From the NCBI RefSeq assembly GCF_947623445.1, contig NC_135242.1:8928001-8992000 (forward strand): DNA of 64,000 nucleotides, written 5' to 3'. A program made the translations under genes and the position numbers. Positions 1-64,000 of the stretch are shown piece by piece. The number at the start of each line of letters is the position of its first letter. The stretch's first letter is position 1. The notes under the pieces were generated by a model that saw nothing but the letters and a program-made list of their open reading frames with translations, searched no databases and had not been told where the DNA came from. The stretch comes from Clavelina lepadiformis. Taxonomy: Eukaryota; Chordata; Ascidiacea; Aplousobranchia; Clavelinidae.

Positions 1-25
1 CATTCAAACCTGTGACTGCTTCGTA

Positions 26-183
26 GAAGCTGTAACGCTGGATCACTCGGCTCGCGAGTCGATGAAGGACGCAGCTAGTTGCGTGAATTAGTGTGAATTG
101 CAGGGACACATTGAGCATCGACGTTCTGAACGCGAATTGCGGCCTCGGGTTAATCCCGGGACCACGCCCGCCTCAGGGTCGTC
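26..183 (+). rRNA. 5.8S ribosomal RNA
   Basis: The stretch matches the universally conserved 5.8S core: GGATCACTCGGCTCG near the 5' end, then GATGAAGGACGCAGC, GTGAATTGCAGGG and CACATTGAGCATCGAC, then the GCGGCCTCGGGTT stem. It is followed directly by a GC-rich spacer and the start of 28S, the normal rDNA order. Ends are estimated from conserved motifs. The bases before about 26 would be the end of ITS1. The 28S part is incomplete, so this may be a dispersed or array-edge copy rather than a working unit. Confidence 0.9.
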
Positions 184-418
184 TGTAAAGCAATCCCGGC
201 GCACCCGTCGCCCGGGCGAATGCGTAGTCGGACGGAGACCTGTGTCTCCGCCGTCCCGTCGAAGTCAGCAAGGGTCCGGCACGCGATCGGATCGACGGCG
301 GCGCGACGGCGACGACGCGCGGCGGATCGACCTCGAAGAGGTGTCCTCGTTTCGCCAAGTCGCCGTGATCGATCGCGAACGTCATCGATCCTCGGCACGT
401 GTGACGTCTCTTACATTT
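184..418 (+). other. Internal transcribed spacer 2 (ITS2)
   Basis: GC-rich spacer of about 235 bases between the end of 5.8S and the conserved start of 28S. It is short for an animal ITS2. Open frames on both strands here are by-products of its base composition, not genes. Confidence 0.8.
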
Positions 419-529
419 CGGCCTGAGGTCGGACGAGACTACCCGCTGAATTTAAGCATATTACTAAGCGCCCGCGTCCTTCTGATCGAGGCTTCGTCCC
501 ATAGCGGGTGTCAGGCCCATGGCGTAATG
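419..529 (+). rRNA. 28S rRNA 5' end, internally deleted and truncated
   Basis: The conserved 28S start is clear: GAGACTACCCGCTGAATTT followed by AAGCATATTACTAAGCG. Directly after AAGCG, where GGAGGAAAAG should follow, the sequence jumps to CGCGTCCTTCTGATCGAGGC, which resembles a segment normally well over 100 bases further into the D1 region. It then leaves rRNA for AT-rich DNA near 530. This is a broken 28S end, and the unit cannot give a normal 28S. Confidence 0.75.
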
Positions 530-3500
530 ATGTAAAAATACAAATTCAATTATCCGTTTTTTTTGCTTATCCGGTCAGATTTTTGAAAATATTGACCCAA
601 CTTGACCGGATAATCGAGGAAGTACTGTACCAATATAATAAAAAATACAGGCTACATAAACATATAAACTAAAACTTTTTTAAGGTAACAAATATATTAT
701 TACTTGATGTTTAAATTACCTTGCACCGTCATGTAGATGCTTATTACTTTCGTAATTTCCAAAATTTATCATCATAATTTGTATGCTGTCTCTTAGCATT
801 ATTCCCTGCTCGAGGTATTGCTTAGTACGAACGATAGGGTTCTTTCCTTGTAGCAAACCACGCATTGGGTTTGCTGCTCCATCTGTGGCCCTTTTAAACC
901 CAATTGTTCGCCGAGCTAACAGTTGTACAGCCAACAAAACCATGTTTCACATTCCCGGTAAATTGTTAAGTGCTGAAGTTTTTAAAACAAATTCCTGCAT
1001 TTTTAACAAAAGGATGGAAAAGGAAGTTTGAACAAGCAAATAATGATGCATTGTATACAATAACATTACTGTTTCAGAACTTGACTGAAAGTGATAAAAA
1101 CACACAGTGGAAGGTAGACCTGTTACTGTTGTTAAATTAAAACCAAAATATAGATATGCCAAACTTACTTTTTACACTGCTGCTTGCATATTTAAATAAA
1201 TGCACAAGTTTGGTTTTCCTATATCTAACAATGAGAAGTTGCAATTTTTTTCAAACTTTCATCAATTGTAAAATATTTAAGGGTTGAATCACAAATTACT
1301 CAGTGTGTAGCATAAGGCTGAGAGAACACACTAGAAAAAAATAAGGCACTTTTATCATTTATATACTGTTTTTCTAAATGACTATTTCACAGTAAATAGG
1401 TAATGCAGCCTGTTGTTAAAGATAGGCGGTTAGGTTAGGAGAATAGGAACATGCAAAAGGTTGATTTTAGCTGTTTAAGGTTTTATTGGAGTTAGATTTA
1501 AATTAGAAGGTAGATATAGGTTAGGTTCAAATTTAAGAAATTTACTAAAACGAAATTTAAATTTCTGATTGATTGAAGAACTTTGCTGAATTTTCTTTAT
1601 AAAGAAAAGTAAGTATTTTCTACTGTGTTGTTGTAACAAAATGCTACACACAAAGTCAAAATCATTTGTAGTTTGATTTTTGTATGTTTCGCAATTGCCA
1701 GAATCAGAATTAACGTTGCGGATCATCGATGTTTAAACGGGTATAGGCCTATCACTCTGTCATGACACTGTTCGTTGATAAGTCTATCAGACGCCTTTCA
1801 AAATATTAAGATTCTACACAACGAGTAGGGTAGTGGTAGGCGATGTAAAGCCAGTTTTGTAATCAATCCAGTAATATTTTCTCATGACACATGTTAAAAG
1901 TACTAAATGCAGAGGTGGGCAGTCAATACTTAGTACCGTCGGTAACAGTATCTGTACTTGGCAAAAAATGTACCAATGGTTCCGGTATTCGATACTATTT
2001 TGAAAAAGTAGTTTGGTACTTTGTCGATACTTTTTGTGTGCAAGATGCTGAATGCAATGTTTGCCGCTATTATGTCAAAACATATGTGACGTTAATCGTT
2101 TGCAATTTAACTTGATATTTCTAGATTAAGAAGATCAACAAATGCTAAAATTAGTACAGTTTTAAGGATTAATTAACATGTATTTTTGAAAACATGCTTG
2201 TTAAAATTTTGAAATAATTATGTGAAAAGCACCGAGTACCGGGACCGACTAAAATGTCTTGAAAAAAGAAATTCTGTACAGAGATTCGGTACTTTTTCAA
2301 AAAGTACCGACGATAGTAATTCGATAATATAGTACCGCAGTACTGCCCACCTATGCCTAAATGACTCGACTTACGTCATGACAGATAGGCTATAACGGAA
2401 AAAGATTGCCTAGAGCTTCAGATAACAAAAACGGATATTTCTCTACAAAAACTACACCTCCTTGCAGGCTATAACAACTATCAACCAGAATATTTTGTAG
2501 ACAGCCATGACGTTAGGTTATCAAACAGTTCAATCCTACGCATAACATGTCCTGGCGAGAAAAGTTAAGTTAAACGCATTGACTTTACTTGAATCGATTC
2601 ACAACTCAAATTGACTCGAGTCAGAAAACATTACTTGGTTACTTACAACCCTGAGCAAGACATGGGCATAAGCGACTTTTTCCTTAACTTACGGTAGTCC
2701 TGTATCTTTTTTGCAATGAGCGTAATTCTAAAGCTGGCGCCAAGATATTTTAGCCTGACGCCATGCTGCGTTTTATACATGTGTGCTATCATTATGCAAG
2801 ACAGGTTTTAATATTTTCAATCTGAGGTTATAAAAGTAGATGTGAATTATTATGAATTATGTTAACTTAGAGTAATTTTATTTATTTAAAAAATAATAGC
2901 TTTTTTGAGAAATTCTCATCTCAAATCACGTGACATGATCTTATTGCAGGTATGTAACGTCCGTAAGCCATTACTCGTTTTCAATTGCAATCATTATAGG
3001 GATCTCCCCTCATAAGAAACGTTACATTTTTGTACACTTTCCACCTACAGTCGTATGGCGATGCTTGTCTTCAAATACTGTAATAAATTTATCTTGACTC
3101 TGTGTTCAGCATTTAATGAAAGTTTTTTGAAGCACTTGCAATAATGTAGCTCGTTCTTTGGGTTTAGTGGCCATGCTAGGCCTAGTTGTTATCAGAAAAT
3201 TTTTAGCCTCATGAGTATTTTCATGGACGTTTTAAGCCTTTTTGGCTTTGTCATTCAAAACTAGTAGTGATTTTCGTTCCTACCGCGAGAATGACTTGAT
3301 TGATTGTACTTGATTGTACATATATATTGGTGCTTTGGTGGCAAGTTTACAAAAAATAGGCCAACATTGCTTATTTTATTTACTTACAACTTGATGTTCT
3401 AATATGGATTTAATTGCTGAGGTCCCACTTGGCTCGGTTACAGCTCACAGGCATGCATAGTTATCACACCTGTTGGTTTAAATGGCTTCACTATCTATCA

Positions 3501-3856
3501 GGCTTTTATCGTTGTCTTTAGGTTTATTTTTAAAATTGATAAACAGTATATGGATGTTGGGTTTTGTGGCCACTTTAATCATTACTCATGTTTATGAGTC
3601 AACTTACAAATCTTGCAGGTTTTAAGCCTTTGAGACTTTGCTGGTTTGTCTAGCTTGTTGTTTGTATGTACATTTATTTTTAGCTATATTGGAGAGCATT
3701 TTATTTTTTGCCACCACGTAAGCAATATTTTGTATATATGTTTGAAATTAATATAATAATTTGAATTATTTGGATAAGGACATCCCTAGGTGCAAGGTAT
3801 TTTTTAAACTTTTCAAGCATTCTATAAAATTGTGTTTTTTTGTATTGCTTTGAAGT
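530..3856. other. Gene-free AT-rich region with repeats upstream of IQCJ-SCHIP1
   Basis: No convincing coding exon was found. About 1375-1530 shares a dispersed repeat with about 21432-21600, in the same orientation. A hAT-like MITE lies at 1913-2352, and short GACTCGA-rich repeat pieces lie near 2360 and 2570-2650. Non-coding first exons of the downstream gene could lie in 3000-3850 but cannot be recognised. Confidence 0.5.
1913..2352. mobile_element. Short hAT-like MITE with AGGTGGGCAGT terminal repeats
   Basis: The 440-base segment starts with AGGTGGGCAGT and ends with ACTGCCCACCT, an exact 11-base terminal inverted repeat. The motif GGTACT/AGTACC recurs inside near both ends. No transposase is present, so it is non-autonomous. 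A 5'-truncated relative lies at 10006-10252. The flanking 8 bases are not a perfect duplication, so the superfamily is an inference. Confidence 0.7.
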
Positions 3857-6800
3857 ATGAAGAGGCACATACAGCATGACATAAAGAATGAGATTGGTAG
3901 ATATGAGGCACTAGTGCAAGATCTTCAGCTGGAAGGTATGATAAGTATTCGGACTGCTTTGATTCCACTGTTACAATGTTAAGATTTGATTTTTGATGGA
4001 GCTTCTGGTAGATAGAAGTATAGAACTGAACCTTTTGAAAATTATAGGCCTACTTGTGTGTGTTTGGTGAACTGTGTTGTGTTACTTCTTTTCAAATGCA
4101 TTTATTTGGTGTTATGTTGTGTTTATGTTACAGTCACTTTTGTCAAAATGTAAAATATTGACCATGAACTAACACAACAGTGTTTTCAAAGCCACATTTT
4201 TTTTTCACTTCATACTGCTAAGTTTGTAATAGTGCATGGAATCTATTTAGTCAATACTTTCTTTCACATTGCAAAAGGATAGCTCGCTGCATTCATCCTC
4301 CACCCACGCTTGGAAACTCAGCAGTCTGGTGCCCACTTACTTTGCCATTTGTAATGAACAAACATATAATTTGTATGATTTAAACTAAAAACTCTTTCTG
4401 CAAGATCTTTTTCTATTGTCTAAATCCATCTCTGTGATCATTTATATCATTCATGCAAAGTTTAATTTCAATGTTACTTTACAGTACCTGAACCAACACT
4501 TAATACACCTGATTACAATCAAATGTGGTCAGACAGAATGGTACGAAACATGCAACTTATATCAAACGTTTCCCCAAGCTTTGTCAGCACACAAAACAGT
4601 GAAGTGAGTAACCTGAGCATAACTATCTCAAGTTGTTGTTTGTAATATAGAACTGTCCCAGACCGAAAAGTTTGCAATTAGTGCCTGAGGCTTATTTATG
4701 TTGGAAAACATTGAAAAATGGAAAATATAAAACATTGGCCTGTGCCGCAGAATATACATACAAATGGTTTGAATAGGTTTGGCCCATAGGTGTGAATAAA
4801 GTTGAATCTGAGGTTAGAAGAACCATATTTCTTTCTGGATGCTGAATTATGTATGTAACGATTGAAAGAATGAAACCATTTGTTCTTGACACAATAGGTA
4901 CGTATATGCTAATATTTCATTTCTTATAGTCAATTAAGTCACAAGAAGAAAAAGCTGCCATTTGCATTCAAAAATATTATCGTGGATATTTAGGACGAAG
5001 AATATACTTGAAACATCTGCAAGAGCAATTTGTGAAGGTATATGGTTTGGTTCTTTATCTATAATAAAACTTTATCTATAATAATGTATATATGAATAAA
5101 ACCGTTGTTGTAGGTAGTGTTTGTGCACACAAATGACAAATATTAATCAATACAATGAGCATGTATTGTAGGAAGAAGAAGCAAGGAAACTTATTCAAAT
5201 AAAACAAGTAGAGGAAGCTGAATTACTTATAGAGAAGTAACGTTGTTGAACATTAGTTTGCTATGTTAATGTAATTTCCTGTAAGTGTGAGATTGATAAT
5301 AATTAAATAGCTGTAAAAATGGTCAACGTTGTAAGTATAATTGCTCAATTTTACAGCTCATTATTGTAGTGGCCAAAGTGCTGGCATTATGTGCCACTAT
5401 GTGAGTTCGACACTAGGCGTGACTATTGCTATTATTACCTATCCTATTATTATTATGCTATTATTATCCTTCTAAAATTCATTAACGGAACTTGCTCGTA
5501 TTCATTGGTCCTAGTAAACAGGACATTTGGGCAAAGCTCCAAGAAAATTAAAGAAAAAACCATTAACAAGTTATATCTATTAGACAATGTGCACAGACAG
5601 GCTTGGTAATCTAGTGATGAAAACGGCTCTAAATGATTTGGACACATGCTAAGTCACTGACAATGCAAGTACAAGTCAATTTGAATATACTCGAAGTCAA
5701 GTTCAAGTCATTATACATACCAAGTCACGAAAAAGTTAATTTTTTATACATTCCCTTTTATTTTACGTTGGTACAAGTGGAATAAATAATAAACCCTTAC
5801 CCGTTCTATGATGACGAGAGTTAATTTGGATGGTGATTTGAGTAAAATCAACTGAACATTTCGTGCTACTACAAGTCAAATCTTTTAAAGACATGGTCAC
5901 AATTGAAGTCATCTTTGATCATACCACACATGTGCGTTGGTGGAAAAGCAGGTTACGTTTTCATAAATTTTCAAAAAAACTAACACACATCATCTTCAGA
6001 GACAATATTTCCAGTCAAATATAAATGATAGATAAGACTCACAAGCATTTTGGTACCAGAATTGTGGACACGCGCGAATACAAAAAGCATACAACAAATT
6101 CGCCATTAAAAAAACACATGGAAACATGTAAAGGTGCAAAGAAAACCATATTAATCTCTAAGCTATTTTAAAACTCAGACTCCATAATACACTACCTTAT
6201 CACGTCCACTGTTGGGCAATTTATCTCCTTGACATCTTCATTGTTTGTCTTCAATATCTCAAAACTTTTAACAACAACGCTGCAGACTCACGTTTATCAT
6301 TATTATTTTTTTGTCTATTGTACGCTGATAGTCTATTTATTTATTTTATTACTTTTTTATTCTAGCTTTGTCGTACAACATTGCGTATATTTAAATGCCA
6401 AAATCAATTGTTTTTATTCATTCTCGCTTTGATAAAAAGTAATATGTTTTCGAAACATGTTATTTTTTTAATTAACAGATACCTGCTTTTATGGCCTTTT
6501 TGCACACAGAATATATAAATTTTTATACGAATGATGATTCTGTATAAATAAATATGAATACTAAAAGATATAATACATATATGTTATCCAGAAATTATAA
6601 ATATATATTATGTAAATGTTTTAAAAATAGAAGTTAAACCCCGGTTGATAAACTTAACTTTTAACTACCGCTATTTCACTCCCGACTGCGCAAATTATTA
6701 CCGTTGTTTAAACTGGGTGCTATCAGGGATAATGAATCATTAAATAGAGCCGATATGTTGTTTTCATTGGAAATCCATATATTTGCATGTAGTACACCGG

Positions 6801-9800
6801 TATATTTCTTTTACAATTTTAGGTAATTATAGGCATATGCTGAAACTTTAGCTTAATTGAATACATGCGCAATCAAAAAGATCTGAAATTTGAAAAAACT
6901 CAAGTTAGCTACACCAGCATTGACTATATTCCCATTGTTCTTTGCAGCAAATATTAACAAATCATTTTCTTTGCTCCAATGTTTCACAAAATTGTTTTAA
7001 CCTGAAAAATTATTATTTTTAGCCACCAGCTGGAAGTGGACATTTCCGATGAGAGCATTGCATTAAAAAACCGAAAACTTCGCATGCAGTACTATGTAAC
7101 CATGTAAGTGTATCAATTGCGTTTGCACTCCATATGCAGTTAAGGCGTTTGATATTATCTAAAATTAGATGTTTATTCTAAAATAATATTTCGTTAGTAA
7201 CTTACTTATATCTCAAGTCTCAACGGCGTCGCCATTTCGTTTTCAACTTGTCCTTATCTAACATTTATTTTCTTGGTATGACAAGCTCTACTTACTGCAT
7301 GTGCTTTCAGAATGTTTTTCTCGTGTTAGGTATGCAATGTACACCACTCGGTTATCAAATTTTATCATATCTAAAACTTTTATACAACAACCTTGTTCAA
7401 TTAATAGAATTCAAAGGGCTTGGAGAAGATATCACGAAGCTCAGCTGTCTGGCAAGCAGAACGTACAGCTATGACCATTCTCTGCAGTTACACTCCATTT
7501 GTCTTCATGTTCATTACTCACTGCTTGCTGTTGTAACATGAGTTAGAGCAACAATGGTTGGTCCTCCTTGTATATAAGCATCAGTTTTTAATGCCGTGAA
7601 TTGTGCAATACATACTTTTATTTACTGTATTTGAAATTCAATGCTTAATTTCAAACACAGAAGATATTCTACTGTTTAAAATATGTACATTCATCACCTT
7701 AAATGTTAATAGCGTGATTGGCAAGAGAGGCAGTGCCCTAGTAGACCATGCAATTGAAATTCATTCCACCTGAATTTTTTTTAATATTCTGTATATATCT
7801 ATTATAAAAAACACGAAATTTTTATACTTTAATTTTACACTGTAGTTTGTATGGTATAGTTTTTAAAGCACTGTTTATGATTTTGCACCCAATTTGCTCT
7901 GTATTTTATCGTTGTTTTGAATTTTGAGTTACAAGTTATATACAAGCTGTACAAGTTGTTTTTATTTTCTCCATAAAATCATGTGGGCAACTTACAATTG
8001 GTTCTACTGTGTCATCAACAGTTCCACCTTCGGGCAAAGCTTACTGCATGTTACATTGCGCAGTAGTAACCAGCGAAATCGATCACGTGAAAAGGGAGGA
8101 TTGCAAACATTACATCGGTATATATACGGCACATCAGTTCTAGCGAGGTAATTTATCTGAACGTCATTAAGGAGAATTCAAGTCCGGTCAACAATTGAAT
8201 CGAAAAATCCCAAAATAAAATTTCAGCATTTCGAAAACAACTCATGACTCGTAACGTAACCGTCACAGTTTCATCTATGTACTCGATCCTACTAAAAATT
8301 GTGCAGTTAGTGCAGTTAAAATAAAAACTAAAGTCACAAGTCTACGCCGTACGTTTACCCTCAAATGCTGTGATGCGCTGGTTAGGGCTATGTCACTTGA
8401 CTGAATAACTGTGCATAACAACTAATCAGCACGCGGCACTTAATGCAATAAATCTTATAAGACAAAAATTTATAAAGTTTGAAAGCGAGTTCGTGGCAGC
8501 CTATTTTTATCAACTTAAATGGTTAAATACCATAAAGTTGCAAACAAAGCAATTAGAGCAGGAAATATATAATTTATTAAAGATGCACGAGAACAAACAT
8601 GTACGAAAAATGAAGTGTAAATGCAGAGAATGATCATAGCTGTTTGTTCCGTTTGTCAGACACCTGAGCTTCGTAATATCTTCTCCAAGATTCACGAAGC
8701 ATTTTTTATTAAGCAATTGAATCCAACCCTTCACAAACAAGCCTATGAAAATTGTTCATCATTTTTATTTAAGGTTTATAACTCTGCGTATTCCACGCCC
8801 GTATTTACTTGCGTTTCACTATTTCCACCGTTATCCGATTAGTCATTGCTATTTTTCGCACCTTGCCTCTCGCAATGTCTGCTATCACCACAACGTGTTA
8901 TTTTGAACAATGCGTTTGCACCTATTAATTATCGTTTACTGTATGGTCTTGTCTGTTTTCCCAATTTCACCTACTTTTTCCTTACAGCTACTTCCGTACG
9001 GAGTCGCTATAAATATTTACACAACTTTGATTTTAACATTTACATCTATTTCTTACACTGTTGAAGGACATATGTTCATGTCCGAAACATGTTAGTTCTC
9101 GTACATTGTAAAAATTATATCTGATATGTAAAAAGGTAATAAATTATATGTTTCCTGCGCTAATTACTTTCTTTGCAAATTTATGGTATTTATAGTCGAC
9201 TTTTACTCTTACTACGTTATATTAAATGGTTAAATTCTTTATGGATGGAAAACGACGAGGTGTATAAAATTATCAAGACAGTGTAAACTTTCTTCTTAGA
9301 TTTTCCAGTTTAAATCCAAAAAAACTGAGTTTTGCGCAGATAGGTTACCCGTTGTAGCCTACCTGGAAAAATATGTTTTAGTTGTAGCATATAATTAACA
9401 CCGTACTCGCACTAATACTACAACATATGTCTGATAAAATTATAGCAGTTGCCTCTGTCCAACCCAGATAGAAAATCAACTTATGAAATTCTTATCATCA
9501 TAGAGTTAGTTCTGCGTGTAACTGTTGGTTTAAAAATGAAAAGAATTTCCCTTCAATTTTCAAAAACTTCTGATGAAAACGACAATACAGTAATCGTTTA
9601 AATTTTCCCAATTAAGTTAGGTTCTTTAAACTGTTTTTAGAGAGATGCAATATCTTTTATAGAGTTACTGCTGTTATACTTATTAAAGTAGAGACCGTCA
9701 AAATAGTAACTTTACGACATCAATAAAATATTGCTACAGCCGAAAGTAGAGGTAGTGCAAAATTTGAGATAAAAAATAATATTTGTTTGTTAAAATTACC

Positions 9801-12800
9801 ACAGCTTGATGTTTTAATCACATCTTTTAACGATCTCAAGATGTATTACAGTCAATGGAAGAAAAACGTTATTACTTTGTTAAGGTTATATCATTGTTAA
9901 AATCTGTTTGACTTTATTAAACCTGTTTAAAATACGTATCAGGTTTTCTTTTGTCATACCATGACCGTGGCTATATCGGAAAAGGCGCATATGTCGAAAC
10001 GAAAAATAAAAAAGATCAACAACTGCTAAAATTAGTATTAAGAATTAATTAACATGTATATTTGAAAACCAACTTGTTACAATTTTGAAATTATCACGTG
10101 AAAAGTATTGAGTACCGGGACCGACTGAAATTTCTTGAAAGAAGTAATTCGGTATAGAGATTTGGTACTATTTTTCAAAAGTACCGATGATACTGGTAAC
10201 CGGTACTGCAAAAGTACCGCGGTACAGTAATTCGGTACTATAGTACCGCCCCATATGTTGCTGACCATAGGTGTACCGGTGGACCAAGATTTAAATTATA
10301 CATTAGTATGGTGTGTATCGTATCATGACTTGAGGAAGGGGCATGATTGATAGCTAGTAAATTAGTCATTGGTCCAAATTTAAACCTACAAATGAAAGTT
10401 GTTGAACAAACAGCGTATTGTATCGTAAATACTCCTCACAAATGTATTGCATGAGATAGGCTACGATTTATGATCATAAAACCGACCACGAGTTTCACTT
10501 TGTTGTACCATAGACTCACATTGCACAAGTTTACTGCAGTTGCCGCCTGAGAAAAAAATTCTCTATCCGGTATCTCGGTATTAATGCTACAGACTGTAAG
10601 CGCATGATGCAGTGCGACAATCGTTGTTATTTTCATGCAATAGTTGATATCCCGTTGTGGTCTTATTGCGAGTTATAGTATTTAATAATGTCGTCTAATG
10701 TCTAGATCAGTGTTTCCAAGCGGGGTGCCGCGAGATTTCAGCCTAAAAGATTTGCAGCGTAATCATATAATCACAAATAATTATGTTTTGTTTCAGCAAA
10801 AAAAGATTGTGAACAACTGGTCTAGACTATAGAGTCTAGAATATAATCTTTTGCATGCCACATAAACTTACGATCCTCTTAGTTGAAAAATTCTATGGAT
10901 GTATTGTCTTGGCATTTTATTGTTATTCAACGCTACAGACTACAGTCAGAGTCAGTATCAGCCAAGCCTTAAAGACTTACGTTATTACTTCCTACATTTT
11001 TATCTCTCCACAGTGCTAGTGGAGCAGTAATTTTTGTCATGAGAATTCGTATGTACTCAAGTTGTTTATTCCAACTTAAATCATTCTATAGTACTGTTAA
11101 GCGTTGTTTGGCGAAATCACGGCAAATCAGTTTTGCAGAAGCGTTTGCCGAACCTCTGCACAGACATAAAGAAACGCATATGGTCACGCACACTATAGAT
11201 AGAGTACAACTAAGTTATTTGTATAAATTTTTTTAGAAATAAAGCCTTGTCAGTTAGCCATTCAGCAATTATCATACTTAAAACGTCATGTTGCACGTTT
11301 ATTTGGATATACTTATTACGTACAGGTTCATGGGCAATCAACAGAGGGAGTTTTCTGTACTGTTTTGCCTTGCGACAAATTTCAGTCTTTTAGTGTAAAA
11401 TCTATAATATAGGTAAGTATATCAGAAACCAAAACTGTGTGGCAAAGGTGGTTTGGAAATAATAGTATACAAATATATCGATTAAAGAAGTGTTGTAATG
11501 CAAAATGTAAGGATAAGTGCCCGCGAAAGACGCATAACGTGATTTTTTCGGCATTCGATAACAGGATGCACTGGCTGATAATAATTGCATCATTAGCTCT
11601 TTAAGGCCATCAAATGATGATGGATCTGTCCTGAAAGTTTGGTAACAAGAAGCAAAAAAGATCCACTCCTATACTCAGTCTAATTTGGCCAACATATAAG
11701 TTCTGGACTACAGCACGTGGATTTTCGTATTTTGAATCTTTGCACTGGGAAATAACCAGTGTCATAATTGTGCTATTATTCAGTGGTGCGCAATTTATGG
11801 TGCTCCGCAACCATTCTTACTTGTGTATCGTGCGTATGAGTGATATTACCCCATAACATTTTCAAACATTCTCACACGCTGTTCAAACTTGTGACAAGTC
11901 CATAGTCCAACCTGCTGACTTGGTACTGTCTTATTTACTTAGCGCAGTATGTTTTTCCTGTAATCTTTTCACTTTTACAATTAACTATTAATGACATGTT
12001 ATATAATATATAGGTTCCGCGTAACAGATTTTAACAAACAAACAAGTGAGGAAACTGCATTGTAATTATAGAATATAGACGAACCCACAGTAGTCTATAT
12101 ATGTATAATCGACTAGTAGCCTATATAACCGATTTAAAATGTAAAATCCATGCTAATGATATGGCAAAAGTGCATGTAATTTCCTATCTGGTACGGTGAA
12201 GTAGTTTTAGCTAAGGGGAAATTTGTGTGATTACCCCAGAGGTAATATTTCAATAAAATGCCATTTAGGTTGACAGTAAAGTGTCTTATTTAGCAAATCA
12301 AAAAAGAATTAGAATGTTGGCAGGCTATGATCGTAATTTGGGTGAGTTATATTCATTTCAGTCTAATTGGACGACGCTGGAGTTGATATTACTTTTCAGA
12401 AATATTTCGTCCACATATGGCTTACAGTTAACACTTGCATGTTACATATATGCTAATAATTAACAGCAAATTTCATGCGGTTGCCTCACATTGAAACGTA
12501 AGACGGTTGCCATGAAAGAGGGCAACTGCGCAAGTGCTACCATAAGCTCACCGCGTACTCACAGTACAGTATATAGATTATATAAATCAAGCTGCCTCTG
12601 CTGCAGACTGGTTTGCAAAGTCTGTTGATATCAAATGAAAGACAACCTGCTGACGCTATAAAAAGTGGGCCGTGAAGAAATTGTGCCAGCAGCTCAGTGG
12701 TGCGTTTTTACGCGTGAGGACGATGTGAAATCTATTAAATGAAGTCAAAGGAAGCAATATGCCTCCGTAAAATGACTTTCGCATTAGCAAATAAAAATAA

Positions 12801-15800
12801 GTCAATATACCAGTTAGAATGTTAGTACAATTAGAATCATAGGGTATCTAAATATCTGGATTCGGGATAAGAATGGGGCAAAGCGTGTCTTTTTCTAGTT
12901 GGGCTAACCATGCTAACGGCGAATTATCGCTGTTTACTGTATGCTGTATAGCCTTTGATTTATGATACGCAAAGCAACAAGTCAGTACAGCTAAAAAGGA
13001 CGTAGATTATTTAGATATTAAATTATAGGCTTAACAGCATGGCGAAGATTGCAGAACACGTGCTGTTCTGTTGTCCGTATGTAGCCTAGTTAAGTTACAG
13101 CATAATAATTACCAGATTAGCGAAAACGTTCATAAAACTATCTATACCATATATGTTTTAAAATTACCCTTCTAAAACAGGAACAAAGAACATTAGTGAA
13201 TAGCTTTTCATGAACTTTGATCTTATTCCTGTTTACGTAACCAGGCAAGTAAAGCACCCTTGATATGAACACGAGTACGACAAAATTAACATGAAACTAT
13301 ATACCATTCGGACGAAACTAATACTTGAAAGCATCTACCCCAACTGGGCTTCGTCATCTGCTTTGGCTTAAGTTTTGTTTACTTGGCTTCGTATCTTGTA
13401 AACAACGTTACAGCAAATAACAAGTACTTTCTTCAGTTTACGGTTTTACCTATTACGGTATTGGTATAGGACTATAGGGCATAGGCTAAAGTCTGCAGTC
13501 TGTTTAAAATGTTTTAGTCAACAATAACTGCATAAGAAATCTGGATGTAAATGTGTGAAATGAAACTGCCACCTGAAATGAGCCAGCCACGTTCCAGTTC
13601 TAAGAGGAGATTTTCATATCTAACCAAACTAATTGATGACGGAGACATTCCTTTGGAGGTAAGATGAAGTTACAAAACAATATAGCCAACTAACTATATT
13701 ACGGTATAGTAACAGAAGATGTATAATAAATTGCATATAGACTCTAGCTTTGTTGACAAGACATTTTAATGTTTGCAGTTTTAACTTTGTCCAGGTTACA
13801 CATCATTAATCGGATACATATACGAACGCTTCTATTTGCTTTTTGTCTGTTTTTCAATAACGTTTATGCCTATCTATATTTTGACCTTAATTTATGTCCA
13901 TTTTAACAATGGTGAAAGAGTCACTTTGTTTTAAATTACTTGTACAACTTTTGAACACATTGTTGTAGCGACTTGCATGCCACTACATTTTTGAAAAGTA
14001 CCACAATCACAAAGTATACGCCCGCTGAGTAAAGTAGGCTATATGATTTGCGAAATCATTTCTTCTGTAGAAGTTAGCTGCATCTTTGTGTGTGGCATTA
14101 ATGAGTAGCAGCTAGCGAGCCCAACCGCTACCCTGTTCTAGATGAAAATGTTTTGGTCTGTTTCTATTGATCAGAGTGTTCTAGAGTCTAGACAACTGCT
14201 GCTGCTTACTACACTAAAGAGTGGTTGTCACTAGATAACAATAAAAACTTCTACACGTGCCGCACAAATCCTTCAGTTCGGCCTCGGGTTGGACATGGTT
14301 GATTTAGACCGCAGCCTTGATAACAAAAGGTATAGGTTATAGCTTACAAACATGCCATGCGAAGAATTTATGACTAATTTTATGACAAGAAACTTAAAAT
14401 TTTGTATAAAGTCGTTATTTTGAAATTGATAAATGCAATATAGGCCTATGCAGCTACAGTTAGTCCTTAATGATTTTTAGGAACTCTGTTTTGTAGCGCT
14501 ACTATCTGTTAAAAAGCGATTGTAGGAAATTTTTATTGTAATAATTTTCTTCGAAAAACTAAATGCGACAAATTAAGTGATCAAATTTTTAATTAGATTA
14601 CTTTGTTAGTCTATTTCGTAATAAAGTTATAATTTGCGTTTCATTTTGCTCTGTTGCGACTCCGCCAAAAAGAACTCCCATAAGACTAAGACGTCAAAAA
14701 TTTCACAAGATAAATATGTTTTAACCTTGTCGCTACAATTTACATAACTTTACATTTCCTATGTTGCGTGCAATTAATTGTGCTGCACCCTACATGATTA
14801 ACCTATAAGTCTAATGCACTAAGAAAGGGCTTCTGAAGCGTGTAGTCTACATACAGTCGAATCCGCTTAATTCGGACACTTTGGTTCCGCTCACTTTTGG
14901 CCGAATTAAGCGGAGAAACGGCTTTGTCCGAATTAAGCGGAACATCAGTTGTTCGTTTCATGGTCATGCATAAAGGCAAAAACGCATTTAAAATACTGTA
15001 GTGTTGCGTAATAAATGAATTGCAGCTGCGCTATACTGCAGTAACTGGCACTGATCGCATAAAACGTCTTCGTTTACTTTAGTGAGCAATTTCAATTTTC
15101 GTGCTAAACTTCTGTACAATTTTGTCCTACAAGATGGACGCAATTGTACCCAAGTAAAAGCGACTATGAAGCTGGCACGGCGTTATATGAGTTCATTGTC
15201 GATTGTTACTGCATGGATCGTCATTGTTTCACCATAATCACTCATAATGCAATTGCATCTTGTCTTAAAACGAACGAAGTACTGTTTATTGTGTCATAAC
15301 CTAACGATGGAATTGCGAACCTGTGTCCGAATTAAGCGGAGAATTGTCCGAATTAACAGGATTTTTATACGTTCAATTTTTACTTTTGTTCCGTTCCTGA
15401 GCATTTTGGCCGAATAAAGCGGTTGTCCGGGTTATCCGGTGTCCGAATTAAGCGGATTCGACTGTATTTTGTAATGTTTAAGCGCCATCACATCATTTAT
15501 ATCAGGGTTTCCCAAACGTTTTCGGCCACGGACTTATGAATCTGTTTTTCTCGGACCCCAGTCTTATGTCGAGTTAAGTTTTTCTGCGCAACCAGCGTGG
15601 AAGTATAATACAAAAGATAAAATTAAAAACATTGGATCATGTTCATTAACAAAACTAATGATGAACGATTTCATTTGCGTAAATACTGAGACAGATGAGG
15701 TCCGGATTCAACACTGAAATGGTCCGCATTCGGACCGCGGTCCGCCAGTTGAGTAGCCCTGATATAGAATGTTCATAGTATTAGTCAAGCCTAATTGTTA

Positions 15801-18800
15801 GGTCTGAAAATTAAAAGCTTCCTTACAATAATCAAATTGCAATTCCAAACTTGCGCAAATGAAGAGAAAGCAACCTGCCAATATACCGTAGATCGATTGC
15901 CCAGCCCCATGAGCCCTTTTTAGTTACGGGCCTTCCTATCACGTCTTAAAGTATGCAGGTTTTTTTTAGGAAATGCGCAGAGTTGTAATAACTCAAGTCA
16001 CTTTTGCAAAGACTTGAATTGACTCGAGACCCATTCGATGAAATTGCATATATGACTTGAGTCAGTTGTGTCAAATGACTCGACTTAACTGGAATCACTT
16101 CCTCCAAAAGACTTGACTTGCGACTCGAGTTTGATGACTTGGTTACGACTCTGGGAATTTCCATATGGAGTCGAAATTTTCGTCACGCTCAAGATACGAA
16201 TTGTTACAATATAATGGCAACTTTAGCATTAAATATATACCTAATTATTGGATTAATTTAAATAAAATTAGTATTTTTGTTTTCAGTTAGGAAAGCACTC
16301 TTAAATCAAGCAATAAAAATATTTCCTTTTAACAATAATAATAATCGTTCTATTTAGAGACCATGTGTAAAATAGTGTAATATCCTACGAACTAAACGAG
16401 TCGTTTTTCATTAGACAAGCTTAACGATATACCACAAGAAAGATCGCTTCGCATATGTGCAAACAAACGTAGTGTAGTGCGAGAACTTAGAAATCGTGAT
16501 ACCAGTTTCATTTCATTATCTGTGCAACCATAGATAACATACGTATATATAAAATATATGTACATAGATGGTATACATAGATTAGTATGTATTAATGGTC
16601 TGTGCACCCATAAATAGTTTATATGTATATGTACATAGACACATATATTTTTATATATTATCTACGATGCACTAATTAAAATAAAGCGTTACTTCTAAAC
16701 CTCACATTTTGAAACCGAGATTTCTATGGACTTACAAGCGTCTCCGTGACAAACAATAAAGAACTAAGAAGCGTATTTTCCCTTTCTTGCTCTTACTAGT
16801 CTTAGGTAAAACAGGTCTTTTACCTGAAGGAGTTGGGACATTTGTCATGGTAGTCGGTGAATGTATCTTTCAATCTTCGGGTAGGGTGAAAACCGCTGAT
16901 AAGACTGATTTCGTTTTGATAGGCTAGTTCTGTCATTGGACGGTTGGCTGTTTGAATTTCTACACGACTTGATAATTCCCCTAATTGACAGATTGACGAT
17001 GTCGCAATAAAAAAGGAACTTGGTTGCAGCCAACGCCAACTTGCTATATATCTTGTTACATGCACATATTGCTAACTTCAACTATTAGGGCTACCAAATC
17101 AAGAGGCTGGTATAAGTACCTATCTTTATTCTGTATCATTTTTATTCTAAATTGTAACCTGTCTAGACCGATAACTTTGCACAGAGCTCTCGGAATATCA
17201 GCGTTCTTAAAAATTCTAAGTGCCTACCTTATTCTGTGACAAACTAAAAAATGTGTAGTCTGCAGCATAGCATGTATAGTGATATTTAACCAAGCTGTGT
17301 CTTGCTTTGTTTGTTGCTTAGTAATAATGGGATGCATTATAACACTTTTGTCATTTTTTTGTCTTATGTGCATGTCATATGACACATTTTTTGTTTAGCC
17401 ACTTTGCTGGAAGGTAAATATTTTGGTAAAAATGACACCTATTACGGCTCATATTTAGGCACAGCCTATGTGTCACAATATAATTAAGGATATTATGGGC
17501 CTACATCATATATATCTTTTTGTCTTAAATTACGCTTGTGAACAAAATTTTATAACGATAATACTTCAGATGAATGTATTTTATTCAGATGAATCCACTA
17601 AATTTTTCAATATGAAGTTATGTGTACAAAGGATAGAACATTTGCATATAGAGCATTTGCTATATAGTGGTGTTTATGCAGCCAGATTTGTCTTGTTTGC
17701 TTATTAGTGGAATATCAACTTGGATCTTAAAATCTGGGGATACACGTTGACAATCCTGCCTTTTTTTAACAGTGTGTGCCACATTTGTAATGTAATAAAA
17801 TCCACCACCTCGTTGTTATTGCCAGATTGATAAGCTTTTGTTAAATTATGATATGCAAACTTTTGCCATTAGACCCCATTTCAACTGAATATTTAGGTTG
17901 TTTTGTCTTTAGTGATATCAATTAAAGACAGTTAGTTTGATAGTTCAGCAGGTTCAAACTATAAAATTAGGTGACAAAATGTACAGGCTAATACTATGTG
18001 GATACTGTAGTATATACGTTAAAACTTCAAAGTGAATTTTAAACATTCAGTATACTAACCACACCCAAAAATATTACCAAAGATACTGTATGTGCGTTTT
18101 AGGCAGTTTTTAATCCAGTTTCAAATTAAACTTGGAATTTTTATGAACCAACACACTTCTATTATATATATATGAATTGTGATATTATAATTTACCAAAG
18201 TTATTGGAAAATGGTTGTAAGCTTAGATAACTAAGAGTCTGTTGGGTTAGATTTTGTGGTACCAATGCCAACAAACTGGATTGAAATACAGAAGATATTG
18301 TAGACAAAACAGGAATCGTTTTTCATAGAATATATTTGTATTTGAAATTATTATCTATATATACTAACAATTTTGAAATATGTTTGATTTGTAGTATAGC
18401 CTATATCATATAATGCTTTTGCAAATTATTTTAGGAACTACACACTTTAAGGATACCAAATAATCAGAAAAATGAAGCCATGGATGTGTATAGACATATG
18501 AATTCTACCACCAAGCATTTTGGAAATATGATAAAAAGCAGTGAAAAAACATCAGAGTTTCAGAGTGATGCGTATTTAGAGTACAGAAGGTTAGTAATAC
18601 TGCTAGTCATATATAGTCATTTCTTGTTTTGATACAAATTAATTTAATTTTTGTCTTCCATTTACATAATTGATAATGTAAAAATAAGACTGACTCATGA
18701 TTTGTTCCATTTTATTGTGTTCCATGTCAAGAGCATAAATATCAGTAGTAAACATTAGTTTACGTTCAGTAATAATATCCTAAACTTTTATATATAAAAA

Positions 18801-21800
18801 CATGTATGTTTCTCAGGCGGGTGTTTCAACAACTCGCTGCAGAATATGAAAGAGAAAAACGCCAACAAGAGCAAGAAAATGAGGACGAGGATCCAAACTT
18901 AAATAATGACGATGACTTGTTACATTCCTCATGCTATCAAAACCAAAATGACGACTTGAAATGCACTGTTGAAACCCAGCCCTCTTGGGATGATTCTGAT
19001 TTAAAATCAGAGACATACATCACATCACCTGTTCACTCTTATTCAAGCCATACACTGCCATGGCAGAAGAATAGCATCCATAAATCTGACCTTACTTTCG
19101 ATGATCAGCACCGTAGGTCAACAAATGAGTTAAACTCCAAAGAAACTTCAGTGCCTTTGATGAACTGGGCATCATTTGAAGAACAAATTAAACGAAAATC
19201 AGGGCAAGCTGAATCCAATGAATCTATACAAAGTAATACTGATTCTCAGGAGGTTTTTCCTACTGCAAAGCAATGGAAAGGCCACAAAAATTCCTTTCAG
19301 GTGACCTTACAATAAGGTTAATTTTATAATTCTGGTAACAGCAACATTCCTGTGTTGCAGTGAAATTTGTATCATGTTATGACAATTTTCATGTACAGTC
19401 AATCCCACTTAATAGCGCGTCGGTTTATAGAGCTAAGCATTTTATTAGAGTAGTTTTCACTGATACAGAACAAACGATGATTTTCTTTTTATTAATTCAT
19501 TGCTTATTAGAGTAACTTGACACCTGTCAAGTTTAGAAGTTAAAGGGTGGCTCTTGCTGTTCTTTGATCGCGTTTATAGCAGCTTGATGTGTAGCGAAAT
19601 GAGTTTAGTTTGAAGAGGCCTCAAAGAGAGGTCACTGCTGGCGAAGCAAGATCACCCTGTGCATTACGTTGCCAAAAGCAAAGTCAAACAGTCAAAAATT
19701 GTCTAATTCGTTTTCCCTAAAACCTGCATAGGGGCAGGATGGTAAAATAAATCAGAATAAAAATGCCCTGATATCGAAACGTTTGTAACTTTTTTTATAC
19801 ATCCATATTCATTTCTCGTTGTATAATAAAAACCGCTTATTAGAGCAGGTTTTGCCATTCCAGGGGTGCTCCATTAAGTGGTGTTTATTGTACAGATTTT
19901 CTCGTTAAGGCGTATTATTTAATTTTAATTAATTTAGAATTAAATCTGTGATTGATATTTACTTTAGCTTGTTCAAATTTCTTTAGCTGCGAGTTAATGT
20001 TTTACTTTTTCTGATATTCCAACTTAACCATGTTCTGCTATGTTTGCCACCAGGCATAATTTCAATAACAAAAGGTGCTCAGCTGGTGAATTAATTCTTT
20101 TAGGAACCAATTCGGTTCAATTCGATTCATAAAAGAATTAATTCACTAGCTGAGTACCTTGTTTTATTAACCATGTTCTGTTGGTTAAAGATAGCTTATA
20201 AGCCATCATATCATAAATAATTATATTTATGAATTTCATAAAAGTTAGTAGATACTGATACTGTAATTTTATTTAATAATAATAATAATTAATGTGTATT
20301 ATTTGTACTGTAGAAAAAAACTGTTTAGATTGTTGCTTAGAAATTAGTCCAAGGTTAAAGTGTGCATAAATGCTGGTATAGATACACATACAAATTTGCA
20401 TGTAAGTTTTAAAATCTAATTACGACTCTGCATTGGAGAGATTGATATTTTTGGAAATTCATGTAAGGGTAAAATTGTCATGGGCCGTTTACTGAATTAT
20501 TAATTGCTTACGTAAGGCAGCTTATTCGTGCTGCTCAAATTTTGCTTCTTTTAAAGTTGAAATCATTTCCATAAACTGAAGTAGCGTTTATTGTTGCGCC
20601 TTCCAGAAATGTAATAAGCAATTTTTAGTATATCTTTAAAGAATCTTTTTTATTAGTGCCAAGCTTTAAAGCAGCGTTTCTCAAATCATTGGTTGTGACG
20701 CAAATTTGAGCCGCCTAGTTTGTACTCTTCGGTTACGGCTTGCGATGATACTGCAGAAGCGGTCATAGCTGCCTTCGCATCTAAATAGGTTGCAGTTACT
20801 ATTTTGATGTGGCAGGCATTGTGTGAGACGATTTTACAAATAATTTTGTGTCGAAACATGTTTTGGATACGTGCGTCGTATATTTAAGTGAGAGCGGTGA
20901 CGTGATAACAGTCGAGTAAGATTAGCCTAAAAGTTAAGTGTGAGGGTTGTAGAATCTTTCTATTGAAGACCATCTTAATGATGAGATGCTGCGTATAAGG
21001 TTTTCCTGGCTCTGGACGTTTTAAGTAATTGTGTGTGTTAAAAATCAGTTTCCTGCTCAAACCGTTTTAACTTGGGTGTTTCAGGCGAAGCGTGTGGTCA
21101 CGTTGACCGCAGGAAAGTGAAATAAATTTAATGGGCTCCTTTTGTTCATACTAATTTTTAGAATTTTATATCACTAAATTGTTTGTATTCGATCGCCACT
21201 TGAATTCGTGTGTCAGTGGTACGTCAGTTGCTTCGTTGAAACTTTTGTATTTGCACAATCTTCCCGTTCCCTTTTTGCTTCAAAAATCTCTCTTATTCAC
21301 AGCGATATTTTTGCAAATGTTGCAAGCATTTCGCACAATGAAGTAAGTAGGTCGTTGTTTAGAACAAAACATTTGCATAAGTAGGTTGCCACACGTTCCA
21401 CAATAAGGGCATCGACATGCATTAAAAATTACGAAGTGACTATTTCACTGCATGTAGAAGGTCACGCAGCCTGTTGTTAAAGATAAGCGGTTCGGTTAGG
21501 AGAATGGATATGCAAAACGTTGATATTAGTTACTGAATGTTTGGGGTTGGATTTAAATTAAAAGGTAGATTTAGATGTTATAACATTCACGTTAGGTTAA
21601 CAAGAAACTGAACGCACAACGCACGCATTTGAAATAACGGCAGCTAAAAACTTATCCTTGCCAAACATTCATGCCAATGTGGTATGTCGCATGAACAGCA
21701 TTACGTAATTGCTTGTGATCGAGTGAATTAGCTTGTGTATGTAAGGTATGGAGTGAAGTGTTTTCCGCTTGTAATTGTTTCTTCTTGTATATATTTGACT

Positions 21801-24800
21801 ATTTATCACTACGCAGTATATTTCACTATTTATCACTACGCTTTCTGATTCGGTCGATGTCTAGAGACCAGAAAGTTATTAAATAGAAAAATGTGTTCAG
21901 TTTTCGTTTAAAACGATCACCCACAAATGTCTGGCCAAGCGGAAACAAGGTTCGTCTTATTTAAACAACTTTCCTATTTGATCATCGTATGTCTGTGATT
22001 TGTCTCTTGGTATTTACAGAATCATTTTGGTGTAGGACACGTCCTGAGTTTTCAACTGTAAACTAAAAACTTTGTGGTAACGGTTGTTCCTTTCACCTGA
22101 GTCCTGTGCGAGCGTAAATGTCTACTTTTGGTTAAAATGCTGTTTTAACCAAGAGACATGGAGGCAACTGTGATAACTAACGTTAAAGTGAACTTAATAC
22201 CATTTCGGTAATAGTAATCTTAAGTTATATACTGTATGTAATATAATTTGAAAACTCAGGAAGCAGACAGTGGGTAGCCCTTTGAGTTTGTCTGGGTTGG
22301 TAGGTTTTAAATTACATGTCTGGATTCTTTGCCAGAATCTGGATTCCCTAAGATCAATCTTTACCTGTAAAGTTGTAATTGTGTGCTTTTTGAACAAAAA
22401 TGTGAAAAAGTTTATTAGTATAATTTTAGATTAAGTTCTACAACTCCAAAAATATAAATTCATATGACTCAACTTTTGTTAGAAATAACGGCTGAACAAA
22501 TTACAGTGATTGATTTCATTTGGTGATTAAACGTTGGGGATTTTGCATGTCAGCAGTGAAACATCTCTTCAAGACTGTATTGTTAGTGTGGATTCCTTAT
22601 ATATAACATGTACTTAACTTATGTTATATCAGCATTAAGATACTTCATCAAGGCCAGGATGGGATGGTCAAGTGGACCATTGCGATTTTTAGCGAATTTT
22701 GTATGTGATTAATGTCGCAAATCTCAATATCAGTCCACTTATAGTCTAGTGTTATACTGGTATATGCTGACTTACAAACGTTTTGTTTACTTGTTTCACT
22801 AGGATTGCATGGTTTGCATATCTAACCCAAATTTAAAGTTTAACTTACAAACAAACAACTTTTGACCTTTGATTTGTCTCAAGAGTAACAATTGCTCACT
22901 GAGGCGGAGAAAGAAGAGTGGTGACCTCCTTTATCAGTAGCTTTTGTTTTTCTCTTTATTGATTTGTGCTACCATTGGATTTCATAAATTGCTTGTAAAA
23001 CTGGGCCTTCCCTCTCTCCTATCATACTGGGAGGTTGTGCAGCTGATAACTTCTAGGGAATGCCTGGTGGTTGGAAATTGGAATTCAGTTTTTCTTTTTG
23101 CGGGCAGCAGGGGAAGGAAGTTTAACGGTGTATACTGATCGATGTTCAAACTGTAGTTTTGCGCAAGGCATTGTTTAGTATGAAGTATGTAAAAATTTGC
23201 CTGTTGTATAATTGCAGCATTTATTAAGCAACTGTGTTATTTAATAATGCTTCCAAACATGACTGAAGTTGAGGTTCAACTTACTTCAGCAAATTCAAGG
23301 TCAGATTCTAAAAGCTCATTGATTTGGGAATATCAAGATTACCTAACAAACCTGTCTAATGCAACTCTAACTTTGCGGGAACTGTTGATATACTTTCGTC
23401 AGATTGATAAACTCAAAAGTAAACAAGTGAAAGTAGAATCAGACAGTGTATTTTCAGAAAGTGAAACTGAGTTTTTAGAGAGTTCACTATTTTTATTTGA
23501 TAATAATGGGAGTGACAGTACAAGTCTTTCTTGCACATCAAGCACCACATCAAAAGCTTCGGCCTACGGAAGAAAGCAAAAAAATCCCTTGTCACTTAGG
23601 GAGGTAGATGATAACTGTGTCATTTTTGTGACTAGTTCAGTAGTTTGATTGATTGAATGAATAATAACAATACTATATACAATGTATTTTTAGTTGGTCA
23701 TTAGGGCACAAGGTTGCCTTGCCTTCATTACATTTGGCATTTAACCACATTAGTTTAGATACGCCTAGCATGGCTTACCTATATAATATAGCTAACTAAA
23801 TAAGGTTACTTGTACAGGGTAAAATCAGGCCATTGGCTTAAAAGCAGATTAAAATTTTTCACATTGCATTGATTATTTCACACACACCCTTTACTTTAAT
23901 AAATTACGATGATGAAATATTCCCTTGGTAATTATAAGTTCATTGTCCATTTAAATTAACCATGCTTAAGTTGCTGACCATTGTCTCAATTCACAGAAAC
24001 AAAAGATGGAAAGGGAGGCAATTCGTCAAAAGCTTTCAATGGAGAACAATGATCATGAAGAATTTAAGTATGGTGCTGATAAACCATGGTACCAGCCAAG
24101 GTTAGTTATATACTTTCCCATACATTCCCTTGGGTAAATACCAGTTAAGGTCATAAAATGCTGTCAATTTACATTCTTGCACAAACAGATTTGAAAGGTC
24201 TTATTCAGCGAACAACCAAAGCCTGCAAATATGTTACATCAATGAATCCTGTTCATCAGGAAGTGATGATGAAGTTTCCAAGCTTGAAAAAAGTGACAGC
24301 AGCAGAAACAGTTCATTCTCACCTGCATCACCGATGGGATTTGGATCCCCTAGGCTATACGGGAAGCGTTACATGAAGCAACATCGATCGTCGGATGTTT
24401 CGTCTCACTCCTCATCAACGTCGTCGTTAACAATGCCCTCACCATCCATGGCAAGCGACAGTACTATTATAAGCCATAACCACCATCAAGGTAAATGTCA
24501 ATCGTTTCGTTTCATCATTCAATCTTTTTTGTTATTGCTAGAGACAGTATGTTTGATAAAAATAACCATAACTGTGATTTCAGATCTACGAAGTGGACGA
24601 TCTAAACAAGAAGAATTGGAAATGGAAGCTAGATTTCAACTTGCTCAGGCTCACCAGCGAGCAAAACTTCAAGCAGAAGAAGATCGTCAAAAAAGCCGAA
24701 CTCAAGACAAATCTTCACTCGCTCATCGCCTAGTACGTGCTTTGCCAAGACCATGGCAATAATTTTTTTGACCGGCTTATTATACTATCGGTAGCATGCA

Positions 24801-25327
24801 CTTTATTCTCCGCTGCTTTTTTTCTTCAACGCTTGGAATTACCGTGGGAATGTAGTATCAAATTTTCTTGCGCAGTCTATACATCTTTGGTGCTCAGTAA
24901 TGCTGTGGTGGTAAATGTGTCATCATATTTGACAGCTAAGTGTAACCCTGACGGATGACATCAATGCCAAGATGAAGTCCTACTCCCTTTCAAGGCAAGA
25001 TTGCCAGCGTATGACGTTGGGACAGCTTCAACTTATTCTCAACGACATGCACTCGAAAAAACAAGGTAATATTATATTGGACTTTATGTATAATATAATC
25101 ATGTTCTAAGCCTGCTAGCTGCTATCTTATAACAAGTGGCCATGACTGAGTTGGTGCAATTGTGCAACACTAACGTTTTGTTCATGTTGTAATTAGGTTT
25201 AAACGACAAGTTAATGGGCCTTCTGCTCGCTCGAGATGACCTTCAAACTGAACAAGACGCCAAATTGGTGGATGTTGAAGATGCAAAGGCTGTTATGAAC
25301 GCCGTAGGACCTGAAACTACAGTTTAA
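3857..25327 (+). CDS. IQCJ-SCHIP1: IQCJ-SCHIP1 fusion-type protein, 13 coding exons
   Basis: Exons: 3857-3935, 4485-4603, 4930-5037, 5172-5236, 7023-7103, 7398-7452, 18435-18589, 18817-19300, 23997-24100, 24189-24490, 24584-24732, 24936-25065, 25197-25327. All phases agree, giving 653 residues. The start follows an in-frame stop at 3851. The IQCJ part has an upstream IQ motif (AAICIQKYYRGYLGRR, about residue 75), then ENHQL and IIQRAWRRYHEAQ (about 152), as in vertebrate IQCJ. The SCHIP1 part has VPLMNW (about 333), EREAIRQKL, SLQICYIN, a serine-rich stretch, then MTLGQLQLILNDMHS and the C-terminal coiled coil with RDDLQTEQDA. In vertebrates this protein binds calmodulin and merlin (schwannomin) and acts at axon initial segments and nodes. 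Here the two parts lie in one collinear gene. The weakest junction is the exon ending at 7452 (AAC|GTACAG). Without it the IQCJ part would end alone after the IQ motif. Confidence 0.88.
5237..7022. other. Intron 4 of IQCJ-SCHIP1
   Basis: AT-rich intron. Near 5361-5420 a stretch with A-box-like and B-box-like motifs (GAGTTCGAC) could be the head of a tRNA-derived SINE, but the match is weak. Around 5640-5900 there are AAGTCAAG-type repeats, and near 6440 a TTTCGAAACATGTT motif. No exon or RNA gene is supported. Confidence 0.4.
8520..9195. repeat. Inverted repeat next to the duplicated IQ exon
   Basis: The reverse complement of about 8520-8605 aligns with about 9080-9195. Both arms share GTTCTCGT, then AATAAATTATAT, TTTCCTGC, CTAATT and a TTATGGTATTTA end, with a small insertion in the right arm. 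The arms are about 85-115 bases and the spacer about 470 bases. The exon duplicate lies just inside the left arm. The CGAAACATGTT motif in the right arm is common at the ends of some retroelements, but I could not assign a family. Confidence 0.55.
8610..8710 (-). pseudogene. Inverted duplicate of the IQCJ IQ-motif exon
   Basis: Read on the minus strand, about 68 bases match the exon at 7398-7452 and its downstream flank with 8 differences. The IQ helix reads SWRRYYEAQVSDKRNKQL instead of AWRRYHEAQLSGKQNVQL, then the same TGA stop. The donor GT used by the plus-strand copy is AA here, and the match decays just before the acceptor. Being antisense to the gene, it cannot be spliced into it. It is most simply a partial exon duplication carried in by an inversion or a repeat-mediated copy. 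Confidence 0.7.
10006..10252 (+). mobile_element. Truncated relative of the 1913-2352 MITE
   Basis: Shares the inner and right part of the first MITE: GATCAACAAnTGCTAAAATT, GAATTAATTAACATGTAT, GAGTACCGGGACCGACT, and repeated GGTACT/AGTACC motifs up to a CTATAGTACCGCC end. The left terminal repeat is missing, so the copy is 5' truncated. Confidence 0.65.
13551..13658 (+). CDS. IQCJ-SCHIP1: Alternative first coding exon of IQCJ-SCHIP1 (intermediate form)
   Basis: A 36-codon open stretch begins MCEMKLPPEMSQPRSSSKRR just after an in-frame stop (13548) and ends GDIPLE at an excellent donor, GAG|GTAAGA. It ends in phase 0, exactly the phase needed to join the exon at 18435. It has no clear acceptor, so it fits best as the first exon of a transcript starting inside the 11 kb intron. 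The joined product would be 520 residues, without the IQ motifs and with the whole SCHIP1 part. Vertebrate SCHIP1 also uses its own promoter downstream of IQCJ exons. I do not recognise the peptide itself. Confidence 0.55.
14854..15464. mobile_element. Pogo/Tigger-like MITE (CAGTCGAATCCGCTTAATTC ends)
   Basis: The 611-base element is bounded by TA on both sides. It begins CAGTCGAATCCGCTTAATTC and ends with the inverted version, GAATTAAGCGGATTCGACTG. The motif CCGAATTAAGCGG recurs near both ends. The CAGT tips and the TA target duplication are typical of the pogo branch of Tc1/mariner. No transposase frame was found, so it is non-autonomous. Confidence 0.85.
15503..15761. mobile_element. Short hAT-like MITE
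   Basis: The 259-base segment begins CAGGGTTTCCCAAACG and ends GTTGAGTAGCCCTG, the ragged CAGGG.../...CCCTG ends common in hAT MITEs. An internal GGTCCG/CGGACC-rich part follows the left end and precedes the right end. No coding capacity. Confidence 0.7.
15985..16155. repeat. GACTCGAGTC-rich dispersed repeat
   Basis: ACTTGA, GACTCGAG, ATGACTTGAGTC and CGACTCGAG motifs recur every 15-30 bases. Related pieces lie near 2360-2380, 2570-2650, 5660-5710 and 50650-50700. The family is not recognised. It may be the inner part of a MITE. Confidence 0.45.
19396..19890. mobile_element. Degenerate pogo-like MITE
   Basis: TA-flanked element beginning CAGTCAATCCCACTTAATAG and ending CCATTAAGTGGTGTTTATTG. 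The inner terminal repeat (CCACTTAAT/ATTAAGTGG) is clear but the tips have diverged. TTATTAGAG and TTATAGAG motifs recur inside. No transposase frame. Confidence 0.6.
20067..20165. repeat. Fold-back inverted repeat (about 35-base arms)
   Basis: The left arm (20067-20102, GGTGCTCAGCTGGTGAATT then AATTCTTTTA) and the right arm (about 20129-20165) are inverted copies with about three mismatches, separated by about 26 bases. The sequence ACCATGTTCTG occurs just before (about 20028) and just after (about 20170) the structure. It may be a fold-back MITE. Confidence 0.7.
23247..23603 (+). CDS. SCHIP1: Alternative first coding exon of SCHIP1 (short form)
   Basis: The 119-codon open stretch starts MLPNMTEVEVQL and runs through a region rich in Ser, Glu and Asp to SLRE. 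There a donor, GAG|GTAGAT, ends it in phase 0, which fits the exon at 23997 (KQKMEREAIRQKL). If not spliced, the frame would stop at 23648. A possible acceptor (ATTGCAG|CAT, 23217) precedes the ATG and could take a 5' leader exon or a trans-spliced leader. The joined product would be 390 residues, with only the conserved SCHIP1 core and coiled coil. Vertebrate SCHIP1 has several isoforms differing only in such first exons. The peptide is not itself recognised. Confidence 0.6.
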
Positions 25328-27865
25328 CTACTTCAAAATTTTTTGTACTTGTTTTAAATTTTCAAAATCTACTTCCTTAAAATTTGCTAGTTAAAAATAG
25401 TTAAATGTTGACTAATTTAAATCGCGTGCAGTTTATTTCCTCGCCATGGATAGTTGGTCTGTGATTACTGTTTCATTTTGCAGCATGTTTTACATTTGGT
25501 TTTCACCTCACTACATTTTCCCGTTGAAGATCTGATCATTTGCGACCTAAGCTCTTTATCCCTTGTCTGCGTGCAAACAGTGCACGGTACCTGCGCTTTT
25601 CATCCATAGTATAGTTGCTTGTGACAGGCCAGCTCCTTTTTTATTCGAAGCAATCATCGAAGCCACACCATTTTACAGTTTTGTGCCAATGTAGCATTTT
25701 GTTACGACCATCACCATGTATGATTTCTTGTAGTATTTTTGCTTATTTTTTACTCATGCTGCATGCACTTTCGTGGTTGTTTTATGAATGATCGCTAAAC
25801 AATTTTTAGACCTGAACTATGTGCGACGACATACGTAATTGGCCAGAAATGACCTAGTTTTTATCAGTCTCATCATTTCTACTTGCTCTTCGCTTATCCG
25901 CCGTTTTATATCTTAATACTTAATACAAGTGTTATACGTCGTGTTGTTTGTCTTACTCCTGTTAATAATTTAGTTGCAAATCCATTCAACGTTGCATTTT
26001 CCGATCAATTTACAAGTGCTCCAGATTTGCTATCAAGCATATCGTACAGCATAACAACTAACGCAATATACTATAGGCTACCTGAGGATTTCTTTTAACA
26101 AACTCGACTTTGGTAATTTGGATTGGACATTCTTAATCCATTGATGAATTTTTGTCTTGCCTCTAGTTTGCCATTACGAAATAAAATTCTAAGACTTGTG
26201 GTATTTTGTTCTTATCAGAGCGCTTTTTGATTACAAATAAATATGAAATGAGCGTCATTTATTGGCACATTCAAAACATAGTGTTAGATTATATTCTTTG
26301 CTTCGGCATTTTGAATGTATACAGAATGGTATCAATGGTGGTCAGTTAATTCAATCAACGAACGATCCAACCCGCTGAATTAACATTTCAATATGAATTA
26401 CAACAAACTTTGAACAACACAGAATAATAATGGCAAGGTTTTGAAATGGTGTTAGCTAAGTCATACATGTTGTTAGCTATTACCCAGAAATTGGGTAGTT
26501 TAGCACCCCACCATCATTTCCACGTAAGACCACAGTGAGTCTATACATTTTATTAACTTAAAACTACAGTAGATTACTAGAGCGATCAAACATGCTTCGC
26601 TCCACCACAGAAAACAATATTGTACTATACTATTAACCGACTATTTTATTTTGTATTAATAATGCCTGCGATCTTTATGGTTTTATCATCTTATGATTAG
26701 CAGCTCAAACCAGGGAGTCTAGTTTTGAAGATGGAACAATCATTAGTTGTTTTCGTGTGAAAGTTTTGAACGTCTCAATTCTTTTGTCAACTTTAATTAA
26801 TTATTAGATCAAATCTGGTGTTTACAGTGGCATTCAGGTTTACGATTGGCCCACTTCACGGTATTCGCTTTCTGTACTGTAACATTTTGGCATGCTTTGC
26901 GGCCCACCTGAAGTAGCTCGCTGAGAAGTGTTGATCTAATTCTAATCGATTAATCAAAAAATACATTTTACCCTTGTCACAAGAGTGCTACGTCGTTTAA
27001 AATTTATTATAAATTAAATTGAAACGTGAACCCAGTGAGATGAACTGACATGGAACCGTATCAATGCATACGAGCGCATGACAACGTCCGAAAAAATGGA
27101 GTAAAAGTGAAAAAGTGTTTATGTTATTGGGATTTCATGCTTAAAAACAGATGGTCACAGAGTTGGTACCGTGTGTATGGAACGCCACAAACGAACCATC
27201 AACTCACTTAAAATAGCATGTGCGTTGTGCAGAGTTAAGATTAAACTTGTGAGACGACCACTATTTACCCAGTATCCGTATAAACATGTAACGCCATCTA
27301 CCGGCACAAATATCTTATTTGCTAAAATGCCATGGAATTAATTTTTCATTAGATCTTTTGCTTACAGACTAACCCATCCTTTATCAGAAAGGAAATATTT
27401 ACGACATAATGACGCACAATACATTGTATATTAACAATGTATAACTCAGAAATAAATTGCGTTTCACTGATAACATGAAACCAAATACACAGCACGAAGG
27501 CAAGTGAAATGAAGTGGGGATTACCATCTCTGACAGTTGGCTCCACATATTTTGGACAAATAAAAACTCAAAAATCTTTGGGCTAGTCTTTGTAAGTGTC
27601 TTTACTACTATACAATATACATATGTTTTTGCTAATTCAAAAAAATGCGGTGTGTATTTCTCAGTAAAAATAAATGTCTGTACAAACCTACAGAGTTATC
27701 ATGTTAATATCAGCTAAAACGTTGGCAAAGCAAATAACAAGGATTCCATGGCTGGTAAGAAATAAAATTAAAACAACTTTCTCTGCGAAAAGGAAAGGTG
27801 GGAAGTTTTAGAAACTCAGGGCAATGACCAGAATGTTTTGTTTATCCAGGGTCATTGATTTTGCA
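25328..27865. other. 3' region of IQCJ-SCHIP1 and space to ANKRD49
   Basis: The plus-strand gene stops at 25327. No coding exon was recognised before the convergent ANKRD49 gene ends at 27866. The first part is probably the long 3' UTR, with possible poly(A) signals at 26180 and about 26237. An open stretch at 25883-26098 lies inside it and looks like chance. Confidence 0.5.
26180..26185 (+). terminator. Candidate poly(A) signal AATAAA for IQCJ-SCHIP1
   Basis: AATAAA lies 853 bases after the stop codon, with a T-rich stretch following within 30 bases. A second AATAAA lies about 57 bases further on. Assignment is by position only. Confidence 0.35.
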
Positions 27866-29808
27866 TTAAAATTCATTGACATGCTTCTCTACAATTTCAA
27901 AAAGTGAACTGAAGGAATTAAACCTCTTAGACAAGTCCAGTGCTGTATCACCTGCATTCGACTTTATATGGACATCAATATCCTTGCAGTGCAGTAGTAA
28001 AACCATTATGTCACGGGTAGTCTTTTCAGCTGCGTGAATCACAATAAAATATTCATCACAATAAAATCATTTTTATATCTGTACAAAGTAAGGAAATAAT
28101 TTTCTTATATAGTTGAAGCAATGCTTTGCGGGTTATGTAAAACAGCAACAATTTTTTTTGCTTACCAGCAGCAACATGTAATGGTGATAGGTTTCCATTT
28201 GAAAGGGCATTTATGTCTGCTCCATTGTCAATTAGGACCTTGGCAATCTCAGTTTCATTCCACTATTTCAGGTTTATGTAAGAGTGCATATGGTGACAAT
28301 AAGGTTTATATCGAGTTATGTACTTAATACTAGCCATTAGCTCACACACCTTGATATGACACGACATGAAAATACAAACTAAAAATGCATGGCCACCTCA
28401 CGCTTACTAATGGCTATCGGTATTACTCTTGTAAAACAGTATTTAATACAATAATTAAATATTCTTAAAAAACTTAAAGTCAATGCAGTAAAAAAGTAGT
28501 TAATTCTTCATATAAAATAAAGTATTAAATTTTAAAAATGTGCTGAATTTACAATAAATATAATAGTCAAAGATTAATAATTAATTAGTGCAATTGGTAA
28601 AATTGAACACACAAAACAGCACTTACCCTACAGGCACTATGCAATGGTGTCCAACCATCTATTGTGCGAGCATGAACGTTAGCATTTTTGCTCAGGAGAA
28701 ATTTAGCTATTTCAACATAACCTTCTGAGCAAGCTTTATGCAAAGCCGTATAACCATCACCATCACTGTAACAGAAAAAGAAACCAGCATAAAAATAACA
28801 CTTTGTGACAAACATAAAACGTATATATTATAAATTTTATCAGACACAGATAATAAAGCCCAACAGGCAATAGCTATTAAGTGCACAAATATAGGTGCAT
28901 TGCAAAATACATGGCTTTATGTTTGTATTAAAATTTGGGTTTAACACCTATCACAGTATTTACCAGGTTAAGTAACCAACTTCAATCTAAGCGGCTAGTC
29001 AAATACATTTGGCAGGTGTGCACTAAACAACTGTTATCACAATTGTTTGTTCATTTATGCTTACAGTACTTTATGTTGCCTTATATTTTGTGTTAGGTTA
29101 CTAAAGAAAAGAAAACTTTTTCGGTATAGTATAGTAACAGAACCTGTGGCCTAAAAAATTGTTTTTGCTGCTTACGTAAAATTAAAGGTAACTCGCTGTT
29201 TTAAACATGATTTGTTCTGTTTTGACATTCATAACTACCGGTAATAAAGTTGAATCAAGAATTTGTGATAAATGTTTGTACAATCATGCAAAATGCGAAC
29301 TTAAACAGGCGCATACTTAAGAGGTTACTGTTTGCATAAAAGTTGATTTATGAAAGTGACACATATAACATATATGATATAAGTGGAAAATGAAGACAAA
29401 TATTTAAGCAAATCTAATGCAACAATCCATATTTTCAAACATTCTTATCACTAACTAATTTTTTACAAATGCTAACCGTTAAGTACAGTATATAACATAA
29501 TTAATAACATAATACTTCCTGGTATAAAGAAACTTCAAGGCACAAGAACAAAATAGTAGGTTGTATATACATATATCTGTCATATTTTCAAATTTCTTAT
29601 TATTTCAATTAATTGAAGCTATAATACTTTCCACCTGAAACTTATGACGCTTTTATCTTGCTGCAAAATTTCTTTCACCACATCTAACTTTCCCTTTGAA
29701 GTGGCCCAGAGAAAACGATCAGGTAAACTTGAAGGCTCTTCCACATCATATTCTTCATCTGACGTATCACCACTCCACATAACAAAGCAAGACTTAGGTG
29801 ACCTTAAA
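27866..29808 (-). CDS. ANKRD49: ANKRD49-like ankyrin-repeat protein (5' end unresolved)
   Basis: Exons on the minus strand: 29808-29635, 28765-28627, 28262-28166, 28029-27866, with matching phases. The order agrees with vertebrate ANKRD49: MWSGDTSDEEYDVEE, then LPDRFLWATSKGKLDVVKEI, DGDGYTALHKACSEGYVEIA, DGWTPLHSACR, WNETEIAKVLIDNGADINA, LSPLHVAA, and a tail ending LFEIVEKHVNEF. These give four ankyrin repeats after an acidic N-terminal stretch. In mammals ANKRD49 is a small nuclear protein linked to gene regulation and to cell division in the germ line. The first exon listed starts in phase 2 after an acceptor, so an upstream coding exon is needed. A weak candidate is 30396-30359 (MNKKSWAMCIY, donor GAG|GTTTTT), which joins in phase. 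Alternatively the protein could start at the Met at 29780. Confidence 0.88.
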
Positions 29809-31455
29809 CTGTATTGACATTAATAAATTTTACATTACAATATTATGGCAAAGTAAAAATATTTCTGGAAGAGGTGCCATCGTAGAAACTATTTAAATAA
29901 ATGCAGGGGTCTACAAGTGCACAACCAGATGACGTCACAATTTAAGTAGCTTTGGTCTAGTATACAAATGCATCCTGTGGTTGTGCACTTGTATAATAGA
30001 TTCAAATGTTGTTTTCCTGGCTTCTTTTAAACCTGATCTTTAACACCCACTCGAACATTCAGTAACAGTTTACAATTAGCATATTATGCTGGGATGGAAA
30101 TAGCATAAAGAAAACTGAGATATCGTAAAATAACACACCAAATACATGAAACTCTCTGAAACACCACACTTCAATGTTCTCATAAATAGCTACGATTACT
30201 ATTTAAAGAAAATAGGCCTACGCTGACTGTAAAATATTTAGTTAACAGTGATTCAACATATGCTCATGAATGCAATACTATTTCACAATTACATGGGAAA
30301 TTAAAGTTGGTCATTAAAAAGGATGCACTTGGTCTTTCTCATGAAATTATCAAAAAACCTCACATATATGCACATCGCCCAACTCTTCTTGTTCATATCT
30401 AGCAAATGAAGTTCAATTGCTTTCGATTTGAATGCTACCAGCCAACAATGATAAAACAATAAAACAAGCCCACTTTTTTATTTTTAGTTTTGTGAACACA
30501 GGACGGGTACATTTAAGTCCGTACGCTTGAAAACAGATATACAAATGAAATTTCACTAAAAATTTAAAATTGGTTTCGCACTAAAACGCTCCAGCGCTTT
30601 CTCTTGAACTAAACTATTTTGGGAAATTTATTTTTGTATGTTTATCCAGCCATTTTTGTATGTTAGTTCGACACAGCGTTATGGTTACTAACCGTCCTAA
30701 AATGTTTCAACATACGGTATGTGGAATTAATTGAAATCTACGTTGGTAGTTCCCCTACGTCGAAAGGCAAGTTTCGACAACAGTTCTAGCTCAGTTTATT
30801 AGAAACTAGACTGGACCAAGTTCAGGAATCAGGAAGGCGGAGGCAATGATTGGCGAAAGGTAATTAAAATCTACTCCTATTTAAGACAATGCGAGTTTAC
30901 CAACGCTGCAAATCTGAGTGCAGCAAGCTGTCCGTGGACAGGATTAGGGATACGCTATCCTTGCAGGCTGCAGCCGTTGCGCATCAAGCACGTTAGCAAG
31001 TCTGCAGGTGGTAGCCTAATCATTATTTCACCGGAAACAATTGTACGTTTGAATCTCTTTTTAAACTCGTGTAGTAGGCCTAACTTTCAAATTCAACTGG
31101 AAGTGCCAAGTTCATAAAACTTCAATTCATTTGACAAAACATCAAGTAATAAAATAATAGCATAAAATCTGGGCTTCTTCACAAAAACATGAGCGTGACA
31201 ACGAGCTTTTTGGGCAAGATACAACCTTAATTATGACTTGGTTAAGTTTAGTATGGAAATTATTATTCTTGGACATACAAAACTCTTTGAACAAATTAAA
31301 TTCTGTCACGATTTGTCATTGCTCGAGCCCACGCTACCAAGCTTGTATTCATGCATTTTCTGACAAAACACTTTTTATCCTTTTTAAAAATGTTTTTGCG
31401 TTTTTCTTTAAATGTTGCATGGCAGTTTTGTTAAAAGATTTTTGCTGAATAAAGG
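29809..31455. promoter_or_regulatory. Head-to-head region between ANKRD49 and RO60
   Basis: About 1.6 kb separates the 5' parts of two divergently transcribed genes, so it should hold both promoters and the missing ANKRD49 first exon. The stretch 30900-31020 is noticeably more GC-rich than its surroundings and could be a shared promoter. No specific factor site is claimed. Confidence 0.35.
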
Positions 31456-34400
31456 ATGTTGAACCGAACTGTTTTTGCTCCCGTGAAACTTCAAGTAGAA
31501 AATGAAATTCAACTGGATGCACCTGGAGCTTCAGAACGATTTTCTGTATGTATTGAATTTCATATATTTTCCTTACCTATGGCTTGACAATTCTGTTGAT
31601 TGAAATATGAATCATCATATATAACTTCTAAACGTTTTGGATTGTTTTTTTAAATTGTTTTATTCTTTTACGCTTGCAGTGATGTGACTTAATATATTAT
31701 TTTGAATTGGGTTGGAGTGTCATACTGAGCTGAAGTGTTTGGTTCTGGTTTTAAGGGGTGCAGGTTTGTTTAAAGATGCAAATTTATTTTCTACAGGATA
31801 TGGAAAATCACCATGACATTTCTAGCTTTAAACGATTTTTACATTTGGGTATTGAAAAAGGGGTTTATAAGTCTGCTATGTCTCACACATATCCCACTAC
31901 CTTGGAACAGTCGTTTACCACAAAACTAACTAGAAATGGTAATGGTGCAGAATTAATCAACATTATTAAATCCACATGCAAAGGTATGTAACGGTTGTGT
32001 TGATGTTTTTATGATAAGGAAAGCATTTGTCATTTTCCTTCTGTAAAATCTGTGCAACCTTCCTGATACTAAAATTTGCAATTCAGATAAACATGGTGAA
32101 GTTTTGTTTTGCTAATTTATTGCAGATCCTTCATTTTGTCAAAGTGCGGGTGTTTATGCATTAGCGGTTTGTGACACTTCTAGCAATGCTTTAGTTGTAA
32201 ATAAAGCACATAAGCTTTTGAACGTTGTTTGTACAACACCTCATGCCATCCTTCAGGTAAATTTGTACTTTGCATAACAAAAAGTATTCACAATCCTCGT
32301 GATACACACTGAGTGCCAATAATTGGTTAAATGTGATTATGTCAATTTTGTATTCAGTTTGTTGCTGCTTGTGAACGTCTAACAAAGAAACCCTTTAATA
32401 CTACTGGATGGGGTAGATCTCGGCGTAGTGCCATTCAGCAGTGGTACTCAAACAAACCATCATCTGAAATTGCTTATGCAGTTACCAGCTGCAAAACATA
32501 TCAACATTGGAGCCATAAAGATTTGCTGAAGCTGTGTCACATAAACCCTTCCAACGACCTATGTATGTAGAAATATTTGAAATTTTTGAAATATTAATTA
32601 TTATTAATATTTTAAAATGAGAAATGCCAGAATGTATTTACGTTCTATGGTAATATTATGTATATACTACATTTTGTAGGATACCAGTAGACAGTTACTG
32701 GTTTGATAAAAGATTCCATTGGATGTAGCATTGTGTGCTGCAGCTATGTCCTAATAATGGCCCAGTCAACTTGCAGCCTAGTGGAAGGATTTTTGTGATT
32801 TTTTGTAGTTAAAAGTTAAAGTTGTTTGTTATACCAGCATGGTACAATCGCAGTTAGTTTAAATTTTGATAAGCAGCAAAAAATTGTAAAGAAAAACTCT
32901 GGCCAATTGCAAGTGACATAAACAGACCAATTTTATTCTGCATCGATGCATTGACTTGCTTTATTGAAACCTTTTATTCGTGTACACAGAGCTACAGAGC
33001 TGCTTGGTTTAATTCGAAAAATTATTTTGATTTACTGACTTGTTTTTCTATTAAACTTATGTTTAACTTGATTATGTGTAACAATTCATGCGACCCTAAC
33101 TAAAAAGTGTTTTTCTTTTTGACTCAGTAAATTCTAACTCTAATATTATGATCAAGTGTTTGTATTTTAGGTTGTGATATTCTGTGCAGTTATATTATGA
33201 AAGGATTTTCAAAGACAAAAGATCGGTTCTCCAAGGAAGTGTGTGATACACCTGATGCTCAAGAGGTGTGGAATGTTTTGTTTTTTGTAAGAAAATTAAT
33301 TTGATAAAAATCTCTGGAAACATTAGCCATTAGCATTCACTATCTTGAATGTTCAAATTTTCAACAATATCATACACCATTTTGAGTAATTACCTCAAAT
33401 TAAGTAGCATCTGTTAGCTCGGTAGCAGAAAGGTTAAAGTTCCAGGCTTGCATTATTGCAAACTGTAAACCATACTCAGCTTTGCTGTCATTGTAAAGTC
33501 CTTGAGCAAGACATTAATGATTCTTGCTCCTGTTCAATGGTTTAGGTAAACAGTCTCAAATTTGATCAAAATTGTACAAAAACGAAAAACCAAATAACAT
33601 ACGTCTAGTGACAAATGTACACTGACAAGCTTGGCAATGGGAGTTTAAGCGATGAATGCTCATTGCATCATCGTTGCTCAATGCATGGCAGCAAAATTTT
33701 TCATTCATCCATGCAAAAATTTCATTCACCCTTTCATTGATCACTGAACCATTCTTCCAGGAAAGAAACACTGGGTTATAACATGATACTATCACTAAAC
33801 AGGTTACTTTGTTTCAAAAATTAGTATTCGAATAGCCATTGAGAACACAAAAGCTTTTGGTAAATGATCTTTATTGTAAGAAATGTTGTCCCTACTTAAG
33901 CTGAGCCACAAATTTAGATCGTCATTTCTATTTTAAGTCGAAAAAATTTATAGGTAATGTTGTATTCAGTTTTGCTATTGTTAGTATTCAAGTTTGCCTG
34001 AACCTTCCACCCAAGGGATATCAGCTGAATCCATTTGAATTCACATCTCTAGTAATTTTGCTTCACTGTTTGCAATAGCTAAGCAATCAACTCCATTTAC
34101 AAAGTTTACCATCTATCTGTCATATGTGTATAACTTTATTTTTTCTTAAGCTATTTGATTTGCTGGAGGCTGTTCGTAGAGTTAAACTGTCTAAGCCAGA
34201 GGAAGTAGTTGCAACTGCAAGTCTTATTTCAAAATATAAAATGGCTTGGGGTCATGTACCATGTCATCTTCAAAATGACCAGATGGTAATCGTTGATGTT
34301 ATTCTACTATTTGATACCATTACTATTGTAACTTTTTATCTATGATCTGAAAAGTATTTTTAATTCCTTAATTGGTTAATAGCTTTGGAGAAAGCTTCTC

Positions 34401-37400
34401 TCAGAAATTTCCTTACCAGTTTTGCTCCAAAATTTACCAAGAATTCATGCAAAGAAAATGGTAGAAAAGGAAGACTTGTGGAGTAAAGTATTGCTGCAAC
34501 GTCTGCTGAATGTCAACGATATTCAACAGTCAGGAATACATCCTTGCTGGTAACACATAGCAGTACCAATATCATGATTAATTAAATTATCTATGTTTAA
34601 TAAAAGTTGGTTGTAGTTTTTATCAGTATAGACTGCATTTAAGATAACCTGTTTTAAAAAGCATTGCCTAAAACTTAATTATCATGAATATTAATAAATA
34701 TATGCACACACTTAACCATTAAATATATGTTAAAAATGTCTAAACTGTAACTTTGGTTTTAGTTGGTTGTACCACCACCATGAGTACAAACTTGGAAAAA
34801 AGATTAAGAAGAAATATCGGTGGGAACCAGATGCTGAAGTACTTTCTGCATTGGAAGTAGCCTTTTATATTTCCCTGAAGGTAAAATGCTCATTATTAAG
34901 TAGGTTGTGGTCATTCTTTGAATATGACTTTGCGTATTTTCATTTTGTAATCTTTTTTTCCTTTCACAATCTTGCCAAACCTAGTGTAGAATTATCATTC
35001 TTGTTTGCTTAATAAAAATATTTACTGGTACTAAATTATTAACCAATGTGAATTCTTTCATCACAATTGTAGTGAACTTCTAAAAAAAGCTAAAAGACTT
35101 TTTACCCATTTTGGGCCAGACAATCAATTAAACTCTAACTAAGGACAACTTTGTGTAGATTACAAAATAAAAAGTTTTTTATGTTTTTGTGATACTTTTT
35201 TATTTGTGTCAATTAAAAAACATGTAGCATCTAAATCTGTGTTTCTCCACCTTTTTTTTTTATCTCAGGCCCCACTTTAAATTCAACAAAATTGTTCGCC
35301 CACTATCAGTGGCGTATTTAGGATTGCGTTTAAGCCAAGGGTTGGCCAAACAATTTTAAAAAGCTGAATCTAAAATTCCAACATTTGCCCACCACACTCC
35401 TCGCCCAAGATGCAGGGCTTTGTGCGTCAAAAACGGCTTTAGACTGCTTTGAAATGAAATGTATATCTCACATTTATACGTACAAAAGCTAGCTTTTTAT
35501 GATGTACAATTTTGAAACGCCGTATACCTGTATATTGTACGTTTTTCACATTATAGCCAATAAATGGTTGTAAACAAGGGAATGCGATAAACAAAAAGAA
35601 ATAAAGATGCAAAAAACCTATGGCCTCCAAACATTTCGTTCATAAGGGCATCTAAAACAATTGGGTTCATGAGCGATGGGGGTGATTTTTCTCCTATTGA
35701 ACATGTATTGTTGCATTCTCGCTCATTTTCATAGTGAAAGTTGCAAAAAGTGATTACATATTTCTTCGTTAAATTTGAATTTATAAACTTCACCAAAATT
35801 TTGCCAAGCCTCAACAAAATTCCACCAGGCCTCATCGGTGGGATGTGCAAGAAACTCTGCTCTAAATGATAAACTAATTCAGAATACATGTTAGTGTAGA
35901 ATATTGTTTATAATTATAAATTTATGACGTTATAAATCCCAATTTTATGCAAATGAGCACAAACGAAAACTAATTATATACTATATGTGCTACCGGTACT
36001 GTACTGCTAAATGTGTATGTTATGATAAGATGTAAAATGCATTTACAGTTATGTTTGTTTGTAGTTTTTCCATTTAATTATGTATAACTTACTGTGCTTA
36101 TTTATGTATTTATTTTTTGCCTTTATTTTTACTAATTCTGAAAATACACATTGCTCATAAAACGATTATTACATTTGCAGTCATACACAAGTAGTCACAA
36201 TTTAAAAAAAAACACTTTGATTTATCTTTAGGGTGTCCGCCCAACACAGAAAAGAATTTTTGTGACCGTCAGTACTTCGATGAAAGGAAAGGTACTGCAC
36301 TGGAATCAGGTGCCCTGCCAGACTTTTGCAGTTGCCTTTTGTTTGGCCATGGCGCAAACAGAACCACATGCTCAAATATATCCTTTTGCCAAAAAGTATG
36401 TTTTGATGTTCGCTGACTTGTTTTTAATCCCTGCAGTTATAGTTTTCATTTAAAATGTTTTTGCTTGTAAAAGTTTGTTTTAGCAATTTCTTTTTTGTGC
36501 TATAATAGCAATATGTTAAAACAGTAGAATCCACCTTAGTCGTCAGTTCGCATAAGTCATCATTCGGTTGAAATTCTATTGTTTTCTGTGTTGTATCAAG
36601 TTCGGTTCAGTTGTATTCCTCTGTTCGCCCAACGTGCTACCATTTTCGCTACTTAATTATGAGTGGAATAATTTTCTTAAGTTAGTTAGACATCTGAAAA
36701 TTTTGCCAGCGTGATTACCATGTCAACGTTTAATCTGCTACGACTACACATCAGTTGTTTTGCCTAGCTATCTCCGACCGTTAGTTATGGGGCACATCAT
36801 TATTTTGTCATTTTACACTGTTTTTATCTGTGCGATGCAAAAAAGCAACAGAAAAATCGCCTCAGTTTTAGACAATATTGTATTTTGAAAGTTTAAATGA
36901 TAAATGAACAAAACATTATTGTACAGCAACCCAAAAACTGCTTTCTTATTGCTGCTTTAATTTCTCAAATGTTCAACTTTCACACAAGTAAAAGGTTCTC
37001 AAGTTTGTATAGGCTTGTGCTTATTAACTACATCACATTACTGACTGTAAGATCTTCTGCTAACAAATCTTTGATCAACTTATGCTGGATTTTTTATCTA
37101 GGTGGTCCGAAATTGAAATAAAAGAGGACATGCTGTCTGTTGCTCAATCAAAATTTGAAAAGATACCGGTAATGCATGCATTGTATGATGATGTGACACA
37201 TGACCTTACTTTAAAACAAACTTTATAATAGTGGAAAATGTTTCAAACAATTGTTATAAAGCTTGTTTTACAAACAACCTGTATTTGCACTGTTCTTTTT
37301 TAGTAAAATATATTTTTGTCCATATCTTTATACATGGCTGAATTTTATCAAATTTTTGTATTTATTATTACCAGTATTCTAATAATATGATGAGTCTCAT

Positions 37401-38051
37401 TCTCAGTAAATATTTAGGAAATCACGAAAAATGAAATGTATTTAAAAATTTCCTTTTAACTATATTGAAGGAAACAAACCTTATACTGTTTAAATTACTT
37501 TAGGTGCAGTATGGTTCACCGGACTTAGCAAGACCGCTTATTCGCGCAAAAAAGGATAAGAAAGAAATTGACACTTTCATAGTAATCACTGATGACAAGG
37601 TGGCCAAACCTACCGGTAATAAAACAACAACGCTGGATGCTCTTGCGCAATATCGTGAGGTAAACCATTTTTCCGATGACATGGTGCTGTGCTACGATGA
37701 TACAATATCCAACTGGCGTTGACATATCGTTTACAATGGGTCATTTGTAATACTTTAACTCCCCAGTAACAGTGTTATGGTATTGTTATATTTATATATA
37801 TTACAGTGTGCCCGCGAGAAGTGAGCTTTTCAATACAGTAATAGCAGTAATTATAATCCAGTTAATCAATGGGTTGCTTCTGTTTTCAATAGGTTATGAA
37901 AATTCCTGCTCGTCTGATAGTGCTAGCACTATCCAGTGAAAAAGATCTGATACCTTTGGAACTTCGTCAGGATAATGGGGTACTTTCTATTTCCGGTTTC
38001 AATGAAAGAGTTCCAAACATTATACATGATTTTATTCTTGAAAAATTTTAG
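31456..38051 (+). CDS. RO60: RO60 (TROVE2) Y RNA-binding protein, 12 exons
   Basis: Exons: 31456-31545, 31797-31983, 32126-32256, 32358-32562, 33171-33265, 34151-34285, 34383-34549, 34763-34880, 36232-36395, 37102-37168, 37504-37659, 37893-38051. All phases agree, giving 557 residues (human 538). The TROVE ring matches: FKRFLHLGIEKGVY, ALAVCDTSS, GWGRSRRSAIQQWYSNK, HWSHKDLLKLCHINPS, YRWEPDAEVLSALEVAFY. The C-terminal von Willebrand A-like domain follows: IFVTVSTSM, TFIVITDD, IPARLIVLAL. RO60 binds Y RNAs and misfolded small RNAs in a ring of helical repeats and acts in RNA quality control. Unusual: the metal-site motif DxSxS of the family reads TVSTS, with Thr388 for Asp, and the GGTD loop reads YGSPD, while the later Asp (ITDD, about 483) remains. 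Confidence 0.95.
33171..34285. other. RO60 intron with a SINE-like stretch
   Basis: Between RO60 exons 5 and 6. The stretch 33415-33540 (AGCTCGGTAGCAGAAAGG, GTTCCAGGCTTGC, then CCTTGAGCAAGACATTAATG) resembles tRNA-derived SINE sequence. Box motifs are imperfect and no target duplication was found. Confidence 0.3.
35307..35890. repeat. CAGTGGCGTA-type repeat in RO60 intron 8
   Basis: Begins CAGTGGCGTATTTAGGATTG and shares order and wording with 51460-51830, including ATTGCGTTTA, GAAATGAAAT, ACGTACAA, ACAATTTTG and CGTATAC. It is probably the same non-autonomous DNA-transposon family. The right end was not found. Confidence 0.5.
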
Positions 38052-40380
38052 TTATGTTCAATGTGCAATTGTGCATGTGTACAAAACTAGAGTAATATCT
38101 TTTTCATGCAAAACATGATCTGCGGCAGTACTGATTTGAAGCTTAATTAGGATTCGGCTTTAATCTAACCAATGTTATGTTTTGCGATTGCTGGTAACAT
38201 TTAGTAATAACTTTTGTTGAGCGTTTATGATTCTATTGATATAAAGTCTGGAAGTAGAATTTCCAAGTTCTATCTTCGTTTATCTTGTGTTGTGTCGATG
38301 TGGATGGGAAAATTGGACATCTGACCTCTTTGGAGTCCTGAATCACTTTTTATTATTCTTATTACCTATAAGTTGGCGGTAGATGTGCCATTTACGCGTT
38401 TTGTGATTGGCCGCCATTACTTCGCTTCTACTACTTGTCTAGGTTTCGCCCAGGAGGTGCTGTGTTAGTAGGCTTACCATACGTCCCGTTTTAGCCGGGA
38501 CAGTCCCCCTTTTTAACGTCTTGTCCCGGCGTCCCGATCGGTCGGCCAAACGTCCCGGTTTGGCATTCAGTCAGCCAGCATAGGCATACCGCATAGAAGC
38601 CATACACGAACATTAGCATATTCTTATTATTGTTTTTGCTGTGTAGCGCACCGGTACTTCTTGAAGAAGAATTCGTGATCTTTTTTGTTATTTATTTCAT
38701 TGTATTCGATAAAAATGTTATTGTGACGTCATATGTCGAAAGCGTCCCGCTTTTAAGCCACAAAATTATGGTAAGCCTATGTGTTAGCCTTCTTAAAACA
38801 TTGTCCACCCGATTCTTGGACAGATTGCATGTATCCTAGATAATCGAGTTGATGTTAGGGTTCAATTGAAAGTGTTCGGAATTCAGAAAATGTGGGAAAA
38901 TACGAAGAATGTTCCAACACAACAAAGGTGCACGTCCAGCAAACACCGTTGGAAACACCTATTGTTAAGCTTTAATTTATTAGAAATTTAAATAATATCA
39001 GAATTATACACAAATTAAACTGTATTATTGTATATATTATAGCTGTATGCGTTGAAATTAAAATTACAACAACGGTAACATTGCGTGTTTCCTGCCTATT
39101 CCGTAGTCGCTCCGAATAAACCTGGCAACATCACTTGCCTATTCGGTGCGTTTTCTAAATAACAATCTTTTTTCATATTTATAGATGGAAAATTTTGCAA
39201 AAAAATCTATTAGGCCTACTACAAAAATGTTATTCAAACTAAAGTAACTCTTCGGGCTGTTGGTCTTATAGCAAAGTCTTCTTTTTGGGCAGAAACCTAA
39301 AAAATAAGATTCCAATGAAATCAACGTAATAATACAAACAAAGCAATTGATATAATTTAATGGTAAAGAATTAAGACATGAGAATATCAACCCTCAGACT
39401 TTGGAAAGTCTTTGAACTACTTCAGTTCAACATTGATTTCTCTCCGCTAGAGCCCCGGCTACCGAGCTTGAGCCAAACCCTTATACTGCCCATGAACGTA
39501 GGGTGGGAGTCAATATGTAATCGATGCGTTAGTTTTTTTGTTATATTTCCCAATCTTTCTATAGCCTAGAATCTAGACGATATGTATGTGTTATAACTAC
39601 TTTGGTCTTTAAGATAGCGTTCTCGTTTTATACATGATCACTGCCATGCAATTTTCCACAGAAATGCATAAAATAAACCTGTTTCAAAACACTAATGGCT
39701 TGTAGTAGCGTATTTCCCCTACAGTTTTTGCCCAAGAATAGATGCACAAACCTTGTCTTAAGCAAGCATGTGCATGTCTCTTCTCAAAATAAAATGCCCA
39801 TTTCAGTGACTTTGCAATCATTTGCGCGTCCACATAATGGCATTCTTTTACTATAGAATCTTGAGAAAATTTAATCTACTGCGTGTCAGGCCGCAGCTTT
39901 TGCATCGTGATATGCCTGTGATTTCCTTTAGGTTTTGTGTTATAGTGACAGGCCTAGCCTTCAACAATTTTGTTTTGTTTGGATCACTGCTAAGTTATTT
40001 GGCAAACAGAAGTTATTCTTAAGAAGAGCGTCGCAGTGCTTATCGAAGTAGTCGACCTTCAGTAGCACCGGAAACTCCTTGAGGAATAATGTTTACCGCT
40101 TAAGCAACTGCTTTACTTCAGTCTCGATTGCCTGAGCTGTTTTCGATAAACCCAGATCGGAAAATGACGTGTACAATAAGGAGAATAAATTACTTCTCTG
40201 TGCTTGGTTAGGCAGGACTCAATGGCGCGTAAAATCTTTTGTACTTGAAACGTTTAGCATCATCTCACCATTCGCAGTTCAAACTTTGCTTTTTCAGCCA
40301 GAATTCTGCTTTATTTACGAATTTTACTGTTTTTAACCAACGAATGATATTTTACCAAGGTGAATTGGAAAATCATAGCG
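38052..40380. other. Space between RO60 and the MASP gene
   Basis: No coding exon recognised. It contains a well-bounded hAT-like MITE (38469-38779) and a stretch near 39450-39480 (CTAGAGCCCCGGCTACCGAG) that resembles pieces near 31325 and 50460. The MASP promoter should lie at its right end. Confidence 0.5.
38469..38779. mobile_element. hAT-like MITE with 8-base target duplication
   Basis: The 311-base element has exact 13-base terminal inverted repeats (TAGGCTTACCATA/TATGGTAAGCCTA). It is flanked on both sides by TGTGTTAG, an 8-base target site duplication typical of hAT. The inside repeats CGTCCCG and TCCCGG motifs. No transposase. Confidence 0.9.
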
Positions 40381-43300
40381 ATGAGGTATTTTATGTAATT
40401 TTTGTAGTTGTAATTCTACAATAGGCTGTTGTAGTTTTATTTCTGCTTAGAGCCTTACATATTTAAGGTTTGCCAGCCCATCACCTGAAATCTATGTATT
40501 TGTTTTTAATGTAGATTCCTTTTGTTTCTTCTGACGTTGAGTCACGTTTCATGGTGTTTTGGGGTGATACGGCTTAGTGATGAGTATGGTCAGTTCAGAA
40601 GCCCCGCCTCTCTTGGGGAAACATATTTAGATAACCAAGATATAACATGGGAAATTACAGCGGATCCAGGATATCAAGTGGTGGTTTATTTTTCGATTTT
40701 CGACCTTGAAGACTCCTATGATGAAGAAATGGGAGGGTCATGTGCCTATGACTTTTTAGAGGTAACTTTCACCTGCCTTATGCAAATAGCTTATCAATAA
40801 ATATGATTAGACCCTTACATTTCTATCTGTTGAAGTGTGTATAACAATGATAACAACAAAGTCCCTTGACAGATTGAAGATTTCGGGGTCAGGAAAAAAT
40901 ATTGCGGTAACTATCAAACTTATCCATATGACGCTCCTCATCGCCAACAACGCTTTCGCTCCAAAGGCAATATAATGAGAGTCAGATTTGTTTCGGACTA
41001 TTCCAATGAAGGTCAAATATGGGGTTTCCGTGCACATTATGTGATTGAAGGTAAATCGTCAGGAAATGTAAAAACAACTGTATTCAAATATGGTAAAGTA
41101 TTGTGCTTACATGCTTAAATGTTTTCGAAGATGCGGACGAATGCGCACAAATGACTTATGACGTCCGCCATGCTTTCGAAGACTGGGACGAAATGATCTA
41201 CTGCAATCACTACTGTATCAACGTTCCAGGCTCGTATTATTGCACTTGTCGCCCAGGCTTTCAGTTGCACGAAAACCATCACACTTGTAGAGGTAAAAGA
41301 AGTTTAATAAATTAGCGGACAGATTTTATTTTTGGACAAGTTTTTACCATTATTACAGTCATAGTTATAGATCTACACCTATTAGGGCTGGGAACTTATA
41401 TGTCAAACTAACGTAAAATCTGCAAGGAAACTTAACCGGCGAAATTCAAAGTTTACACTTGATGTGTCGCAAGGAATAATGAATATATTTATTCACTGAT
41501 GAGGGCTAGAGTGATGTAATTTGTTTAATTGTTATTATCATCAAAATATGCTATGCGATAAAAAAACAAAGTTTGCCCAAAACGTTTTGTTCACTGCTTT
41601 GACGTCATTCGGGAAAATCCAGAAATTCTTTTCACGTCACGGTTTGATTACTCACGTAGAAAACTGTTTTCTGTGTATAGGTGTAGAAAAACATAAACAA
41701 GCTACTGGTTACATACCTGATACAATAAACATTTGCTGTCTTTATTTATGTGTAATAGTAGACTATCAACGTATACATTTATCACCTACATGGTACAAGT
41801 TATTAATGACATATATGCACTTGAGTATGAATCACTATACTGAAGGCGACTGTTTTCTTTCACCAATTATTACGAACCTTGTGATAGAGAAAATAATCAC
41901 AAAACAAGAGTGTTTATGACCTTACGTATAGAAAACAAAATCATCAACATTTCACCGAAGTAATTCATTTCTAGTAACTTGCTGTAATGTGGTCAATATG
42001 TTGCTTAATAGCTTCCTGTGAAAACCAAGTACTAACCGAAGAAAGTGGGATTATTACTAGTCCAGATTATCCGGCGCCATATTCCCGACTCACCGACTGC
42101 GACTGGACCATTCAGGTTTACAATATATATTTTTTCGAATAACAAAAAAGCATAAAATGCACATAACTTGATTTAATTTACTTTTAGCTGTATTGATCAC
42201 ATTTAACAACTGCTCACATTGCATGCATCATTATATGTGACATGCAGGTTCGTGCAGGAATGAGTCTCAATATCATGTTTGAGCCGGTATTCGACATCGA
42301 ACTTCACCCCGACTATAGTGATTGTCCGTATGATTACTTAAAGGTATATTTTGTCACTTACCGTGTTGAACATTTACCATCAATTCTAGCCGTTTAATTG
42401 TACATGTAAAACTACATAAGTGGTTAAACTGGGGTACAGGCTTTTATATTTGTTCAACATAAAGGTTACAATCAATGAAGAAGAACAAAAATTTTGTGGC
42501 ACAGAAGTACCGTTTAGTGGAGATTTTTATCCAACTAACGCGCGAGAAGTTCGACTGGATTTTCATACCGACAATGCTGTCGAAAAAGCTGGATTTAAGA
42601 TAACATACAATACTACAAGTAAATAGACACTTTTAGCTACATTTATAAAATCAGTTCATAGTTTGGTAATGTAACTTTTTTATTTTAAAGGAATAAAGTG
42701 TCTCGAAACAAGAACAGCTCCACTCAATGGTTTTATAACAAATGAGAAACTAAGTGGAATTTATGAGTTCGAAGACGAAATTCGGTTTAGTTGTAATCCA
42801 GGCTATAAATTGGTTGGCGAATCCATAATAACTTGTCAAAATAATGGAGTGTGGAATCATGATAATCCAGTTTGCGAAAGTACGAAATCTAACCGTTTTA
42901 GTTGCAGTTTTAGATTTTTGTTATGTTGGTATTACAATACACGCAAAAACATTAAGGTAACTGTTTCAGTAAAATCTTGCGGAGCGCCAGGGCATCTTAC
43001 AAATGTGCCGTATGCTCACATCGTTGATTTCGACACAAAACGATTTACTTACGCTGAACAACTGTCAATCGAGTGTAATAACTGGTGAGTTTAAACGTTT
43101 GTTGGTTGAGTAGTTGCTTGGTAGTAGGATTTGCTTGCTTTTCGGTTTTGCTTTGTATGTATAAGACTATCTGAAATCTAAGATTAAGACTACTAACTTA
43201 GGGTAAGTTGTTAAAAAAGTATTAAAGTCAAAGAAGAGAATGGCAAGGAAACTGTAATTTGGTTTTGCCTATCTTTGCTGAGTACAGGTTGCAAACTCAT

Positions 43301-46300
43301 ATCTAATAGCACTATCAAACGATTGCGGTACAATAATCAAACGAAGTCACAGGAAATTATATGTGCGACTGTGCTGTAATGTAATGTAAAAATGTTTGAA
43401 GTACAGCGCAGTATCATCTTAGTTGCTAGTTTAGATTGATTTCTAGTTCCAATAGTGTTCCTTAAAATAAAAATTCAGAATTACATTTTAAGTCGATTTT
43501 TTGTTAGGTCAATAAAGTCAAATTTTGAAATTTTAAAGTCAACTTTTTCAAAGTCATAAGATCTTGCCCTTGTATTAAGTTTATATTTGTAGGTATGAAT
43601 TGGTTTCCGGTGTTACGGAGTGGATTTGCAATGCAGATGCGAACTGGGTGCCCGAAACAGAAACAGGAGAAAACAACATACCAGTCTGCAAGCCAAGTGA
43701 GTTTGTTGGTTTTTCCGTTCTGAAAACAACATACCGGTATTTGTCTTTGTATGAGAAACATAGCTTGAAGCTGAAATTAATTTTGCCCTTTTGCACAATA
43801 TTTATATTTTTGTACATTGTATAGCTTAACTTAGTGCTTAACTTTTAAAATCATGATAACTTTGCTTTCAACTGAAGTCCAAAGTAATAGTGGACACGGG
43901 ATAGTTTTTGGGAATACAACTACAATTAAATTAACTAAAGCATATTACACACCGTAAACCAGCATGCACGATAGAACCGAATATACTAAACAGAGAAGTT
44001 TCTCAAGATCAAACTGGCCTGATATCTTCTAATGCGAAGTTTCTTACTTTTTCGAAATGAGGTCTTGGTAGATTTTTTTTATAAAAATAAGAAATGGAGT
44101 GTTAGGCAGATGTGCAGGAAAAACTAGTGTTTGTATTGATCTGCAATACCACATAATAGGCCACTGTATAGATTATTTCGTACGGCATTGCTGATTCTAA
44201 ATCTGTAACAGGCGTGGTACAATTTCCAAACATAATTGTCTTCATATTAAAAGCTGTATAGATGGTTAGCTACACTCTAAAAGTGGTTGGCTGCTTACCG
44301 ATTTGTAATGGTGTTTATAAACATTTTCGTATCAAACGACCTGAAAAATAATGCATTGCAATTGGTCGTGTTCTAGTTATTTAAGTTTTCCTTTTCGACA
44401 TGTATTGCTATACATTAGAATATTCACAATAAACCAGAAACAGCGTTAAAAAATAAAGAAATGCTATGTACCTTCACAATCAAAAGAGAGAAAGAAGCAA
44501 GTTTTGCTGATAAAGTTTTGATTTTCAACAAAATTGTCTTTACTTGTAGTTTGCGGCCGGAAAAATGGCGCCGATCGAACACTTGTTGGGCAGCATATCT
44601 CTGGTGGCACTCTAGCCGCAAAGAACGAGTGGCCTTGGGTTGCATTTATCAACTTTGCCAGGAATCCTAATGTTGCTACTAACTTTTTCACATGCGGTGG
44701 TTTTCTAATCAGTCCACAGTAGGTCATTAGGTTAATAAGTAGGCCTATTTCTATAAAATAAACAAAGCAACATGCACTCAGGTTATTATGAAATGCATAA
44801 AATTTCTTATTTAAATTAAAAAATTCTAATTTTTTCACAAGTTTTTGATTTAATTTCGGTCTATTTTATATATAGTTTTGCTTATTATTATTATTGTACA
44901 ATATGTAATTTTGTTTGTGGTAGCATGTGTACACATCGCATACTTTTTTGGTTAAAGGTACATATTAACCGCCGCTCACTGCATCACACGATCCCACGTT
45001 GAATACCCCCCGGATGGCTTGATTTGGACCAACCTAACTCATGTCTGGTTAGGTGCTCATGACCGTCGAACAGATCAAGAGGAGTATTACAAGAAACAAA
45101 AAGACCCCGAATACAACAAAAAGACTCCGGCAAGGTAACCTACCTTTAACAAAATTGCACTTCTAAAGTTACGTATATTGTTACTGTTATATCACTGCTA
45201 TACACAAATAGACATTTTTTTATTTTAAAATACTTTACACAGACCTGTAGCTATAAGCAATATTATACGCCACCCCTCTTACCACCATTCTTCGTGGGAT
45301 TTCGACATAGCGCTGTTAAGACTTGCTGAAACTGTGATTATGGATGATTATGTTAGACCGGTTTGCCTACCATCACTTAATGAAGATTTTGATCTGGTAA
45401 GCTGAAATCAAATTTACCACTTAGTCCTAAACCTAAACTGATCGTTAATTAAGTATCCAAAATTAGGACTTGTTGGGCATATACAATGGTTAAAATTTAC
45501 CCTTTTTTGTTAAAACTTTGTTGTTTATACAAACTCAGACTTGAACCTAAACAAATTGTTTAAACCTAGCTTAAAAGCATATTAAACGTCTCTTTTATAT
45601 ACTAATGTTTAAAAAAATTGTGCACTGCACAATATATATTAGGGTTTTTTGGTAGAAGCCCCCAAAACGTGCAGTCTTGCTAAATTTGCTTGGATCACTT
45701 GAACCACTTCAATTTCTTAATTAAACCGCTTGAATCCGATCTTGGACTCAATGTTTTGGACCACTTTCATGAGTCTTGCAAACAAAAAGAGTTTATAAGC
45801 AATGCAATCGAAGTTGTTCTCGCGATCAAAGTCAACCTAAATTTTGAAGGTTTTAACGGTCTTAGCGGTCCTCCTATAAAAGTCATTTATTTTGAGGTAT
45901 TTTGAATGTAAATAATAGGGAGATATTTTTCGTAGCTAAATCCAGGTGGATCTAGTGGTGAGGTTGCTGGCTGGGGTGTACATGACGCTCGTGGTAGACC
46001 ATCAGTTGTACTTCGTCAGGCGGAATTGCCGACTGTCACCAACGCAGACTGTTATGCAAGTTTCCAACGGAAAGCCAGAAACTTGGGTGTTACCCTTGGT
46101 TCTAAAGTCCATTTAACAGAAAACATGTTCTGCGCCGGGTTCGAGTATGTACATGCCCTAAGGAAATTCTAAGTTCAAAATTAGTGTTTGCATTCAAATT
46201 ATAAAGTGCATTAAATTAATTATGCTATGTTTTACTTTTATTGAGTGTCGTAAATATGTCTGGACTGAAAATATAGTAAAAGTGATGACCATTGCGATTT

Positions 46301-46933
46301 ATATTAACAAATTATATCATTCTCTCAGTGTAATATTTAAATTCTGTAGGTTTGCTCTCAATGGCTTACTTATGGCTTATAGATAGTGCAAGGGCAACAG
46401 AAGTTTGCTATGAAGTGAAGTTACTGATAATTACGTATAGTTAACACACGTACGCATGTTTAAACTCAACTGTGAACTTCACTGTTTTCAATAACAACTG
46501 CGTGTTGACTTCAAACATGTGTTGATATATAAACTCCGTATTAAATATTTTATTTTAAAACAAAACTTGTTTTAACGTAACCTTTTGCACTTTTAATTTA
46601 TCTCCAACGTTCTGCCTTTAAAAGTTTGTTAAAATCGCAACCACTTTGGTATGTAAAATGCAGCTTAACCGGCAACGAAAGTTATTACTGCCTAAAGTTT
46701 ACACTTGACTCATTGATGTTCATAGGTCGGGATCGCGCAGCTCCACTTGTCAGGGTGATTCTGGTGGAGCTTTTATGTCGCAGAAAAACTCCACCCAGAA
46801 ATATTACGCTTTGGGTCTGGTATCGTTTGGAATTGCTCGAGGAAGTTGTGGCTTGTCTGTATCATACTCTGGATTCACCCGAATCACGCATGGCTTCGAA
46901 CAGTGGATCAAAGAAAATTCTGACCTTGAATAA
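40381..46933 (+). CDS. MASP1: MASP-like complement serine protease (CUB-EGF-CUB-CCP-CCP-S1)
   Basis: Fifteen coding exons: 40381-40385, 40515-40761, 40873-41050, 41131-41292, 42012-42115, 42248-42343, 42465-42618, 42691-42879, 42970-43084, 43593-43696, 44550-44718, 44958-45134, 45243-45396, 45936-46144, 46726-46933. Phases agree, giving 756 residues. Order: signal peptide (MRFLLFLLTLSHVSW), CUB1 (to about 143), calcium-type EGF (144-197, DADEC, CINVPGSYYC), CUB2 (198-315), CCP1 (316-378), CCP2 (379-451), S1 protease with triad His515 (TAAHC), Asp588 (FDIALL), Ser700 (GDSGG). This is the MASP/C1r/C1s layout. The histidine-loop cysteines, TCT codon for the active Ser and split protease exons are MASP-1-type traits. 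Such proteases are secreted, dimerise through CUB-EGF and are carried by collectins or ficolins. Unusual: the activation bond is QH|ISGG rather than R|I, and pocket residue 189 is Ser694 rather than Asp. The symbol marks the closest human type, not proven orthology. Confidence 0.93.
41293..42011. other. MASP intron between EGF and CUB2
   Basis: Holds a 132-codon open stretch (41521-41919) without similarity to anything I know, without good splice sites, and with the composition of intron DNA. I treat it as chance. Confidence 0.5.
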
Positions 46934-49730
<2,797 letters not shown>

Positions 49731-51459
49731 CTACACTACACTATACCTCTTAAAATTCAACAGTGCACGTGTTGAATGCTAAGTGTGTCAAAGTCAAGTC
49801 ATTCTTTATGCAAGACATTTGTTGTCTATGCTAAAGTAAAAAAACAGAAAACTATGTTGTACAAGCAGCAGAATGTAAATCATCTAGGCCTATATTAATC
49901 TATACTGACAGCCAAATATATAAGAGAAGGTCCGAAAATCGCCGCGACGAAGTTAAAGTGTGCCCAATGACGCAACTGCAGAATGTTAAGTGTTGCTGGA
50001 AATTCTTTGCCTTAATCCATGAAGTGGCCTACTGTGTTTATCTCAGTAATACAAAAATTATTCAATATCGCGTAAATAAGTTTCAGTCAATAATACAGTA
50101 ATTATAATTCTCAGGTTATGCCCAGATTTAAATTTTTACAAATTCTAACATGATTATGGTGTAGGCTACTATCTTCGATTAAACATGATAACGTTCCAAA
50201 TGCCGAGGCTCAATGGACAAGTCGGTCGCCATACTACAATAACCAAGAGCAGAACATATAGCCGAGAAATAGGATTAAAACAAGGTGTGGCCCATTTGCA
50301 AAACTCAAAATAAAATACAGAATATCGCAGAGGGGGTGACCATTATAGGATGGGGCAAAACCGGTAGGCTATAAAACAACGTTTTGTGTTATAAGCTTAT
50401 TTATCCTCGATTGAGGAAAATCTTTGCACGACTTAAAACTCGTCGATGATTTCTCATCGCTCGGAACCCAGTTACCGGGATAGTTTACATGACGACTACA
50501 GCATAAAAAACAGGTTTTTTTAGAATAGTGACCTTCAGGAGGGTGCGCACATTTTTTCCATATGTAGGTATAGGTTATGCATTCAGAGAAAAGCTGATAA
50601 AAACACGGGTTTTTGAAATTTAAACTCTCGAAATATAACTATAACTCAGAGTTATAATGACTCGAGTCAGTAACTCGACCTGAGTCCGATTCGATGCAGT
50701 CAGTTTTATTTTACATACAAGGAAGCCGTTCCACCGTGTCGTGAACACATTTTAGGAGTAAAAACCATGGGCGCCCGTAGAATATTTTCAAATCGGCTCA
50801 AACACTTACTGGCAAATTATTGTGGATAATTTTAAAACGCCGCATAAAATAATTTTATAACTTCGTATAACAAGCCTATTTTATGTTTTGCAAAGATCGG
50901 CCAAGTTTTTAATAAACAAAGCTGGCGTTGCGAAAGGACTGTATTCCTTACAACGTTATACATCATTGATCGCAGTAGGCAAGCATGGAAAACACCGAAT
51001 GTAAAACAGTGGAATGCAAGGAATAGTGACATAGGATACTGTACTGCTACGAAGACTGGATATAATATTAATGAAACATGACAGTGATGAGTGAACATAC
51101 AAAACAAAAGCACATGTAATACTACACAGCAAAGGGTGCGCATCATCTACTGTGATGAGTAACATGCATTTACTAAAACGCTCAGGCAGTGACAAATTCG
51201 TTGTATCGAGTTGGGATCCTTATCTGCCATCCATTTCGTATCGCTTGTCAAATAACCATTTGTGTTATCAGATTCTCTGCTTGTGTATCGCATTCCTCAA
51301 TTGCTGCACAGTTGATAAGTGACATTTATAAAGCAGTGTGCTTGAGTATACACTAGTAATTAATCACTAGTAGAGGACAAACAATAATTTTGGTTGGGTC
51401 TTTATATTGTTTAACATGAAGCAAAGAGTAATTTTTGTTTGAAAAGAAGATGTTTTAAT

Positions 51460-51830
51460 CAGTGGCGTAGCCTATTTTAAATTGCGTTTAGGAAACGACA
51501 GCAACCGTTTTTAAAAACTGATTCCTACGTTTTTTCACCTATCACCCAAAATTTTGGATTGTTGCCCTTGAAAAACACTTTACAGCGTCTCGAAATGAAA
51601 TATATTCTCATATTTGACGTACAATAGCTGCCAATTTGTAGTTTACAATTTTGTAACGTTGTATACAACCATTTTTAACGCCGTATTCCCGCCTATTACA
51701 TGTTTTCCAATTATGGTGAAAGCCGAAACGTTGTCGTATGCAATCTAAAAATTGGGTTCGTAAGGAGTCATGGTCCAATGGGCTCCCCTACATTCTATAG
51801 CAGTTTTAATTTTTAAGTGTTATTACGCAG
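51460..51830. repeat. CAGTGGCGTAG-type repeat, second copy
   Basis: Starts CAGTGGCGTAGCCTATTTTA and shares about 250 bases of diverged sequence with 35307-35530. Probable non-autonomous DNA transposon; the right end is unclear. Confidence 0.5.
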
Positions 51831-52109
51831 TGAAGCCTCTACTGATAGTATAGAATTTTTGCTTAGGTTATCCAGAAAAAATCAATTACATAGAAGAAGT
51901 AAAGTCATCCAAAACATAATAATTATTACGAATGACGTATCCAGTCAGTGGTGGGAATATGGTTCTGAAACCAACACGGTGACAGCCTGAAAGCATTCAA
52001 GTATAAGAAGCGTAGCCTATTTTCATGAAACACAACTGGAAAATGGTACGCACGTGCGTATACGCTGCGGGCACCTATGAAAACCATTGAATATTTCAAG
52101 AGCCAAGTC

Positions 52110-52562
52110 CAGTGGTGGAATTCAGCCTGTTCTTGGAAGTTTAATGACCCCCGCGTCCGATTGTTAACAAGCGTATGTATAGGTCCATGTGTATATCAGC
52201 CCCGAGTCAATATAGCATGCTGCCAGTGAGAGAACCGGATGTTAAAATATTTGAGTCCCGCCATTGGTTAAGTCCCTAAATAGTAATCGATGCCAGGGCT
52301 TGTTTATTGGTGGATCATTTTGACCTGGACATTGTAAATGTAGCTCATGAGCCCAACAATTTAGGAGATTCCAGAAGTTTTTCCGGTGGAATATAGACAA
52401 CTTACAACCAGTGGTGGGATTCAAATATTTTAACATCTTGTTCTCTCAGTAGCAGCATGCCATATTTACCCTAGGCCGATATAAGATTGGCCTACACATA
52501 CGCGTTAACAACCGGTCCGCTGAGGTCATTAAAATTCCAAGAACGGGTTCACACGGACTGGC
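52110..52562. repeat. Large imperfect palindrome (about 150-base arms)
   Basis: The left arm (CAGTGGTGGAATTCAGCC, TTCTTGGAA, GCATGCTGCCAGTGAGAGAA, TTAAAATATTTGAGTCCC) returns inverted on the right (GGGATTCAAATATTTTAAC, TTCTCTCAGTAGCAGCATGC, TTCCAAGAACGGGTT), with a centre of about 160 bases. The CAGTGG tip suggests a fold-back hAT-type MITE. Confidence 0.7.
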
Positions 52563-53149
52563 AGAATCCCTCGACTGCCTACAACCAAAGGGTGTTTTTC
52601 TGTAAGTGTTAAAAAGAATAAAGAAAGCGACTGGATGGTTATACATTGAGCGATGGTTCAAGGTTATGGATCTGCTTTCGATGGTTGTCTTATAATTTTG
52701 ACGTGCCGTTGATAAATATAATACGTCCCGAGATACATAAGTGTTTCCCTCAGTTGTTAAAACGATCACTTACAAGCATGTCTAAACGTGTCACAAATTT
52801 TCATTCATATCACTTCGTTATTAGTGATTATTTCATTAATGCCTTTTTTCTGTTCTAGTCAGTTGAAACTTCCATAGTTGTAAACTACAATCGACGACCT
52901 TAATTCTACAAGAAACTGAGTTTTATTCTGTAGTACACTTCAAAGTATTGTCAATTTAATGAAGAAATGGAATCAGAAGAAATCAACACTAAATTCGCAT
53001 TTACTGGTAACAACCGGGTTGGCATTCGAGTCAACAATCAAGGCTCATCTTCACCGAAATGAAAGTGGGTAAGCAACTCAAACAAATATAAACTTGTTTG
53101 ATCAATACAGCACGCATTAAACTTAGGACTTTCTGGCTGTGCAAAGTAG

Positions 53150-53266
53150 TTACTCAAGGTGCTACAACTTGTAGATGGCCGGACAAACTACAAAACCGTC
53201 ATCCAGTTACAGGTTACGTATGACCACCTGGTTCACCCTCCAAGACAGCTTATGGCTTTTTCAGAA
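53150..53266 (+). CDS. Candidate orphan exon, unrecognised
   Basis: A 39-codon open stretch lies between an acceptor (GCAAAGTAG|TTA) and a good donor (GAA|GTAAGG). It contains LVDGRTNYKTVIQLQ and TYDHLVHPPRQLMAFSE. The peptide looks protein-like but I do not recognise a family and found no partner exon in matching phase. It could be a relic exon, part of a transposon, or chance. Confidence 0.25.
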
Positions 53267-53739
53267 GTAAGGTTTGACTTGCTATTCCTTTCCAAACGAA
53301 AATAACTCACAAGTAAACTAAACCTACCACTGATTATAACTAAACAAAAAATCGTGTTCATTCTTCCACAGTGTAATGATTTTGTGCAAGCGAAAGTAGT
53401 TACACACAAACCGCAAGACTAATTCTTTTTAGTGTGCTCATGGACAATCATTGCAAAACCAATGCTAAAATTAGGAAAAAAACATTGTAGGATTAAATCC
53501 AAATCTTTGCTATTTGAGGAAAATCGGTAGAGATCTGACCCTATTCCAGGGGTATGAGTCGAAATCCTACTTTGCTTATCCTCCTTTTTCGATGTTTAAG
53601 GTGGTGTCCATGTTCTATTGCTGTTGCAAAACCAGTCTAAACAAAATATTTAAGCATATTTCAGTTACTAAAATTGGCTGGAAAGGCATTAAGGCATATT
53701 GATGATTGAGTTATGTTTACACACACAGGTAACATGATT

Positions 53740-53818
53740 GAAATAGTCAGAAAATATGCCGCCAAGTATCCGTCATGACTTTCTCAGCCGGTAATTCCAA
53801 AATTTCATCACACCATTC
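53740..53818 (-). ncRNA. C/D-box snoRNA, copy A1 (predicted 18S Um627 guide)
   Basis: On the minus strand: C box GTGATGA (53811-53805), D' CTGA (53787-53784), C'-like ATGACGG, D box CTGA (53750-53747), with a short TTGAA/TTCAA terminal stem. The 11 bases just before D' (TGGAATTACCG) are perfectly complementary to the universal 18S sequence CGGUAAUUCCA. Under the D+5 rule the modified base is the U of CGGU, equivalent to human 18S Um627 and yeast Um578 (guides SNORD65 and snR77). The D box lies 69 bases before a good splice acceptor, the usual spacing for an intron snoRNA. Confidence 0.85.
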
Positions 53819-54645
53819 AAAGCAGTTACCAGAATTATGCAGGACGCACAAGGTAATCAACAATATTTTGGTCCACTGATTCCTTTGGGACTGCACCCAC
53901 TTAAAATTTAGATACATGCTCGATCGAATATCTTATTATTTTGATAAATCATCAACAGGGTTGTAAGAAAATAATTTCCTCTAACAGTTAAAAAATCTTA
54001 CGACACAAGAAATTATGTCCATGCGTGCAATACCATGGTTATCCTGGTACGCTAATACAGTACGCTTTTTAACTATGTCAGGGATGCCAAACACATTTCA
54101 GTCCAGGAGCCACAGAGACCTTTTTAACAGCAAACCACTCAAATTGTGATCTTAAATTACTGTAGTATATGATGAGTAAAAAATGTTTCTTTTTGTTTTC
54201 GGTTAGTGGTAACTTTAACAATACGAAAGCATTGTAGTTACAACAAAAACTTTCATGATTGCGTTTCTGTAATCTTTAACATTTGGCAAAATCATCTGTG
54301 CACCACATGCTTGACACCCCTGATCTAACCAAATGCATGCATGATGCAAAAACTATGTTTAAAGTTTGACTAAGCAGTTCCTAAGTTCATATAAAAGAAT
54401 ATCCAAATACTTAAGCATGAAGCTGTTCCAACAACGACCTACTGTAAACTTACCTTTCCAAGCAGCGAAACGTCCAAGAGAGCTATTGCTGTTTACTAAC
54501 GGTGATGATAAACAAATACCTTTTTCAACGCAATATTTGTTTGGGTAAGTATTGTGCTACACTACTCTTTCTTGCACCTGAAAGAAAAAAATGCTTTGTG
54601 TCAATACAAAGTTGTCTATTGTAATATGTTTCAAGAAATATACAC

Positions 54646-54720
54646 AGCAGTCAGAAAATAAGCCGCAAATTTTCTGTCATAACCAATCAGACGGTAATTC
54701 CACATTTTCATCATCCTGCT
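54646..54720 (-). ncRNA. C/D-box snoRNA, copy C1 (predicted 18S Um627 guide)
   Basis: On the minus strand: C box ATGATGA (54714-54708), D' CTGA (54690-54687), C'-like ATGACAG, D box CTGA (54654-54651), closed by AGCAG/CTGCT. The guide before D' is again TGGAATTACCG. It is a diverged paralog of copy A1 with the same predicted target. The D box lies 73 bases before the acceptor of the 124-base exon. Confidence 0.88.
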
Positions 54721-54818
54721 TGTGTTTAACTGACTAGAACTAAAATTCTCCATGTAGAAATTTACTTGCATGGAGAGGCTATATATATGGCTTAGTAGTC
54801 ATAAACATTACACATATA

Positions 54819-55737
54819 CAGTGAGACCTCGTTAATCCGGACCACTTCGTTTCGTCAAAAAATGTCGGTTTAGCGGGGTATCCGGATTATCGGAAAGTAA
54901 AAAATCAATCAATCTTGCAAATGCAGTACCGTGTGCAAAACGCAGTATGCACCTTACTCCAATTCTAAGTACCAACTTTCTGGCTGGACAGCAACTAAAA
55001 TAAAATTATATTTTTTGTATGATCCGACCCAGTGTCGAACCCCAGAACCACCGTATTTAACACGAATGCTCTAAGCCAGAAGTGACGAACATGCGGTCGC
55101 AAATCGGTTTTACAACCGCTCTTGCATGGCGAAGCATTCCGGCGGGACCAGCAGTCTTGAACTTTCTTTGACCTGTTTCCAATCTTTGCGCAATGCGATA
55201 TCAAAAGCTGATAGCACGATTGAGTTGCAGTAGTATGTCTTCAATAGATTGCCGCACTCAACCGATGTAATGTACGTATATTTTTTGCGACCGAGGAAGC
55301 GTTGTTTGTTACTGTTGATGAACAATTTATTTTTTCGTTTCTAAAATACTGTACAGTATTTCATAGTAGGCTATGACTAAAAAGCTGTGCGGCTAAAATT
55401 TTTTACAAAGCGCAATGCTGTACAGTACTGTACTTTTGAATCAATAAAGACCGCAACGTTATTATGCGTAGATATTCGGCTATTGTTTCGTCAACTAACT
55501 ACATAGTGTATTAGAACAATCGTGAATCATTTTCGCTTAACTGTTAATAATCCGGTTTATCGAATTTTATTGCTATTGATTTAGCACATTTGTTCCAAAA
55601 CTTTCGTGTCGGAGTCGGACAGCGGGGTTTCCGGATTAAAGGGGTAAAATGCATAGGAAGAAATCCGTTCCCGGCAGTTTTGTGTCGGATAACGGGGATT
55701 CCGGTTGTTCGGGGTCCGGATTAACGAGGTCCCACTG
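54819..55737. mobile_element. Pogo/Tigger-like element, copy 2
   Basis: Begins CAGTGAGACCTCGTTAATCC and ends GGATTAACGAGGTCCCACTG, flanked on both sides by TA. It is the reverse-oriented near-identical copy of 47844-48760. It lies in the intron holding snoRNA copy C1, between a 36-base exon (55820-55785) and that snoRNA. Confidence 0.92.
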
Positions 55738-56013
55738 TATACTGCAACTCTAATGCAAGATTTACTAACAAGAGCAAATCTTACCTGCCTATTATTACAC
55801 CTGACTTCTTTCAAATGTACCTGCAAAAGCATAGAAAAGTAAATTCCTTTATCTTATTAAAAAATTAAAGCGGTTAAGCATCCATGTTCTATTGCTGTTG
55901 CAAAACCAGTCTAAACAAAATATTTAAGCATATTTCAGTTACTAAAATTGGCTGGAAAGGGATTAAGGCATATTGATGATTGAGTTGTGTTTACACACAC
56001 AGGTAACATGATT

Positions 56014-56092
56014 GAAATAGTCAGAATATATGCCGCCAAGTATCCGTCATGACTTTCTCAGCCGGTAATTCCAAAATTTCATCACACCATTC
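56014..56092 (-). ncRNA. C/D-box snoRNA, copy A2
   Basis: Tandem copy of A1: C box GTGATGA (56085-56079), D' CTGA (56061-56058), D box CTGA (56024-56021), with the same guide TGGAATTACCG. Its D box is 69 bases before the acceptor CCTTTCCAG at 55952. Confidence 0.85.
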
Positions 56093-56925
56093 AAAGCAGT
56101 TACCAGAATTATGCAGGACGCACAAGGTAAGTTATAATAGTATTTGGGTCCATTGATTCCCTTGGGATTGCACCCACTTGAAATTTAGATACATGCTCGA
56201 TCGAATAACTTATTGTTTTGATAAATCATAAACAGGATTGTAAGAAAATAATTTCCTCTAACAGTTAAAAAATCTTACGACACAAGAAATTATGTCCATG
56301 GGTGCAATACCATGGTTATCCTGGTACGCTAATGCAGTGCGCTTTTTAACTATGTCAGGGATGCCAAAACACATTTCAGTTCATGAGCAACACAGACCTT
56401 TTTAACAGCAAACCACTCAACTTGTGATCTTAAATAACTGTAGTAAATGATGAGCGTCAGTCAAGAAAGTTTCTTTTTGTTTTCAGTTAGTGGTAACTTT
56501 AACAATACGAAAGCATTGTAGTTACAACAAAAACTTTCATCATAGCGTTTATGTAATCTTCAACATTTATTAAAATCATCTGTACACCACATGTTTGACA
56601 TCCCTGATCTAATCAAATGTTTACATTACGCAAAAACTATGTTTAAAGCTTGACTAAGCAGCTCCTAAGTTCATATACAAAAATATGCAAACACCAAAGC
56701 ATGAAGCTGTTCCAACAACGACCTAAACTTACCTTTCCAAGCAGCGAAACGTCCAAGAGAGCTATTGCTGTTTACTAACGGTGATGATAAACAAATACCT
56801 TTTTCAACGCAATATTTGTTTGGGTAAGTATTGTGCTACACTACTCTTTCTTGCACCTGAAAGAAAAAAATTGCTTTGTGTCAATACAAAGTTGTCTATT
56901 GTAATATGTTTCAAGAAATATACAC

Positions 56926-57000
56926 AGCAGTCAGAAAATAAGCCGCAAATTTTCTGTCATAACCAATCAGACGGTAATTCCACATTTTCATCATCCTGCT
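56926..57000 (-). ncRNA. C/D-box snoRNA, copy C2
   Basis: Tandem copy of C1, unchanged across the boxes: C box ATGATGA (56994-56988), D' CTGA (56970-56967), D box CTGA (56934-56931), same guide. It sits in a 284-base intron between the 36-base exon (57176-57141) and the 124-base exon (56856-56733). Confidence 0.88.
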
Positions 57001-57563
57001 TGTGTTTAACTGACTAGAACTAAAATTGTCATGTACAGATTTACTTGCATGGAGAAGCTACATATGACTTAGTAGTCATAAACATTACACATATATTCTG
57101 CAACTTTAGTATAAGATTTAATATTAAGAGCAAATCTTACCTGCCTATTATTACACCTGACTTCTTGCAAATGTACCTGCAAAAAGCACAGAAAAATAAA
57201 TGCCTTTATCTTCCTAAAAAATTAAAAATATTAAATGGTCAAGCACAGCTTCAAAATAATACTCACCTACTTGATTTTTGCAGATGATGGAAAGATCAGC
57301 TTACACAGGACACAATTTTTTTAGCCGCTTTTAATTATTTATTGGCAAATCACAATGATACTATTTGAGTTCGCGTTTTAAGCAGTCCACAAATATCTAG
57401 CAAACCTCAGAACTAACTTTTGTGTTAACTACATTCAATTTTCATCTATTCTAAAGGAAGGCAAATTCAGACAACCAGAAACAGTTACTAGTTTATTTGC
57501 AGTACTGTAACAGATTCATGACTGTTTAAAGATAAGCTTTTATAGGTCACTTGAAAATCCCAT

Positions 57564-60500
57564 TTAATCCAACTGAAAACAAAAATTAGAGCATTAAATA
57601 GAAATAATTGAAAGTATATAAATGATTAACACACATTGTAACACATACATAACTGGCTAACTGTATATGTCAATAGCTGATCAAAAATGGTACCAATACC
57701 ATGATCGCATGACATTTTTTGTTGCTTCTTTGCATATTTCCATTTGTACACGCATTAATTTAATATCTATGTTACTGCATTTTAAACACTAACCTTTTGA
57801 AAGCCAATGTCCTTGGCAAATTCTCTGAAGCACTGACGAGAAATGTTCAATCCATATTTTCTGATGAGACCATGACGATTACCAGTAATACGACTGAAAA
57901 ATTAGAATTCAGAGTTTTGAAACAAAAATCGTATTAAATTTGTTGAGCAAATATGTTCCAAATACTGTAACATAAGATTATTAATAAATATACAAAAAAT
58001 TAAGATCTGTGTGCATGCTCTTATAAACAATGCATTACTTTTTTGTAAATGAAGTAATTTTCCTTAGAACAGCGGTTTTTAAACTGATTTGGACTGATGC
58101 ATAAGTAGAAAAGCATCAGGAAGCAGAAAAAGTATAGCTTAAACAACAAATTTTAAATATTATTGAAGTCTGTCCTGGGGATAGAGACATGTTGATTACT
58201 TGAACTGTAAGTATTTCTGATGACGGAGAGGTTGATCACATCAGCGACTATGCTTCCTCAGATACTTCAGTCGAAAGTGATAGTGAAGATGTTTCGTTGA
58301 CAGCTGCCACAAGTTCTTTTCTCTCTCGAAACAAATCCGTATGCTGGTCTTCCAGTCCTGTAGGACATTCCGGTGGCAGAGCTCCTGCTCGCAACATCAT
58401 CCATGCAACACCAGGCCTATCACGGTTTGCCAACAGGCAACGTGGTTCCGTTGTGGACTCATTTATGCTGTTTCTACGTCAACCACTCATAGAAACAATT
58501 TGTAAATGGACCAATGCAGAAGGAGAAGTTGTGTACAACAAGGAAAGAAACATGTGGAAGCTAAAGAGTTCAAGAGTTTTATTGGCATGGTAATACTTAT
58601 TGGAGTTTATAAATCAGCAAATGAAAATGCAACCCAATTTTGGAGTAAAGATGATGGCAGACCAATTTTCAACAAAATCATGAGTCGTGGAAGGTTTCAG
58701 CCAATACTGAGAGTTCTTAGGTTTAATGATGCAGAAAAAAGAAGAAATAGATCTTCGGACAAACTTCAACCAATCAGAGAAGTGCTGATTAGCTCCTATG
58801 CTTCAGAGGCCGATGCCCATTCTGGCAGTATATACCCTCTAAACCAGGTAAATACGGTATCAAAATTTGGACCATCTGTGATTCGAATACATATTATGCT
58901 TGGAAAATGCAGGTATACTTGGGAAAAAATGATAACGCTCCCCGAGAAGTCAATCGCACAAGAGTTCTCGACATGACAAAGGAGATTGAAAAATCTGGAC
59001 GAAATATTACGTGCGACAACTTTTTTACCAATCTTTCACTGGCACGAACACTTTTGGACAAAAAACTAACCATCGTTGGAACACTAAGAAGAAACAAACC
59101 AGAAATTCCGCTTCAATTTACAATGGCAAAAGGTAGGGAGGCCAAATTATTTGGGTTTCAAGATGATGCCATGATAGCCTGTGTTGTGCTGATGCTGTCA
59201 ACTAAACATTTCCAGCCAGATGTTAATGCAAGTTCTTCAGACAGAAAGCCGGAAGTTATATTGTACTATAACTCCACCAAAGGAGGTGTCGATATCTTGG
59301 ACCGGATGGTGATAACGTACACCTGCAAGAGGATGACAAGAAGATGGCCTGTTGCACTCTTCTACAATATGATCGACGTCAGTGCTGTAAATGCCTTTAT
59401 TGTATGGCTGGAGTTAAATGGTGAAAGCCCAAGCATCAGTGTGAAGAAGAGACGAAATTTCCTTCTAGAGCTTGCTGGCGTGAACACCCAACCTGACCCC
59501 TCGAAAGGTTTCAGTTTCTTCTGCATCAGCACAAAAAAGAAGCAACAAAGATGATCTTGACAATCCTCCCAAAACTAAAACGACAGCGCTTATAGCCTTT
59601 GTGACAGAAAAAAGGACAAGAAGACTAGTTTGGTTTGCTATATGTGCAAGAAGCACGTTTGCTCGGGACACTCCAAGACAATTTGACGTCCATGTGGCTA
59701 GTGCTGTTGCATTGAACATTGCTATCTTGCAAGTGTTATTTGTTACTGTGCTGTTGGTGTTGATTGTTAATTTTTTTCATTCTTTTACTGATGTTCGTTT
59801 ATTCTAATGCTTATGCATCTTTTGTTGGAATGTGTGATTGTACTATTTGCAAGAGTACTTCAAAATGATATTAGTTTAGAAGTAGTTCAAAATTTCATAA
59901 GGATTTTAACTGATCAAGCATGTATCGTATATGCGAAAGCTTATACCAAAACTAATAAAAATGACAGTTTAAAGTATTATTTTGCTATCCTGCATGAAAT
60001 GCAAGCATATACAGCAAAATTAAAACAATGTAGAATGGGGTCAATCAAATTGACCCCATTGGTTCACAACATTAGTTTTTTTCATGGGATAGATACATGT
60101 TGATTACTTGAACTTAAAGTATTTCTAAGTCTTTGAGGTGTGTTTGTGAGCGCCAGCATCTTTTTCATTAACTGGGCAGGAAGTTTTTTGGAAAATATTA
60201 ATTTTGTCAAAAACAATATTGTAATATATTTTGGCCTTTTTTTATGGGTAATGACTATGTACTATTTTCTGTGAGCTTTCACTGTGCCAAATTTTAAGTC
60301 CAGTAACAATATATCAAAAGTTGGTTAATTCATGTTGTATATTTTCCTGTTACACCGAAAAAAAAAACTGCGTCAATCTGAAACTACTATTTTCCTTCCT
60401 TGCAAATGAGTGAGCTTGCTCATGAACCTTTCTGCAAAACCGGGAATTTTGCATGGAGGAAAGTTAATTGCGCATATGACAGTTTGACTTAAGCTGCAAA

Positions 60501-62105
60501 AAAACAAATACTTGGTCACGTCATAACACCAATTATTATAATCTGACAAAATTATGACACAGTATTGCATAAAAGCAACTTGTATTTTTATAGCGCTCAA
60601 ACAAAAAAGGCAGCAAGTTATAGCAGTTAACAAATGCTTGGTCTTTTAGTTGTTTGTACAGTATGCTGTTGCATAATGCTTCAACCATTTTTAAAAACAG
60701 AAAACAATGCAATTCCGTTCAATTTTATTCTCTGCACTTAATTGGACCAATATGCCAGTTTTGATTTTGTCCGATCAAGCTGGGCTGACGACAATTTTTA
60801 ACTTTGTGACCTTTCTGAGCGGCTTAAGAAAATTAACCATAATAGAAAAGTGAGGCAGCCCCACGCACAAGATTTATCAATATGCCTACTGTAAAGTACG
60901 GCAGATTTGGACGGGAAATTGTGCAATTGTGAAAGCAAGACACTATCTGCATGTTCATAATTTTGGTATCTCTTTGGTACAAAATGGTATCGTAAAGGTG
61001 ACAAAATGCCCAAAATACGAACCTCCGCCCTAAAAATAAGGACGAAAGTGAAAATAAGGACATTTCTTAGAAAAAAGGACAAACATATTTTCTAAGACAC
61101 GGACCTTTAAAATAAGGACAAATCTTAGAAATAAGGACGGTATGGCAACCCTGCTTATATCTTTATTTATCATAAATTCGCTTTCAAATAACTAACTTTT
61201 ATTTATTGTAAATCAAAGTGAAAATAAGTTTGTAGTGTACATTGATGAACTTTGTGCATGCAGCTGTCACACTTTTCATTAAGAACCGAGTGCTTGCAAA
61301 TTTGCTTTTATTTTAACACTGATTTATAACAAAGAAAAGTTGTTTGAATGCTAAATTATGATAAATCAAACCAAGAGCAAAGTTTTGTAACTTTAGAACC
61401 ACGTTGTATTTTGACCAGTAGGTGGTAAATAGCTAAACTTACTTATAAATTTTATCAGTCAGTTCCCTACTTTAAAGTTCTCTTTCAATGCACCAGATAA
61501 ATGAGATCCGTCAATACAGCGTAATACTTCTAATACAGCCCAGAATATGGGGCAATTCTCAGATCAGACTAACTTTCATTAGGGCCCTCAAATGATGAGT
61601 ACGGAAAAATCCAAAGAAAATTCAAGTGAGTTAAGACGCAAATTTTAGCATGATGCCGTATGATAAATCCTTAATTCGTTGTTCATTTATTACTAAATAT
61701 AATGTGCGGACTGCAGGTTGTTGAAGATCGTTTGTGCAGACGCTACACTTTCCTCTACGGTTGGTTTTAACAAGGTAAGCTACACTGTTTTTAAATTTTG
61801 CCCTGGACCTGAAATTAAATATCAGAATGCTAGAAATTTAAAAAAGAACCAACGTGGGCTAATAATTTTTATTGTTAAGTAGTGCACGTGCGATCGAAAA
61901 AATCTTACCACCTGAAACAAGATGGCAGCCGTATCTCGGAAAGCAAAGGGTCTATTCAGTTAAGTGGTCTACTAGCAAACTTTCATGTTATCCTAGAACA
62001 AACTCAGCAGTTTCTTTTCGAAATAAAACAAACTATTTCTTACCAAAAACGGGAACCGCGGCCGTATTTTCGCGGATGAGAATTCCAAATATTTTGGTGA
62101 CCCAT
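57564..62105 (-). CDS. RPS29: 40S ribosomal protein S29 (uS14), 3 exons
   Basis: Exons on the minus strand: 62105-62044, 57893-57794, 57572-57564, phases consistent, 56 residues as in human. It reads [20 protein letters not shown], Cys, [33 protein letters not shown], then LD and stop in a 9-base last coding exon, the same split as I recall for mammalian RPS29. The protein sits in the 40S head near the mRNA channel. Most eukaryotic S29 proteins bind zinc with four cysteines (21, 24, 39, 42). Here 24 is Thr and 39 is Ser. The gene is otherwise intact and keeps its introns, so it is not a processed copy. A short pyrimidine run (CTTTCTTT) lies upstream of the ATG, as expected for a ribosomal protein gene. 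Intron 1 contains a piggyBac remnant. Confidence 0.95.
58175..60130 (+). mobile_element. Decayed piggyBac DNA transposon in RPS29 intron 1
   Basis: The interior is recognisable piggyBac transposase (about 58218-59700): a Ser/Asp-rich N-terminus, [79 protein letters not shown], and a Cys-rich tail CYMCKKHVC. The three catalytic Asp positions (ICDS, CDNF, GVDI) are kept. The frame is broken by a shift near 58565, a deletion with a frame change near 58800, and further shifts near 59500-59600. GATAGAnACATGTTGATTAC recurs near both ends (58182 and 60087), and a GGGGTCAAT palindrome lies near 60040. A flanking TTAA duplication was not confirmed. It runs opposite to the host gene. Confidence 0.85.
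60780..61153. mobile_element. hAT-like MITE end (CAGGGTTGCCATACCGTCC)
   Basis: The right end, read inverted, is CAGGGTTGCCATACCGTCC followed by repeated AATAAGGAC/TTAGAAA motifs. This resembles the TAGGCTTACCATACGTCCC end of the 38469-38779 element. The left end is uncertain. Confidence 0.45.
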
Positions 62106-63470
62106 CTTCAAGCGCGTTCTATGACCAAAGAAAGAACTAACGCAACTCACGCCAATAACTGTCGACTAGAAAAACTCTACCACCAGCGGCGGACGAGACT
62201 TTAATAACACTATTAATAATTATTTGAAAGGATAACGAAAAATGGTAACGAAACTAACGAAAAATGACTACTGTATTAGAAAAATAATTATTTTTAATAC
62301 GGCTGCTTCAGTAGCATCTTCGAAATTTCTTTAAAAAAAAATTAACTTAAAAAATAAACTTGCATTACGCATTTAACAGTAACTTGTTAATTGATTTAGA
62401 AGCCTTCGGTAATGACGCAACATCACCTACGACTTACAACTTTTTTTGGTTAGCAATAAAAGTCAAACTTTGTAATCTGCAAGAAACGAAAATGATAAAG
62501 TTACCCCCTACAGTTTTCTCAAGATGAAATTTAACCAAAAGTACTTTTACTTGCAAACTCTGTTTCCCGCATAAAATGTTCGTGTTATTAAACATCTTGC
62601 TTTTTTTACATATTTTCTTTCTCACAGCCTATTCTAAAACCTGCTCGTAAACGAAGATAATTTCGATGTGTCACAGCCTAATTTACCTACTAAAGCGATA
62701 ATAGGCTGATCTTTATACTAAATAATTTGATATATTTGAACTCTATAACTTGCTTTTCGATAAAAGTTTATTTTAAAAGATTGGTGCTAGATAGGCGGAG
62801 TCGTAACCAAAACAGCGGGTACTATTGTTGAATAGCAGCCTGTTACTCATTGGTCCTCAGTGACTGACTGGCTGCTGTTGATGATGTAACACCAGGCTCG
62901 CTACTGGTGTAGCAATAAATAGCAGTTTAGATTTTCATATAATTATAATTTATAAGTGGATGGCTGTTGTGGACATTTTTCCAAGAAAAGTGTAAATAAT
63001 TTTTAAAAAAGAATATATTTAAAGATTGGTCGAGTGGGTAAGGATAGAGTTATTTATGTTCATTGTTTACGTCTTGATTACCCTTGGGTTTGGTATAAAC
63101 AAACAGTGTGTATACGTCATAGTTGGCGAATCTACTTTTCATCGCAAGTAGGCCTACCGTAGTAAGGAAAATAGAGGCATGATTTTCTAATGGCACTATT
63201 ATACTTTTTATTTGATTTGTACTCTTTATCTTGTAATATACTTGTGGGCGTCATCATTGTGCTCTCTCTTGGCCACAGAAACGGGATTCCAGTACCTTGG
63301 ATATAGTTTCTTTTGTGTGGTTATCTTTAACCATCTATTTGTTGTGCACTTAAGATTGTCATATTAATCGAACCAACGATATAACCAACGTTCTTTATAT
63401 CGTTGATCGAACCAAGTCACTATAGTTTTTCTTTCGTTAGTACCCGTGTCTTATAATGTTGGGGAACATT
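62106..63470. other. Upstream region of RPS29 and gene-free DNA
   Basis: The first bases are the RPS29 5' leader and promoter. Beyond that no exon, RNA gene or clear element was recognised. A short palindrome (AACGATATAACCAACG, then CTTTATATCGTTG) lies near 63375-63405. Confidence 0.45.
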
Positions 63471-63474
63471 TCCT

Positions 63475-63975
63475 CTACGTCTTCCAACTGGTTCCACGAC
63501 AATTAACCGTGGGAAATGGACCACGAACAAACTAACCGGGGACAACTGACCGTGACGTAAATTGACCGCGAACAAACTAACCGGGAACAAACTGACCGTG
63601 ACGTAAATTGACCTAGACCTAGAACCAACTGACCGGAATGAAAATTGACCGGAAGGTAAATTGACCGTGCAAGTGCTGAATTATTGTGTTTAAGTTGATG
63701 GTAGTATATTATATGTAAAGTAAATGTTTGTTTGTAATTATTTCCTTTTTTTAACAAAATTTATTTTTATTTCAATACAAATTGAAACATTTATTTGAAT
63801 AAACAAAAAGACTTCCGGAAATACGAGTAATACATTAAAAGAACTTCGCTGCAAAACACATATGACCATACACTACTACACATTTGATCGCCGGCCAATT
63901 TGTTGCCGATCAGTTGATGAAGACCAATTGTCGGCGGTTAATTTGTTCACGGTCAATTGACGTGATCCTCTTCCA
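63475..63975. repeat. Cluster of AATTGACCG / AACTGACCGTG repeats
   Basis: Between 63500 and 63670 the units AACAAACTAACCGGG, AACTGACCGTGACGTAAATTG and AATTGACCGG recur many times. Inverted forms (GTTAATTTGTTCACGGTCAA) return at 63925-63960. TCTTCCAACT occurs at both margins (about 63480 and 63969). This suggests a non-autonomous transposon of about 0.5 kb with repeated subterminal motifs. Confidence 0.6.
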
Positions 63976-64000
63976 ACTATGTAGTTGTTTTTTTATTTGT

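Follow-up and report, generated by a model that had tools for sequence, protein, structure and literature searches.

The question raised by this locus of the ascidian Clavelina lepadiformis is what kind of gene would carry four box C/D snoRNA sequences on the minus strand between positions 53607 and 57300, and how the four came to lie together; positions throughout are those of the window, the whole 64,000-nucleotide stretch of DNA that was analysed. Very probably, the locus is a non-coding host gene that follows closely after RPS29 on the minus strand, with introns from which four C/D snoRNAs would be processed.

The first-pass annotation of this DNA had described two types of C/D snoRNA, A and C, each present twice. 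All four sequences were found to contain C, D', C'-like and D boxes, a closing stem and, just before D', the guide TGGAATTACCG, and the 11-base antisense said to be common to them was recovered exactly in each at the minus-strand positions given in Table 1. The closing stem joins the C box RUGAUGA and the D box CUGA in all four, with contiguous pairing of 5 pairs in type A and 6 pairs in type C when G-U pairs and small offsets are allowed. An antisense element of a C/D snoRNA consists of about 10 or more nucleotides directly 5' of D or D', and 12 pairs precede D' in each of the four. Judged by boxes, stem and antisense as read from the sequence, the class is that of the box C/D snoRNAs, whose members are stable RNAs of 70-90 nt that associate with fibrillarin, Nop56, Nop58 and 15.5K. 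Copies within a type are almost identical, as A2 does not differ from A1 over the 83 bases compared and C2 differs from C1 at a single position of 87, close to the D box. The predicted folds are not unusually stable (z of -1.31 for A and -0.07 for C), and unusually stable folds are not expected of C/D snoRNAs.

Table 1. Positions of the snoRNAs, inferred host exons, transposon and neighbouring gene in the window.
Feature	Positions	Strand	Details
RPS29, upstream neighbour	57564..62105	-	coding exons 62105-62044, 57893-57794, 57572-57564
Inferred host exon 1	57267..57294	-	CTTTCC start (5' end guessed by eye); ends TAG/GTGAGT
Inferred exon 2	57141..57176	-	acceptor TTTTTGCAG, donor CAG/GTAAGA
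snoRNA A1	56923..57000	-	C box 56994-56988, guide 56982-56972, D' CTGA 56970-56967, D box 56934-56931
Inferred exon 3	56733..56856	-	acceptor TTTCTTTCAG, donor AAG/GTAAGT; identical in both units
snoRNA C1	56013..56091	-	C box 56085-56079, guide 56073-56063, D' CTGA 56061-56058, D box 56024-56021
Inferred exon 4, unit 1	55887..55951	-	no GTRAG donor before next acceptor
Inferred exon 2', unit 2	55785..55820	-	
TIR element, 919 bp	54819..55737	-	TIR CAGTG[G/A]GACCTCGTTAATCCGGACC, TA flanks, intron 2' of unit 2
snoRNA A2	54643..54720	-	guide 54702-54692, D box 54654-54651
Inferred exon 3', unit 2	54454..54577	-	
snoRNA C2	53739..53817	-	guide 53799-53789, D box 53750-53747
Inferred exon 4', unit 2	53607..53677	-	repeated part only

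To place the target, the 18S sequence of the same genome was used, in which all four D' guides pair perfectly over 12 nt within the context GCAGCCGCGGUAAUUCCAG. Counting D'+5 leads to the U of CGGU, as had been claimed, at index 581 of the extracted 18S (counted along the extract, which may be a base or two off the numbering of mature 18S), with duplex energies of -18.4 (A) and -18.0 (C) kcal/mol. When each guide was shuffled 200 times, with G-U pairs and one mismatch allowed, the real score of 27.8 lay above the 95th percentile for both D' guides: for C it exceeded all 200 shuffles (maximum 26.4), and for A it exceeded the 95th percentile of 24.4, the best of the 200 shuffles reaching 29.6. 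As the D' guide also pairs, less stably, at 18S index 152 (-13.6 for A and -15.3 for C), a single site is the likeliest and not the sole reading. The predicted methylation target is thus likeliest to be the 18S U at index 581, the Um578/Um627 position. In the available parts of PMC3511168 and PMC8817022, this site is yeast Um578 (guided by snR77), human Um627 (HBII-135) and Arabidopsis Um580 (snoR77Y), the last being numbered U582 in the corresponding part of PMC8053127; the Dictyostelium equivalent is Um571, with guide CD21 (PMC8817022, likewise in part).

Two further pairings with 18S were considered and set aside. As second 18S guides, the D-box guides scored at best 16.8 (A), 20.4 (C1) and 22.4 (C2) over the 1398 readable 18S bases (the rDNA repeat includes a 5,000-base stretch that reads N), all below the 95th percentiles from 200 shuffles each (25.2, 24.6 and 26.4, respectively), and no 18S target is therefore claimed for the D-box side. 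Extra pairing of C/D snoRNAs is described in the portion seen of PMC5389607. Such pairing of the C'-D interval upstream of the target (GCGGCU/AGCCGC) was at chance level, being equalled in 282 (A), 205 (C1) and 169 (C2) of 2000 shuffles, and downstream pairing was equalled in 649, 144 and 117 of 2000, respectively.

Consensus donors and acceptors surround all four snoRNAs, which are accordingly placed in predicted introns. The D box had been said to lie 69-73 bases before a strong acceptor; the intronic placement held, and the range became 69-74, the distances from the end of the D box to the first exon base being 74, 73, 69 and 69 nt. In vertebrates, the D box of splicing-dependent C/D snoRNAs typically lies about this far from the exon. 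Since exon 4 of unit 1 lacks a clear donor, it may either be skipped or form one exon with exon 2', and the terminal exon 4' may run on towards the next host-sense AATAAA after the last snoRNA, at 52927. In agreement with the earlier description of host exons lacking a sustained reading frame, none was found in three splice models, where stops occur in all frames and the longest ATG ORF is 22 aa, exons 2 and 3 being free of ATG. The exons were also examined for structured RNA, which was rejected (z of 0.15 for exon 3, 0.16 for exon 4 and -1.81 for exon 2). With snoRNAs predicted to be intronic and exons without a conserved frame, the locus would be classed as a snoRNA host gene, the missing donor of exon 4 in unit 1 notwithstanding.

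Given the neighbouring gene, which the first-pass annotation had not mentioned, the snoRNAs might instead derive from a spliced RPS29 read-through transcript or a polycistronic unit, without an independent non-coding host. RPS29 is intact (56 aa in three exons; Pfam Ribosomal_S14, E 5.3e-15) and lies on the same strand, its first AATAAA about 200 bp before inferred exon 1 and the start of the snoRNA locus, and tunicates are known for trans-splicing and operons. Ribosomal-protein genes are also common snoRNA hosts, according to the part of PMC13228274 available. Against this, the RPS29 stop is followed by two AATAAA signals (57497 and 57343), and a start-like, pyrimidine-rich CTTTCC, noticed by eye as a candidate for a 5'TOP promoter, occurs at about 57294, before the first donor at 57266; both argue weakly against read-through, which is regarded as unlikely, if worth keeping in mind. 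Under the preferred reading of an independent host, transcription would start at a promoter separate from RPS29, splicing would free the introns, exonucleases would trim them to the four C/D snoRNAs, and each of these would assemble with fibrillarin into an RNP whose D' guide would direct 2'-O-methylation to a single 18S U, in the 530 loop at the Um578/Um627 position.

The presence of two copies of each type is accounted for by a tandem duplication. The recent duplication of a unit of about 1.35 kb that had been proposed was borne out, the unit measuring about 1.36 kb: the first repeated segment recurs at a spacing of 1356 bp and the other segments at 2274-2284 bp, a difference due to the 919-bp TIR element in unit 2, which the first-pass annotation had likewise left unmentioned. 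This element is presumably pogo/Tigger-like. It has at least 39 further near-full copies in the genome (40 of 709 candidates were scored), and the nine copies compared are 95.9-99.9% identical to it, the closest having one mismatch in 919. From this sequence likeness, the insertion looks recent, and by parsimony it occurred after the unit duplication, since the element is absent from unit 1. Types A and C are themselves alike in the C'-D interval, where 18 of 23 positions (C2) or 17 of 23 (C1) are identical, a likeness that none of 20000 shuffles equalled for either C copy. This upholds the claim that A and C look like an older duplication, and speaks for either such a duplication or a function that the two types have in common in that half. 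The order of events would then be an older A/C duplication, a tandem duplication of the 1.36-kb unit carrying both, and entry of the TIR transposon into unit 2.

Units 1 and 2 were compared with the transposon left out and gapped columns uncounted, introns being taken from donor to snoRNA. The introns differ at 66 of 758 aligned sites, compared with 1 of 170 in the snoRNAs (Fisher p against introns 2.3e-5), 1 of 225 in exons 2-4 (5.2e-7) and 2 of 126 in the intron tails that lead from the D box to the exon (0.0032). Low divergence is concentrated in two tracts; each begins shortly before a snoRNA and extends over the tail and the exon that follows. The recurrence of such a tract at both snoRNAs suggests constraint, and the inclusion of the intron tails suggests gene conversion; with two copies compared, the exons, as little diverged as the snoRNAs, could owe this to selection or to gene conversion. 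A further proposal, that the host exons serve a purpose of their own which depends on their sequence, and that the C'-D half common to A and C guides a second target, is considered improbable.

These comparisons bear on the possibility that unit 1 alone is productive and that unit 2 is a decaying copy, its RNA shortened by the transposon. The TIR element carries two host-sense AATAAA signals (55571 and 55331) and exon 4 of unit 1 has no close donor after it, which would fit such a history. However, A2 equals A1, C2 is one base off C1 and exon 3' is identical to exon 3. With so recent an apparent insertion, decay of unit 2 would not yet be visible; on balance, a defunct unit 2 is judged distinctly unlikely, and a host productive from both units continues to be preferred.

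Other repeats were observed in and around the locus. A copy of the TIR element, 96% identical, lies at 47834-48765 (+) of the window (C3:8975834-8976765). An older element with ends CAGGGATGTCAAA...GGCATCCCTG, presumably hAT-like, occupies about 56354-56607 (-) in intron 3 and has a copy in unit 2; its presence in both units places it before the unit duplication. A third candidate snoRNA, 'B', had a C-like and a D-like box in unit 1 (intron 3, about 56550-56460), and was rejected because unit 2 has both boxes altered and the candidate region is part of this element. Intron 3 also contains an old interspersed repeat at about 56149-56329 (-), with 22 other genome matches of 68-86% identity. In the large first intron of RPS29, two overlapping transposase ORFs (58506-59554, +; Pfam DDE_Tnp_1_7) are found, which are presumably piggyBac-like. 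At 27-535 (+), the window holds a 5.8S-ITS2-28S fragment from which about 132 nt of 28S present in other copies are missing; 24 similar rDNA fragments, 90-95% identical, occur elsewhere on contigs C1-C7 and C9, one of which (C7:2650311) falls in a region of tandem rDNA array.

The specificity of the snoRNA features was assessed with several searches. The 11-mer TGGAATTACCG, searched with up to one mismatch allowed, matched the window five times, each time exactly, where shuffles averaged 0.77. The fifth match, at 24834 (+), showed no C/D anatomy on reading and was absent from a combined C/D and guide scan. To be counted in that scan, a C box had to be followed at 45-115 nt by a CTGA D box, with 4 bp or more of closing stem and a guide pairing over 10 bp or more with the 18S of the same genome (1398 readable bases) or the window's 5.8S. 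On both strands of the window it returned four matches, which were the four snoRNAs, while neither the 20 simulated windows nor the reversed window gave any. When the stem was no longer required, the count stayed at four in the window and came to five over all 20 simulated windows. As A1/A2 and C1/C2 are copy pairs, these matches amount to at most two independent types. Genome-wide, the exact extended 16-base motif TGGAATTACCGKCTGA occurs in four places in 209 Mb, all at this locus, with none in the control. A looser pattern gave 10 matches, six of them elsewhere, against four in the control; the six were rejected as further loci, since none has a CTGA within 3 nt of the guide. Motif matches in viral contigs numbered 27.

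At gathering level, the sole Rfam match in the window was 5.8S and no snoRNA family was found, so that the covariance search with SNORD65/snR77 suggested in the first-pass annotation gave no support at that score. With an E-value threshold, snoR77Y (RF01178) matched both A copies at 35.4 bits and the C copies at 27.2 and 25.4 bits, against a cut-off of 52. A genome search with the same model at E<=10, in which 62 of 111706 first-look candidates were scored, gave six matches, the best four being the four snoRNAs; of the 14 prokaryote control genomes, 10 also gave matches at this E-value, none of which exceeded the cut-off. The E-value results give the best model per clan, here snoR77Y in place of RF00571 and RF01181, and the claim is therefore one of the same kind and target, not of proven descent from SNORD65. 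By target and guide, the four would be snoRNAs of the SNORD65/snR77 kind. That boxes and guide are chance or pseudogene relics, as the Rfam scores below threshold might suggest, is very improbable, given the stem-requiring scan that was empty in every simulated window and a divergence between units far lower in the snoRNAs than in the introns.

SNORD65 is not among the snoRNA families listed in the available part of the Didemnum genome paper (PMC8704543), so a tunicate member may have gone unlisted; homology pipelines using Rfam cut-offs would also miss the Clavelina snoRNAs. No paper naming the locus was found in the literature searched, most subscription journals being outside its coverage. 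The locus is probably an instance, from a tunicate, of an ancient guide for rRNA methylation, and a clean case of C/D copy gain through unit duplication. It also offers, within a single locus, a natural test of whether selection or gene conversion preserves the exons of a non-coding host. It leaves the understanding of such guides unchanged.

Among known systems, SNORD65/HBII-135 (RF00571), snR77 (RF01181), snoR77Y and Dictyostelium CD21, together with Rfam clan CL00057, are box C/D guides of the same 18S uridine in the sources as available, and the Rfam consensus of snoR77Y likewise has the 11-base guide just before D'. Unlike members of that clan, the Clavelina snoRNAs fall under the gathering cut-off and form two diverged types, each present twice at one locus, and their C'-D interval is not visibly common with the plant snoR77Y consensus. 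Site and guide are a deeply conserved known pair in the parts of PMC3511168 and PMC8817022 seen, and in this respect the locus is ordinary. As host, it resembles UHG/SNHG genes and Drosophila Uhg1-8 (named in the accessible portions of PMC13228274 and PMC11405852), in which one intron after another likewise holds snoRNAs and the exons lack a coding frame. Mammalian SNHG exons are described as mostly neutral (PMC11405852, in part), whereas the Clavelina host exons are nearly unchanged between units, a contrast behind which gene conversion may stand. For human C/D snoRNA families it is usual, according to the part of PMC8178906 consulted, that several copies occupy different introns of a single host, and the Clavelina arrangement is similar. 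In contrast to those human cis-duplicated families, however, the Clavelina duplication took in the whole snoRNA-exon unit and not only the snoRNA.
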